In this document: in pieces, positions 1-54,263 of the stretch
Layout: the number at the start of each line of letters is the position of its first letter
How positions within the stretch are numbered: position 1 is the first letter of the stretch
NCBI GenBank assembly: GCA_013696965.1
Contig: JACCXN010000037.1
Location: 1-54,263 of the forward strand
Source of the DNA: Bacteroidota bacterium
Lineage (GTDB): Bacteria; Bacteroidota; Bacteroidia; JACCXN01
DNA length: 54,263 bases
Direction: 5' to 3'
Made by a program: the position numbers and the translations under genes
Notes under the pieces: generated by a model
Database searches by the model: none
What the model saw: the letters and a program-made list of their open reading frames with translations, nothing else
Told to the model about the DNA's origin: nothing

Positions 1-3000
1 AGAGCCTCTTCAGCAGCAGTAGATGGTACTTTTATTTCATTCAAACCAAAATCTGGTTCTGCAGGTTCAGGAAGTAACTTCCTGTTTATTTTTCCATTAG
101 GGGTAAAAGGGAAATTCTCCAGGTTTACAAAATATAAAGGAACCATATATTCAGGAATTTCCTCTAAAAGAAAGGTGCGTAATTCTTTCGTTTCAAAAGA
201 ATTCCCTGTATAATATGCACATAAATATTTACTCCCTGTTTTATCTTCCCTGTCAATAACAATCACTTCTCTAATTCCAGAAAAATTAAGAAGCTTATTT
301 TCTATTTCACCTACTTCAATGCGGTAGCCTCTGATCTTTACCTGGGTATCCATCCTGCCAAAAAACTCTATATTGCCATCCGGTAGCCAGCGAGCTAAAT
401 CACCAGTCCTGTAAACTCTATTACCGGTAGTAAACAAATCAGTAAATTTTTCAGCAGTTAATTCAGGTCTTTTTAAATAAGCTCTGGCAACCCCGGCACC
501 GCCAATACATAATTCTCCCGGAACACCAATTGGCTGAACCTGATCACCTTCTCCAAGAATATACAATTGCGTATTAATATAGGGTTTTCCTATGGGCAAA
601 ACACTTGAAACTGAATCTAAGTCACCTTCAAAAAAGCAGGAATCAATTGTGGCTTCTGTAACTCCATAACTGTTAATTATCCTGAACTTATTATTAAACT
701 GGTTCTTTAGTTTAACAAAGTTTTCTTTACTTAATGTGTCAGAACCAAAAATTAAAATTTTTAAATGATTTAAAGATACTTTTTGCTCCCAGACCTGTTC
801 CATTAAAGGAATAATTAACCCGGGTGTTGATTCAAAAATTGATATTTGATATTTTTCCAAAACCTGGATTAAAGAGGAAATATCTAATCTGAATTCTGCA
901 GGACAAACGATCATTTGTCCTCCATTAACAAAGGATCTTAAAATATCTCCAACAAATACATCGAAAGAAAAACTTGCAAGCTGAAGCAATCTAACATCAA
1001 ACTCATTTAATTTATAATCCTTTTTCCAGGCTAAGGCTATGTTTACTAAACTTCGCTGTTCCACCATTACTCCCTTAGGTTTCCCTGTGGAACCAGAGGT
1101 ATATATTACATACGCAAGATCATGGGCCTTTCTTTCAACAGCGGGAAGAGTTTCAGAACCGGATAAGGAATCAGCAGAGAGATAAATAACTTCTCCTCCA
1201 AAAACAACCTTTTCCTTTAAAGATTCCTGAGTAACTAATATCTGAATTCCGGAATCTGTCAGCATATGGTCTATTCTGTCCAGAGGATATTCAGGATCAA
1301 TAGGAACATAAGCAGCACCGGCTTTCCAAACTCCTAAAATTGAAATGAACATTTCCGGTGTCCGATTCATCATTATACCAACTATATCTTCTTTTTTTAT
1401 TCCTTTCTGAAGAAGAATAGAAGCAAATGAATTTGATTTTTCATCAAGGTCTTTATAAGTAAAATTTTCTTCTGAAGAATTTGCCTGACCAGGAAACGTA
1501 AGCACTGTTTTTTCACCATTTATTTTAACCTGTTCTTCGAAAAGATTAATAACTGTTATATTTTCAGGGATTGGATATAGGGTGTTATTTAAATTATTTA
1601 AAATGAAACTCTTTTCTTCTGAAGAGATAATAGAAATATCACCGATTGGTATATCAGGATCAGCAATTATGGATAAAATAATGTTCTTAAAATGTCCGGA
1701 GAATTTTTCAATTGTTTCTTTTTTAAAGAGACTCAGAGCGTATTCAAAAATGAGCATCATTCGATCAGAGTGCTCCACTACATCTAAAGAAATATCAAAT
1801 TTTGAAATACCTGTGTCTAATGAATACCTGTTGAATTTTACATCCCCGGACTGTAACTCTCCCATTGAATTATCCTGGTAGGCGAACATTGTATCAAACA
1901 GAGGATTTCTGCTCATATCACGCCTCAGGTTCAATTTATCTACTAATGCTTCAAAAGGATAATCCTGATTTTCGTAAGCATTCAGTGTTAAATCTTTTAA
2001 TTCAAAAAGATATTCTCTGAAGGTTTTATTGTTTTCAGGATAGCTTCTTAATGCAAGTGTATTTACAAACATCCCGATCATATCTTGCAGGTCAGGATGC
2101 TTCCTTCCTGCAACAGGCGTTCCTACAACAATGTCTTTTTGGCGGCTGTATTTTGACAGCAAAATATTATAGGCAGCAAGCAAAACCATAAATAAAGTGG
2201 CACCGGTTTCCCTTGTTATTTCCTTAAGTTTTGTTAGCGTCTCTCCATTTAATTCTGTTGAAAAGGTAGATCCTTCAAAACTTTGAACAGCAGGTCGCTT
2301 AAAATCAGTGGGAAGATCAAGTACAGGCACTTCTTCAGAAAACTGATTTAGCCAGAAGACCTCCTGCATTTTAAGTGCATCAGATTGTAAAAATTGCTGC
2401 GTCCAGACCGCATAATCTTTATATTGAATTCTTTGGTCTTCCAATGATTTATCTTCATAAAGCTGCAAAAATTCTCTAACCAATATTTCTGTTGAATAGC
2501 CATCTGAAATGATGTGATGCATATCACATAAAAGCAGGTGATAATCATTAGAAACATTAACAACAGCAACTCTTAATAATGGCGCCTGGCTTAAATCAAA
2601 AGGTTTTATTAATTGAGCAATAACAGATGGAACCTCTTTCTCGGTGCAGTTTAGGAACTGGAATGGAAGCTTCACTTTTTCATTTATGAGCTGCATAGTT
2701 TCCCCATCCACCATTTCAAAGGTTGTTCTTAAAACCTCGTGTCTTTCAAGAAGGGTGCAGAAAACGTGTTTTAATTTTTCCACATCCAAATTACCTTTTA
2801 TAACAAAGGTACCGGGCATATTATATGATGTGGAAGAACTTTCAAATTGAGAAAGCACGAACAATCTCTTTTGAGCAGGGGAGGCAGGGTAATACCTGGC
2901 TGGCTCAGCGGCTTCAATTCTTTTTATATCAGATACTCCCTGTCCTTCGATAAATATTGAAAGTGTACGAATTGTTGGATAATTAAATATTGCCCTCAGC

Positions 3001-6000
3001 GGTACATCAACCTTTAACTTTCTTTGTATCTGAGAAACCAGGATAGTTCCCCTTAAAGAATGACCGCCAATTTCAAAGAAATTATCTGTAACACTTATTT
3101 GTTGAAGGGAAAGAACTTCTTTCCAGATTTCCAGCATTTGCTTTTCGAGCTTTCCTTCTGCTTTGTCAAAATCTTTCGACTTTGAAAGAATTGCAGAAGG
3201 AGCAGGTAATTCTTTTCTGTTAACCTTTCCGTTCTGTGTTAGCGGAATATGCTCCAACTTCACAATATGCGAAGGAACCATATATTCAGGCAGAGATGCA
3301 ATAAGCTCTTGCCTTAAAACAGAAACATCAATATCATTTGATAAAACCACATAAGCACATAAATACTTAAATCCGGTTTTGTCAGCCCTGTCTATAACTA
3401 CCGCTTTTTTCACTGCAGGATTTACATACAGCCAGCTTTCTATTTCACCGAGCTCAATTCTGTATCCGCGAATCTTTACCTGGTGATCAATTCTTCCGAG
3501 ATACTCCAGGTTTCCATCCACAAGCCATCTTGCAAGGTCTCCCGTTCTGTACATTTTTTCTCCTGATCGAAATGGATTGCTGACAAACTTCTCAGCAGTT
3601 AATTCAGGTGATTTTAAATACCCACGGGAAAGTCCTTTACTGTATATACATAATTCTCCGGGTACTCCAACAGGTTGAATATCTCCTGTGGCAGACAAAA
3701 TATAAACTTCTTCATTACAGTGCGGCTTACCTATTTTAACTGCCCCTTCACCAATTCTGTAACTTGTACTCCAGATTGTATCTTCTGTAGGACCATAAAC
3801 ATTATATGCATTTAATTTCGGGTAGGAAGAAATGGTTTTATTAAGGTTTTCAGGAAGAGCTTCGCCACCAACTAAAAGAAAATTTATTTTGTTTAAAAAA
3901 CCCGAACCTCCGGTTTCTAAAAGAACCTGTAAGCGCGATGGCGTTAATTGCAGAACATTTACACCTCCTGAGTTTATTAACTTAATGATAGATTGAGGAT
4001 TTGATGCAACTTCATCTGTGGCAATCTCTACCTTCATCCCTGTAAGCACACTGCAAATAAGCTCCAGAACAGAAATATCAAAAGTTAATGTTGTTAGAGC
4101 CAGTATTGAATCATCCTGAGAAAAACCATATACTTCTGTTAAGTTTGGAAGAAAGCTTAGAACATTTCTATGTTCAATCATTACTCCTTTTGGTTTTCCT
4201 GTAGAACCTGAAGTATATATTATGTAAAGTAGATTTTCCGGGTGATTAACTCTTTTTACATTCCCTGTGCTTTCAACTTTTATTTCAGGATCAGCTATAT
4301 CAACTACTTCACCTTTAAAATTAACTTTATGCTTAAGTGCTGAGGAAGTAACAAGAATTTCAGCCTCACTGTCTGAAAGCATATACTCTATTCTATCTTG
4401 CGGATAAGCCGGATCAACAGGAATATAAGCAGCTCCTGATTTTAAAATCCCCCAGATGGCTACCATCATATCAATGCTTCTCTCAACAAGAAGCCCCACC
4501 ACTTTTTCAGGCGCAGCACCTTTACTTCTTAAAAAGGCAGCAAGCTGATTTGCCCTCTCGTTTAATTGCTGGTAGGTAATTTTGCTTTCTCCACACTTTA
4601 TAAGCTGCCCAGATGATTGCATTATCCTGTTTTCAAAAAAACTGATAATTGTTTCACTATCTCCGATCTTACTCTTAGGTGAAGTATTGAAATCAACAAG
4701 TAATTTATTCCTTTCGCTTTCTGAAAGCAGTTGAATGTCTTTTAATTTAACCGATGCATTTTCAGAAACACTCTCTAAAATATTTTTAAAATGCTCTAAT
4801 AAGCTTACAATGGTTTCTTTATTAAATAAAGCGCTGGCATATTCTGCTTTTACTTCCAGTCCGGAATCTTTCTCAGTTATTTCAAGTGTGAGATCAAATT
4901 TCGCTGTGCCAGCATCAATGTTTAACCTGGAAGTTTGAAGACCTTTAATATTCAAATCTCCTACTTCCATATTTTGAAAAATAAGGACAGTATCAAAAAG
5001 CGGGTTTCGGCTTAAATCTCTTGTTAGATTTAGCTTACTTACAAGATCTTCAATTGGGAAATCCTGGTGCATAAATGCTTCTAATGCGTTGTTCCCTACT
5101 TCAACTAAAAACTGCTTAAAAGTTTTATCTGCTGAGGGAAAATTTCGCATTGCCAGCATATTTATAAAAACACCAACCATTTTCTGCACTTGGGCGTGCG
5201 TTCTGGCTGCTACCGGGCTCCCAACTATTATATCTTCTTGGTTCGAATATCTAGAAAGCAGCACATTATATGCAGAAAGCATCACCATATATAAAGTAGT
5301 ACCTGTATCTGATGCTAAATTTTTTAATTTTGCTACCAGCTCAGAATTTATATTTGAAGTAATAACAGCACCTCTGTGATCCTGAGTTGCCGGCCGGGCA
5401 AAATCTGTGGGAAAGTTTAACACAGGCAGTTCACCTGAATATCGCTCCAGCCAATGTTTCTCCTGCTCAAGAAAATACTCGCTATTAAAATGCTTCTCTT
5501 GCCAGACTGCAAAGTCTTTATAGTCTAAGTTAATTTCAGGAAGTTCAAAACCCTGGTAAAAAGCCGAAAATTCTTCTATGATTATCCCCATAGAAGTACC
5601 ATCTGCTATAATGTGATGTACATCAAACAGCAGCAGGTGATCAGCTTTTCTTTTTACAACTCCTGCTCTAAAAAGCGGCCCTTGAGCAAGGTTATAGGGG
5701 CGAACAAACTTTTTTAGAATCACCCCTATTTCATCGTCTTTAAAAAACTCAAGGGCAAATGGAACGGAAGAATGTACAAACTGCACAGGCCCGTCATTTT
5801 TTACTCCGAATGTTGTTCTGAATATTTCGTGTCTGGCAATCAGCTTTTTAAAAGACTCCTCAAGCTTTGTATAATTAAGATCACCTTTTATTGAAATGGC
5901 ACTGGTAATGTTATAAGCAGTATTATCTTTTTCCAGTTGATCAAGAATAAACAACCTTCTCTGGGCCGATGAAAGAGGATAATAATTTCTCTCAGAAACA

Positions 6001-7973
6001 TTTTCTATAGCAGAAAAAACAGAATTTTTACCTGTGTCAATGTATTTCGCTAGTTTTTGAATGGTAGGGGCTTTAAATACTTCCCGCACGTTAAGCTCAA
6101 CATTAAACTCCTGGAGAATAACAGAAATTAATAAAGCTGCTTTTAAAGAATGTCCACCTAATTCAAAAAAGTTATCGTTAGTTCCAAGCCCTTCAATACC
6201 CAAAACATCTTGCCAGATTTTTACTAGTTTTTCCTCCACCTCATTGGCAGGAAGTATATGTTCCTTTAGAGAAAACTGTTCATACTCCAGTCGCTCTAAA
6301 TGCTGAATCACATCATCAAAAGCTCCGGATTTATAGTGATCACCAAGTTTAAACCTCTGTACCTTTCCACTGGTTGTTTTAGGAATATTATTAACTGGTA
6401 AAACGTGCGTAACCTCAAGGGCTATTTTTTGGCTGATATATGATTTTAGCTTTACAGCAAGTTCAATAAATTGTTCAGACTTTCCCCTGTGCTGTACAAA
6501 TAAAATAATTTCTTCTTTTTGTAATTCCTCATTAGTTGTTCCGAAAGCAACAACCTTTCCCTGCTCCAATTCCTTTAGCTCTTCAGCTATACGCTCAATA
6601 TCGTGTGCATAAAAATTTTGCCCGTTAAAGAATATTACATCTTTTGCCCTTCCGGTAATTACAAGTTCATTATTGGTTAAAAATCCAAGATCACCTGTAT
6701 TTAACCAACCATCTGCTGTTATTAGTGATTCAGTGGCAAGTGCATTATTATAATATCCACCCGTAACATTCTTTCCTTTAATTTGAATTGAACCGACAGT
6801 TCTATCTTCTAAAGGTTGGTTGTTGTAATCGCATATTCTTACATGGCAATCATTTACAGCAGTACCAACCACCATAAAGCCAACAGATTTTTCACGGTCT
6901 GTTATCTCATCGACTTTCTCACCAAAGTTTAATTTGTTTCTATCCAGATAAACAGCCTTATATTCCTTATCAACGGGAGGAAAGGTGACTGCAAGACTTG
7001 CCTCTGCCATGCCATAAACAGGAAACATTGCTTTTTTTTGCAAACCTGTGGATGACAAAACATTCAGAAACTTATCACACAAGGCAACAGATATAGGTTC
7101 TGCGCCATTTAAGATCCTTCTTACGTGAGATAAGTCCCAATCTTTTATTTGATCTTCTTTATAATAGGATAAAAAATGCTTGTAACCAAAGTTTGGCGAG
7201 GCCAAAAAAGTTGCCTTATGTTCATGAACCTTCTTAAGCCACAATGCAGGCTGCCTCACAAATAAATTTGTAGGCATTAATATTTGGTCTATTCCTTTAA
7301 AAAGTGGTGTTAAATGAAAACCAATCAAACCCATATCATGGGTTAGTGGCATCCAGCCAAGGGTAGAATCAGTTTCCCTTAAATCTGAACAGGCAATAAT
7401 TGCCTTTATATTGGTAATTAAATTTTCGTGTGTTAAAACAACACCTTTAGGTTCTCCCGTAGAGCCTGAGGAAAACTGTATAAAAGCAATATCAGCAGGT
7501 TGTGAATTATAAACCTCCCCTTTAGTTTCTGATTTTAAAAGCTCCTCAACAAGAATTGATCTTACAGCCATTTCTTCAACAACATTATTATCTGAAGCAG
7601 TTTTCTCCCTGAATCTTTTTAAAGTGTCATTACTGCAAACTAAAGTAGGGTTCTTTAGAACTTTCCAGATATTTTGAAGTTTAAACCTGCTTTCGGGATT
7701 TACAGCAGGCGCAACAGGAACGGGAATTATACCACCCATTAAACAGGCCCAGAGCGTAATAATAAATTCCTTATTGCTTTCTAACTGAAATACAAGTTCA
7801 TCCTTAGGTTTTATGCCTTTCTCCTGAAGTTTTCCCAGGATAAATTCTGATTTTTCAACTAACTGTTGATAAGATAAGGTTTCAGAAAGCTTGTCTCCAT
7901 CAATAAGTATCACACCCTTTTTTGATTTTCTCTGATTCAGAAAAGAATCAACAAGAGACAAATATTCAATCAT
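1..7973 (-). CDS. Non-ribosomal peptide synthetase, lipopeptide-starting (partial, runs off left edge)
   Basis: The first 2,657 codons are visible, starting at the ATG at 7973-7971; the 3' part lies outside the window. Domains in order (residues): fatty-acyl-AMP ligase-like starter 1-545 (A3 motif SSGSTGEPKG near 165; WMPLTHDMGLIG); acyl carrier about 565-640 (ELGGHSLKA, phosphopantetheine Ser609); condensation about 660-1090 (HHIIADG, His786); adenylation about 1100-1590 (YTSGSTGKPKG near 1250); carrier about 1605-1675 (EIGGHSLRG, Ser1639); condensation about 1690-2125 (HHIISDG, His1819); adenylation about 2130-2630 (YTSGSTGKPKG near 2290); then the start of a third carrier. All visible core motifs look intact. 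Specificity positions aligned by eye to PheA read DILQLGVIWK for the first A domain (close to the known glycine code) and DVGEIGSIDK for the second (the known ornithine code). The inferred growing product is acyl-Gly-Orn on the enzyme. No epimerase, thioesterase, MbtH or PPTase is visible. It is divergent from the peptide exporter, which probably carries its product. Confidence 0.95.
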   Translation of the reverse strand, partial: MIEYLSLVDSFLNQRKSKKGVILIDGDKLSETLSYQQLVEKSEFILGKLQEKGIKPKDELVFQLESNKEFIITLWACLMGGIIPVPVAPAVNPESRFKLQNIWKVLKNPTLVCSNDTLKRFREKTASDNNVVEEMAVRSILVEELLKSETKGEVYNSQPADIAFIQFSSGSTGEPKGVVLTHENLITNIKAIIACSDLRETDSTLGWMPLTHDMGLIGFHLTPLFKGIDQILMPTNLFVRQPALWLKKVHEHKATFLASPNFGYKHFLSYYKEDQIKDWDLSHVRRILNGAEPISVALCDKFLNVLSSTGLQKKAMFPVYGMAEASLAVTFPPVDKEYKAVYLDRNKLNFGEKVDEITDREKSVGFMVVGTAVNDCHVRICDYNNQPLEDRTVGSIQIKGKNVTGGYYNNALATESLITADGWLNTGDLGFLTNNELVITGRAKDVIFFNGQNFYAHDIERIAEELKELEQGKVVAFGTTNEELQKEEIILFVQHRGKSEQFIELAVKLKSYISQKIALEVTHVLPVNNIPKTTSGKVQRFKLGDHYKSGAFDDVIQHLERLEYEQFSLKEHILPANEVEEKLVKIWQDVLGIEGLGTNDNFFELGGHSLKAALLISVILQEFNVELNVREVFKAPTIQKLAKYIDTGKNSVFSAIENVSERNYYPLSSAQRRLFILDQLEKDNTAYNITSAISIKGDLNYTKLEESFKKLIARHEIFRTTFGVKNDGPVQFVHSSVPFALEFFKDDEIGVILKKFVRPYNLAQGPLFRAGVVKRKADHLLLFDVHHIIADGTSMGIIIEEFSAFYQGFELPEINLDYKDFAVWQEKHFNSEYFLEQEKHWLERYSGELPVLNFPTDFARPATQDHRGAVITSNINSELVAKLKNLASDTGTTLYMVMLSAYNVLLSRYSNQEDIIVGSPVAARTHAQVQKMVGVFINMLAMRNFPSADKTFKQFLVEVGNNALEAFMHQDFPIEDLVSKLNLTRDLSRNPLFDTVLIFQNMEVGDLNIKGLQTSRLNIDAGTAKFDLTLEITEKDSGLEVKAEYASALFNKETIVSLLEHFKNILESVSENASVKLKDIQLLSESERNKLLVDFNTSPKSKIGDSETIISFFENRIMQSSGQLIKCGESKITYQQLNERANQLAAFLRSKGAAPEKVVGLLVERSIDMMVAIWGILKSGAAYIPVDPAYPQDRIEYMLSDSEAEILVTSSALKHKVNFKGEVVDIADPEIKVESTGNVKRVNHPENLLYIIYTSGSTGKPKGVMIEHRNVLSFLPNLTEVYGFSQDDSILALTTLTFDISVLELICSVLTGMKVEIATDEVASNPQSIIKLINSGGVNVLQLTPSRLQVLLETGGSGFLNKINFLLVGGEALPENLNKTISSYPKLNAYNVYGPTEDTIWSTSYRIGEGAVKIGKPHCNEEVYILSATGDIQPVGVPGELCIYSKGLSRGYLKSPELTAEKFVSNPFRSGEKMYRTGDLARWLVDGNLEYLGRIDHQVKIRGYRIELGEIESWLYVNPAVKKAVVIDRADKTGFKYLCAYVVLSNDIDVSVLRQELIASLPEYMVPSHIVKLEHIPLTQNGKVNRKELPAPSAILSKSKDFDKAEGKLEKQMLEIWKEVLSLQQISVTDNFFEIGGHSLRGTILVSQIQRKLKVDVPLRAIFNYPTIRTLSIFIEGQGVSDIKRIEAAEPARYYPASPAQKRLFVLSQFESSSTSYNMPGTFVIKGNLDVEKLKHVFCTLLERHEVLRTTFEMVDGETMQLINEKVKLPFQFLNCTEKEVPSVIAQLIKPFDLSQAPLLRVAVVNVSNDYHLLLCDMHHIISDGYSTEILVREFLQLYEDKSLEDQRIQYKDYAVWTQQFLQSDALKMQEVFWLNQFSEEVPVLDLPTDFKRPAVQSFEGSTFSTELNGETLTKLKEITRETGATLFMVLLAAYNILLSKYSRQKDIVVGTPVAGRKHPDLQDMIGMFVNTLALRSYPENNKTFREYLFELKDLTLNAYENQDYPFEALVDKLNLRRDMSRNPLFDTMFAYQDNSMGELQSGDVKFNRYSLDTGISKFDISLDVVEHSDRMMLIFEYALSLFKKETIEKFSGHFKNIILSIIADPDIPIGDISIISSEEKSFILNNLNNTLYPIPENITVINLFEEQVKINGEKTVLTFPGQANSSEENFTYKDLDEKSNSFASILLQKGIKKEDIVGIMMNRTPEMFISILGVWKAGAAYVPIDPEYPLDRIDHMLTDSGIQILVTQESLKEKVVFGGEVIYLSADSLSGSETLPAVERKAHDLAYVIYTSGSTGKPKGVMVEQRSLVNIALAWKKDYKLNEFDVRLLQLASFSFDVFVGDILRSFVNGGQMIVCPAEFRLDISSLIQVLEKYQISIFESTPGLIIPLMEQVWEQKVSLNHLKILIFGSDTLSKENFVKLKNQFNNKFRIINSYGVTEATIDSCFFEGDLDSVSSVLPIGKPYINTQLYILGEGDQVQPIGVPGELCIGGAGVARAYLKRPELTAEKFTDLFTTGNRVYRTGDLARWLPDGNIEFFGRMDTQVKIRGYRIEVGEIENKLLNFSGIREVIVIDREDKTGSKYLCAYYTGNSFETKELRTFLLEEIPEYMVPLYFVNLENFPFTPNGKINRKLLPEPAEPDFGLNEIKVPSTAAEEA

Positions 7974-8045
7974 AAAGCTTAAAAAAAAGAAGATAAATCA
8001 TTTTCACAGTCTGTTTTTTTTTATTATCCCCCCCTGTTCATGGTG

Positions 8046-8076
8046 CAAAGGTAAATTTTCTTAATACCAAAGTCAA
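8046..8076 (-). promoter_or_regulatory. Bacteroidota-type promoter for the NRPS gene
   Basis: On the minus strand the -7 box TAccTTTG (8053-8046) has a TTG -33 box at 8076-8074, with a 20-bp gap. This matches the Bacteroidota primary sigma consensus (TTG, 19-21 bp, TAnnTTTG). It would give a leader of about 65 nt before the NRPS start at 7973. Confidence 0.6.
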
Positions 8077-8130
8077 CCAAAACTTTAAAATTAAATTAAC
8101 ATTTTATCATCGGGCTTTTCTAATTAAAAT

Positions 8131-8138
8131 TATCTTTG
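8131..8138 (+). promoter_or_regulatory. Bacteroidota -7 box for the ABC exporter
   Basis: TAtcTTTG, an exact match to TAnnTTTG, lies 19 bp before the ATG at 8157. No clear -33 TTG is seen. The TTG inside this box could be read as a start codon at 8136, but its place in the promoter argues for the ATG at 8157. Confidence 0.5.
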
Positions 8139-8156
8139 CGTCAATACATTTTTTTA

Positions 8157-9770
8157 ATGAGATTAATTGGATTCCTAAGAAAAGAGGCCGGAACAGCAGG
8201 ATATTTATACTTAATTCTTGGTTTAATTTCAGGCTTTGCAAATGCATCTATAATTAAATTTATAGATTTTTTTGTAAATGAAGTAATTAACAAAAAGGGC
8301 ATAAATGAAGCAACAGAAAAGTATATTTTAATTTTCTTAGGCATTCTTATTACATTTTTTGTTTGCCAGAGAATATTTTCAAAATACCTTATTGGTCTGA
8401 CGCAAAACATTATTTTAAAAACCAGGTTGTCCATCCTGGAGGCCATACGCAATACCGATTATATACATTTTCAGCAGATAGGAAAAGAAAAAGTTTTCAC
8501 CTCCCTTACTCAAGACACAGAAAAAATAAGCAATGCCGCTGCTTCCATTGTATATGCAACAACCTATCTTGTTACGGTACTTTTTTGTCTTTCTTACCTT
8601 GCCTATGTTTCCCTGATTGGATTTGCCCTTACCCTTGGAATTATCAGTTTGGGAATAATAATTTATTCTGTAAGACAAAATAAAATCCACGCAGCCCTTA
8701 CTGAGGCACGTGACCTACAAAACCAGTTGTTTAAAAATATTGATGAACTTTTATCCGGTTTTAAGGAAGTAAAAATGAGCAAAGAGAAAAATGATGATCT
8801 TTTCAAAAACCACATAGAATCAACAGGTATTAAAACAAAACACCTGGCTTCTAAAGCCATTATAAGCTACCTGGATAACAGCATTACCGGGCAATTCTTC
8901 TTTTTCGTGCTTATAGGGTTTATCCTGTTTTACTTTCCTGCTTTAACTGGTAACAATGAGGTTGTGATAAGTTATATTTTTATTATTCTTTATATGCTTG
9001 GACCTATAGAGGGATTAATGGCCGTGGTTCCTGCGATTACCCAAGCAGATATTGCCCTTGACAGGATAGCTGAACTCAAACAGAAAACAGAATATTTTAA
9101 AAAATCAGAAATGGTTTTAGATAACACTTTTACTGACTTTAAAAGTTTATCTTTTAATAATATAAGTTTTTCTTATCCTGAGAAAAAAGCTGAAAAATTT
9201 TCTGTTGGCCCTGTTGATCTTAACATTAACAAAGGTGAAATTGTATTTATTGTTGGAGGTAACGGAAGCGGCAAAACAACCTTTTTTAAATTACTTACCG
9301 GTCTTTATAAACCAGACAGCGGATCATTGCAGGTAAACAATGAGCAGGTTGTTTCATCTGAAAAATACCGTGATTTATTTTCTGCCATTTACAGTGATTT
9401 TTACCTGTTTGAGAAGTTCTACGGGATGAAAAACATAAATGAAACTAAAGTAAATGAATACCTTGAGCTTATGCAGCTTTCCGATAAAGTTAAGTTTGAA
9501 AACGGCAGGTTCAGCAAAACAGATCTTTCAACCGGGCAAAGAAAAAGACTGGCAATGATTCTTAGCTTACTTGAAGATAAACCTATTTTAGTTTTAGATG
9601 AATGGGCAGCAGACCAGGATCCGAAATTCAGGCAATTCTTTTACCAGGACCTTCTACCCCGCCTTAAAAACCAAGGTAAAACTATAATTGCCATTACTCA
9701 TGACGATAAGTATTTTTCAGTTGCTGATAATATTTATAAGATGGAATATGGGAAGTTTGAAAAGTTTTAG
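8157..9770 (+). CDS. Cyclic-peptide/lipopeptide export ABC transporter (SyrD/PvdE type, fused permease-ATPase)
   Basis: A 537-residue half-transporter of the family that exports siderophore precursors and lipopeptides. Residues 1 to about 310 carry roughly six hydrophobic membrane segments (for example residues 14-30, 55-75, 125-170, 245-290). The C-terminal ATPase has Walker A GGNGSGKTT, signature LSTGQRKRLAM, and Walker B followed by DEWAADQDP, a sequence typical of this family, then the switch ITHDD. The length is normal. I chose ATG 8157 because an upstream TTG falls inside the -7 promoter box. It is divergent from the NRPS gene across a 183-bp gap, so export of that peptide is the natural inference; the substrate itself is not shown by the sequence. 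Confidence 0.93.
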   Translation: MRLIGFLRKEAGTAGYLYLILGLISGFANASIIKFIDFFVNEVINKKGINEATEKYILIFLGILITFFVCQRIFSKYLIGLTQNIILKTRLSILEAIRNTDYIHFQQIGKEKVFTSLTQDTEKISNAAASIVYATTYLVTVLFCLSYLAYVSLIGFALTLGIISLGIIIYSVRQNKIHAALTEARDLQNQLFKNIDELLSGFKEVKMSKEKNDDLFKNHIESTGIKTKHLASKAIISYLDNSITGQFFFFVLIGFILFYFPALTGNNEVVISYIFIILYMLGPIEGLMAVVPAITQADIALDRIAELKQKTEYFKKSEMVLDNTFTDFKSLSFNNISFSYPEKKAEKFSVGPVDLNINKGEIVFIVGGNGSGKTTFFKLLTGLYKPDSGSLQVNNEQVVSSEKYRDLFSAIYSDFYLFEKFYGMKNINETKVNEYLELMQLSDKVKFENGRFSKTDLSTGQRKRLAMILSLLEDKPILVLDEWAADQDPKFRQFFYQDLLPRLKNQGKTIIAITHDDKYFSVADNIYKMEYGKFEKF

Positions 9771-9771
9771 C

Positions 9772-9799
9772 AATCAATCTGTCTAAAGTCAGATTGATT
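9772..9799. terminator. Perfect 10-bp hairpin after the exporter gene
   Basis: AATCAATCTG and CAGATTGATT pair perfectly around an 8-nt loop, starting 2 bases after the exporter stop codon. No T-run follows, so it may be a transcript-end stabiliser rather than a classical intrinsic terminator. Confidence 0.4.
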
Positions 9800-9970
9800 C
9801 AGGTCACAGTAGTTTTGCGGCTTGGGGAAGAAGCGGACTTAGCAGCACAAAACTGTCGAGGCACAACAAAAGTTTATTAGATGCACTAAAACTTTATATA
9901 ACCACAAAACCTGCTTTTTGCCAAGATGCTGTTAGTGCAAGTGCTTTCTTGTCTTCCGCACACAGTAAGG

Positions 9971-10264
9971 TTAGTCAGTGATTACTAATTTGTCTGTTGC
10001 GATTACTTTATCTTCTTGTGTCAGGCAAATAAAATATAGTCCGCTTACGAGATTGTTACGAGAGAGAGTAACGGTCTGCCCTGAAATGTTTTTTATTTCT
10101 GTTACTGTCTGTCCGAAACAATTATAAACTGTAAGAGTTGCGTTCTTTAATAGATTGTCTGTCTGCAAAGTTGTTTGCGAAGTAAACGGATTTGGAAAAA
10201 TTTTAATTTCTGAGTTATTGTCCGTCTCCGTGGTAATCCCGGTGACATTCGCCAGGGCTTTACC
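9971..10264 (-). pseudogene. Orphan T9SS type A C-terminal sorting domain (gene remnant)
   Basis: An open frame of 97 codons, bounded upstream by a stop codon and with no convincing start, reads as an isolated type IX secretion tail. It has an IKIFPNPFTSQTTL entry motif, the middle strand TVYNCFGQTV, LVSGLYFICL, and a terminal KLVITD. Such tails direct cargo through the outer membrane and are then cleaved off; they have no known function alone. No passenger domain is attached. It lies 17-20 bp downstream of another T9SS cargo gene on the same strand, so it is probably the remains of a neighbouring cargo gene whose body was deleted, or a donor/acceptor of tail exchange. Confidence 0.75.
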
Positions 10265-10280
10265 TTAATTTCCTTTTCAC

Positions 10281-11876
10281 TTACTTAACCACCAGTTTCT
10301 CCTTTCCCTTTATCTCTTCTCCATCCATTATTACACATATGTAGGTTCCGGCAGGAAGGCCATTTAAGTTTACCTGTACATTGCGCTGCTGGTTTATCAA
10401 CCTATGCATTACTTCTTTTCCGTCAATGGAGAATAATGAAATGTGGGCATCTTTACCAAAATCCGCATCAAATTCAAACATGGCGGTATGGGATGCAGGG
10501 TTTGGAATTATGCTAAAGCCAGCCATATTTATTTGAGTTTCAGAAATGCCTACAGCTTCAATTTCAATTTTCCTTGTATGTGTATCTTTCCCGCAATCAT
10601 TTTCAGCTGTTAACTCCACCGTATATGTTCCAGGGCTGCTGTAGGTATAGGTTGGGCTTGAATCATCTGAAGAATTCCCATCGCCAAAATCCCAGCTAAA
10701 ACTTTTGGAGCGCTCAGAGCGGTTGTTAAAAGTAACTTTTAGCCCATTTGTTGAATAGTCAAAATCAGCATCTGGCGATGGGCAGGAGAGGTTGATTACT
10801 TTTGATTTTAAAGCCTCGCCACATTCATTTTTTGCTGTTAAGACAACTGTATAACCCGAAGCATCACTATAGGTATGGCTTGGGTTTTCAGAAGTGGAAG
10901 AATTGCCATCGCCAAAGGCCCAGTGATAAGAATCAGCATTTTTAGATTGATTTTTGAAATGAACCGTTAAGGCATCAATGCTAACTGTAAAGTTAGGGGC
11001 AGGGAAAGTGCAGCTTACGCGAATGTTTTTTGAAATTTCTTTCTCCCCACAATCGTTTCTGACAGTTAGTTTTACAGTATATTCACCATGTGATGCATAA
11101 GTATGTTGTGGATTTTCTGAACCTGAGGTATTTCCATCGCCAAAATCCCATTGAAAGGAGTCGGCATCCTTTGTCTCATTTGTAAAGCTTACTTTCAGGC
11201 CATCCCCGCTGTATGAGAAATTGGGTTCCGGTGCAGGGCATTTATATACGATTACTAGCTTTGGCCGCCTGGAAGCATTCTCATTATCACTGGAAGCAAA
11301 GTTAATCCTGCGGTAATAGTTCTCGTTCTTTAACCTAATCATAAATCCATGGGAAGTAGAAGGTTCCTCCAGCTTTTTCTTCACCATTTCAGTTACATCT
11401 ATGTCTTTATAATTTTTATCTGGGCTAGAGGTGCCTGGCATTTCAATAGCACCATCATTTGTTGTAGCTGGTTTATTATTCCATTTCACTGAATTCTCCT
11501 CCCATTGCTCTGTTATTCTTAATATGAGCCATGAATTATCACCCGAAAGCTCCGAGTGCCTTCCCAGCCCATTGTCTGCAGTTTGTTTATCAATGGCATA
11601 AAAAGACAACTTTGCGGAAATGATTTCAGGGCCTTCAGGAATTTCCCTGAGGTCGAAATCAATCAGGCTCCTGATCACTCCAGGATCACCCTGGAAAGTC
11701 CAAGCCATAGCTGCAAATTGTGGGTTGTCTCCATAATTTACATTCCGCTCCGACTGAAGCTCATGCACCAGTGCATCTTTCCCATCCCCGGGGCCAGGCT
11801 GCAGGGTAAGGGTTTTTTGGCACACTGCCATTAGTGGCAATAAAGCAATGGCAACTAATATTTTAATTGTTTTCAT
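10281..11876 (-). CDS. Secreted DNRLRE- and PKD-domain protein with T9SS sorting tail
   Basis: 531 residues. The ATG at 11876 is preferred over one 69 bp upstream because it puts a signal peptide (MKTIKILVAIALLPLMAVCQ) at the very N-terminus. Residues about 25-210 resemble a DNRLRE beta-sandwich (RSLIDFDL early, then RRPKLVIVYK at its end). Three PKD repeats follow, each with a W-x-FGDG core (WDFGDG, WAFGDG, WDFGDG) and an HTY or YTY strand. The last 85 or so residues are a type A T9SS tail (FSIIPNPASHTAMFEF, LPAGTYICV, KLVVK). It should be exported to the cell surface or medium. No catalytic domain is recognised, so its likely role is binding or adhesion to a polymer; the ligand is unknown. 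Confidence 0.88.
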   Translation of the reverse strand: MKTIKILVAIALLPLMAVCQKTLTLQPGPGDGKDALVHELQSERNVNYGDNPQFAAMAWTFQGDPGVIRSLIDFDLREIPEGPEIISAKLSFYAIDKQTADNGLGRHSELSGDNSWLILRITEQWEENSVKWNNKPATTNDGAIEMPGTSSPDKNYKDIDVTEMVKKKLEEPSTSHGFMIRLKNENYYRRINFASSDNENASRRPKLVIVYKCPAPEPNFSYSGDGLKVSFTNETKDADSFQWDFGDGNTSGSENPQHTYASHGEYTVKLTVRNDCGEKEISKNIRVSCTFPAPNFTVSIDALTVHFKNQSKNADSYHWAFGDGNSSTSENPSHTYSDASGYTVVLTAKNECGEALKSKVINLSCPSPDADFDYSTNGLKVTFNNRSERSKSFSWDFGDGNSSDDSSPTYTYSSPGTYTVELTAENDCGKDTHTRKIEIEAVGISETQINMAGFSIIPNPASHTAMFEFDADFGKDAHISLFSIDGKEVMHRLINQQRNVQVNLNGLPAGTYICVIMDGEEIKGKEKLVVK

Positions 11877-12572
11877 TTTTTCTTCATCTATTAATTCAGC
11901 AGCAACTTTCCTGTTTTGCTCTTGTTGTAATTTGTTGATAATCAAAATTTTTAAATACTAAGAAAGAATGTTGCCAAAAATAGAACCCTCTACAAATAAG
12001 CTAAGCCTGAGCTTTATAAAAAGAATTCAGCCTGTATATGAAGAATTAGTTGGACAATTTGAGGAGTTGATGGCCGGCAGTTGATGCCACAGTTTTCTTT
12101 CTCTTGCTCTTGCTCTCGCAAGATATCCGCTAGGACCACATGGGAGGAATTATAATGGAAGTTCCCAAATCCTGAAAGAACCACCTAAAAAAACTCCCTT
12201 TTCTCCTGCAAAATTTCGTGTGCTGCTATACAGATTTGGTGCGGGGCTTTCTACAATTTTTTTGTTTAAGGTTCTCATGACTTTGTAATTGCTGTACTAC
12301 ACCTGGAGCCTATAGATCAATGGGATATTATTTTGTAGCCAAAACTGTATCTTCCTCCGTTCCCGCAAATGTACTGTCAGGGCTACTTCCAAGCACATAA
12401 AATAGAAGCCTGTAACTTTCAACAAAAGGTGGAGTTAATAAAAAAGCCGGCTGGGTTTCCCGAGGCCACTGAAAAAGCTAATCCCGAAGGGATGATACAA
12501 TTATAGATTAATATTTTTAATTCCAGTTCAACCCCGGAGGGTGGGGTGATTTAAATCAAAGAAATTTAAAAT
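11877..12572. other. Non-coding stretch with one tiny open frame
   Basis: About 700 bases without a recognisable gene. A 38-codon frame at 11968-12084 (plus strand, starting MLPKIEPSTNKLSLSF) is open, but nothing identifies it. Near 12480-12545 there are short GC-rich inverted repeats (ATCCCgaaGGGAT, CCCCgga) like those often scattered between Bacteroidota genes. It looks like decayed DNA at the edge of the transposase relic. Confidence 0.4.
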
Positions 12573-13988
12573 TTAAATTCCCGCCATTTGATTTTTAAAC
12601 ACTGCGTTTCTCTTTTTTAAAAGGGAATTGCATAGGTTGTTTTTTTTCCATTCTTCAATGTCTTTTACAGTACAGTTCCCAATAGCGGCATTCACTTCTT
12701 TTATTGACAAGCTTGATGTAAAAGCTGGAATTATAAGCACTAAATCGGTTATTCCACTCATGGGGTTTTTGCTCAGTTCGTTTTTGTACTTCCCAAAGGT
12801 TGTCTCAATTATATCAGAGCAGCACAATACCTTTTCTTCCCTCTTACTTATTTGTTTTGCATTTTCTTTTAAGTAGAGTAATATGTATTGCTTAAATTGT
12901 TTCAGTTTTCCTGCTTTGCAATTCTTTAATATAGAGATGCATTTTGATTTTGTTTTCTTGCTTAACCCTTCGTTCTTAAGGATTATGGATATTTTTTCTA
13001 CCATTGACATCAATGCGTCCATTTCAATAATAAACCTTTCCTTTTCTTTTACCCATTGCAGTTGTACCTGTTCTTCTATTAATATATCATTGCGGCCCAG
13101 AGCCAATAAAGCTTTTATTCCCCATTTGCTTATGGTGTCGATATTTAAGAATCGTGCCTTAGAGCGTTGGTTTGGAGGAATCAAGTGAGCATTTTTGCTG
13201 CAACAAAGTTTAAATCTCATTTGTCCTGCTTTGCTTGCATAATCCTTAAAATCAGCATCATTTTTATACAGCCTTTCTAAGGCTAATGCTATTGCATGTG
13301 TAATGTCATACACATGATTGATTTTAGCCTTCTTTAGTCCACTTTTTAAGGTGCTGCCGGCATCTGTAACCACATAAATAACAGTCCCAAGTTTTTGTTT
13401 AACGATTTCCAGCTCATTAGCAATGTCTTCTCCAGTCCATCGTTCCTTTGATTTTACTACAATTGGCTTCATGTCTTGCAGCTTTAAAGGACGTGTAAAG
13501 TCTATTTTGCTCCTTCTGATACATAGGATCACAAGCACTTTTTCCTGGCCAATACCAATACTCTCATCTGCTATAATGATCCAATCATCCGCTTTTTCTT
13601 TGGGATACTCCAATTGACTGTATCCAATTTTCTTTACCCAAAGCATTGCTGTAGAAAACGATGGAGTGGATCGCGTGATATCTAAATACAAATTAAATGC
13701 AACGAAGACCTTACTCAAGCTACGAAACTACTTGATGTATTGATTTTAGCGGACAATATTAAATGTATAACCCCAGTACTGTAATGTGAGCGCCTAGATT
13801 TTTCTTTATTTAGAATCCTATTATCTTCTGGAGGTTTTTTTTAGCGTAGCAAATTCTTTGCTCAATTTATCTAAGTTGGTCTTATGCTTTACGGCTTTTA
13901 CTTTCCAACTATCTCTACTAATGCTTACTTCTTTGATCTTTTTTTTTAATCGCTTGCCGGTCTCTACAATTACCCCGGAATAAATTCA
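12573..13988 (-). pseudogene. Broken DDE-type transposase
   Basis: The main open part (12573 to about 13720) holds the catalytic core: IIADESIGIGQEK (first Asp), VVTDAGSTLKSGL (second Asp) and SDIIETTFGKYKN (Glu). Upstream in the same direction two further fragments belong to it. The first is a basic coiled-coil, ETGKRLKKKIKEV to KKTSRR, at about 13835-13988, ending at stop codons. The second reads RSHYSTGVIHLILSAK to SSFV, near 13730-13800, in a frame that joins the core if one base is restored near 13725. So the gene has at least one frameshift and several stop codons. Its only usable start for the core is a TTG. No terminal inverted repeats or target duplications could be found by eye. The IS family was not assigned. 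Confidence 0.8.
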
Positions 13989-14059
13989 TTCGATGACTAA
14001 GTAATCCTAAAACCTGTGATCCCCTTATTGCAGGAAGAAGAGCCGGAGCAAAATATTAC

Positions 14060-14096
14060 CCCCGGCCCTTTAGGTGTGGATGTTAGTTAGCCGGGG
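14060..14096 (-). terminator. GC-rich hairpin after T9SS tail remnant
   Basis: CCCCGGC (14060-14066) pairs perfectly with GCCGGGG (14090-14096), just downstream of the tail remnant on the minus strand and followed by a short T-rich run. It is probably the surviving terminator of the lost cargo gene. Confidence 0.45.
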
Positions 14097-14098
14097 AT

Positions 14099-14191
14099 TT
14101 ACCTAACAACCAACTTTCTTCTTACTATTTCGCCTCCAGTTTGTATTTCAATAAAATAAATGTCGGCAGCAATGCCATTTAAAAAAGTTCT
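14099..14191 (-). pseudogene. Second orphan T9SS sorting-tail fragment (30 codons)
   Basis: Reading minus, the frame gives LNGIAADIYFIEIQT and ends RRKLVVR before the stop, the pattern of the last two strands of a type A T9SS tail. An in-frame stop lies immediately upstream, and the sequence beyond it no longer resembles a tail. The rest of the cargo gene is gone, apparently cut off where the transposase relic region begins. Confidence 0.65.
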
Positions 14192-14462
14192 TTAGATACT
14201 ATTGTATAAGACTTTACAGCCATTGATTAAGTTTGTATAATCATGCCCGACAATCACAAAAAGTACAATCAAAGTCCCAACAATTAGATTTGTTAAATGT
14301 GTTGATTGGTATTTTTTTGTTTTCTCAATAGGAAAGTTTAATGATTTTTAAATTATTTTGTAAATAATTATTATGGGAACAAAATCAGATAAAACCTTCC
14401 AAGTAATACAGGAAAACCTTCTGGAATAAATTGATTGCGGATAAAATATGGAGAATTTTCTA
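14192..14462. other. Intergenic DNA before tRNA-Ser
   Basis: AT-rich, with no recognised gene. An 18-codon frame beginning MGTKSDKTFQ at 14373 (plus) is too short to support. I see no attachment-site duplication of the tRNA end here. Confidence 0.35.
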
Positions 14463-14500
14463 AATAAAAAAGCCCAACAGATTGAAATTAATCCATTGGG
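14463..14500 (-). terminator. Intrinsic terminator of tRNA-Ser
   Basis: On the minus strand, CCCAA..GATT pairs with AATC..TTGGG (14500-14473) and is followed by CTTTTTTATTT. It lies 13 bases past the tRNA 3' end. Confidence 0.7.
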
Positions 14501-14512
14501 TTTTTCATTGGG

Positions 14513-14597
14513 CGGAGAGAGAGGGATTCGAACCCCCGGTGGTATAACCCACAACGGTTTTCAAGACCGCCGCATTAAACCGCTCTGCCATCTCTCC
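14513..14597 (-). tRNA. tRNA-Ser (anticodon UGA)
   Basis: An 85-nt cloverleaf. Acceptor arms GGAGAGA (14597-14591) and TCTCTCC (14520-14514) pair over 7 bp, with discriminator G at 14513. The anticodon stem-loop CGGTCTTGAAAACCG places TGA in the loop. A long variable arm and the T-loop GGTTCGAATCC are present. CCA is not encoded (CCC follows), so it must be added after transcription. It separates the decayed accessory stretch on its left from core genes on its right. Confidence 0.95.
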
Positions 14598-14862
14598 GGG
14601 CGCAAAATTACAATAATTTTGAAACCACAGCGAAATTTTTTAATTTAATTCCCGTTATTCTCTGATACACGTGATTTTGAGCGATTTATTTTTTATTCTT
14701 TTCAAATAAATTTTCCTGCTAATGAATATATCACACATTAAGATTTTTCAAACGCTCTTTTTATTTTATATATTAGTACCCGATTTTATTCTTTGAAGTA
14801 ATAAATTCAATTAAAAAAAATAAAACCTAATTTCTTTTACAAGTAAGTTAAAAAATCCTCCC

Positions 14863-16332
14863 ATGAAAAAAACATTACAAATCCTTTGTTTATTCTTTTT
14901 TGTGTTTTTGTTAAAGGCAAATGCAAAAAATGTGGAGACTTATTTTAATTATTGCACATTCAATATTCCTGGTGAAGGGCCTTATCTTGAAACCTATCTC
15001 TCTGTTATAGGAAATTCACTTGAATATGTAAAGATGCCAAATAATAAATTAAAGGCCCAGGTTGAAATCACAATTGTAATTAAAGAGAAGGATAAAGTTA
15101 TCGATTTTAAAAAATTCATCCTCTCAAGTCCCGAAGTTAGTGATTCAACCCAAGAGTTTCCTAACTTTATTGATCTGCAACGTTTCTCCATCCCCAATGG
15201 AAGCTATGAAATGGAAGTTGAAATTATTGATTTAAACAATAAAACGGAAAAACAATTCATGATTTCTGAATCAGTGCTAATTAATTATTTACCCAATGAA
15301 ATCCTTTTTTCTGATATTCAACTTATAGAATCCTATACCAAAACAGAAAAACCGAATATTTTGACTAAAAGCGGTTATGATCTTGTTCCTTATGTCTCTT
15401 ATTTTTATCCAAAGACATTGAAGAATATTACCTTTTACGCAGAAATTTACAATACTTTAAAGGTATTGGGAATCGATGAGAAATTTGTTGTGAGTTATTT
15501 TATTGAAACTGCAGAATCAAATATAAAATTCTCGAATTACAATATTATTGTAAGGAAAACCAGCAGTGAAGTAATTATAGTCTTTGGGAATTTTAACATT
15601 GAAAAACTTCCTTCTGGAAATTACAATCTTGTAATTGAAACAAGGAATAAGGAAAATGAATTAATCAGTTCCAAAAAAGTAATTTTTCAGCGTAGCAATA
15701 AGGATGTAGAATTCAATGAGCAAGATATAGCAAATATAAGGATTGAGGAGAGTTTTGTGTCAAAAATGACAAATCAGGATACTCTTGCCGAACATATTCG
15801 TTCTTTAAGGCCAATTTCTTCCCAGCTTGAAAAAACCTTTGCTGACAATCAACTGCGGTCTTCAGATTTGGAATTCAAACAGAAATTTTTCTTTAATTTC
15901 TGGAACAGCAGAAATCCTGTTAATCCTGAACAAGCCTGGCTGGATTATTATAAAATTGTAAAAAGTGTTGATAAAAGCTTCGGATCCAAATTAAAAAAAG
16001 GATATTCCACCGACAGAGGAAGGGTATTTCTGCAATATGGGGCCCCAAATACAATTTCGCAACAATACAATGAACCCAGTGCATATCCTTATGAAGTCTG
16101 GCATTACTACCACATTGAAAAATTCAATAACAGAAAGTTTGTTTTTTACAATCCTGATTTGGGCACAAATGATTTCCCTTTGTTGCATTCCGATCTTTTT
16201 GGTGAAATAAACAATCCGCGTTGGCAATTAATGCTTCACAAGAGAAACCACCAAGTCCTGGACCTTGATATGAACAGCCCTGATTCTCATTATGGTGGAA
16301 ATTCAGAAGAATTATTTCAACTTCCAAGATAA
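14863..16332 (+). CDS. Secreted GWxTD-domain protein
   Basis: 489 residues, with a signal peptide (MKKTLQILCLFFFVFLLKANA). The C-terminal third carries the GWxTD-type region: FNFWNSRNPVNPEQAW, STDRGRVFLQYGAPNTI and YEVWHYYHI. The middle is beta-rich with no catalytic motif I recognise. Family members are exported proteins of unknown function, common in Bacteroidota. It is followed 44 bp later by a glycosyltransferase on the same strand and may be cotranscribed with it. Function unassigned. Confidence 0.8.
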   Translation: MKKTLQILCLFFFVFLLKANAKNVETYFNYCTFNIPGEGPYLETYLSVIGNSLEYVKMPNNKLKAQVEITIVIKEKDKVIDFKKFILSSPEVSDSTQEFPNFIDLQRFSIPNGSYEMEVEIIDLNNKTEKQFMISESVLINYLPNEILFSDIQLIESYTKTEKPNILTKSGYDLVPYVSYFYPKTLKNITFYAEIYNTLKVLGIDEKFVVSYFIETAESNIKFSNYNIIVRKTSSEVIIVFGNFNIEKLPSGNYNLVIETRNKENELISSKKVIFQRSNKDVEFNEQDIANIRIEESFVSKMTNQDTLAEHIRSLRPISSQLEKTFADNQLRSSDLEFKQKFFFNFWNSRNPVNPEQAWLDYYKIVKSVDKSFGSKLKKGYSTDRGRVFLQYGAPNTISQQYNEPSAYPYEVWHYYHIEKFNNRKFVFYNPDLGTNDFPLLHSDLFGEINNPRWQLMLHKRNHQVLDLDMNSPDSHYGGNSEELFQLPR

Positions 16333-16376
16333 TTGTGTACATCTTTGCAGCCCCATTAGCCCCTTAGTTAGTACAA

Positions 16377-17387
16377 ATGACAAAAGTTGCAATAGTAATT
16401 CTAAACTGGAACGGCAAACAACATCTTGAAAAATTTCTCCCTTTTGTACTTGGCAATAATATGCAAGGCACAGAGATTTATGTTGCCGATAACGCTTCAA
16501 CCGATAATTCCATTGCTTTTGTTAAAGAGAACTATCCGGAAATTAAGATCATTCAAAATTCCACAAATGAAGGCTTTGCAAAGGGTTATAATGATGCGCT
16601 GAAACATGTTAATGCCCAATATTATATTTTGCTTAATTCCGATGTTGAAGTAACGCCAAATTGGATTAAACCAATTATCGATTTAATGGATGGGGATGAA
16701 AAAATTGCCGCTTGCCAGCCCAAAATAAAATCATTCACCAATAAAGAGTATTTCGAACATGCAGGGGCTGCCGGTGGTTTTATCGATAGTTTTGGTTACG
16801 CTTTTTGCAGGGGAAGAATTTTTGACACTACTGAAAAAGACATCGGTCAATATGAGGATATTAGGGAAATATTCTGGGCAACGGGTGCATGCATGTTCAT
16901 ACGAGCGAAATGTTTTATAAATGCCGGAGGATTTGATGCCGATTTCTTTGCTCACATGGAAGAAATAGATTTATGTTGGCGTTTAAAAAACCAGGGATAT
17001 AAAATTTATTACACCCCCTACTCCACCGTTTATCACCTGGGTGGAGGAACCCTGGATTACAAAAGCCCGAGGAAGACTTTTTTGAATTTCCGGAACAGTC
17101 TTTACATGTTATACAAAAACCTATCCTCCTTTAAACTAATTCCTTTGTTATGCTTTCGTTTAGTTTTAGATGGTATTGCAGGATTGAAATTTTTATTTGA
17201 GGGAAAGTTCAGCCATTTTCTTGCAGTAATTAAAGCTCATCTCAGCTTTTATGCAAATGTGAAAAAGCTGAGAAAAAAAAGGATGAAAGAATTTAAAAAT
17301 CAAGATTTTCAAGGATTTTATAAAGGTAGTATCATAGTGGATTACTATTTAAAACAAAAGAAAAAATTCAGTGAAATTTATAAATAA
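16377..17387 (+). CDS. Family 2 glycosyltransferase
   Basis: 336 residues of rhamnosyltransferase/WbbL-like GT2 type. The N-terminal nucleotide-sugar fold shows VAIVILNWNGKQ, YVADNASTDNS, NEGFAKGYNDA and the metal-binding LLNSDVEV, with the acceptor-site MEEIDLCWRLKNQGYKI near residue 195. The C-terminus (about 240-280) is hydrophobic and followed by a basic stretch, consistent with membrane association. It probably adds a sugar in surface-polysaccharide or glycolipid synthesis; donor and acceptor cannot be read from the sequence. No other sugar genes adjoin it. Confidence 0.9.
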   Translation: MTKVAIVILNWNGKQHLEKFLPFVLGNNMQGTEIYVADNASTDNSIAFVKENYPEIKIIQNSTNEGFAKGYNDALKHVNAQYYILLNSDVEVTPNWIKPIIDLMDGDEKIAACQPKIKSFTNKEYFEHAGAAGGFIDSFGYAFCRGRIFDTTEKDIGQYEDIREIFWATGACMFIRAKCFINAGGFDADFFAHMEEIDLCWRLKNQGYKIYYTPYSTVYHLGGGTLDYKSPRKTFLNFRNSLYMLYKNLSSFKLIPLLCFRLVLDGIAGLKFLFEGKFSHFLAVIKAHLSFYANVKKLRKKRMKEFKNQDFQGFYKGSIIVDYYLKQKKKFSEIYK

Positions 17388-17441
17388 ATTGAGCACGTTT
17401 AATAAAATCACTTATTTTAGCTGATAAGAATTGTATAAAAG

Positions 17442-19556
17442 ATGAAAAAATTATTACTATTCGCATTGTTTTTTATACCATTTAGCATCCAGGCTTCAAT
17501 TAATTTGGTTTATATTCCCGTTGATGGTGGGAATTTTAAAGAAAATTTATCCCTTGGAAAAAACGCCTCTGTGTTTGAGGACAAAAACAGAACTATTACC
17601 ATTGATTCGCTCCTACTCTTTCCTGATAATTATCAATTTAAAAACACAAATTCAGATAACCTCAATATTGGTTTTACATCTTCGAATTATTGGTTGAAAA
17701 TCAATTTAAAATCAAGCTCAGATTTTCCTGAATATTTTTTCCTGGAAACTGCCAAACCTGTTACCAATCTTGCAGAATTATACTTTCCTGACAAACAAGG
17801 AAATTATTGGATGAAAGTTTCCGGTGATGATAGAAACTTTGATAAAAAGGATGTTCTGCACCGTTCCACACTTTTCAGCCTTCCATTATATCCAAACAAT
17901 GAAGCCACTATTTACATCAAACTCTTTACCGATGGTGAAGTATTATCCCTGCCTCTAAAATTATGGAAGCCTGAAGGACTTAGGCTTAAGGATTACCACG
18001 AACAGTATATATTCGGATTTTTTTATGGAGTTTTGTTCTTTGTAGTCCTTATTTTCATGTTCTTTTACTTTGCTCTTAAGGAAAATTCTTTTCTATACTA
18101 CGTGTTATTTGTTATTTCAGTTGGCCTTTTGCAATTCTCTTTAGATGGGTATACCATGCAATTCATCACTCCATATTCTCCCTGGCTAGGCCATAGACTT
18201 GTTCCCCTGACTGCATGCCTAAGCCTTATTTTTGTTCTGCTTCATGCAAAGGTCTATTTAGATACAAAGCATAATTTACCTGTTTTCAATAAAATTTTCA
18301 ATGGGTTTATTCTTGTGGCTTTAATTATTGCAAGCGTTTCATTTACCCGGGGATTTCTTTATACAATGATATTTCCTGTTATAAATGTTATTGTTTTGTT
18401 TTCAAATTTAACTGTAATAGCCGCTGTGGTTTTAGCATTAAAAAAGAAAGTAAAAGTTAATTTGTTTTACCTCACTGCATTTGTTTTTCTAATGCTGGGA
18501 GCAATCACCTTTATTTCAGGGAATGTGAACCTGATTGAAAACAACCATTATATTGAAAATGCATTAAAATTCGGATCAGGCATTCAGGTAATATTTCTTT
18601 CTTTTGCAATGGCAGGAAGATACCGGAGTTTGCAAATGGAAAAAGAAAATGCCCAGGCTGCAACCCTTGAAAAGCTTGAAGAAATGAATAAGCTAAAGGA
18701 TTCGGTTAATATTGAATTGGAAAAACAAGTAAAAGAAAGAACCTTTGAAATTAACCAGCAAAAAGAAGAAATTGAAAATAAAAACAAAGATATTACCGAC
18801 AGTATTAATTATGCAAAAAGGATCCAAAAGGCCATTTTACCCGAAGAGTCTAAATTAAAAGCATACTTTGCTGATTCTTTCATTTTATTTAAGCCAAAAG
18901 ATATTGTAAGCGGTGATTTTTATTGGTTTAATTCCTGTAACCACCTTGATCAACAAAAATTCATTGTTGCTGCCGCTGATTGCACAGGTCATGGTGTTCC
19001 TGGAGCTTTTTTGAGTATGATTGGGAATTCTTTTCTTAACCAAATTGTGAATGAAAAAAACATTTCAGTACCAAGTGAAATTCTTGAGCATTTAAGAAAA
19101 GGAATTATTTATGCCCTAAAACAAAAAGGAGAACAAGGCGAAAACAAGGATGGAATGGACATTGCTCTTATTAGTATTGACACAAAGAAAATGATTTTAA
19201 ATTTCTCAGGAGCTCAAAACCCTCTATACCTGATTAGAAATAATTTAGTAGAACAAATAAAAGGAGATAAATTTCCAATAGGAGTTTACCCCGGCAGTGA
19301 ACTCAATGCTTTTACCAATAATGAAATTGGCCTTCAAAAAGGTGATTTGGTGTATATATTTACTGATGGATATGCCGATCAGTTCGGGGGGCCAAAAGGA
19401 AAGAAATTTAAATATAAACAACTCCAGGAACTTCTACTTTCCATGCAGGATAAAGCTATGGAGGAACAAAAAGAATTACTGGATAATACCTTTGAAATGT
19501 ATAGAGGAGAATTAAACCAGGTTGATGATATTTTGATAATTGGAATTAGAATTTAA
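17442..19556 (+). CDS. 7TM-DISM receptor fused to SpoIIE/PP2C-type serine phosphatase
   Basis: 704 residues. A signal peptide (1-18) is followed by an extracytoplasmic 7TMR-DISMED2-like beta domain (about 35-180), seven membrane helices (about 185-390), a coiled coil (about 395-460), and a cytoplasmic SpoIIE phosphatase (about 475-704). The metal-binding motifs are intact: VSGDFYWF, ADCTGHGVPGAF, NKDGMDIAL, IFTDGYADQFGG and VDDILIIG. It should sense an external carbohydrate or similar ligand and dephosphorylate a regulatory protein, as SpoIIE and RsbU do with anti-anti-sigma factors; no such partner gene lies nearby. It is followed 14 bp later by a second SpoIIE phosphatase, so the two probably form an operon. 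Confidence 0.9.
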   Translation: MKKLLLFALFFIPFSIQASINLVYIPVDGGNFKENLSLGKNASVFEDKNRTITIDSLLLFPDNYQFKNTNSDNLNIGFTSSNYWLKINLKSSSDFPEYFFLETAKPVTNLAELYFPDKQGNYWMKVSGDDRNFDKKDVLHRSTLFSLPLYPNNEATIYIKLFTDGEVLSLPLKLWKPEGLRLKDYHEQYIFGFFYGVLFFVVLIFMFFYFALKENSFLYYVLFVISVGLLQFSLDGYTMQFITPYSPWLGHRLVPLTACLSLIFVLLHAKVYLDTKHNLPVFNKIFNGFILVALIIASVSFTRGFLYTMIFPVINVIVLFSNLTVIAAVVLALKKKVKVNLFYLTAFVFLMLGAITFISGNVNLIENNHYIENALKFGSGIQVIFLSFAMAGRYRSLQMEKENAQAATLEKLEEMNKLKDSVNIELEKQVKERTFEINQQKEEIENKNKDITDSINYAKRIQKAILPEESKLKAYFADSFILFKPKDIVSGDFYWFNSCNHLDQQKFIVAAADCTGHGVPGAFLSMIGNSFLNQIVNEKNISVPSEILEHLRKGIIYALKQKGEQGENKDGMDIALISIDTKKMILNFSGAQNPLYLIRNNLVEQIKGDKFPIGVYPGSELNAFTNNEIGLQKGDLVYIFTDGYADQFGGPKGKKFKYKQLQELLLSMQDKAMEEQKELLDNTFEMYRGELNQVDDILIIGIRI

Positions 19557-19570
19557 TAAATCTAATACCC

Positions 19571-21712
19571 TTGGAAGAAATAAAAAAACGAATAAACTAT
19601 ATACAATTGAAATTAATAAAGCTGCTTATTCTTGTTTTTTTATTTTCATTTGAAAATGTGCTCGCTCAATCCCAGGAAATAGTTGATTCCCTTTACCGTG
19701 AGTTAAAAACCGAAATTCAGGATACAACAAAAGTAAATATATACAACTCCCTTTGCTGGCAATACTTTTTATTTGGCGATTCAGAAAAAGCGAAACAATA
19801 TGGAGGAAAAGCCTTAGTATTATCTGAAACAATTCAATTTAAAAAAGGCCAGGCATTGGCCCTAAATTATATAGGCAATGTGTATGCTCAAAAAGCGGAA
19901 TACACACAGGCTCTAAGAAATTATTTTGCTTCGCTTGAAATTAAAAAAGAGTTGGGTGATGAACCTGCTTTGGCTGCTTCCTACAATAATATTGGAAACA
20001 TTTTTTGGAATTTAGGAAACCTTCCCGAAGCACTCAAATACCATTTGAAAGCATTAAAAATAAGGGAAAAAGTGAACAATCAATTTGGAGTTGCACAATC
20101 TTATTTAAACATTGGGAATATTTATCTAAGCCAAAACAATCAAAGCAAAGCATTGGAAAATTATCGGGTAGCTTTAGCAATACAACTTAGTCTGGATGAT
20201 AAACAAGCACTTGGATTTACATACAATAATATTGGCAATGTTTATGAAAATTTATCTCAAAGCGATAGTTCAATGTATTATTTAAGGCTTGCAAAAGTAA
20301 TAAGAGAGCAACTTGGAGACAAATGGGGATTATCGAATTCGTATTTCAATATCGGAATTAATTATAAACGAACCTTACAATTCCCTCAAGCTATATTGTA
20401 TATGGATAGCACACTTTCCCTGGCAACTGAAATTGAAGATAAATTGTTAATTGCAAGAGTTTACCTTCAATTATCCATTATTAATATCGATTTGAAAAAA
20501 TATGCACAGGCAAATATAAATTTTCAAAAATCACTCTCTATTGCTACCCAACTCGGAGCCAAAGAAATTATAAGAGACAATTACTTTTACAAAGGAATAT
20601 TAGATACCATTACTAAACATTGGGAAAGTGCGTACACTAGTTTAGATAATTATTATGTTTATAGAGACAGCCTTGTTAATGAAGAAAACAGAAGCAATAT
20701 TGTGAAGCAACAAATGCAGTTTGATTTTGATAAAATAGAATCAGTATTAAAAGAACAACAAGAAAAGGAAAGAGAAGTATCAAGGGCAAAACAAAAAACA
20801 AACACCATTGTTATCGGTTCTATTATTGCCATTTTAATACTCGTGAGCATATTTTTGTTTATCATTTTCAACCGATTTAAAATCACAAAACAACAAAAAA
20901 TAATTATTGAAGAAAAACAAAGAGAAATTACAGATTCTATTAAATATGCACAACGAATACAGAAAGCAATACTTCCAGGGGAGGAAAAATTTTCTGAATT
21001 TTTTCCCGATGTTTTTATTTTCTATAAACCAAAAGACATTGTAAGTGGAGATTTCTACTGGATTTCTGAAATAATTAAAAACAACCAAAAGAAAATTTTA
21101 TATGCAGTAGCCGATTGTACTGGCCATGGAGTTCCCGGAGCATTTATGAGCATGATTGGAAATTCATTACTGAATCAAATAGTAAATGAAAATGGAATAG
21201 ATGAACCTTCCAAAATACTGGAACTATTAAGAAATGGGGTAATTAATGCCTTAAATCAAACTTATAACGGTGAAAATAAAGATGGAATGGACATTGCCTT
21301 ATGCTCCATTGAGAAACTAAATGATATGGATTATAAAGTAGAATATGCAGGTGCAAATAATTCTTTATGGATAATTCCCCCTGCCAATGATTCAAATGAA
21401 AAAACCATTGTAGAAACAAAAGCAGATAAACAACCCATTGGAATATTTCAGGAAGTACAAAAACCTTTTACCAACCATTCTTTTACCCTTTCAAAGGGCT
21501 CCCTGGTTTATATCTTTACCGATGGATATGCCGATCAGTTTGGCGGATTAAAAGGCAAAAAATTCAAATACCAGCCATTAAAAGATTTACTTATTGCCAT
21601 AAGAAGTAAAAATATGGTTAAGCAAAAGATTTTGCTTAACCAAACATTTGAAAAATGGCAGGGCAAAGAGGAGCAAGTTGATGATATTTGCATGATTGGA
21701 GTCAGACTTTAA
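19571..21712 (+). CDS. TPR-repeat, membrane-anchored SpoIIE/PP2C-type phosphatase
   Basis: About 713 residues. A signal-like segment (LIKLLILVFLFSFENVLAQ) leads into six or so TPR repeats (about 50-380, with repeated YNNIGN and ALKYH patterns), a transmembrane helix (about 412-435), a coiled-coil linker, and a SpoIIE phosphatase domain (about 475-713) with VSGDFYWI, ADCTGHGVPGAF, NKDGMDIAL, FTDGYADQFGG and VDDICMIG. The catalytic half is closely similar to that of the preceding gene, pointing to duplication with exchange of the sensor half. There is no ATG near the signal peptide. I take the TTG at 19571, with a TTG at 19610 as the alternative, so the exact start is uncertain. Confidence 0.88.
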   Translation: MEEIKKRINYIQLKLIKLLILVFLFSFENVLAQSQEIVDSLYRELKTEIQDTTKVNIYNSLCWQYFLFGDSEKAKQYGGKALVLSETIQFKKGQALALNYIGNVYAQKAEYTQALRNYFASLEIKKELGDEPALAASYNNIGNIFWNLGNLPEALKYHLKALKIREKVNNQFGVAQSYLNIGNIYLSQNNQSKALENYRVALAIQLSLDDKQALGFTYNNIGNVYENLSQSDSSMYYLRLAKVIREQLGDKWGLSNSYFNIGINYKRTLQFPQAILYMDSTLSLATEIEDKLLIARVYLQLSIINIDLKKYAQANINFQKSLSIATQLGAKEIIRDNYFYKGILDTITKHWESAYTSLDNYYVYRDSLVNEENRSNIVKQQMQFDFDKIESVLKEQQEKEREVSRAKQKTNTIVIGSIIAILILVSIFLFIIFNRFKITKQQKIIIEEKQREITDSIKYAQRIQKAILPGEEKFSEFFPDVFIFYKPKDIVSGDFYWISEIIKNNQKKILYAVADCTGHGVPGAFMSMIGNSLLNQIVNENGIDEPSKILELLRNGVINALNQTYNGENKDGMDIALCSIEKLNDMDYKVEYAGANNSLWIIPPANDSNEKTIVETKADKQPIGIFQEVQKPFTNHSFTLSKGSLVYIFTDGYADQFGGLKGKKFKYQPLKDLLIAIRSKNMVKQKILLNQTFEKWQGKEEQVDDICMIGVRL

Positions 21713-21856
21713 TTAAAAGGCCTATTTCCCAACTTCTTTACCTGTAATTTATTGGATTGATTTTTCTGATTTTATTTTCAGATTGAATAATATTAGAGCA
21801 GCTTTTTTATCCTATTTATTTATACACCAACAATGTTTCTAAAGGTATTCTGTTTA

Positions 21857-22618
21857 TTAAATTTCTATTTTCAAACCATCGTAACTTAACTTGAGAAAAT
21901 CAGGAAGCTCCCTGTTGATTTCTTCATGAAGGCCCAACTGGTGGCTTATATGTGTAAAATATCCTTTTTCAGGTCTTATCCTATGCATAAGTTCAACCGC
22001 TTGATGGAGTGTAAAATGCGAAATATGCTCTTCTTTTCTTAATGCATTTAAAACCAATACTTTTGTTCCTCTTAGTTTCTCCATTTCCTTTTCAGCAATG
22101 GAATTGGCATCTGTAATATATGTGAAATCCTTAATGCGAAAGCCTAAAACTGGCAATTTAAAATGAAAAGCCTGAATAGGTATTATTTCTGTTTGGTTTA
22201 TATTAAAAGGTTTGTTTTCAATATGGTGAAGAGTAACTTGTGGGATTCCAGGATACTGCTCATCGGCAAAAATATAGGAAAATTCTTTTTTTAAACTTTC
22301 CTGAACTCTTAAGGTAGCATAAACATCAATCTTCTTTTTTAGCAAAAAATTATATGCCCTTATGTCATCAAACCCTGCAGTATGATCCTTATGTTCATGA
22401 GTAAAAATAACGGCATCTATTTTTTCAACCTTTTCCCTTAACATTTGCTGCCGGAAATCAGGACCTGTATCAATTACAAAAGTATTGCCATCTGTTTCTA
22501 CCAGGATACTGGTCCGCAATCTCTTATCTCTGTTATCAGCAGATATGCAAACCTCACAATTACAACCTATTAATGGCACCCCCTGGGAAGTTCCAGTACC
22601 TAAAAAAGTTACTTTCAT
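21857..22618 (-). CDS. MBL-fold metal hydrolase (PhnP-like)
   Basis: 253 residues. I chose ATG 22618 because family members begin directly with the MKVTFLGTGTSQGVP strand; an ATG at 22657 would add 13 residues. Metal-binding motifs are FTHEHKDHTAG (HxHxDH), DTGPDFRQQ, and later histidines in THISHQLG. A Cys pair in IGCNCEVC near residue 20 is typical of PhnP-like members and may bind a structural zinc. It is probably a phosphodiesterase acting on a small cyclic phosphate; the substrate is unknown, and there are no phn genes nearby. It follows the surface-protein gene on the same strand after 129 bp. Confidence 0.85.
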   Translation of the reverse strand: MKVTFLGTGTSQGVPLIGCNCEVCISADNRDKRLRTSILVETDGNTFVIDTGPDFRQQMLREKVEKIDAVIFTHEHKDHTAGFDDIRAYNFLLKKKIDVYATLRVQESLKKEFSYIFADEQYPGIPQVTLHHIENKPFNINQTEIIPIQAFHFKLPVLGFRIKDFTYITDANSIAEKEMEKLRGTKVLVLNALRKEEHISHFTLHQAVELMHRIRPEKGYFTHISHQLGLHEEINRELPDFLKLSYDGLKIEI

Positions 22619-22747
22619 TCCATTTTTCAATTCATCTGTTTTGTATGCTTTGGTCAACGCTCTGGTTTAATAGGATAAACTTTAAGTTTTCAAATTTAAA
22701 ATTTAAAATTGGAATAATAAAAATTCATTAAATCCTGAGCATAACCT

Positions 22748-24982
22748 CTATTTTAAAAGCGTTACAAAACCTTTTGTTGTCAATTCTCCATACGTTTGAG
22801 TTTGAAATTTCACAACCCAAAAATAGGTTCCCTCATTGCAGGGCCTCCCATTGCACATTCCCCCCCATCCTGATACCAAATTTTCTGTTTCGAAAACTTT
22901 TAATCCGAACCGGTTAAAAATGAATAACTCCCCTTTGGTTTTTAATAAAATTTCAAATGGAACAAACCTATCATTAATACCATCATTATTGGGAGTGAAT
23001 ACATTGGGCATTTCCAGTTCACATTGTTCTACCTCTACATTTATTTCATACGAATAGTAACAATCATCATCTGAAATCTCTACGCTATAATACCCTGCCT
23101 CCGATAGTAAAAAAGAACCGGCTGTGGAGTTATCTTGCCAAAGGAAATTGAAATTATCCTGCTTGATTTTTAGCAAAATCTCCTCGCCTTCACAAATAGT
23201 GGTGTCATTACTGAAATTTTTTGTGGGTATTGAATTATAATCAATAAAAATCGTATCAGAATTTACACATCCATCCAGCTTTACTGTTACCCAATATTTT
23301 CCTTTTTCTGTAACCAAATAAGAGGGATTTCTATTGCCATCCTGCCAGGTGTGCGATGCTCCCTGGGCATTTACATCCAATAATAGCGGCTCATTGTAAC
23401 AAAACAAAACATTCTCACCAAGATCAAAGGGTTGATAAATATATTTAATTAAAATTAAATCTGATTTCCTACATCCATTAACTTCTATATCAACTCCATA
23501 AAGTCCTTCGGTGGTAACATTAAGAGTTGGTGTATTAAATCCGTAATTATGCCAGTAATAAAGGCCATTGGGTGTGGTGGCATCAAGTATTATAACATCA
23601 CCCGGACACAACAAGGTATCATTTCCAATAAATAAAGGTGGATAAGGATAAATATGAATTACTTGCATCAGGGTTTCTTTTATTCCCTTTTTATAAATAT
23701 CTAAATAAACTTCGTAACTCCCCAGGCTGTTATATTTATGAAATGGATTTTCCATTGTAGAGAAGTTCAATATTCCTGAGGCAGGATCACCAAAATTCCA
23801 TTTAACTGAATCTACCGAGTATAAAGAGTTTAAAGAAAATTTAGTAATATCCCCCAAACAGGTATTATTAACCAAAAAAAAGTTTTCATAAGGCAATAAA
23901 GGAGGCAAGCCAAACCTGGAAACCCTCCCTTCAAGAAAAACTTCATTTTCCACATACCCACAGCTAACCCCCTGCTCATTTGGATATTTAATAACACCTA
24001 CATAAGCAGCATTCAATTTTGAGCAATAAATTTTTTTATCAGGTCCTAATTGTAAAGCCCCGCCATTACCCAAACTATCTAAAAGAATACTTGAATTTTT
24101 AATTTCATTCATTGATCCGGCTAATAGATCAAGTTGAACAATTCGTCCGGGACTTAAATTATAAGATACATACAGAAACCTGCTATTGGGTGAAAACTCA
24201 AGCCCATATACATTTTCCTCAGTTAAAAATTTATTGATAATTACAGTAGGGCTTATTAAACCTGTGGCATTATCAAAATTAAAAACCTCCAACCCTATAT
24301 TAGCATTTGCAGCAGCTATTCGCTTTCCATCCAAGGATCCCTTTAAATAGCCTTTTGTATTAATAGAATCAATTATGGCAGATCCTACATTACTAACAAC
24401 TGGATTTAAATTTATTCCTGTTGAATTTAACAAATAACAGTAAAAAGTATTGTTTCCAAAATGATGAGAAACAATCCAATAATCATTTCCATTGTCATGT
24501 TTAATTGCTGTTACTTTTTCACAAACCGGAGTATGTATGGGAATGTTCTTATTCATTGTCACTGCTCCAAGGCCTCCATTAAGTGTCATATCAACCTCAG
24601 AATATCTTAATCCATACATTTTTCCATATTGATCCGTTGTAAACACATAATATACAGAATCTGCTTTTGGTTTTTTTACAATAAATGCTGATTGAGTGCT
24701 ATTGTAATTTCCCATTAAACTATCTCCATTTGGCATTACAGCATGAAGCCGGTTCCATATTTTAACACCGTCAGTGTAAAAGAGCAGGTTGCCCATAAAA
24801 TCAGAAACCGAAGCACAGCCTTCCAAAGTGTTCAATTCACCATCAATTAATCCCAGAGGATTTACACCATTAAAATCAAGCCCTGCTTTTTCTCCAAAAT
24901 ACCATATATTATTTTCCTTTTGAGCAAGGGCAGAAAAAACAAAAAAAACATTTAAAATAAATAGGAAAAAGAGTCGTACCAT
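22748..24982 (-). CDS. Surface protein with gliding-motility-associated (CHU_C, T9SS type B) C-terminus
   Basis: 744 residues with a signal peptide ending near FSALAQ (residue 20). Residues about 22-350 have repeated NIWYFGEKAGLDFNG- and LEFSPNSRFLYVS-like strands of a beta-propeller. A PKD-like segment (VKWNFGDPASG, about 390-440) and three Ig-like repeats (each starting like GNDTLLCPGDVIILDA or NDTTICEGEEILL) follow. The last 85 residues are the gliding-type tail (PNVFTPNNDGINDRF, IFNRFGLKVFET, GTYFWVVKF). Such proteins cross the outer membrane by T9SS and remain attached to the surface. Length is ordinary. A direct role in motility is not shown. Confidence 0.88.
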   Translation of the reverse strand: MVRLFFLFILNVFFVFSALAQKENNIWYFGEKAGLDFNGVNPLGLIDGELNTLEGCASVSDFMGNLLFYTDGVKIWNRLHAVMPNGDSLMGNYNSTQSAFIVKKPKADSVYYVFTTDQYGKMYGLRYSEVDMTLNGGLGAVTMNKNIPIHTPVCEKVTAIKHDNGNDYWIVSHHFGNNTFYCYLLNSTGINLNPVVSNVGSAIIDSINTKGYLKGSLDGKRIAAANANIGLEVFNFDNATGLISPTVIINKFLTEENVYGLEFSPNSRFLYVSYNLSPGRIVQLDLLAGSMNEIKNSSILLDSLGNGGALQLGPDKKIYCSKLNAAYVGVIKYPNEQGVSCGYVENEVFLEGRVSRFGLPPLLPYENFFLVNNTCLGDITKFSLNSLYSVDSVKWNFGDPASGILNFSTMENPFHKYNSLGSYEVYLDIYKKGIKETLMQVIHIYPYPPLFIGNDTLLCPGDVIILDATTPNGLYYWHNYGFNTPTLNVTTEGLYGVDIEVNGCRKSDLILIKYIYQPFDLGENVLFCYNEPLLLDVNAQGASHTWQDGNRNPSYLVTEKGKYWVTVKLDGCVNSDTIFIDYNSIPTKNFSNDTTICEGEEILLKIKQDNFNFLWQDNSTAGSFLLSEAGYYSVEISDDDCYYSYEINVEVEQCELEMPNVFTPNNDGINDRFVPFEILLKTKGELFIFNRFGLKVFETENLVSGWGGMCNGRPCNEGTYFWVVKFQTQTYGELTTKGFVTLLK

Positions 24983-25164
24983 GGCCTCATAATTTAACAG
25001 TTTGAATAGTTAAGTTATGAATTTTTTGCTAGAAAATCAATGTGTACAGACAAGGCAGTATACCTGACAATAGAATCAAAAAATCACTAGTATTAAGGAA
25101 ATTAAGCCCTTATTTTTTGATTTCTTTTCCTAAATGCCCTTTCCATGAAATCACCTCTATGCAT

Positions 25165-25338
25165 CCTTTGCGATACACTTCTTTGAGCCCTTTGTGTGGA
25201 CACAACTTTGCGAAAACCTCTTTGCGCTCTTTGCGTGACACTTCTTTGCGCCTTTGCGTGAAATCTCTTTGCGCCCTTTGCGTGAAAACTTCTTTGCGCC
25301 TTTGCATGAAATTGTCTTTTGCGCCCTTTGCGTGAAAA
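25165..25338. repeat. Short tandem repeat array rich in CTTTGCGC / CTTTGCGTGAAA
   Basis: About eight imperfect units of 14-28 nt, mostly 23-25, built from CTTTGCGCC(C)TTTGCGTGAAA. The right half is the most regular. Open frames on the minus strand here (rich in KAQR and AKGAK) are products of the repeat, not genes. It fills most of the 404-bp gap between the surface-protein gene and cysteine desulfurase. Similar TTTGCG repeats occur in intergenic DNA of many bacteria; I know of no proven function. Confidence 0.8.
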
Positions 25339-25386
25339 TAACCAGGGGAATAGAGACAGTAAGACCAATTAGAGGCAATTTTGTAT

Positions 25387-26514
25387 CTACTTGCTGAAAA
25401 TATCCACCAACTTGCTTATGCAATAGTCTATTTCCGCCTTTGTATTGTATTTACTAAAAGAAAACCGAATTGATGAGCGTTTTGGATCAGCGTTAATTGC
25501 TCTTAATACATGTGAACCCACGTCAGTACCAGAAGTACAAGCACTTCCTCCAGAAGCAGCTATCCCATTAATATCAAGGTTAAAAAGCAGCATTTCAGCA
25601 GCTTTATTTTCAGGAAAAGAAGTATTCAATACTGTGTATAAACAATTGCCTTCACAATCACCATTAAAATCAATACCAGCAATATTGCATCTTAATTTTT
25701 CTATCATATACGTTTTCAAACCTTGAATATGCTCCTGGTGCTTTTCCATATCACGGCTGGCAATTTCTAAGGCTTTTGCAAGACCTACTATTCCATATAC
25801 ATTCTCAGTTCCTCCCCTCATATTTCGCTCCTGGGAACCTCCGTAAATAAAAGGATTAATCTTCACTTTGTTGTTGGTATAAAGGAAACCAACCCCTTTT
25901 GGACCATGAAACTTATGCGCTGCACAAGTAACAAAATCAATGGGAATTTCTTGTAAATCGAATGAATAATGTCCCATTGTCTGAACTGTATCACTATGAA
26001 ACAATGCTCCATAATTTCTGCACACTTCACCAACTTTCTCTAGTGGTAATAAATTTCCAATTTCATTGTTTGCATGCATTAATGAAACAAAACTCTTTGG
26101 ATTTTCCTTGAGCAATTCTTCCAAATGTACAAGGTCGATATGCCCTGATTTATCAATATCTGCAAAACTCAATTTAATGGCATTACGACTGGCAAGTTTT
26201 TCAAGTGTATGTAGCACTGCATGATGTTCCATACGACTGGTTATGGCATGCTTAATTCCATAATCAATTACACTACATTGAATTGCCATATTGTCTGCTT
26301 CTGTACCTCCTGAAGTGAAAATTATTTCCGCAGGAGAAACATTTAGCAGTTTAGAAACTGTTTTACGTGCATCTTCAACAGCTGCTCTTACTTGTCTTCC
26401 AAATGAATGAATTGACGAAGGATTCCCAAATTGATCCCTCATCAATGGCAGCATTGCTTCCAGAACTTCTTCATCTAAAGGGGTAGTTGCAGCATTGTCT
26501 AGGTAAACCTTCAT
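25387..26514 (-). CDS. Cysteine desulfurase (NifS/IscS family)
   Basis: 375 residues, a PLP enzyme that removes sulfur from cysteine for Fe-S clusters and other thio-cofactors. It has the opening MKVYLDNAATTPLDEEVLE, the PLP-lysine motif AAHKFHGPKGVGFLY, and the catalytic cysteine in GGSACTSGTDVGSHVL on a NifS/IscS-like loop. The length is normal. It lies 11 bp downstream of glmM, so the two are probably cotranscribed. No scaffold or suf/isc genes adjoin it, so its specific target pathway is open. Confidence 0.93.
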   Translation of the reverse strand: MKVYLDNAATTPLDEEVLEAMLPLMRDQFGNPSSIHSFGRQVRAAVEDARKTVSKLLNVSPAEIIFTSGGTEADNMAIQCSVIDYGIKHAITSRMEHHAVLHTLEKLASRNAIKLSFADIDKSGHIDLVHLEELLKENPKSFVSLMHANNEIGNLLPLEKVGEVCRNYGALFHSDTVQTMGHYSFDLQEIPIDFVTCAAHKFHGPKGVGFLYTNNKVKINPFIYGGSQERNMRGGTENVYGIVGLAKALEIASRDMEKHQEHIQGLKTYMIEKLRCNIAGIDFNGDCEGNCLYTVLNTSFPENKAAEMLLFNLDINGIAASGGSACTSGTDVGSHVLRAINADPKRSSIRFSFSKYNTKAEIDYCISKLVDIFSK

Positions 26515-26525
26515 CTTTTTCTTTT

Positions 26526-27932
26526 TTAAGCTTCTGTTTTTGAATGTCTGATTATATCCCTTATATCTGAAATGATTTTTTCAGCCAGATTATCGGCAGT
26601 TGTTTCCAAACTGCTTTCAGCATAAATTCTAATTATAGATTCTGTATTCGATTTTCTCAAATGAACCCATTCCTTATCAAATTCAATTCTGATACCATCA
26701 ACGGAGTTAATGGGTTGTTTCTTATATTTTTCCTTAATCCCTTGCAGTACAATATCAACATCAATTTCTGGAGTAAGTTCAATTTTATTCTTTGAAATAT
26801 AATAATTAGGATAACTTGATCTTAACATACTACACGTATTTTCATATTTTGCAAGATGGGTAAGAAATAAGGCTATGCCAACCAAGGCATCTCTCCCATA
26901 ATGTAATTCAGGGTAAATTATTCCACCATTTCCTTCTCCTCCAATTACAGCATTTGTTTGCTTCATCATTTCAACAACATTTACCTCCCCCACTGCCGAG
27001 GCTTTATATAATCCACCTGCTTTTTCTGTTATATCCTGTAATGCGCGTGTGGAAGAAAGATTGGAAACAGTATTTCCTTTGTTATTCTTTAATATATAAT
27101 CAGCCACTGCTACAAGAGTATATTCCTCTCCAAACATTTCACCATCTTCCGAAACAATTGCAAGGCGGTCAACATCTGGATCTACAACCAATCCTAAATC
27201 GGCTTTGTTTTTTACAACACTTTTTGAAATATCCCTTAAATTCTCCGGCAAAGGCTCTGGGTTATGAGGAAATTCCCCATTCGGTTCACAATACATTTCT
27301 ACAACATCACTAACTCCAAGTGCCTTGAGCAGGGCTGGTATAAATATTCCACCCGATGAATTCACGCAATCAATAACAATTTTGAACTTCCTTTCGCTAA
27401 TAGCTTTTATATCAACAAGTGGAAGAGCAAGTATCATGTCTATATGTTTTTGCATATAACTCTCATCCTTTATGTATTTACCAAGGGTATTTACATCAGA
27501 AAAACTAAAACTCTCTTCTGCTGCAATTTGAAGTACCACTTCGCCCTGAGCTGAGGATATAAACTCTCCTTCATTATTCAGTAGTTTTAATGCGTTCCAT
27601 TGTTTTGGATTATGACTAGCTGTAATAATTATTCCACCGTCTGCATTTTCACCCTTTACTGCCAGTTCCACTGTTGGAGTAGTGGATAAGCCTAAATCAA
27701 CAACTGTTATTCCCATGCCCATCAGAGTCCCGGTAACAATATCATTTACCATGTCCCCTGAAATCCTAGCATCTCTTCCAATTACAACCTTTATGTTTTT
27801 CCCTTCTGTTGCATTTTTGACTATTGTTCCAAAAGCAGCCGTAAATTTCACTATGTCAAGTGGTGTCAAACCTTCTCCTGGTTTACCTCCTATTGTCCCC
27901 CTTATACCTGAAATCGATTTTATTAATGTCAT
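26526..27932 (-). CDS. glmM: Phosphoglucosamine mutase / phosphohexomutase
   Basis: 468 residues of the alpha-D-phosphohexomutase family. It has GIRGTIGG at the N-terminus, the phosphoserine loop TASHNPKQWNALKL (about residue 100), the metal-binding DPDVDRLAIV (about 250), the sugar-binding GGEGNGGIIYPELHYGRDA (about 335), and a C-terminal phosphate-binding region. It converts glucosamine-6-phosphate to glucosamine-1-phosphate for peptidoglycan and LPS, the usual role of the single Bacteroidota enzyme of this type; phosphomannomutase activity cannot be excluded. It has a -7 promoter box 29 bp upstream. Confidence 0.85.
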   Translation of the reverse strand: MTLIKSISGIRGTIGGKPGEGLTPLDIVKFTAAFGTIVKNATEGKNIKVVIGRDARISGDMVNDIVTGTLMGMGITVVDLGLSTTPTVELAVKGENADGGIIITASHNPKQWNALKLLNNEGEFISSAQGEVVLQIAAEESFSFSDVNTLGKYIKDESYMQKHIDMILALPLVDIKAISERKFKIVIDCVNSSGGIFIPALLKALGVSDVVEMYCEPNGEFPHNPEPLPENLRDISKSVVKNKADLGLVVDPDVDRLAIVSEDGEMFGEEYTLVAVADYILKNNKGNTVSNLSSTRALQDITEKAGGLYKASAVGEVNVVEMMKQTNAVIGGEGNGGIIYPELHYGRDALVGIALFLTHLAKYENTCSMLRSSYPNYYISKNKIELTPEIDVDIVLQGIKEKYKKQPINSVDGIRIEFDKEWVHLRKSNTESIIRIYAESSLETTADNLAEKIISDIRDIIRHSKTEA

Positions 27933-27960
27933 ATGAAATACGGTTTAAAAAAATTGCTTG

Positions 27961-27968
27961 CAAAAGTA
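27961..27968 (-). promoter_or_regulatory. -7 box for glmM-cysteine desulfurase
   Basis: TActTTTG on the minus strand matches TAnnTTTG and lies 29 bp before the glmM ATG. A possible TTG -33 box at 27994-27992 is 23 bp away, slightly longer than usual. Confidence 0.45.
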
Positions 27969-28085
27969 ACTTTTTCAGTCCGATATAACGACAAAAATAT
28001 TTCAACAATTCAGTTACATAATTTTATGTTGAAATTATTGTTTATAAAATGATACCTGCATAAAAAAAAATCCCTTAAAATTTAC

Positions 28086-28093
28086 TACTTTTG
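28086..28093 (+). promoter_or_regulatory. -7 box for the TPR gene
   Basis: TActTTTG, an exact TAnnTTTG match 26 bp before the ATG at 28119. No good -33 TTG is seen. Confidence 0.45.
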
Positions 28094-28118
28094 TATCAGA
28101 ACAATAAACACATTATTT

Positions 28119-29537
28119 ATGTTTGAAGAAGAAGAAGATTATTTTAGCAGTAAGGACGAGACAAGGGAAATAGTGGAAAAATTTGAAAACATGCTTAAGA
28201 ATAATGAACATTATTTTTTTGATGTTGATGATTTTGAGGATATCATAGAACATTACATAGAACAAAACAGCATAAAGAAATCCTTCAATGTTATTGAATA
28301 TGCACTCTTGCAGCATCCTGATTCTTTTATTCTCTTGTTAAGAAAAGGACAGCTTTTGGCAGCAACCAACAAACCCCAGAAATCACTTGATTTACTTAGC
28401 AAACTGGAAAACATTGAACCAACCAACATTGAACTTCATTTTACAAGAGGAAATATTTACAGCCAATTAAGGCAGCATAACAAGGCTGCGGAAGCTTTTA
28501 AGAAGGCCCTTGAATTCGCAGAGGAAGATATCGATGATATCCTATTGAATATTGCATTTGAGTACACAAATATGGGAAAATATGAACTTGCAATTTCTCA
28601 TTTAAAAAAGGCTCTTGATGTTAATCCTGAAAATGAATCCGCGCTTTTCGAACTGGCTTTTTGCTTTGAAATAACAGGCAAACCAGAAGACAGTATTAAA
28701 TACTACCATGATTTTATCAACCTTCATCCCTATTCATCCTCTGCTTGGTTTAATCTTGGTGTGGCCTTTAGTAAACAACAATTGTATGAAAAGGCAATTG
28801 ATGCATATGATTTTGCCCTTGCAATTGATGCTAATTATTCCTCTGCTTATTTTAATAAAGGAAATTCTCTTGTGGCACTCGAAGAATATGAAATGGCAAT
28901 TGAAGTTTATAAGGAAACCTTTAATTATGAGGAGCCTGACGCTCTTGCCTATTATTATATCGGGGAATGTTATGAAAAACTAAATGATTACAGCAAAGCC
29001 ATTAGTTATTACCGCAAAGCGAGCAAACTCGATCCATTCCTTGCTGATGCATGGATAGGCATTGGAATGGTGCTGGATGAACAGGGAAAGCAAAATGAAA
29101 GTGTTCATTTCTTAAAAAAAGGTGTTGAAATTGACAAAACAAACCCTGAATATTGGTATATTCTGGGTGATCTCCAAAAAAAGAGGGGATTCAACGAAGA
29201 GGCTCAGCATGCATATGAAAAAGTTATAGAATTTAATGCTGATAACAATGATATTTGGTTGGATTATTCCGACATGCATTTCAAAACAGGTGATACGGTT
29301 CTTGCCCTTGATATCATTTACAGGGGAATTAAACAAAACCAAATAAATCCTGATTCATCACTTTACTATAGAATTACAGCTTATCTATTAAAACACGGGC
29401 TTGTAGGGGATGCCCTGGGAATGTTTGAATCAGGACTTTCCCTTGATTTTCAAAATAATGTAAGCTTGTTTGATTATGCTCCCGAATTAAAGAACAATGA
29501 ACTTCTACAGGAAATTCTCACTTCTCATAAGTCATAA
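28119..29537 (+). CDS. TPR-repeat protein
   Basis: 472 residues, with no signal peptide or membrane segment. The acidic N-terminus (MFEEEEDYFSS) is followed by at least nine tetratricopeptide repeats from about residue 50 to the end, seen as recurring pairs such as AWFNLGVAFSKQQLYEKAI and YYYIGECYEKLNDYSKAI. It is probably a cytoplasmic protein-protein scaffold. It leads a plus-strand run with a ComA-like enzyme, rhodanese, DUF368 and AroE. No partner is identified. Confidence 0.88.
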   Translation: MFEEEEDYFSSKDETREIVEKFENMLKNNEHYFFDVDDFEDIIEHYIEQNSIKKSFNVIEYALLQHPDSFILLLRKGQLLAATNKPQKSLDLLSKLENIEPTNIELHFTRGNIYSQLRQHNKAAEAFKKALEFAEEDIDDILLNIAFEYTNMGKYELAISHLKKALDVNPENESALFELAFCFEITGKPEDSIKYYHDFINLHPYSSSAWFNLGVAFSKQQLYEKAIDAYDFALAIDANYSSAYFNKGNSLVALEEYEMAIEVYKETFNYEEPDALAYYYIGECYEKLNDYSKAISYYRKASKLDPFLADAWIGIGMVLDEQGKQNESVHFLKKGVEIDKTNPEYWYILGDLQKKRGFNEEAQHAYEKVIEFNADNNDIWLDYSDMHFKTGDTVLALDIIYRGIKQNQINPDSSLYYRITAYLLKHGLVGDALGMFESGLSLDFQNNVSLFDYAPELKNNELLQEILTSHKS

Positions 29538-29551
29538 CAGACAAATAATAT

Positions 29552-29559
29552 TAACTTTG
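29552..29559 (+). promoter_or_regulatory. -7 box for the ComA-like gene
   Basis: TAacTTTG, an exact TAnnTTTG match 36 bp before the ATG at 29596 and after the TPR gene stop. It suggests that the run from ComA onward has its own promoter. Confidence 0.45.
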
Positions 29560-29595
29560 CGCTTTAATTTTTAGCCATTTTAAATTATTTAGGGA

Positions 29596-30384
29596 ATGAA
29601 TTATTTTTTACCCAATATACCCAAAAGGGATCTAAAACCAAGGGAAAACGGCCTTACCATGATGATGGATAAAGGACTAAGCTTACGCCAGACCGAAGAT
29701 TTTCTTGAAATGAACAGTAAGCTTACAGATATTGTAAAATTAGGTTTTGGCACCTCTTACATGTCAGAAAATCTAAAAGAAAAAATTAAACTTTATCAGA
29801 ATGCAGGTATAAAAGTTTATTTAGGCGGAACATTGTTCGAAGCATTTATAATCAGGGGAATGTTTGAGGACTACCGTAAACTTGTTGATAAATTCAAACT
29901 TGATACAGTGGAAGTTTCCGATGGATCAATTATTCTGGAGCATGGAAAAAAATGTGAATATATTTCTCAATTGGCTAAAGATTACACCGTAGTATCAGAA
30001 GTTGGATCAAAAGAAGCTGGGATATTGGTTAGCCCTGGAAAATGGGTTAAAATGATGAACACAGAACTACAGGCGGGATCCTGGAAAGTAATTGCCGAGG
30101 CAAGAGAAAGTGGAAACGTTGGTATCTATCGTCCAAATGGACATGCACATACCTTACTGGTCAATAAAATTCTTTCTAAAGTTCCATGTTCTAAAATAAT
30201 TTGGGAAACACCACAAAAATCCCAGCAAGCATGGTTCATTAAGCTTATTGGAGCCAACGTAAATCTTGGAAATATAGGTTATGATGATGTAATACCCTTA
30301 GAAACCTTGCGTTTAGGCCTAAGAGGAGATACATTTTTTAATTTCCTTACGGAAAAAAAGGTTGAGAATCCACTAAACAATTAA
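29596..30384 (+). CDS. comA: Phosphosulfolactate synthase (ComA family)
   Basis: 262 residues. The family joins sulfite and phosphoenolpyruvate to give phosphosulfolactate, the first step to sulfolactate, sulfopyruvate and from there to coenzyme M or cysteate. Family motifs are visible: PRENGLTMMMDKG, VKLGFGTSYMS, KVYLGGTLFEAF, DTVEVSDGSI, SEVGSKEAG, VIAEARESGNVG and GLRGDTFF. This bacterium is unlikely to make coenzyme M. In Bacteroidota a sulfonate such as cysteate for sulfonolipids is a more likely product (inference; see the acyltransferase at 38219). Rhodanese follows 8 bp later. Confidence 0.88.
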   Translation: MNYFLPNIPKRDLKPRENGLTMMMDKGLSLRQTEDFLEMNSKLTDIVKLGFGTSYMSENLKEKIKLYQNAGIKVYLGGTLFEAFIIRGMFEDYRKLVDKFKLDTVEVSDGSIILEHGKKCEYISQLAKDYTVVSEVGSKEAGILVSPGKWVKMMNTELQAGSWKVIAEARESGNVGIYRPNGHAHTLLVNKILSKVPCSKIIWETPQKSQQAWFIKLIGANVNLGNIGYDDVIPLETLRLGLRGDTFFNFLTEKKVENPLNN

Positions 30385-30392
30385 TATTCCAC

Positions 30393-30710
30393 ATGCAAGA
30401 ATTAACTGTACAAGAATTAAAATCACTTATTGATACCAAAAAAGATTTTCAACTCATTGATATTAGGGAAACTTATGAAGTTGAAACTTCAACAATGGGA
30501 GGATTGCATATTCCAATGGGTGAAATAATTGAAAATCTTGATAAAATTGCCAGGGATAAACCCGTAATTATTCACTGTAAAGCCGGAGGACGCTCAGCTA
30601 ATATGGTTAATCTTCTTTCTTCTCAATTTGGATTCAATAATCTTTATAACCTTAAAGGCGGAATTCTTTCCTGGTCAGATGAAATAGATCCTTCAGTTCC
30701 AAAATATTAA
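30393..30710 (+). CDS. Single-domain rhodanese-like protein
   Basis: 105 residues covering one rhodanese domain with the active-site loop HCKAGGRSANMV, so the catalytic cysteine is present. The opening LIDIRETYEVE and the ending LKGGILSWSDEIDP are typical. It could carry persulfide sulfur or handle thiosulfate and sulfite. Its place 8 bp after the ComA-like gene, which uses sulfite, fits a sulfur role, but that is inference. Confidence 0.88.
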   Translation: MQELTVQELKSLIDTKKDFQLIDIRETYEVETSTMGGLHIPMGEIIENLDKIARDKPVIIHCKAGGRSANMVNLLSSQFGFNNLYNLKGGILSWSDEIDPSVPKY

Positions 30711-30723
30711 TAAAACTCTTATT

Positions 30724-31701
30724 TTGCACAATCAAACAAGAAAATATATTGACTACCTTTTAATTGGAATAAAAGGAATAGCAATGGGAGCTGCTGATGT
30801 TGTTCCAGGAGTATCTGGAGGAACAATTGCTTTCATTTCAGGAATCTATGAAGAATTGCTGAATTCTATTAAATCATTAAACTTAAAAGCTGTTAAAATA
30901 CTTTTTAAATCAGGCATTAAAGATTTTTGGAAAGCAATTAATGGAAATTTTCTGGCTGCACTTATTATCGGAATTGCTATTAGTATTTTATCTCTTGCCA
31001 GAGCTATATTATTCCTTCTTGAGAATTTTCCTATACATCTTTGGTCATTTTTCTTTGGTTTAATTTTAGCCTCTGCTTTTATTGTTGCCTCAGACATAAA
31101 AAAATGGACTCCAGGTGTTTTAGCTTCTGTTTTTATCGGAACCGCTATTGCATACACAATTACAATAATCAGTCCCGCTGAAACAACTACCGCACATTGG
31201 TTTGTTTTTTTATCTGGCGCAATTGCAATTTGTGCAATGATTCTTCCTGGGATTTCTGGCAGTTTTATTTTGCTTTTGATGGGCAAATATGAATTTATTC
31301 TTTCCGCTCTTAAAGATTTGAATATTACTGTAATCCTGGTTTTTATTGCTGGTTGTATTTCCGGCTTACTTGGTTTTTCTCACCTTTTATCCTGGACCTT
31401 TAGCAAATACCGTAATATTACTATTGGTCTTCTTGCAGGATTTATGATGGGATCACTTAATAAAGTATGGCCTTGGAAAGAAACTTTACAATGGCGCATA
31501 AACAGTAAAGGAATTGAAGTCCCTTTTTTACAGGAAAATGTTCTACCAGGAGATTTTGAAAAAATTTACAATGAACCCTCTTATCTTGCTGCTGCTTTGC
31601 TTTTATTTATATTCGGTTTTCTGATCATATATCTTTTGGAAAAATTTATTGAAAAAAAATTGCCGGCAAAATTAATTAGAAAAGAATCTTTCGTTGCTTA
31701 A
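30724..31701 (+). CDS. DUF368 membrane protein (polyprenyl-phosphate flippase family, PopT)
   Basis: About 325 residues with eight or so membrane segments. The conserved repeats of the family are present: KGIAMGAADVVPGVSGGT near the start and MILPGISGSFILLLMGKYE in the middle. DUF368 proteins have been shown in other bacteria to recycle undecaprenyl phosphate across the inner membrane for cell-wall synthesis. The start is a TTG at 30724, because no in-frame ATG precedes the first conserved motif. It follows rhodanese by 13 bp, so it is probably in the same transcript. Confidence 0.85.
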   Translation: MHNQTRKYIDYLLIGIKGIAMGAADVVPGVSGGTIAFISGIYEELLNSIKSLNLKAVKILFKSGIKDFWKAINGNFLAALIIGIAISILSLARAILFLLENFPIHLWSFFFGLILASAFIVASDIKKWTPGVLASVFIGTAIAYTITIISPAETTTAHWFVFLSGAIAICAMILPGISGSFILLLMGKYEFILSALKDLNITVILVFIAGCISGLLGFSHLLSWTFSKYRNITIGLLAGFMMGSLNKVWPWKETLQWRINSKGIEVPFLQENVLPGDFEKIYNEPSYLAAALLLFIFGFLIIYLLEKFIEKKLPAKLIRKESFVA

Positions 31702-31781
31702 TAAATAATTTCTCCAACCAGAAATATGCTTTATTATTAGGAATTAGTAATTCCACATTTTTCAATTTTGCTCTAAAAACC

Positions 31782-32519
31782 ATGAACCATTACGGCCTTA
31801 TAGGTTATCCTCTTTCACATTCATACTCAAAAAAATATTTTCAGGAAAAATTCATTACGGAAAAAATAGCTGCCCATTATGAATTATTTGAACTTAAAAC
31901 TCTGGATGAATTTCCTGCCCTGATTAAAAACAATACGCTTGAAGGCTTAAACGTAACCATACCTTATAAACAATCAATTATTCCATTTTTAGATGTCCTG
32001 GATCAAACTGCACAGGAAACCGGAGCAGTAAACTGCATCAAAATCATTCATCAGGAAAATAAAAACCTGCTTAAGGGTTACAATACCGATGTTTATGGAT
32101 TTAAGCAATCCATAAAACCTTTTCTTGAATCAAAACATGAAAGGGCACTAATACTGGGAACCGGAGGTGCTTCAAAGGCTGTGGCATTTGTATTAAAGCA
32201 AATTGGTATTGATTGTTTGTTTGTTTCAAGAACATCTGGAAAACCCAATTCAATTGCTTACCAGGATATAAATGAATATGTAATTAAAGCACACCTTTTA
32301 ATTGTAAATACAAGCCCACTGGGAATGTTTCCACATCCGGAATATTTTCCTGATCTTCCTTATTCTGACCTAACTTCCGAACATTTTCTTTATGATCTTA
32401 TTTACAATCCGGAGGAAACTGTTTTTTTAAAAAAAGGGAAGGAAAAAGGTGCGCTTACAATGAATGGAATTTCTATGCTGCATTTACAAGCAGAAAAATC
32501 CTGGGAAATTTTTAAGTAA
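31782..32519 (+). CDS. aroE: Shikimate dehydrogenase
   Basis: 245 residues. It reduces 3-dehydroshikimate to shikimate with NADPH in aromatic amino-acid synthesis. The opening MNHYGLIGYPLSHSYSK binds shikimate; NVTIPYK carries the catalytic lysine; GAVNCIK and GTGGASKAVAF (nucleotide-binding loop) follow; and the C-terminal NGISMLHLQAEKSWEIF is present. Slightly shorter than many but complete. It is 80 bp after DUF368 on the same strand. Confidence 0.93.
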   Translation: MNHYGLIGYPLSHSYSKKYFQEKFITEKIAAHYELFELKTLDEFPALIKNNTLEGLNVTIPYKQSIIPFLDVLDQTAQETGAVNCIKIIHQENKNLLKGYNTDVYGFKQSIKPFLESKHERALILGTGGASKAVAFVLKQIGIDCLFVSRTSGKPNSIAYQDINEYVIKAHLLIVNTSPLGMFPHPEYFPDLPYSDLTSEHFLYDLIYNPEETVFLKKGKEKGALTMNGISMLHLQAEKSWEIFK

Positions 32520-32621
32520 GTATGCTCAAATTAAATGCGTTAAATTCAATTAATTAAGCAAGGCTTTTTAATAATTGCAAATTAAAACCAGCTTGTCAAA
32601 CACTAATATTTTTATTTGGAA

Positions 32622-32870
32622 TTAAAACAAATCATCCAGATTAATATTACCCAAGTAACTTCTTAAAGTTGCATTTGAATTTACCACTTCTATCCATTCA
32701 ATATAATCCAAACCAAAGCGCTTCCATACCTCCACATAAAAATCTTTCATGCCATATAAATGTACCTCAAAGCCCTGATAATAACGTGTTGCTATAAAAT
32801 CACCATTGTTTTTCACAAACTCGTATTTTTTATCAAGGGGTAGCTTTTTAAATTCTCCCGGTAATATCAT
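32622..32870 (-). CDS. Small conserved-looking protein, unknown
   Basis: 82 residues, no signal peptide or membrane segment, rich in aromatic and charged residues (ATRYYQGFEVHLYGMKDFY, WKRFGLDYIEWIEV), ending NINLDDLF. It follows recN after 65 bp on the same strand and may be the last gene of that run. I do not recognise a family. A real gene is supported by position, an ATG and coding-like composition. Confidence 0.6.
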   Translation of the reverse strand: MILPGEFKKLPLDKKYEFVKNNGDFIATRYYQGFEVHLYGMKDFYVEVWKRFGLDYIEWIEVVNSNATLRSYLGNINLDDLF

Positions 32871-32935
32871 ATCGAAATTTAATAAAAAAACTCCTTAATT
32901 AATAGAGGAAAATTTCAACAAATATAAAAGAGATA

Positions 32936-34594
32936 TTAATTGATTTTCAATAACTCGCGTGCATTTTCAAGGGCTATGGCAGAGGGTTTTTCCCCACTTA
33001 ACATTTTTGCGATTTCTGTAATTCGTTCTTCCTTGTTTAAAAGCCTGATGTTCGAATTGGTTTTGTTTCCCTGTATATATTTATAAACTTCGTAGTGATT
33101 AATTCCTTTGCAAGCTATTTGGGGTAAATGGGTTATTGTTATTACCTGCATACTTGAAGCTGTTTCTTCCAAAACATTCCCTAGCTTTCCTGCAATCTCA
33201 CCTGAAACTCCTGTGTCTATTTCATCAAAAATAATGGCAGGAAGTGTCTTTATCCTTGCCAAGATGCTTTTTACGGCAAGCATTAGCCTTGACATTTCTC
33301 CTCCTGATGCAACTTTACTCAATTCATTAAAACTACCTCCTTTATTAGCTGAAAACAAATAAGTAACCTTGTCTTTCCCGGTAGCTGTAAACTCTGAAAG
33401 CGAGGAAATCTCAATTTTAAGCCTTGCCTGTACCATTCCAAGGCGTGCTAATATATTTTCCGTTTCCTGCTGCAATTTCCCAGTAACAGCAATCCTTCTC
33501 TGCCCTATTAATTTTGCTTTAATTTCCATAGCTGAACTTAGTTCAACTATTTTTTGATTTAATTTCTCAATTGAAGTATCTAAAGAATCAATAACCAAAA
33601 GCTCTTTTTCAAGCTCTTTCATCAGTTCTATAAGCTCAGTATCCATTTTCAACTGATGCTTCTGCATTAATCCATTAAGAAAGTTCAGGCGGTTGTTTAA
33701 TTCATTTATCCTTTGGGGATCATATACTATCTTTTCTTCCTGATTCTCTATTTCAATATTAATATCAGAAAGCTCAATAATAGTACTTTCAATCCTTTTG
33801 AATAATTCCTCAGAATCAGGATTAATTTTGGTTGCTATGGAAAGCTGATGTTTTGCTGATTTTAGCAAAGAAATAGAGTTTATTTCTGCTTCCGAAAGAC
33901 TGTTTTTTGCAGAAATTAATGCTGATTTAATTTCCTCTGCATTTTCTAGAATATTTAACTCCTGTTCTATTCTATCTATCTCCCCAACCTGAAGGTTACC
34001 CTTCTCTAATTCCTCGTACTGAAATAAAATATAATCCCTTCTCGCCTTAATGCTTTTCTCTTTGTCTTGAAGTTCTTGAAATTGGTTTTGAACTTCTTTT
34101 AAATTAAGGTAATCAACATGGTAATCCTTTATTAAATCATTGTTCTTGGCATAAGCATCAATTAGTTCCAGCTGGAATTTACCCTCGGTCAATAATAGGT
34201 TTTGATGTTGTGAATGAATATCTATTAACCTGTATCCTAAATCTTTAAGAAGATTAAGGTTAACAGGGGTATCGTTTATAAAAGCCCTGGAAGAACCATT
34301 AAGTTTAATTTCTCTCCTTAATATAGTTTGGTCGGCATAATCAAGATCGTTCTCCTTAAAAAAGCCTTTTAATTTATAGGCTCCTATTTCAAAAGTACCC
34401 TCAATCATACATTTTTCAAAAGCATCTTTAATTACTTGCGATTCTGCTCTTTGGCCAAGTATAAGTCCGATTGCTCCAAGAAGTATTGATTTTCCCGCTC
34501 CCGTTTCACCTGTTATTATAGATAAACCCTTGTCGAATTCAATTTCAAGGTTATCAATGAGCGCATAGTTTTTAATGGATAAGTGCCTTAGCAT
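32936..34594 (-). CDS. recN: DNA repair protein RecN
   Basis: 552 residues of the SMC-like ATPase that acts early at DNA double-strand breaks. Walker A ITGETGAGKS (about 28-37), a long coiled-coil middle (about 155-365), the signature VASGGEMSRLML, Walker B AIIFDEIDTGVSG and the switch ITHLPQIA are all present. The normal length and complete motifs support an intact gene. It has a -7 box 20 bp upstream, so it may be transcribed on its own as well as with the DUF4835-coaBC run. Confidence 0.95.
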   Translation of the reverse strand: MLRHLSIKNYALIDNLEIEFDKGLSIITGETGAGKSILLGAIGLILGQRAESQVIKDAFEKCMIEGTFEIGAYKLKGFFKENDLDYADQTILRREIKLNGSSRAFINDTPVNLNLLKDLGYRLIDIHSQHQNLLLTEGKFQLELIDAYAKNNDLIKDYHVDYLNLKEVQNQFQELQDKEKSIKARRDYILFQYEELEKGNLQVGEIDRIEQELNILENAEEIKSALISAKNSLSEAEINSISLLKSAKHQLSIATKINPDSEELFKRIESTIIELSDINIEIENQEEKIVYDPQRINELNNRLNFLNGLMQKHQLKMDTELIELMKELEKELLVIDSLDTSIEKLNQKIVELSSAMEIKAKLIGQRRIAVTGKLQQETENILARLGMVQARLKIEISSLSEFTATGKDKVTYLFSANKGGSFNELSKVASGGEMSRLMLAVKSILARIKTLPAIIFDEIDTGVSGEIAGKLGNVLEETASSMQVITITHLPQIACKGINHYEVYKYIQGNKTNSNIRLLNKEERITEIAKMLSGEKPSAIALENARELLKIN

Positions 34595-34613
34595 GGTTGA
34601 GAGATTTTACAAG

Positions 34614-34621
34614 CAAAGCTA
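34614..34621 (-). promoter_or_regulatory. -7 box for recN
   Basis: TAgcTTTG on the minus strand, an exact TAnnTTTG match 20 bp before the recN ATG; no clear -33 TTG. Confidence 0.45.
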
Positions 34622-34692
34622 AGTAAAAATCAGTTTTAAACTTTAGCAGGAATTAGAAATTTAACAACAATCGGAATGATAATGAAAAATTA

Positions 34693-35598
34693 TCAATTTG
34701 CTGTAAGTATCTTTTGATATTTTGTGAGATTTCCAGGATCAATCTCTGATAATATTTGCACAGCCTTTTGCTTTTCAGCAGGCATGGCCTTTGTAAAAAT
34801 GCTAACCATTTCATCGGACTTAGCATTGAAAAACATTTGCATATTATAAGAAGTAGGCTTTATTTTATGAACTGTTTTTAGTCCTTCAAGAGCATTAATT
34901 ACCTCAAGTCGGGCTTCATCCATATTCTCAGACATTTTATCAAGTGCTTTGCGATGAATGATATAATTGGCAGAGCGAATAGGCTCAAAAGTTAAATTAA
35001 TCATATTTTCAACATACCAATAGCGATTCTTTATACTCAGATGCGCTTTCCATCCAGCCTCCTCATTTCCACCCGTTCCCTGAGCATTAGCTACAATTGT
35101 CTGTGATTTTTGAAAATGAGGAGTACCTCCCTGAAGTGCAAAAGAATCATAATCCAATCCAATAATTATATAGGCATAAAATGCTAAAACTGAAGTAAGA
35201 TTGGAATTAAATGCATTCAAGGAAAATTCAAGAGGCTGGTACTCCAGGTATTTAAAGGTGAAATCATTATCATTGTAATTAAGCATTACAGAGTTGTATG
35301 AAGTATTAAAAATAGGTCTGCGGGATTGAATAGACATCGTTGCCTTGAACTGATCATTGGAAATCCGCTCGGTTACATTTATCATTATACTGCATTCAAT
35401 CCTTTCATCCATGGTAAATGCATCCCCTGTCCATTTTGTATTGTTCATGAATTCAAAAATGGCAGTTTCAAGTGTTTGAAAAACCCTGGTTTCTGTACCT
35501 TGCACCTGTTGGGAAAGTACTTGAACGGTACAATTTAGCTCCTGAGAAGAAACTGCAGTGGCAATTAGGAATAAGAATACAAAAATTAATTTACGCAT
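34693..35598 (-). CDS. DUF4835 family exported protein
   Basis: 301 residues with a signal peptide (MRKLIFVFLFLIATAVSSQE). The rest is a single domain of the Bacteroidota DUF4835 family: ELNCTVQVLSQQVQGTE early, ECSIMINVTERISNDQF, then FYAYIIIGLDYDSFALQGG. Its function is not known to me; its constant place beside coaBC and recN suggests a core envelope role. Its start codon overlaps the last codons of coaBC by 8 bp, so translation is probably coupled. Confidence 0.85.
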   Translation of the reverse strand: MRKLIFVFLFLIATAVSSQELNCTVQVLSQQVQGTETRVFQTLETAIFEFMNNTKWTGDAFTMDERIECSIMINVTERISNDQFKATMSIQSRRPIFNTSYNSVMLNYNDNDFTFKYLEYQPLEFSLNAFNSNLTSVLAFYAYIIIGLDYDSFALQGGTPHFQKSQTIVANAQGTGGNEEAGWKAHLSIKNRYWYVENMINLTFEPIRSANYIIHRKALDKMSENMDEARLEVINALEGLKTVHKIKPTSYNMQMFFNAKSDEMVSIFTKAMPAEKQKAVQILSEIDPGNLTKYQKILTAN

Positions 35599-36793
35599 TT
35601 TTGATAATTGATACTATTTCATGTAAAATATCCCTGGCAACTTCTTGCTTACTTTTCAACCCGAATTCTTTAAAATTATTGTCTTTATGAATAATTGTTA
35701 CTTTATTCGTGTCCTGCTTAAAACCGGCACCATTATCATTTAAAGAGTTTAAAACAACCATATCCAATTTTTTATTCACCAGCTTTTTCATTGCATTTTC
35801 CCTTTCATTGTTTGTTTCAAGGGCAAAACCAACAAGGATTTGATTGCTTTTCTTAACTTTTCCTAACTCCGCTAATATATCTTTTGTTGGTTCAAGTTCC
35901 AACTCCAACCCTAATTCAGTCTTTTTAATTTTTTTATCTGAAATAAACTTTGGCCTGTAATCAGCAACGGCTGCTGATAAAATGGCAATGTCAGCGTCAA
36001 TGAATTGAGCAGTGGATTTTTCAAACATTTCTTGGGCACTTACAACATCAATTCTTTTTACTCCAGCTATATTTCCAAGTGCAACCGGTCCACTTACCAA
36101 AGTCACTTCCGCCCCTTGTTTTTGCGCCTCAAGGGCAAGAGCAAATCCCATTTTCCCAGAGGAGTGATTTCCAATAAACCGAACAGGGTCTATGGCTTCA
36201 TAGGTAGGACCAGCTGTAATTAATATCTTTTTGTTAAGTAATGGCAAATCCTGCTGTAAACGTTTATGTATGAATCGTACAATTTCTGTAGGTTCTTCCA
36301 TTCTTCCCTCCCCTACAAGTCCACTTGCCAGTTCTCCTGTTCCAGGATGAATTATAATGTTGCCAAAAGCAGTTAGTTTTTTAATGTTTTCCTTGGTGGA
36401 TTCGTGGGCATACATATCAAGGTCCATTGCAGGAGCAAAATACACAGTACATTTTGCTGAAAGGTAGGTTGCAATCAACATATTATTACAAACACCATTT
36501 GCCATGCAAGCAAGGGTATTGGCCGATGCTGGTGCTATAAGCATAATGTCTGCCCAGGCTCCAAGCTCTACATGATTGTTCCAGGTTCCTTGATCACCGA
36601 AGAATTCAGTTATAACAGGATTTTTAGATAATGTTGAAAGGGTTAATGGGGTAATGAATTCCTTAGCTGCTGAACTCATAATTACTCTAACATTTGCTCC
36701 TTCCTTAACCAGTTCTCTTACAAGAAAAGCAGATTTATAAGCAGCGATACTGCCTGTTACACCTAAAAGAATATTTCTTCCCTTCAATACCAT
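35591..36793 (-). CDS. coaBC: Bifunctional phosphopantothenoylcysteine decarboxylase / phosphopantothenate-cysteine ligase
   Basis: 400 residues, two steps of coenzyme A synthesis. The N-terminal CoaC flavin domain has GVTGSIAAYKS, the active-site histidine in WNNHVELGAW, APASANTLACMANGVCNN and PAMDLDMY. The C-terminal CoaB domain starts at ITAGPTYEAIDPVRFI and has NHSSGKMGFALA, AAVADYRPK and GFALETN. It is 85 bp after rpoZ, with a hairpin between, and overlaps the DUF4835 gene by 8 bp. Confidence 0.95.
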   Translation of the reverse strand: MVLKGRNILLGVTGSIAAYKSAFLVRELVKEGANVRVIMSSAAKEFITPLTLSTLSKNPVITEFFGDQGTWNNHVELGAWADIMLIAPASANTLACMANGVCNNMLIATYLSAKCTVYFAPAMDLDMYAHESTKENIKKLTAFGNIIIHPGTGELASGLVGEGRMEEPTEIVRFIHKRLQQDLPLLNKKILITAGPTYEAIDPVRFIGNHSSGKMGFALALEAQKQGAEVTLVSGPVALGNIAGVKRIDVVSAQEMFEKSTAQFIDADIAILSAAVADYRPKFISDKKIKKTELGLELELEPTKDILAELGKVKKSNQILVGFALETNNERENAMKKLVNKKLDMVVLNSLNDNGAGFKQDTNKVTIIHKDNNFKEFGLKSKQEVARDILHEIVSIIKNA

Positions 36794-36806
36794 AATTAAA
36801 AATCAG

Positions 36807-36856
36807 AAAAGTCTAATGAGAACCATTTTCAGAAAATGCTTATTCATTAGACTTTT
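36807..36856 (-). terminator. Nested hairpin between rpoZ and coaBC
   Basis: AAAAGTCTAATGA (36807-36819) pairs perfectly over 13 bp with TCATTAGACTTTT (36844-36856); the loop holds a second CATTTTcagAAAATG stem. A T-rich tail follows on the minus strand. It may attenuate transcription inside the run rather than end it. Confidence 0.55.
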
Positions 36857-36878
36857 TAAAATATAAAAAAGAAAATTT

Positions 36879-37217
36879 TTACTCCTCACCTTCCTGCATT
36901 TCTTTTGCAGGATTTCTGTAATAAATTTTATCCTCCAAAAACTCTTGTAAAGCTATTGAAGTTGGTTTTGGCAAACGCTCATAAAATTTTGAAATTTCAA
37001 TCTGCTCCCTGTTTTCAAAAATTTCTTCAAGATTATCAGTAGAAGAAGCGAATTCAGCAAGTTTAGCAGTTAACTCCTCCTTTAATTCTGAACTAATTTG
37101 ATTTGCTCTTTTAGAAATCAATGCAAGCGATTCGTATAGATTGCCAGTTGGTGCATCCAATTCTGGAAAATCTCTGGTTACGGTTGACTGCTCTGCGTTT
37201 GTTTTTTTAAAATTCAT
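36879..37217 (-). CDS. rpoZ: RNA polymerase omega subunit
   Basis: 112 residues, the Bacteroidota form of omega. The characteristic stretch GNLYESLALISKRANQIS (about 26-43) is followed by an acidic helix region and a conserved KPTSIALQEFLEDKIYYRNP end. It helps RNA polymerase assemble. It is 12 bp after bamD and 85 bp before coaBC, the usual Bacteroidota order. Confidence 0.85.
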   Translation of the reverse strand: MNFKKTNAEQSTVTRDFPELDAPTGNLYESLALISKRANQISSELKEELTAKLAEFASSTDNLEEIFENREQIEISKFYERLPKPTSIALQEFLEDKIYYRNPAKEMQEGEE

Positions 37218-37229
37218 ACTGTTTAAGAA

Positions 37230-38033
37230 TTAGGATTGTTTATTAATTGCCTTTGTTGTAAATTCATGAATTGTTTTGGCCTCTTTTGTAAAAGCACCTT
37301 GAGGATAATGATCTATAAAATTATTGTATAACTCAATGGTAGTCTGTAAACGTAAGCCCTTTTTTGCCTCAATACTGTTAATGGCATAAATATAACTTGA
37401 CTTAAGGCTTATAAACTCTAGCTCTTCATTGAATTTACTGCTGGGAAACTCCTTTATGCTGTTTTCAACACACACAATTGCTGATTTGTAATTCTCTGTG
37501 CGGTAATATTGTTTACAAATATTAAAGGCCTTTATTTCTAATTTATCCCGAAGTTCTTCAATATATTTTGCCGCTTCGGTAGCTTTTTCTGAGCCAGGGT
37601 ACTTATTGATGAAATATTGTAATTCTGTAATTGCTTTATACGTATTAGTCTGATCCAAAGAGGGGTCTGAGGAATTCATATAATAAGTTAAAGCATTCAT
37701 ATACAATGCCTCTAAGGCATATTTACTTGTTGGATATGTTTTTACAAAATTCTTGAAATGATAACCTGCCAATTCATAATCATCCAAATAATAATTGCAA
37801 TAGGCATAATAAAAATAAATTTTTTCTGCCTTTTCTGTTCCTCTATACAACGAAACTAATTCTTCCAATAAAGGATAAGCCTTGAAATAGCTTCCTTCCT
37901 CATAATATTTTATGGCTGCCTCATATTTTTGTTCATAATTGGTGCTTTTTAGCAGCTTATTATAATCACTACATGAAGAAACCAAAGCAATAACAAACAA
38001 AAAAACAATTAAACTGGATGATTTTTTAAGCAT
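37230..38033 (-). CDS. bamD: Outer-membrane assembly lipoprotein BamD
   Basis: 267 residues. The ATG at 38033 is chosen because it gives a clean lipoprotein signal ending VSSCSDYNK with Cys21; a TTG 27 bp upstream lies in the promoter. Five TPR-like repeats follow (for example AIKYYEEGSYFKAYPLLEEL, YELAGYHFKNFVKTYP). It is the TPR lipoprotein of the BAM complex that folds beta-barrel proteins in the outer membrane. It heads the minus run bamD-rpoZ-coaBC-DUF4835. Confidence 0.9.
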   Translation of the reverse strand: MLKKSSSLIVFLFVIALVSSCSDYNKLLKSTNYEQKYEAAIKYYEEGSYFKAYPLLEELVSLYRGTEKAEKIYFYYAYCNYYLDDYELAGYHFKNFVKTYPTSKYALEALYMNALTYYMNSSDPSLDQTNTYKAITELQYFINKYPGSEKATEAAKYIEELRDKLEIKAFNICKQYYRTENYKSAIVCVENSIKEFPSSKFNEELEFISLKSSYIYAINSIEAKKGLRLQTTIELYNNFIDHYPQGAFTKEAKTIHEFTTKAINKQS

Positions 38034-38039
38034 AGACTG

Positions 38040-38047
38040 CAAATATA
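38040..38047 (-). promoter_or_regulatory. -7 box for bamD
   Basis: TAtaTTTG on the minus strand fits TAnnTTTG, only 6 bp before the bamD ATG, so the message would be leaderless or nearly so. No good -33 box is seen, so the assignment is tentative. Confidence 0.35.
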
Positions 38048-38147
38048 ATATAAATTTCAATTGGGTTATAGGTATATATAAGGATTTTCTAATCGCATTT
38101 TATTTTGACTGACATAACGCAATTCTAAAAACATAAATTGCAATTAC

Positions 38148-38178
38148 TTGCCTTTGATTTAATAATAAACTAATTTTG
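38148..38178 (+). promoter_or_regulatory. Promoter for the acyltransferase gene at 38219
   Basis: A -33 TTG (38148-38150) is 20 bp from the -7 box TAatTTTG (38171-38178), an exact match to the Bacteroidota consensus. It lies 40 bp before the ATG. Confidence 0.6.
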
Positions 38179-38218
38179 TGCATTATTAATATAAAAAATA
38201 ATTTTTTTTAAAGCAAAT

Positions 38219-39472
38219 ATGAAAGACATTTTTGAGAAACTCAAAGAAAACAGAGGGCCTTTGGGCAAGTACTCCAAAGAGGCTCACGGATATTTTACTT
38301 TTCCAAAATTGGAAGGAGAGATATCAAACAGAATGATTTTCAGAGGAAAAGAAAGACTTGTTTGGAGTTTGAACAATTATCTTGGCTTAGCAAATCATCC
38401 TGAAGTGAGAAAAGCTGATGCTGATGCCACGGCTCAATACGGACTTGCATATCCAATGGGAGCGCGCATGATGTCCGGGAACTCCAATTACCATGAGCAA
38501 TTAGAAAATGAACTTTCCGCTTTTATGGGAAAAGAAGATACCATCCTTCTGAATTACGGCTACCAGGGAATGGTTTCTGCCATTGATTCTCTTGTGGACA
38601 GGAATGATGTGGTTGTTTATGATTCTGAGTCTCATGCTTGTATAATTGATGGTTTAAGACTTCATATGGGTAAACGTTTTGTATACCCTCACAATAATAT
38701 TGAGAACCTTGAAAAGCAATTGGAAAGAGCCACTAAATTGGCTGATAAAACAGGCGGTGGAATTCTTGTAATAACAGAAGGTGTTTTTGGCATGTCTGGT
38801 GCGCAGGGTAAACTAAAGGAGATTGTTGAACTAAAAAAGAAATTTTCTTTTAGGCTTTTTGTTGATGATGCACACGGTTTAGGAACAATGGGAAAGACTG
38901 GTGCAGGAACAGGTGAGGCTCAAGGAGTTCAGGATGGAATTGATGTTTATTTTGGAACCTTTGCAAAGTCTTTCGGCCTAATCGGTGGTTTTATCTCAAG
39001 TGATGAACAGGTTATTGATTATTTAAGGTACAACATGCGATCTCAGATTTTCGCCAAAACCCTTCCTATGCCATTGGTTATTGGTGCATTGAAACGCCTT
39101 GAATTAATAAGAAACCAGCCTGAATTAAAGGATAAACTTTGGGAAATCACCACTGCGCTTCAATCAGGTTTAAAAAATGCAGGTTTTGACATTGGAAAAA
39201 CAAATTCACCCGTAACTCCTGTTTGCCTTAACGGGACTATTCCCGAGGCCACAAACATGATTATTGACCTTAGGGAAAATCATGATATTTTCTGCTCACT
39301 TGTTATGTACCCGGTAATTCCTAAAGGACAAATAATTTTACGTTTAATTCCAACGGCTGTTCATACTTTGGAAGATGTTAGATACACTATAGAAACCTTT
39401 AAGAAAATTTATGAAAAACTTATAGCTGGCCATTATCAGGCACAATCTATTACTTCTTCATTGGCCTCTTAG
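38219..39472 (+). CDS. Acyl-CoA:amino-acid condensing PLP enzyme (alpha-oxoamine synthase; possible cysteate acyltransferase)
   Basis: 417 residues of the family that includes serine palmitoyltransferase, glycine C-acetyltransferase and BioF. Features seen are YPMGARMMSGNSNYHEQLE (substrate pocket), VVYDSESHACIIDG (PLP stacking His), the FVDDAHGLGTMGKTGAG aspartate, and the PLP lysine in FGTFAKSFGLIGG. An extra N-terminal segment of about 50 residues sets it apart from the Bacteroides sphingolipid enzyme as I remember it. In Flavobacterium an enzyme of this general kind joins cysteate and acyl-CoA to start capnine (sulfonolipid) synthesis, and a ComA-like enzyme lies 8 kb away. That assignment is inference; serine or glycine as substrate remains possible. 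It has its own promoter and terminator. Confidence 0.8.
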   Translation: MKDIFEKLKENRGPLGKYSKEAHGYFTFPKLEGEISNRMIFRGKERLVWSLNNYLGLANHPEVRKADADATAQYGLAYPMGARMMSGNSNYHEQLENELSAFMGKEDTILLNYGYQGMVSAIDSLVDRNDVVVYDSESHACIIDGLRLHMGKRFVYPHNNIENLEKQLERATKLADKTGGGILVITEGVFGMSGAQGKLKEIVELKKKFSFRLFVDDAHGLGTMGKTGAGTGEAQGVQDGIDVYFGTFAKSFGLIGGFISSDEQVIDYLRYNMRSQIFAKTLPMPLVIGALKRLELIRNQPELKDKLWEITTALQSGLKNAGFDIGKTNSPVTPVCLNGTIPEATNMIIDLRENHDIFCSLVMYPVIPKGQIILRLIPTAVHTLEDVRYTIETFKKIYEKLIAGHYQAQSITSSLAS

Positions 39473-39487
39473 TTTGTTTGTTTTTAA

Positions 39488-39524
39488 AAAGAGCTGCCTT
39501 TTAATTTAAGGTAGCTCTTTTTTA
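39488..39524 (+). terminator. Intrinsic terminator of the acyltransferase gene
   Basis: AAAGAGCTGCCTT (39488-39500) pairs with AAGGTAGCTCTTT (39508-39520), one G-T wobble, followed by a run of T. It lies 15 bp past the stop. Confidence 0.85.
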
Positions 39525-39542
39525 TTAAATACAATTAGAAAA

Positions 39543-39589
39543 CCCAATAACCAATAAAAAGAATCAAATTTAAGATTTGGTTATTAGGG
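39543..39589 (-). terminator. Terminator hairpin of the MutM gene
   Basis: CCCAATAACCA (39543-39553) pairs with TGGTTATTaGGG (39578-39589), one bulged base; on the minus strand it is followed by TTTTCT. It lies 21 bp past the glycosylase stop, facing the plus-strand terminator. Confidence 0.6.
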
Positions 39590-39609
39590 TAAAGAAAATC
39601 AAATACAAA

Positions 39610-40398
39610 TCAACCATTTCCCTGGCAAGATGGGCAAAAATAAGTTCCCCTACCTGCTACTTTTATTTTCTTAATGTTTCCAGCACAATTTGGGCATTTT
39701 CCCTTTGTTCTTCGATTGGGAATTAAAAAACTATCCGGAAATTTTTTGGGATCTGCATTATCTTTAATGGCGGTTTTTAACACCATTTGCATATTTTTAT
39801 ACAAGTCACCTAAGGTTTTATTATTTAATGCATCAATATTTGTGGTTGGATGAATTTTACTCTGAAACAGGATTTCATCAGCATAAACATTGCCTATTCC
39901 TGTAATTAGATGCTGATTCATTAAAGTGGGTTTAATCCGGCTCTTTTTTTTACCCAGAATTTCTTTGAATTGCTTTTCACTTACATCTAAAGCATCAACA
40001 CCCAATTCTTTCCTTTTTTGATACGATTCAGGATTATCCGCCAGGTCTATTTTTCCTAGTAATCTTGGATCATTTAAAGATAAATGATAACCATTTTTAA
40101 AATGAATAAGCATGCGCGCATACTTTGGCGTTTTTTTATCTTTGAAATATTCCAATTCTCCTGTCATTCCAAAGTGAAGAACAAGCCACTTGTGCATTTC
40201 ATCATCTGTTTCTAACAACAAGAATTTTCCTATCCGCTTTGAATTAATAAATTGATGTTCCTTAAGCGTTTTTTTTATGGCCTTCTCTGAAAATGCAATC
40301 ATTCTCTTGTCAATGAATTCAACATCCTTTATTTGTTGATTCATTATTGTAGAATCTGCATATTTTTTGAATTGCTCTACATCTGGTAATTCGGGCAT
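39610..40398 (-). CDS. mutM: Formamidopyrimidine/endonuclease VIII-type DNA glycosylase (Fpg/Nei)
   Basis: 262 residues of the base-excision-repair family that removes oxidised bases. The mature N-terminal proline and Glu3 are in MPELPDVEQF (D instead of the more common E in PELPEVE). KRIGKFLLLE carries the DNA-contacting lysine, GIGNVYADEILF is the H2TH motif, and CPNC..CPSC is the C-terminal zinc finger, with QGNG ending it. The length is normal. MutM versus Nei-like specificity cannot be settled from sequence alone. Confidence 0.85.
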   Translation of the reverse strand: MPELPDVEQFKKYADSTIMNQQIKDVEFIDKRMIAFSEKAIKKTLKEHQFINSKRIGKFLLLETDDEMHKWLVLHFGMTGELEYFKDKKTPKYARMLIHFKNGYHLSLNDPRLLGKIDLADNPESYQKRKELGVDALDVSEKQFKEILGKKKSRIKPTLMNQHLITGIGNVYADEILFQSKIHPTTNIDALNNKTLGDLYKNMQMVLKTAIKDNADPKKFPDSFLIPNRRTKGKCPNCAGNIKKIKVAGRGTYFCPSCQGNG

Positions 40399-40446
40399 GG
40401 TTTTTTATTTTGATTAAACAAAATCCATTCCATGTAAATTGCAGAA

Positions 40447-41046
40447 TTAAAAGCGCTTTGTTTTATTTAGCTCGTTTTGAAGTTCACGCCCTAGTTTTTG
40501 CTCTTTTTCCAATGCTCTTTTCCGGTAACCATCAAATTCCTCACGGATTTCAGCAAGTAAATTTTTACTTTCCAGGGTTAATAAATTGCTCCTTCTGAAC
40601 CTGAAAATGAAAACAATTAACAAAATAATTAAAACCGCCAATAGGGTCCACAATGTATTAATGTATTTGTTTTTATCTATTTGCAGGCCTAAAAGTTCAA
40701 TACTATTCTTTTCGTTTTCAATTGAAGTTAAATCATCACTTAAATTTTTTAATTGTGTATTTAATACTTCAATTTCATTTACCTGAACCAACAACCTGTT
40801 TTGAGCTCCAAGAATTTCATTTCTCAACAAATTCAAAGAATCAGAAACGTTGGAACTGTATTTTTCCAACCATGCCATTTTAATCACTTTAAAATCCATG
40901 TACCGGTTTGAATTATTAATCATGTAATTAAACTGGCTACTAAGTGTGCCGCTTTCAAGAGATTCCTTTGCATTATTCTGCCCAAAAACTGATGGGCAAA
41001 CAAAAAGTACGGCAAGAAGGAGTATATAATTATTAATTTTTTTCAT
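40447..41046 (-). CDS. Exported coiled-coil membrane protein, unknown
   Basis: 199 residues from ATG 41046, which starts a clear signal peptide (MKKINNYILLLAVLFVCPSVFGQ); an ATG 30 bp upstream only adds residues before it. Residues about 65-120 are a leucine-heptad coiled coil, about 130-150 a membrane helix (TLLAVLIILLIVFIFRF), and the rest a charged cytoplasmic coiled coil. I recognise no family. It is next to mutM on the same strand, but without an operon-like spacing. Confidence 0.7.
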   Translation of the reverse strand: MKKINNYILLLAVLFVCPSVFGQNNAKESLESGTLSSQFNYMINNSNRYMDFKVIKMAWLEKYSSNVSDSLNLLRNEILGAQNRLLVQVNEIEVLNTQLKNLSDDLTSIENEKNSIELLGLQIDKNKYINTLWTLLAVLIILLIVFIFRFRRSNLLTLESKNLLAEIREEFDGYRKRALEKEQKLGRELQNELNKTKRF

Positions 41047-41378
41047 AGGTTTAATTGGCTTCTTAACTAGGTTCATTCAATGTTTTTATATAACTCGGAT
41101 ATGCTTGTTAAATTTTAACCATTGTAAAAAAAAATAACACAGAATAGCTGATTTTATTGGCATATAAAAGTAAAATGCAATAAATTACAAAAAAAACGAC
41201 ATTTTTTTTTGTCAATAAGCATATAAAATTACATTAAAATGTAAAAGGGAAAAAATTTCTCATTCAGGGGTATTTGGTCCGCTTATTATTCCAAGCTATG
41301 ACAATATCCCGGCAATTATTATTGGCACAATAATGATGAAAAACTTCAGGTATTGTTTCTCATTTAATCTTCAATATT
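41047..41378. other. AT-rich intergenic region
   Basis: 332 bases with long A and T runs and no gene. A TTGGCAC at 41321 resembles half a sigma-54 site, but the expected GC pair 10 bases on is missing. Nothing further is supported. Confidence 0.35.
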
Positions 41379-42050
41379 ATGACAATAGCTGATATAAAAA
41401 AATTAATTAAAGACCAGTTTATTTGGGATGGTAGAATAATTGCCTCTGATATTAATGTAAATGTTAAAGATGGCACAGTTGAATTAACAGGTGAAGTACC
41501 TACTTATTCCAGTAAAATTGCCGCAGAGGAAGATGCGCTCTCTATTATAGGGGTATTAAGAGTAGAAAACAATTTAAAAGTAAAATATCCTGAACCCGAT
41601 TTCATTTCTGATGAAGATATAAAATCAGCAATAATCGATAAAATTAGCCTTGATCACAGAATTGAATCAAAATACATTTCAGTTTCAGTAGAAAAAGGAG
41701 TGGTTTCTTTCACTGGATCTGTTGATGCATATTGGAAAAAAGACGTGATTCTTGAATATGCCTATCGAAACATTGGAGTGGTTGGTGTAGTTGAGGAAAT
41801 TGAGGTTATTCCACACAGTGATATTTCAGATGAAAAAATTGCTGAGGACATAAAAAGTGCATTTGAAAGAAATGGATTTATTGGCTCTAATCAAATATTT
41901 GTTGAAGTATATAATAGTGAGGTTACAATTGAAGGAACTGTTACTTATTACACCTCTAGAATTAAGGCGCGAGAAATAGCTTACTATACAACAGGTGTCC
42001 GAAATGTAAAAGATAAAATATCCATTCGGGAAAAATTACCTGTTTCCTAA
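41379..42050 (+). CDS. Triple BON-domain protein
   Basis: 223 residues made of three BON domains of about 70 residues each (about 3-70, 75-145, 148-220). Each has the pattern of a helix, a strand, then a G-x-V turn: DINVNVKDGTVELTGEV, YISVSVEKGVVSFTGSV and IFVEVYNSEVTIEGTV. No signal peptide or lipobox is present, so it is probably cytoplasmic or exported by another route. BON domains often bind membranes or envelope components and rise under osmotic stress. A frameshifted paralogue follows 48 bp later. Confidence 0.9.
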   Translation: MTIADIKKLIKDQFIWDGRIIASDINVNVKDGTVELTGEVPTYSSKIAAEEDALSIIGVLRVENNLKVKYPEPDFISDEDIKSAIIDKISLDHRIESKYISVSVEKGVVSFTGSVDAYWKKDVILEYAYRNIGVVGVVEEIEVIPHSDISDEKIAEDIKSAFERNGFIGSNQIFVEVYNSEVTIEGTVTYYTSRIKAREIAYYTTGVRNVKDKISIREKLPVS

Positions 42051-42098
42051 ATTCAAGGACTAAAAAAAGCCAAATCTATTATAAATATTTTTCTTGCT

Positions 42099-42769
42099 AT
42101 GGAAGCAACTGATGTTAACGCGATAGAAAAAAGAATTAAAGACCATCTTTATTGGCACGATAGGGTTAATGCATCCGATATCACAGTAGAAGTAATGGAC
42201 GATATAGTGCGCCTTTCAGGAGAAGTTCCTACTTATTACAATAAAATTGCTGCAGAAGAAGACGCACTTCAGTTACTGGAGTGAAAAAAATAAAAAATGA
42301 CCTCCTGATAAAATATGACGAATCCATTCGAATTCCTAATGATACAGAAATAAAAGCCTTATTGAAAAAAACATTAGATTATGATCATAGAATAAATGCA
42401 AATGAAATAGATATAAAAGTAGTTAATGGAACAATTTGGTTACAGGGTACTGTAAATGCATTCTGGAAAAAAGATATAATAGAAAAACATGCTTTACGAA
42501 TACCAGGGGTTGAAGATGTAATTGATAACTTAACCGTAAAACTAAGCAGGGGATATTCAGATGATGATATCAAGGATGAAATTATAAATGCCTTTAAAAG
42601 AAATGCCGTGATTAGTGAAGATCAAATAAATGTAATTGTAGATAAGGGAAAGGTTACGCTTTCAGGAACTGTAACAGATTATGTTATTAAATCCACAGCT
42701 AAAGATTTGGCTATTTATACTCCTGGAATTACAAAGGTGATTGACAATATAATTGTGAGACATACTTAA
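42099..42769 (+). pseudogene. Second triple BON-domain gene, split by a one-base frameshift
   Basis: The frame starting at 42099 gives the first BON domain (SDITVEVMDDIVRLSGEV, then YYNKIAAEEDALQLL) and stops at TGA 42282-42284. A second frame from GTG 42281 continues with GVKKIKNDLLIKYD and two more BON domains to 42769. Alignment with the upstream paralogue (AAEEDALSIIGVLRV) shows the frames would join if one G were restored near 42277. The stop and the GTG overlap as GTGA, so coupled re-initiation could still make both halves. A sequencing error is the other simple explanation. The gene is a tandem duplicate of its neighbour. Confidence 0.82.
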
Positions 42770-42841
42770 AAACATTATGTGAAAACAAATAAATAAGGAA
42801 TAGAGAATAAGATTTTTGATCCTGAATTCCCATATTAACTG

Positions 42842-43237
42842 ATATGTCAATACAAAATATAAAAATTAGCCAAACAGGAATCATGCAAAAAACCTAAATA
42901 TAACATGGCGTCCCGATAAAGCGGGATGAAAAATACAAATAAAATGCTTTAGAATTCATGAGTTGATTAGAGGAATAGTTAAAAAAAGAATAATTATATA
43001 CATGTGAAATAACCATGCACAAACACGAATGAATATAACATGGAATCCAGATAAATGTGCATTGAATTAAATAATCAAATCCTTTAACATTCTTGAGTTC
43101 CTTAAAGGAAAAATTAAAAACGAATAAATTATATACATATGAATTAGCCATGCACCAAACCGTCCACAAACGCTAATGAATATAACATGGCTATCCCGAT
43201 AAATCGGGATGACTATTAAAAAACAAATTATACACAT
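42842..43237. repeat. Array of three imperfect palindromic repeat units
   Basis: Three units of about 132-135 bp, with conserved cores at 42882-42908, 43014-43043 and 43149-43190. Each core begins CATGC and ends ATATAACATGG. The third copy has outer arms AGCCATG and CATGGCT that pair perfectly across about 35 bases. Just after the core, copies 1 and 3 carry a hairpin; in copy 3 it is ATCCCGATaaATCGGGAT (43193-43210). Units are joined by TTATATACATATGAA. The same family reappears at 54124-54263. The last joint runs into the start codon of the next gene at 43238. Open frames on the minus strand here are by-products. Confidence 0.85.
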
Positions 43238-45022
43238 ATGAAAAAAATAGCTCTTATGTTTATTTCCACTGCCTTCTCTTTGTTAATAATGAATTGCAAG
43301 GCACAAGAAAATGGGAAACAAACATTTTACAAGATCATAGAAGAAGACAAATCTAGTATTGATGCATTGAGTCTCTATCCTGAAGAAACCCGAAATGCAA
43401 TACTTGAGGCCTCTCTTTATCCTGAGATAATTTTAAAATTAGAAAACATTCAATCACAAACACGTGAAAAATTTATTACTTTGATTGAAAACCTACCAGA
43501 AGAAGAACAATTGAAAATTTATGATATAACCCGCTATGAAAATCTTGTGAAATCTTTGGGAGATGGCGGTAGAAAATCAGAAAGTGAGATTGTAGACATA
43601 CTAAAAAATTATCCAAAGGAAATTCATGATGAAGCTCTTGAAATGGGAAGAAAAAACCACCGGATAATAAAAAACATCAATGAATTGTACAATACTGCCC
43701 ATGAATCTTATCAAAATGTGCTTAGAAATTATCCCACTCAAACACAACAAGCATACAACCACCTGATCCAATTTCCAGAGGTTATTGAAATAATGTCAAA
43801 TAATATGAAAATGACTGTTGCTGTAGGTGATTTATACAAACGGGAACCAGATTGGGTGAAAACAAAACTGGATTCATTAAATATAGAGGCGGCAAGAAAA
43901 AATGCAGAGGAAACTGCTGAATGGCAAAAAAAGCTGGAGGAAAATCCTGAATTACTTGAAGAATACACAAACGCAGCAGAAGAATATGCAGAAGATAATG
44001 GATTCGATCAAAATGAATACAGGCAGGAACGAACCCAAGTGAATGAAGTAATTTATCATCACTATTATTCGTACCCTTTCTGGTTTGGATATCCACATTG
44101 GTTTCCATATTCATACTGGTATAGATGGCCAATCTGGTATGACTGGGGATTTTTTTATGGTCATGGTGGAGCAATTGTTTTAACCGGACTTCCCTCTTAT
44201 TATTTTACCTATTGGTTCTTTGAAAAACCAAGCAATCATTATTACCGCCCAAGAGTATCCAGTACCTTTATTACTCATTTTAAAAACAATCCTCGTTCTT
44301 CAACAGGAATTTCAGATGGTGTAGCAACTTGGCTTAAAGACAACCGGGAAGTAATACCAGCAAATTTACTTGCTGATGATGGTAATCATGTTGAAAGAAT
44401 GCGTGAATTTGGATTGTTTGAAAGTGAGTATGTTGAAAACGCAGCAAGACGACCCGGCCTTTCAAGAGAAGAGTTTTTAGCCAATAATCCAAAAAGATAC
44501 CCGAATTTGGATCCTCCAGGATTAAGAGTACCTAATAATATTGCAAGAGAATTACCCGAATTGGAAGCAAGAAGGCCTTCACCCATAGAACGTGGTGTTC
44601 AAAGAACTGAACCAAGAGAAAAAATGGATGACATATACAGACCAAGAGAACCGGAAAGAAGACCTAGAACTGAGCCAGAGAGAGAAATATTTCCAGAAAG
44701 AGTTCCTCAAAGAGAAAGGCCCATGGAACCAAGACCCAAAATAGATAGAAGTCCAACTCCTAGAGTTGCTCCATCGCCTTCTCCCAGACAATCACCAGAA
44801 ATGAACCCCTCTCCTCAACCAACACCACGTCCTGCTCCAACACCTCGGTCCGCGCCAACTCCTCGAGCAGATCCCTCACCAAGACCATCCCCTGCACCTG
44901 GTTCTGGAGCGCAAATAAGAACACCTGCCCGTAATATATCTATTTCTTCAGAATTGCCCTCAAACATGCAAAGTATCGACAGGGCAATTGAATTTCATTT
45001 TAAAAACTGGAAAAGAAAATGA
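43238..45022 (+). CDS. Exported aromatic-rich / Pro-Arg-rich protein, unknown
   Basis: 594 residues. A signal or lipoprotein leader (FSLLIMNCKAQE, a poor lipobox with Cys20) is followed by a helical acidic region (about 25-265) with repeated short motifs such as SLYPEE and ENLPEEEQ. A striking segment (about 270-335) is dense in Tyr, Trp, Phe and His (YHHYYSYPFWFGYPHWFPYS). A middle globular part follows, then a long tail (about 440-570) of Pro, Arg, Ser and Thr (RPAPTPRSAPTPRADPSPRP). It probably lies in the envelope. I recognise no family. It sits beside BON-domain genes and its start codon lies in the last joint of the repeat array. Confidence 0.75.
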   Translation: MKKIALMFISTAFSLLIMNCKAQENGKQTFYKIIEEDKSSIDALSLYPEETRNAILEASLYPEIILKLENIQSQTREKFITLIENLPEEEQLKIYDITRYENLVKSLGDGGRKSESEIVDILKNYPKEIHDEALEMGRKNHRIIKNINELYNTAHESYQNVLRNYPTQTQQAYNHLIQFPEVIEIMSNNMKMTVAVGDLYKREPDWVKTKLDSLNIEAARKNAEETAEWQKKLEENPELLEEYTNAAEEYAEDNGFDQNEYRQERTQVNEVIYHHYYSYPFWFGYPHWFPYSYWYRWPIWYDWGFFYGHGGAIVLTGLPSYYFTYWFFEKPSNHYYRPRVSSTFITHFKNNPRSSTGISDGVATWLKDNREVIPANLLADDGNHVERMREFGLFESEYVENAARRPGLSREEFLANNPKRYPNLDPPGLRVPNNIARELPELEARRPSPIERGVQRTEPREKMDDIYRPREPERRPRTEPEREIFPERVPQRERPMEPRPKIDRSPTPRVAPSPSPRQSPEMNPSPQPTPRPAPTPRSAPTPRADPSPRPSPAPGSGAQIRTPARNISISSELPSNMQSIDRAIEFHFKNWKRK

Positions 45023-45221
45023 ACAGTTAAACAGGGTCCCATAAATTAATTGTGTTTTTAGAATTCAAATGTTCTTATTTGAATACATCGCCTTTAGTAT
45101 TGAAATAGTATGAATTAAAATACACATTAAAAAAAGATGGAAGGATAGTTCAATCACTTAATAATTTAAAAAAGCTTAATCCTTATTTCAGCATTAAAAT
45201 TTCCGTTTTTTCTATTTTGAT

Positions 45222-45254
45222 TTTGTGAAATCATTATTTTACTCCCTATATTTG
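45222..45254 (+). promoter_or_regulatory. Promoter for the lipoprotein gene at 45278
   Basis: TTTG at 45222-45225 (-33) and TAtaTTTG at 45247-45254 (-7), separated by 21 bp, 24 bp before the ATG: a full match to the Bacteroidota consensus. Confidence 0.65.
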
Positions 45255-45277
45255 TTGTTAACCTTAAATATAGGAGT

Positions 45278-45751
45278 ATGAAAAAATGTATTTTCATGGC
45301 TGTTTTGCCTTTAATTATTTTAATATCAAGCTGTAGTAAGGATCAAAAAGTGGTAAGGCAACTAGAGGGTGAATGGAAAACAACAAGCATGACTTCGGAT
45401 GGAACTGCTATGGATAAATCAAGTTATGAATCATTTACTTATGTATTCACTAAATGCAAGGTTAGTAAAGGAGATTGTGATGGCTCTATTAAATATAAGG
45501 TTCCTGTTATCGGTGAATTCTCATTGCCTTTTAAATATGCTATTGCTGAAAGTGGAAAAAAAATAGTTATAAATATAATTATTGAAAATGAAATTATCAA
45601 AGCAATGATTGGTGCTGAAAATCAAACTATTAATGCAGAAATAATAGAACATTCCAAAACAAAGTTTATTTATTCCTATGAGCAAACCGAAATGGATGAG
45701 AATGGAATTCCAGTTACCCATAAATACATTGCAACATTAGAAAGAATTTAA
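45278..45751 (+). CDS. Lipocalin-like lipoprotein
   Basis: 157 residues. A lipoprotein signal ends LILISSCSKD with Cys19. The rest looks like one lipocalin-like beta barrel: LEGEWKTTSMTSDGTAM at the first strand, a typical opening of the family, then alternating strands to KYIATLERI. It probably sits on the periplasmic face of a membrane. Ligand and role are unknown. It has a strong promoter upstream and a strong terminator downstream, so it is a single-gene transcript. Confidence 0.75.
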   Translation: MKKCIFMAVLPLIILISSCSKDQKVVRQLEGEWKTTSMTSDGTAMDKSSYESFTYVFTKCKVSKGDCDGSIKYKVPVIGEFSLPFKYAIAESGKKIVINIIIENEIIKAMIGAENQTINAEIIEHSKTKFIYSYEQTEMDENGIPVTHKYIATLERI

Positions 45752-45791
45752 TTTTTTTTGATCAATAATTTACATTTATTAAGTTCATTTA

Positions 45792-45825
45792 AATCCTTAA
45801 TTGATAAAACAATTAAGGATTTTTT
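45792..45825 (+). terminator. Strong intrinsic terminator
   Basis: AATCCTTAATTG (45792-45803) pairs perfectly over 12 bp with CAATTAAGGATT (45810-45821) around ATAAAA, followed by a T run. It lies about 40 bp past the lipoprotein gene stop. Confidence 0.85.
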
Positions 45826-45975
45826 ATTCTTTTCTAATTGTTTATCCTTTCTCGGATTTAATTCTTGCTTAATTTATGATTTACACCTTAATTGCTATGT
45901 TAAATATATTTAAAATAAACACATTTGAACCTAATTATATCTTAAATTCGCTCCAGAAAATATAAACGAATAAAC

Positions 45976-46806
45976 ATGAAAAAATCAATTTTTTTGTATT
46001 TAATGGGATTTCTTCTTTCCCAGGTTACCAGGGCACAAAAAACTTCTTATGGATTGAAAGCTGGTTTAAATTTAATACCTATTGAAACCCCATCCGTTGA
46101 TTATGGGAAGGTATTAAAACCGGGACTAAATGCAGGAATTTATTTTAATTACAAATTTAATAAACACCTTAGCCTGCAACCAGAGTTATATTATACATAC
46201 AAAACAAGCAGTTACTCAAGAACTGACACTACTTCTTTGCTTAAAATTGTTCAAATGTTAGATGTTGTTAACACTGATGATTTGGCAGGTTTTCTTGGTT
46301 ATTTTGATTTGAATGTTTACCAGAGAACTGAGGCAAGAGTAAACATGAATTATATAGAATTGCCACTAATATTAACCTATTCTGCTTTTAATTTTTTAGA
46401 TCTTAGCTTAGGGGTTTATGGCTCCTACCTTGTTTCAGCAAAAAGTTTTATAACCTACAAAGAAGATATACCATTACTAGATGCAACTCATTTAATAGAT
46501 TCATTTCCACAAGCCGGTTTTGTAATTCAAAGCCTATATCCTGCATATAAGGAAGCACAAACCTCCGAAATGCCATCTAAAAACAGGTTCAGTTCATTTG
46601 ATTTAGGTTTTACAGGTAATATTTCTTTCAAAATGGAAAATGACCTTTGCATTAGTTTTAGGTACACAAGAGGGATGTGGAATTACAATGAAGAAACATT
46701 TTCAAGCAAAAATGCACATTCTGCCTATCAAATTATACTTTCCTATCCCTTAAGTAATTTTTATGTCCGGGTTAAGCCTAAAATAAACAAACCTAGTTTT
46801 GGTTAA
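45976..46806 (+). CDS. Outer-membrane beta-barrel protein (PorT-like family)
   Basis: 276 residues with a signal peptide (MKKSIFLYLMGFLLSQVTRAQ). The pattern of the eight-stranded outer-membrane barrel family is clear: YGLKAGLNL, KPGLNAGIYFNYKFNKHLSLQPELYY-type strands, MNYIELPLILTY, FDLGFTGNISFKM, FRYTRGMWNY and a last strand AYQIILSYPL. It may be a small porin or a structural barrel; no direct partner is visible. It is a stand-alone gene with about 150 bp of AT-rich DNA before it. Confidence 0.8.
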   Translation: MKKSIFLYLMGFLLSQVTRAQKTSYGLKAGLNLIPIETPSVDYGKVLKPGLNAGIYFNYKFNKHLSLQPELYYTYKTSSYSRTDTTSLLKIVQMLDVVNTDDLAGFLGYFDLNVYQRTEARVNMNYIELPLILTYSAFNFLDLSLGVYGSYLVSAKSFITYKEDIPLLDATHLIDSFPQAGFVIQSLYPAYKEAQTSEMPSKNRFSSFDLGFTGNISFKMENDLCISFRYTRGMWNYNEETFSSKNAHSAYQIILSYPLSNFYVRVKPKINKPSFG

Positions 46807-46848
46807 ATTTCAGATAGTTTAATCCTTTAATAAGTATATTTAATTCGT

Positions 46849-46856
46849 TAATTTTG
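46849..46856 (+). promoter_or_regulatory. -7 box for the serC operon
   Basis: TAatTTTG, an exact TAnnTTTG match 37 bp before the serC ATG; no clear -33 TTG. Confidence 0.45.
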
Positions 46857-46892
46857 TCTCAATAAATTTCTCACACATTACTTAAAATACCT

Positions 46893-47966
46893 ATGACAAA
46901 AGTTCATAATTTCAGTGCAGGCCCAGGGATTTTACCTGCTGAAGTACTTAAGGAAGCTTCAGAATCAGTTTTAAATTTCAATAATCTTAATCTTTCTCTG
47001 CTTGAAATATCCCATCGAAGTAAAGATTTTATCCAGGTAATGGATGAGGCAATTGCTCTTACTAAAGAACTATTAGATCTTTCTGATGAGTATTCTGTTT
47101 TGTTTTTAGGTGGTGGGGCTTCTTTGCAGTTTGCCATGGTTCCTTATAATTTGTTAACCAATGATGGTTATGCAGCTTATGTGAATACAGGGGTATGGGC
47201 AACAAAAGCCATTAATGAGTCACAAATAATAGGAAATACTGCAGTTATTGCAACTTCTGAGGATAAAAAATTCAGTTACATCCCAACTGGATATAAAATT
47301 CCATCTGATGCGGATTACCTTCACGTTACCTCCAACAATACTATTTACGGAACACAAATGCAAGATTTTCCAGATAGCCCAGTGCCACTTGTGTGTGATA
47401 TGTCTTCTGATATTTTTAGCAGAAAAATTGATGGAAATAAGTTTGGATTAATTTATGCCGGTGCACAAAAAAACATGGGGCCTGCGGGAGCAACTATGGT
47501 GGCTGTAAAAAATGAACTTTTAGGAAAAACTAATATGGAAATGCTTTCTATGCTGGATTACAGAGTTCATATCAAAAGCGAATCTATGTATAATACTCCT
47601 CCGGTTTTCCCAGTTTATGTTTCAATGCTTACTCTTAGATGGCTGAAAAAAAACGGTGGTCTGCAATGGATTGAAAAAGTAAATACGGAAAAAGCAGCCA
47701 CATTATATGCCGAAATCGACAGAAACTCCATGTTTGTTGGCACGGTTGAAAAGAACAGCCGTTCTAAAATGAATGTTACTTTTATTCTAAAAAATGCTGG
47801 ATTTGAACCAGAATTTGATAAATTGGCAAAAGAGGCGAATTTAAGTGGTCTGAAAGGACATCGTGATGTGGGTGGATACCGCGCATCTTTATACAATGCA
47901 TTACCTCTTGAGAGTGTAAAAGTACTTGTTGATGTAATGAAGACTTTTGAAGCAAAGTTTGCCTAA
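46893..47966 (+). CDS. serC: Phosphoserine aminotransferase
   Basis: 357 residues of the class V PLP family. It makes phosphoserine from 3-phosphohydroxypyruvate and can also serve pyridoxal-phosphate synthesis. It has HNFSAGPGILPAEVLKEA, SLLEISHRSKDF, FLGGGASLQFAMVPYNLL, the PLP-lysine motif YAGAQKNMGPAG and the C-terminal HRDVGGYRASLYNALP. The length is normal. It begins a tight run with serA (23 bp gap), DUF1015 and yggS. Confidence 0.95.
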   Translation: MTKVHNFSAGPGILPAEVLKEASESVLNFNNLNLSLLEISHRSKDFIQVMDEAIALTKELLDLSDEYSVLFLGGGASLQFAMVPYNLLTNDGYAAYVNTGVWATKAINESQIIGNTAVIATSEDKKFSYIPTGYKIPSDADYLHVTSNNTIYGTQMQDFPDSPVPLVCDMSSDIFSRKIDGNKFGLIYAGAQKNMGPAGATMVAVKNELLGKTNMEMLSMLDYRVHIKSESMYNTPPVFPVYVSMLTLRWLKKNGGLQWIEKVNTEKAATLYAEIDRNSMFVGTVEKNSRSKMNVTFILKNAGFEPEFDKLAKEANLSGLKGHRDVGGYRASLYNALPLESVKVLVDVMKTFEAKFA

Positions 47967-47989
47967 ACCCAACCAAAAAAAACCATAAA

Positions 47990-48940
47990 ATGATAAAAAT
48001 ACTTGCCAATGATGGCATTGACGATAAAGGAAAGTTTTTACTTGAACAGGCAGGATTTAAAGTTGAAACACAAAATGTACCCCAGGATAAATTGATTGAT
48101 TTTCTTAACACAGAAAAATTTTCTGCACTAACTGTGCGAAGTGCTACTAAAGTTAGAAAGGATTTAATTGACGCCTGCCCGGGATTAAAACTTATAGCCA
48201 GAGGTGGTGTTGGCATGGATAATATTGATGTTGAATATGCTTTAAAAAAAGGTATTTCTGTGGTTAATACTCCTGCCGCTTCCAGTTATTCAGTTGCTGA
48301 ACTTGTTATGGCCCATTTGTTTTCAATGGTTCGCTTTCTATATGATTCTAACAGGGAAATGCCTGTAAATGGTGCTGCTAATTTCCAGGTTTTAAAGAAA
48401 AAATATGCACTTGGTTCTGAATTAAGAGGAAAAACCCTGGGAATAATCGGATTTGGAAGAATAGGACAAGCTGTGGCAAAATATGCAATAGGCATTGGAA
48501 TGAGTATTAAAGCTTATGATCCATTTTGCAAATCTGCAGAGGTTATACTTGAATTTTATAATGGTTCAACCCATTCAATAAAGGTTCAAACTGTTTCTAT
48601 AGAAGAGGTTTTAAATCTTTCTGATTTTATTACTTTACACGTTCCGGGAGGAGAAATTATAGGTAAAAAAGAATTCTCAATTATGAAACAAGGCGTTGCA
48701 ATTGTTAATACCGCTCGAGGTGGGGTAATAAATGAAAAAGATCTTGTTGAGGCATTAAATGCGGGTTTTGTATCTCATGCTGCTTTAGATGTATTTGAAA
48801 ATGAACCTGCCCCTAATGAAGAACTTCTTAAACATCCTAAAATATCACTTACTCCCCACATTGGCGCTGCTACCAATGAGGCTCAAGAGAGAATAGGGGT
48901 TGAACTTGCGGAAAAAATCATTGAAATTTTAAAAAATTAA
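47990..48940 (+). CDS. serA: D-3-phosphoglycerate dehydrogenase (short form, no ACT domain)
   Basis: 316 residues. It oxidises 3-phosphoglycerate to feed serC. It has GGVGMDNIDVEYA, TPAASSYSVAELVMAHLF, the NAD-binding GIIGFGRIGQAVAKYA, NTARGGVINEKDLVEA and the catalytic His in HIGAATNEAQ. It is the short form without a C-terminal ACT regulatory domain, so serine feedback by that route is not expected. Its stop overlaps the next start (TAATG) by one base. Confidence 0.93.
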   Translation: MIKILANDGIDDKGKFLLEQAGFKVETQNVPQDKLIDFLNTEKFSALTVRSATKVRKDLIDACPGLKLIARGGVGMDNIDVEYALKKGISVVNTPAASSYSVAELVMAHLFSMVRFLYDSNREMPVNGAANFQVLKKKYALGSELRGKTLGIIGFGRIGQAVAKYAIGIGMSIKAYDPFCKSAEVILEFYNGSTHSIKVQTVSIEEVLNLSDFITLHVPGGEIIGKKEFSIMKQGVAIVNTARGGVINEKDLVEALNAGFVSHAALDVFENEPAPNEELLKHPKISLTPHIGAATNEAQERIGVELAEKIIEILKN

Positions 48941-50184
48941 TGGCTGTTATAAAACCTTTTAAAGGAATCAGGCCATCACCTGACAAAGTTCATCTTGTTG
49001 CTTCAAGGCCTATAGATACTTATAAACCCGAAGAGCTGGAAGCCAAGCTAAAAGAAAACCCTTACACTTTTTTACGTATTATTAAACCCGATTTTGGTAA
49101 AAAGACAAGGAGTAAACCTGGTTCAATTGAATTATTAAATAAAATAAAATCCAATTTCATATCTTTTATCAAAGAGGGAATTTTCATTCAGGATAACCAG
49201 GAATGCCTTTACATATACAGCCAGGAGAAAAATGGACGTTCACATACTGGCATTATCGGTTGTGCCAGCATTGATGATTATTTCAACGGAGTAATCAAAA
49301 TTCATGAACAAACAATAACTCACAAAGAGGAAACGCTCAAAAAATATCTTGAAATATGTGATTTTAATGCAGAACCTGTTTGTCTAACTTATCCTGCCGA
49401 TAATCAGATAAATGAAATTATAAATGAAATCATAAATAATCAGCCGGTTTATGATTTTAGCACAACCAACAAAAACAGGCATAAACTATGGCTTGTTAAC
49501 AATCCCCACAAAATTCAGGCAATTGTTGACTTATTTAAAAGGATGCCTGCAATTTACATAGCTGATGGTCACCATCGCTCTGCTTCCTCTGCCCTGCTTG
49601 GAAGAGCAAAAAGGCAATATTATAAAGATTATTCGGGACAGGAGCCTTTTAATTTTTTCATGTCTATTTATTTTGCTGAAGATCAGGTTCAAATATTAGA
49701 TTTCAATCGTGTAGTGATTGATTTGAATGGTTTATCTCAAATTGATTTTTTACAAAAGGTCTCTCTTAATTTTAAAATCGAAGAAATAGGAACCCAGATT
49801 TATAAACCAAATAAATTACATAATTTCAGCATGTATTTGGGAGGAAAATGGTACAGCTTAATTTCTCCCGAAGGCACTTTCAATAAAGCAGATTCAACTG
49901 CTATACTTGATGCTTCTATTTTATCGGAAAATATTTTGGGCCCTGTATTAGGGATTAATGATTTGAGGACAGATAAACGCATTGGATTTATTAGTGGTGC
50001 ATTGGGTCTTGAAGAATTAAAAAACCAGGTAGACAGTGGAAAAATGAAAGTGGGATTCGCACTATTTCCAGTAACCATGGATCAAATAAAAGCAGTTGCC
50101 AATGAAGGAAAATCCATGCCTCCAAAATCAACATGGGTAGAACCTAAGTTAAGAAATGGTTTAACTATTTACAGTTTATCCTGA
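48940..50184 (+). CDS. DUF1015 family protein
   Basis: 414 residues of a single conserved family seen beside serine-synthesis genes in many bacteria. It opens MAVIKPFKGIRPSPDKV and has the hallmark IADGHHRSASSALLG near residue 207; DLRTDKRIGFISGA and a KSTWVEPKLRNGL end also fit the family. No signal peptide. Its function is not established to my knowledge. The one-base overlap with serA and 3-bp gap to yggS point to joint translation and a role tied to serine or PLP metabolism. Confidence 0.85.
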   Translation: MAVIKPFKGIRPSPDKVHLVASRPIDTYKPEELEAKLKENPYTFLRIIKPDFGKKTRSKPGSIELLNKIKSNFISFIKEGIFIQDNQECLYIYSQEKNGRSHTGIIGCASIDDYFNGVIKIHEQTITHKEETLKKYLEICDFNAEPVCLTYPADNQINEIINEIINNQPVYDFSTTNKNRHKLWLVNNPHKIQAIVDLFKRMPAIYIADGHHRSASSALLGRAKRQYYKDYSGQEPFNFFMSIYFAEDQVQILDFNRVVIDLNGLSQIDFLQKVSLNFKIEEIGTQIYKPNKLHNFSMYLGGKWYSLISPEGTFNKADSTAILDASILSENILGPVLGINDLRTDKRIGFISGALGLEELKNQVDSGKMKVGFALFPVTMDQIKAVANEGKSMPPKSTWVEPKLRNGLTIYSLS

Positions 50185-50187
50185 TTT

Positions 50188-50844
50188 ATGAGTATTGAAG
50201 CCAATATTGGGCAAATTAAAAAAAAATTGCCTAAGCAGGTAAAACTGATTGCTGTTTCAAAAACAATACCCATAGAAGGAATTATTGAAGCCTACAATAG
50301 TGGACATAAAATATTCGGGGAAAATAAAGTGCAGGAACTGGTTGATAAAATGGAAAAATTGCCAAAGGACATCGAATGGCACCTAATCGGGCATCTTCAA
50401 ACAAATAAAGTGAAACATATCGCCTCTTTTGTGAGCCTTATACATGGTGTTGATTCAATTAAATTATTAAAAGAAATAAATAAACAAGCAGTTAAATATA
50501 ACCGCACAATCCCTGTTCTTTTGCAAATCCATATTGCTAGTGAGGAAACAAAATTCGGTTTGAATTTTAAAGAAGCTGAACAAATAATTCATTCCGAAAG
50601 TTTAAAAAGTTTAAAAAACATCGTTTTAAGAGGCTTTATGGGCATGGCTACATTTACAAAAGATAAAACCGTAATCAGAAATGAATTCCGTTCGCTTTCG
50701 GTTTTTTTTAATAAATTAAAATCAACAATCAACAATCCCGATTTCTCCGAACTTTCCATGGGTATGAGTGGAGATTATGAAATAGCCATTGAAGAAGGAA
50801 GTACAATGGTTAGAGTAGGTAGTGCCATATTTGGTAACAGATAA
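50188..50844 (+). CDS. YggS/PROSC family PLP-binding protein
   Basis: 218 residues with an alanine-racemase-like barrel fold. The PLP lysine is in LIAVSKTIPIEG; FGENKVQEL, EWHLIGHLQTNK, GFMGMATF and the phosphate-binding MSGDYEIAIEEGSTMVRVG follow. This family keeps free PLP balanced rather than catalysing a known reaction. Its start is 3 bp after the DUF1015 stop, in the same run as serC, itself a PLP enzyme. Confidence 0.9.
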   Translation: MSIEANIGQIKKKLPKQVKLIAVSKTIPIEGIIEAYNSGHKIFGENKVQELVDKMEKLPKDIEWHLIGHLQTNKVKHIASFVSLIHGVDSIKLLKEINKQAVKYNRTIPVLLQIHIASEETKFGLNFKEAEQIIHSESLKSLKNIVLRGFMGMATFTKDKTVIRNEFRSLSVFFNKLKSTINNPDFSELSMGMSGDYEIAIEEGSTMVRVGSAIFGNR

Positions 50845-50904
50845 AAACACTAAAAAGAAAGTAATTTAGTTTATTTAAGATATCGTTTATTAAGTATTTA
50901 TAAA

Positions 50905-51438
50905 ATGGAAACGCTAAATAAAAAAACACAAATACATGTAAAAGCACTTGAGTCTGCAAATAACGCAGATGTGCTAAAATCCATACAAGCGCTTCGCTTA
51001 AACGGAACTGAAGAGGCAATTCCCTTTCTTGTTCAAACCCTGGTTAACAATCCTGATGAGGACATAAAGAATGAAATTACTCATTTGTTGTTTGACTTAA
51101 AAAACATAAAAGCCCTTCCTGCTCTGGTAATGGAAATCATTAATCCTGCAAATCTGGAATTTCAACACATTCTTATTTCGGCTTGTTGGGAATCAGGAAT
51201 GGATTGTTCAAAATATTTGAACTTTTTTGTTGAATTGGCCATTAATTCCAATTATTGTGTTGCCTTTGAATGTCTTACAGTAATTGAAAATATGGTAGGT
51301 CCTTTTAATGTTCCAAAAATGGATGAACTTATTGAAAAAACAAAAAATGCAGCAGATGAGGATCCATCCAGGTTTGATTTGTTAAATAGCCTTTGGGAAG
51401 TTCTTGTTGATATTAAAGCTTCCGGTGAACCGGAATAA
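50905..51438 (+). CDS. HEAT-repeat-like protein, unknown
   Basis: 177 residues of alternating helices: ADVLKSIQALRLNGTEEAIPFL, about 20 residues each, resembling HEAT repeats, with DEDIKNEITHLLFDLKNIKALPAL as another. There is no signal peptide. It follows yggS after 60 bp and may belong to the same run. I recognise the fold only; no function is offered. Confidence 0.7.
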   Translation: METLNKKTQIHVKALESANNADVLKSIQALRLNGTEEAIPFLVQTLVNNPDEDIKNEITHLLFDLKNIKALPALVMEIINPANLEFQHILISACWESGMDCSKYLNFFVELAINSNYCVAFECLTVIENMVGPFNVPKMDELIEKTKNAADEDPSRFDLLNSLWEVLVDIKASGEPE

Positions 51439-51534
51439 TTTCTCATGCTTTGATGCATTACCCTTCTCTTTTATATACCATTTGCTAAAATATTTCATTA
51501 AGTTTGCCACTGCCAATAATTAAATGAAAAACCA

Positions 51535-53163
51535 ATGAATCTGGAATTTAATAAAAATGAAGATGTAAACAAATTGATGGTTTCAGAAATGAAACAAAAA
51601 CTATCAGTTGTTAAACTAGGAGGAGGAAAAACAAAAATTGAAAAACAGCACAAAGATGGAAAATTAACGGCCAGGGAAAGGATAGATTATCTTATTGACA
51701 AGGGTAGTAGAACCATTGAAATCGGAGCTTTTGCTGGTGAAGGAATGTATGAGGAGCACGGAGGCTGTCCTTCAGGGGGGGTTGTTGTGGTAATTGGTTA
51801 TGTAAAGGGTAAACAATGCATTATTGTAGCTAATGATGCCACAGTTAAGGCAGGCGCTTGGTTTCCAATTACTGCGAAAAAAAACCTCAGGGCACAGGAA
51901 ATTGCCATGGAAAATAAACTTCCAATTATATATTTAGTTGATAGTGCTGGAGTATTTCTTCCTTTGCAAGATGAAATATTTCCGGACAAAGAACATTTCG
52001 GTAGAATTTTCAGGAACAATGCTGTAATGTCTTCCATGGGAATTATTCAAATTTCTGCAGTTATGGGCAGCTGCGTTGCAGGTGGTGCTTATTTGCCAAT
52101 TATGTCCGATGAAGCTCTTATTGTAAACAAAACCGGAACAATTTTTCTTGCTGGTTCCTATCTTGTTAAAGCTGCAATTGGAGAGAGTATCGACAATGAA
52201 ACTTTAGGAGGAGCAACAACACATTGTGAAATTTCAGGAGTTACTGATTACAAGTGTGAAAATGACCAGGAATGTCTTGATTCTATACGAAATATTTTTG
52301 ATAAAATAGGTGAATTTGATAAGGCTGGATTCAATCGGATAGAGCCACAACCACCAAAAGAAAATGAGCAGGAAATTTATGGAATTCTTCCTGATTCACG
52401 TGAAAAACCCTATGAAATAAAGGAAATTTTAAAGCGCTTACTTGACGATTCATTGTTTGAAGAATATAAAGAGGATTACGGTAAATCCATTGTTTGCGGA
52501 CTTGGAAGAATAGAAGGTTGGGCTGTTGGCATTGTAGCCAACCAGCGCAAACTAATTAAAAGCAAGAAGGGTGAAATGCAATTTGGCGGTGTAATTTATT
52601 CTGACTCAGCAGATAAAGCAGCAAGATTCATAATGAATTGCAACCAAAAAAAGATTCCACTGGTATTTATACAGGATGTTACCGGGTTTATGGTAGGGTC
52701 ACGATCAGAACATGGAGGAATTATTAAGGATGGGGCTAAATTAGTTAATGCAATGGCAAATTCAGTGGTTCCAAAATTTACCATTGTAATTGGAAATTCA
52801 TATGGTGCCGGAAATTATGCCATGTGCGGAAAAGCATATGATCCTCGTTTAATTGTTGGATGGCCAAGTGCAAAAATTGCAGTAATGGGTGGAGCCCAGG
52901 CTGCTAAAGTTTTATTACAGATCCAGGTAAGTTCCTTAAAAGCTGCAGGAAAAGAAATTACAAAGGAAGATGAAGAAGAACTATTCAACAAAATAAAGGA
53001 TGGTTATGACAGACAAACAAAAGTTTATTATGCTGCTTCACGTTTATGGATTGACGCCATAATTGATCCGCTTGAAACCAGAAAAGTAATTTCAATGGGC
53101 ATAGAAGTTGCCAACAATGCACCAATTGAAAAGAAATTTAATGTAGGTATTATTCAAACCTGA
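51535..53163 (+). CDS. Acyl-CoA carboxylase carboxyltransferase (beta) subunit, MccB-like
   Basis: 542 residues with two crotonase-like halves. It moves a carboxyl group from biotin to an acyl-CoA. The first half has LTARERIDYLIDKGSR, FLPLQDEIFPDKEHFGRIF and MGSCVAGGAYLPIMSDE; the second has VTGFMVGSRSEHGGIIKDGA, GNSYGAGNYAMCGKAYDPR and WPSAKIAVMGGAQAAKVL. The EIFPDKEHFGRIF stretch is closer to methylcrotonyl-CoA carboxylase (leucine breakdown) than to propionyl-CoA carboxylase. No biotin-carrying alpha subunit is in the window, so the substrate is not fixed. The gene is monocistronic as far as seen. Confidence 0.85.
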   Translation: MNLEFNKNEDVNKLMVSEMKQKLSVVKLGGGKTKIEKQHKDGKLTARERIDYLIDKGSRTIEIGAFAGEGMYEEHGGCPSGGVVVVIGYVKGKQCIIVANDATVKAGAWFPITAKKNLRAQEIAMENKLPIIYLVDSAGVFLPLQDEIFPDKEHFGRIFRNNAVMSSMGIIQISAVMGSCVAGGAYLPIMSDEALIVNKTGTIFLAGSYLVKAAIGESIDNETLGGATTHCEISGVTDYKCENDQECLDSIRNIFDKIGEFDKAGFNRIEPQPPKENEQEIYGILPDSREKPYEIKEILKRLLDDSLFEEYKEDYGKSIVCGLGRIEGWAVGIVANQRKLIKSKKGEMQFGGVIYSDSADKAARFIMNCNQKKIPLVFIQDVTGFMVGSRSEHGGIIKDGAKLVNAMANSVVPKFTIVIGNSYGAGNYAMCGKAYDPRLIVGWPSAKIAVMGGAQAAKVLLQIQVSSLKAAGKEITKEDEEELFNKIKDGYDRQTKVYYAASRLWIDAIIDPLETRKVISMGIEVANNAPIEKKFNVGIIQT

Positions 53164-53203
53164 TTTATTTTTCAAAATACAAAATGAATTTAAAATAATA
53201 TTA

Positions 53204-53211
53204 TACATTTG
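53204..53211 (+). promoter_or_regulatory. -7 box for the lipoprotein gene at 53245
   Basis: TAcaTTTG, an exact TAnnTTTG match, sits 33 bp before the ATG at 53245. A TTG start at 53209 overlaps it and is unlikely. Confidence 0.4.
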
Positions 53212-53244
53212 TTTGTGCTTTTTATTTTTAATACTCAACTCATT

Positions 53245-54102
53245 ATGATTAGAAAAATTTACATTTTTATTCCTGTATTATCTGCTATTTCTTTCTCTTT
53301 GGTTCTTTCTTCCTGCCAAACAGAAGTACCTAAGGAAAATGTTCAACTTGAGACTGAAACAGTTCAGGGCGATTTAGGTGACCAAAATGTTACTTATATC
53401 CTTCCTTCTCCTTTGCAAATTGCATCAATATTCAAGCGTTCTGGTTTAGAATATATTTCAGGTTTAACGAATCCTGTTTCAAATTCAAAGAACTATGCCG
53501 GAATTTTTAGCAAATCATTGGCAATGGGTGTTTACTCTGCCGATTTAGCCTATGGAATTATTAATAATCAAACACAGGATGCCCTTAATAATCTAAAAAC
53601 AATAAAAGATATTTCTTCTGATTTAGGTCTTTCAAGTATTTTCGAAACAGAAACACTTTTGACAAGATTTGAAAGTAATATGGGAAATGAAGATTCACTT
53701 GCCTATATTATTTCTGATTTGCAAATGGATATGGATGCTTATCTTGAAGAAAATGAAAAAGAACACTTAGCGGTGCTTATATTCACAGGAGCATGGATAG
53801 AAAGTATGTATATTGGTTCCAAAGCTGTAAGCAAAGCAAACAATCAAAAGCTTTCCAACAGGCTTGGAGAACAATTTATTATTCTTGATAACCTGATAAA
53901 AGCACTAAAAGTAAAGCAAAATGCAAATGAAAGCATTCCAAAATTAATAACAGCTTTAGAGGATATAAAAACTAATTTTGATTCATTTACCAAAGAAACG
54001 GAAGAAACATCCGAAGCTATTATAATGAAAGAAGAAGAACTTAAATTGCTTTCTTCCAAAGTACAAGATTTAAGATCAAAAATTATTGCTGGAAATTTAT
54101 AA
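53245..54102 (+). CDS. Lipoprotein with helical body, unknown
   Basis: 285 residues. A lipoprotein signal ends FSLVLSSCQTE with Cys24. The rest is mostly helical (for example FSKSLAMGVYSADLAYGIINN, LEENEKEHLAVLIFTGAWIE) with a C-terminal coiled coil (TSEAIIMKEEELKLLSSKVQDL). I recognise no family. The ATG at 53245 is preferred over an upstream TTG in the promoter box. It is followed by the second copy of the palindromic repeat family. Confidence 0.65.
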   Translation: MIRKIYIFIPVLSAISFSLVLSSCQTEVPKENVQLETETVQGDLGDQNVTYILPSPLQIASIFKRSGLEYISGLTNPVSNSKNYAGIFSKSLAMGVYSADLAYGIINNQTQDALNNLKTIKDISSDLGLSSIFETETLLTRFESNMGNEDSLAYIISDLQMDMDAYLEENEKEHLAVLIFTGAWIESMYIGSKAVSKANNQKLSNRLGEQFIILDNLIKALKVKQNANESIPKLITALEDIKTNFDSFTKETEETSEAIIMKEEELKLLSSKVQDLRSKIIAGNL

Positions 54103-54123
54103 CAAGTTTTATTACTCTTTAGG

Positions 54124-54263
54124 ATATAGCCATGCTCAATCCCGGAACAAACAGGAATGAATGAAACATGGATATACAATTTGGCAATTAAAATACAATT
54201 TTTTACATATGAAATAGCCATGCACGAACCGTTCACAAACGCTAATGAATATAACATGGCTAT
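54124..54263. repeat. Palindromic repeat units, second site (continues past right edge)
   Basis: Two units of the family seen at 42842-43237: cores at 54131-54171 and 54219-54259 (CATGC to ACATGG). The second is nearly identical to the third copy of the first array, including the ACAAACGCTAATGAATATAA interior, and has arms ATAGCCATG and CATGGCTAT that pair perfectly. The array is cut by the window end. Confidence 0.85.

Follow-up and report, generated by a model that had tools for sequence, protein, structure and literature searches.

FAAL-started lipopeptides from Bacteroidota are barely characterised. Corramycin is a myxobacterial product (Corallococcus). It is the one Bacteroidetes compound given in table 2 of a review of FAAL-initiated NRPS lines (PMC11837247), in which C-A-T modules come after an N-terminal FAAL with its fused carrier domain. 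Chitinophaga provides two further comparisons. The chitinopeptins are cyclic lipodepsipeptides of 14-15 residues (PMC9248904), and their clusters open with a C-starter domain, one of them with a PKS module. The same genus has yielded an acyl-Gly-Ser-Orn lipid family (PMC8433624), whose Gly, Gly-Ser and Gly-Ser-Orn lipoamino acids are membrane-type lipids carrying one, two or three residues.

The window considered here, 54,263 bases long, is the whole of contig C37 of a Bacteroidota genome. I propose that a single large lipopeptide cluster very likely begins in it, with an exporter, a loading module and extension modules one and two, and continues on a second contig, C22. The line predicted from the two contigs begins as the FAAL-initiated lines do, with an N-terminal FAAL, a carrier and then C-A-T modules, but it differs from them in lineage, residue order and length. 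With the chitinopeptins it has in common the phylum, a similar length and a long NRPS lipopeptide line with a TE. Its residues differ from theirs as far as the codes tell, however, and membership in that family was rejected on finding FAAL-T in place of the C-starter. The lipoamino acids likewise carry a fatty acyl amide on Gly, and Orn in the chain, but the line here is a multimodular NRPS of at least 13 modules. The cluster is an orphan, of a kind (FAAL-initiated NRPS lipopeptide lines) that is already known.

The first NRPS subunit

The first subunit, g1 (3..7973, - strand), is organised FAAL-T-C-A-T-C-A and is visible for 2657 aa. Its domains were assigned from Pfam, NCBIfam and local HMMs, and Pfam by itself accounts for both C domains, all three AMP-binding domains and two PP-binding domains of the frame. 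The protein opens with a FAAL starter domain (6294..7973, aa 1-560) and a predicted acyl-loading carrier with the motif GGHSL (6039..6245, aa 577-645; PF00550 and local HMM). There follow condensation domain 1, C1 (4698..5984, aa 664-1092; Pfam/HMM, motif HHIIADG), which would pass the acyl chain to residue 1, adenylation domain 1, A1 (3189..4598, aa 1126-1595), whose best PDB match is LgrA, and carrier domain 1, again with GGHSL (2949..3155, aa 1607-1675; HMM and motif). The visible part closes with condensation domain 2, C2 (1599..2894, aa 1694-2125; Pfam/HMM, motif HHIISDG), and adenylation domain 2, A2 (54..1481, aa 2165-2640). All lie on the - strand, and the catalytic motifs (HHIIADG, HHIISDG and both copies of GGHSL) are undamaged.

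The original prediction had described an NRPS with a divergent exporter. Both are real, and their parts were rightly read, but their extent was misjudged. It had also called the NRPS gene incomplete. The frame is indeed open at its 3' end, and more than the choice of window lies behind this: contig C37 itself stops at base 1, so that the 3' end of the gene is lost.

Specificity codes were obtained from a scripted multiple alignment of all 12 A domains (those of g1 and of C22), from which the ten positions were extracted. For A1 and A2 the script returned DILQLGVIWK and DVGEIGSIDK, exactly the codes that had earlier been read by hand, and by published codes they specify Gly and Orn. DILQLGVI is the eight-residue code of NcmD, given as Gly in agreement with the structure of nocamycin (PMC5466765), DILQLGMIWK represents a Gly code family (PMC12283262), and DVGEIGSIDK has been read as Orn (PMC3992020). 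A literature search with the code DILQLGLIWK found no match. Judged by these codes, the chain very probably starts with glycine, followed by ornithine.

The remainder of the assembly line

The genome is rated 100% complete, and searches with PF00668 and TIGR01733 place its C domains on C37 and C22 only. These are also its only contigs with multimodular A domains. C22 is 50,897 bases long and starts in mid-module, with an A-T linker, a T domain (GGDSI) and an E domain (motifs EGHGRE, TVGWFTS and NYLGQF). The C domain that comes next opens with LSLMQEGMLFHALL, which is of the D-accepting type. Ten A domains beyond the two of g1 are found on C22. Subunit g3 (C22 1651-18672, 5673 aa) contains this C domain along with five A domains, g4 (C22 18673-24324, 1883 aa) has two, and g5 (C22 24363-36917, 4184 aa) consists of a KS, a remnant AT, an ACP, three C-A-T modules and a TE. 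A PLP dehydratase-like gene (C22 36953-37900), a type II thioesterase (C22 40277-41002) and a PPTase (C22 40987-41664) complete the set.

How are the two contigs related? The gene g1 runs off base 1 of C37, and base 1 of C22 lies within a module read in the same direction. The exporter stands at the C37 end of the line, and the TE, type II TE and PPTase stand at the C22 end. Orientation and content thus fit one cluster, running from exporter to PPTase. Both contigs are otherwise ordinary chromosomal sequence. Their ends show no exact overlap of nine bases or more, sharing only an 11-mer that is internal, where C37 ends, and no bridging copy of the start of C22 was found elsewhere in the genome. 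Compared over 50 bases, the end of C37 and the start of C22 are identical at 29 positions and belong to distinct A-T linkers, which implies that at least a T-C-A, about 3 kb, has been lost between them. C22 almost certainly carries the rest of the cluster begun by g1, beyond this missing sequence.

Some parts of C22 are unusual. The KS of g5 retains its Cys-His-His triad, and the AT remnant beside it has GIGLGR in place of GHSxG and no Pfam AT match. This KS-AT remnant-ACP segment (C22:24363-26900; L046:1-2550), in the middle of an NRPS line, would either need an AT in trans or be silent. The second C domain of g5 (about C22:30024-31328) has the core HHIINDE instead of HHxxxDG. The PLP-dependent serine/threonine dehydratase-like gene at C22:36953-37900, directly after the NRPS genes, scores under all curated NCBIfam cut-offs. 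It may supply or modify a residue.

The predicted product

The codes of g3 are DVQTISQVVK, DVDEWGGITK, DSHQKTSLTK, DAFWGGFTFK and DFWNIGMVHK, those of g4 are DFWNIGMVHK and DAIFNGNCVK, and those of g5 are DAWFLGNVVK, DGTKMGHIGK and DMTQLGVTWK. I know of no code that matches DVQTISQVVK, DVDEWGGITK, DSHQKTSLTK, DAFWGGFTFK or DAIFNGNCVK. The third A domain of g3 (C22:9361-10557), which has the odd code DSHQKTSLTK, also has the lowest family score in the line. DFWNIGMVHK is a code for Thr, and DAWFLGNVVK is the most frequent code for Leu. DGTKMGHIGK has 7 of 10 positions in common with DLTKVGHVGK, the Asp/Asn code (PMC12283262). In all, five of the 12 A-domain codes are exact or near-exact matches to published ones, and substrates other than those of exact matches are putative.

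Synthesis would begin with the FAAL adenylating a free fatty acid and loading it onto the first T domain. C1 would then couple the acyl chain to Gly, and C2 the acyl-Gly to Orn. The line would go on past the assembly gap, through at least one T-C-A, to the T-E of C22, giving one D-residue, and thence to the next subunits of C22: a D-accepting C domain with five A domains, two A domains, and finally KS-dead AT-ACP-(C-A-T)x3-TE. The chain predicted in this way is acyl-Gly-Orn-(D-X, at least one, missing)-X-(basic?)-X-(aliphatic?)-Thr-Thr-X-(possible C2 unit)-Leu-(Asp-like)-(Gly-like). If one module is missing, then the chain has 13 residues. If g1 continues to C22, with its E domain, ten A domains, KS module, TE, type II TE and PPTase, then Gly-Orn is only the N-terminal end of a lipopeptide of at least 13 residues. 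The TE would release the chain and probably cyclise it, and the TE, the class of the exporter and the length would together fit a cyclic lipodepsipeptide. Any bioactivity of the product I can only infer. The readable codes (Gly, Orn, two Thr, Leu) provide a target for mass spectrometry.

Exporter, intergenic region and neighbouring genes

The gene divergent from g1 (8157..9770, + strand; the frame opens at 8136 and its first ATG is at 8157) encodes a PvdE/SyrD-type cyclic peptide export ABC transporter, as had been predicted. It scores 389.5 bits against TIGR01194, above the curated cut-off of 286.2, and matches PF00005 and PF00664. As in SyrD and PvdE, membrane and ATPase domains are fused and the gene adjoins an NRPS gene. 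From the divergent neighbourhood alone, this transporter would export the NRPS product.

The consensus promoter of Bacteroidota is TTTG/TTG-N19-21-TAnnTTTG. TAnnTTTG occurs on each strand of the 187-base stretch between the NRPS and exporter genes, as it does on both strands in 2.2% of shuffles. Towards the NRPS gene there is a candidate Bacteroidota-type -7 element, TACCTTTG (8046..8053, - strand), with TTG 20 bases upstream, and towards the exporter gene there is a weak candidate, TATCTTTG (8131..8138, + strand), both recognised by pattern only. The pair is weakly compatible with divergent co-expression. To the right of 9770, the genes of the window look like housekeeping genes. A frame at 12573-13718, beside the cluster, resembles all or part of a transposase.

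Exporters of the PvdE type also carry siderophore precursors, which raises the possibility that the product is a lipopeptide siderophore. The Orn and Asp-like codes of this line call for residues that are common iron ligands, and chitinopeptins are themselves iron-binding (PMC9248904). The genes beside each half of the cluster, on C37 and on C22, were read with this in mind, but none of them could be recognised as an ornithine or aspartate hydroxylase, a TonB receptor or a ferric reductase: on the one side stand the housekeeping-like genes, and on the other, after the TE, the dehydratase-like gene, the type II TE and the PPTase. A siderophore is improbable.

The starter and lipidation

The best solved relatives of the starter domain are McyG (the single best), two chains of one NRPS (6ulw and 6ulx) and FAALs. 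McyG is not a fatty-acid enzyme but loads a phenylpropanoid-like carboxylic acid. If the starter here did likewise, loading a phenylpropanoid or a similar non-fatty acid, then the product would be no lipopeptide. Since the best solved relative leaves that question, the FAAL-specific insertion was examined. It is present: the segment AVTFPPVDKEYKAVYLDRNKLNFGEKVDEITDREKSV aligns nearly gap-free to the FAAL of E. coli (3pbk), and the region also aligns closely to FadD32 (5d6j, VDRDQLNSG...), whereas McyG (4r0m) aligns without about 21 residues at this place. A non-fatty starter is therefore decidedly unlikely, and N-terminal lipidation by a fatty-acyl starter, claimed from the outset, is well supported by these alignments. 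The FAAL, complete with its insertion, is followed immediately by a carrier domain and then by C-A-T, the architecture of FAAL-initiated NRPSs.

Relatives of this FAAL at E <= 1e-90 occur in 3 other genomes of the 395 sampled from the class. They are 43-46% identical to it, and each heads a different cluster. Nothing corresponding to the entire cluster turned up in the 60 nearest genomes, in the 395 genomes of the class or in a scan of GTDB contigs, which returned distant NRPSs only. Neither the FAAL nor the cluster has a relative in the two other genomes of the same family, both of which are incomplete.

The original prediction saw in the locus an NRPS-based path to an acyl-Gly-Orn head, which it set beside the acyl-Gly-Ser and ornithine lipids of Bacteroidota. 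The long line with its TE on C22 goes against this comparison. In addition, acyl-Gly-Ser-Orn lipids are already known from Chitinophaga (PMC8433624), so acylated Gly and Orn are not in themselves new to Bacteroidota. A pathway to a short acyl-amino-acid lipid, which would have one to three residues and lack a long NRPS, was rejected, given the join, in view of ten more A domains and a far TE on C22. It is true that g1 is visible only as far as its second A domain and that acyl lipids bearing Gly and Orn are known in the phylum (PMC8433624), but an NRPS-made acyl-Gly-Orn(-X) lipid, with g1 ending soon after A2 in a release domain of its own and C22 a separate cluster, is most unlikely, for C22 begins in mid-module and in the right direction, it lacks its own start, the genome has no third NRPS contig from which the upstream part could come, and the exporter is on one contig while the TE, type II TE and PPTase are on the other.

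Subunit junctions

At the junction of g3 and g4 (C22:18600-19450), g3 ends in a full C domain with the tail SFDFNF, and of the C domain that heads g4 only the C-terminal half is there (model positions of about 220-432, no HHxxxDG), followed by an A domain. The same layout occurs in genomes G289 and G343 and in Aquimarina pacifica, in the last with one gene between. The tails at the very end of subunits that precede half C domains are FDFNF, FNFNF, SFNF, DFSF, NFSF and DFGF. In a tally of Bacteroidota junctions, F-x-F stands at the very end in 8/9 cases where a half C domain comes next, as against 0/8 C-ending subunits where it does not (Fisher p 0.0004, or 0.0014 leaving out a near relative, G446). 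The motif was picked after the first four junctions had been seen, and the later independent cases (3/4 against 0/4) give p 0.14, which makes the support no more than suggestive.

For NRPSs, a review published in 2021 recognises the docking-domain classes COM, PAX and beta-hairpin (PMC9113145), and the part of the literature that could be searched yielded nothing relevant on docking by half or truncated C domains. There is perhaps an even chance, judging from these sequences, that in this line and in several other NRPSs of Bacteroidota the break between subunits falls inside a module, after C and before A, and is bridged by a docking pair not yet described: the F-x-F tail and the half C domain fused to the next A domain. 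If so, the pair would be a new tool to split and recombine NRPSs at the C-A junction.

Junctions with a full C domain and F-x-F tail next to a half C domain lie at loci L009 and L045, and also at L076, L078, L106, L108, L131, L061 and L027.
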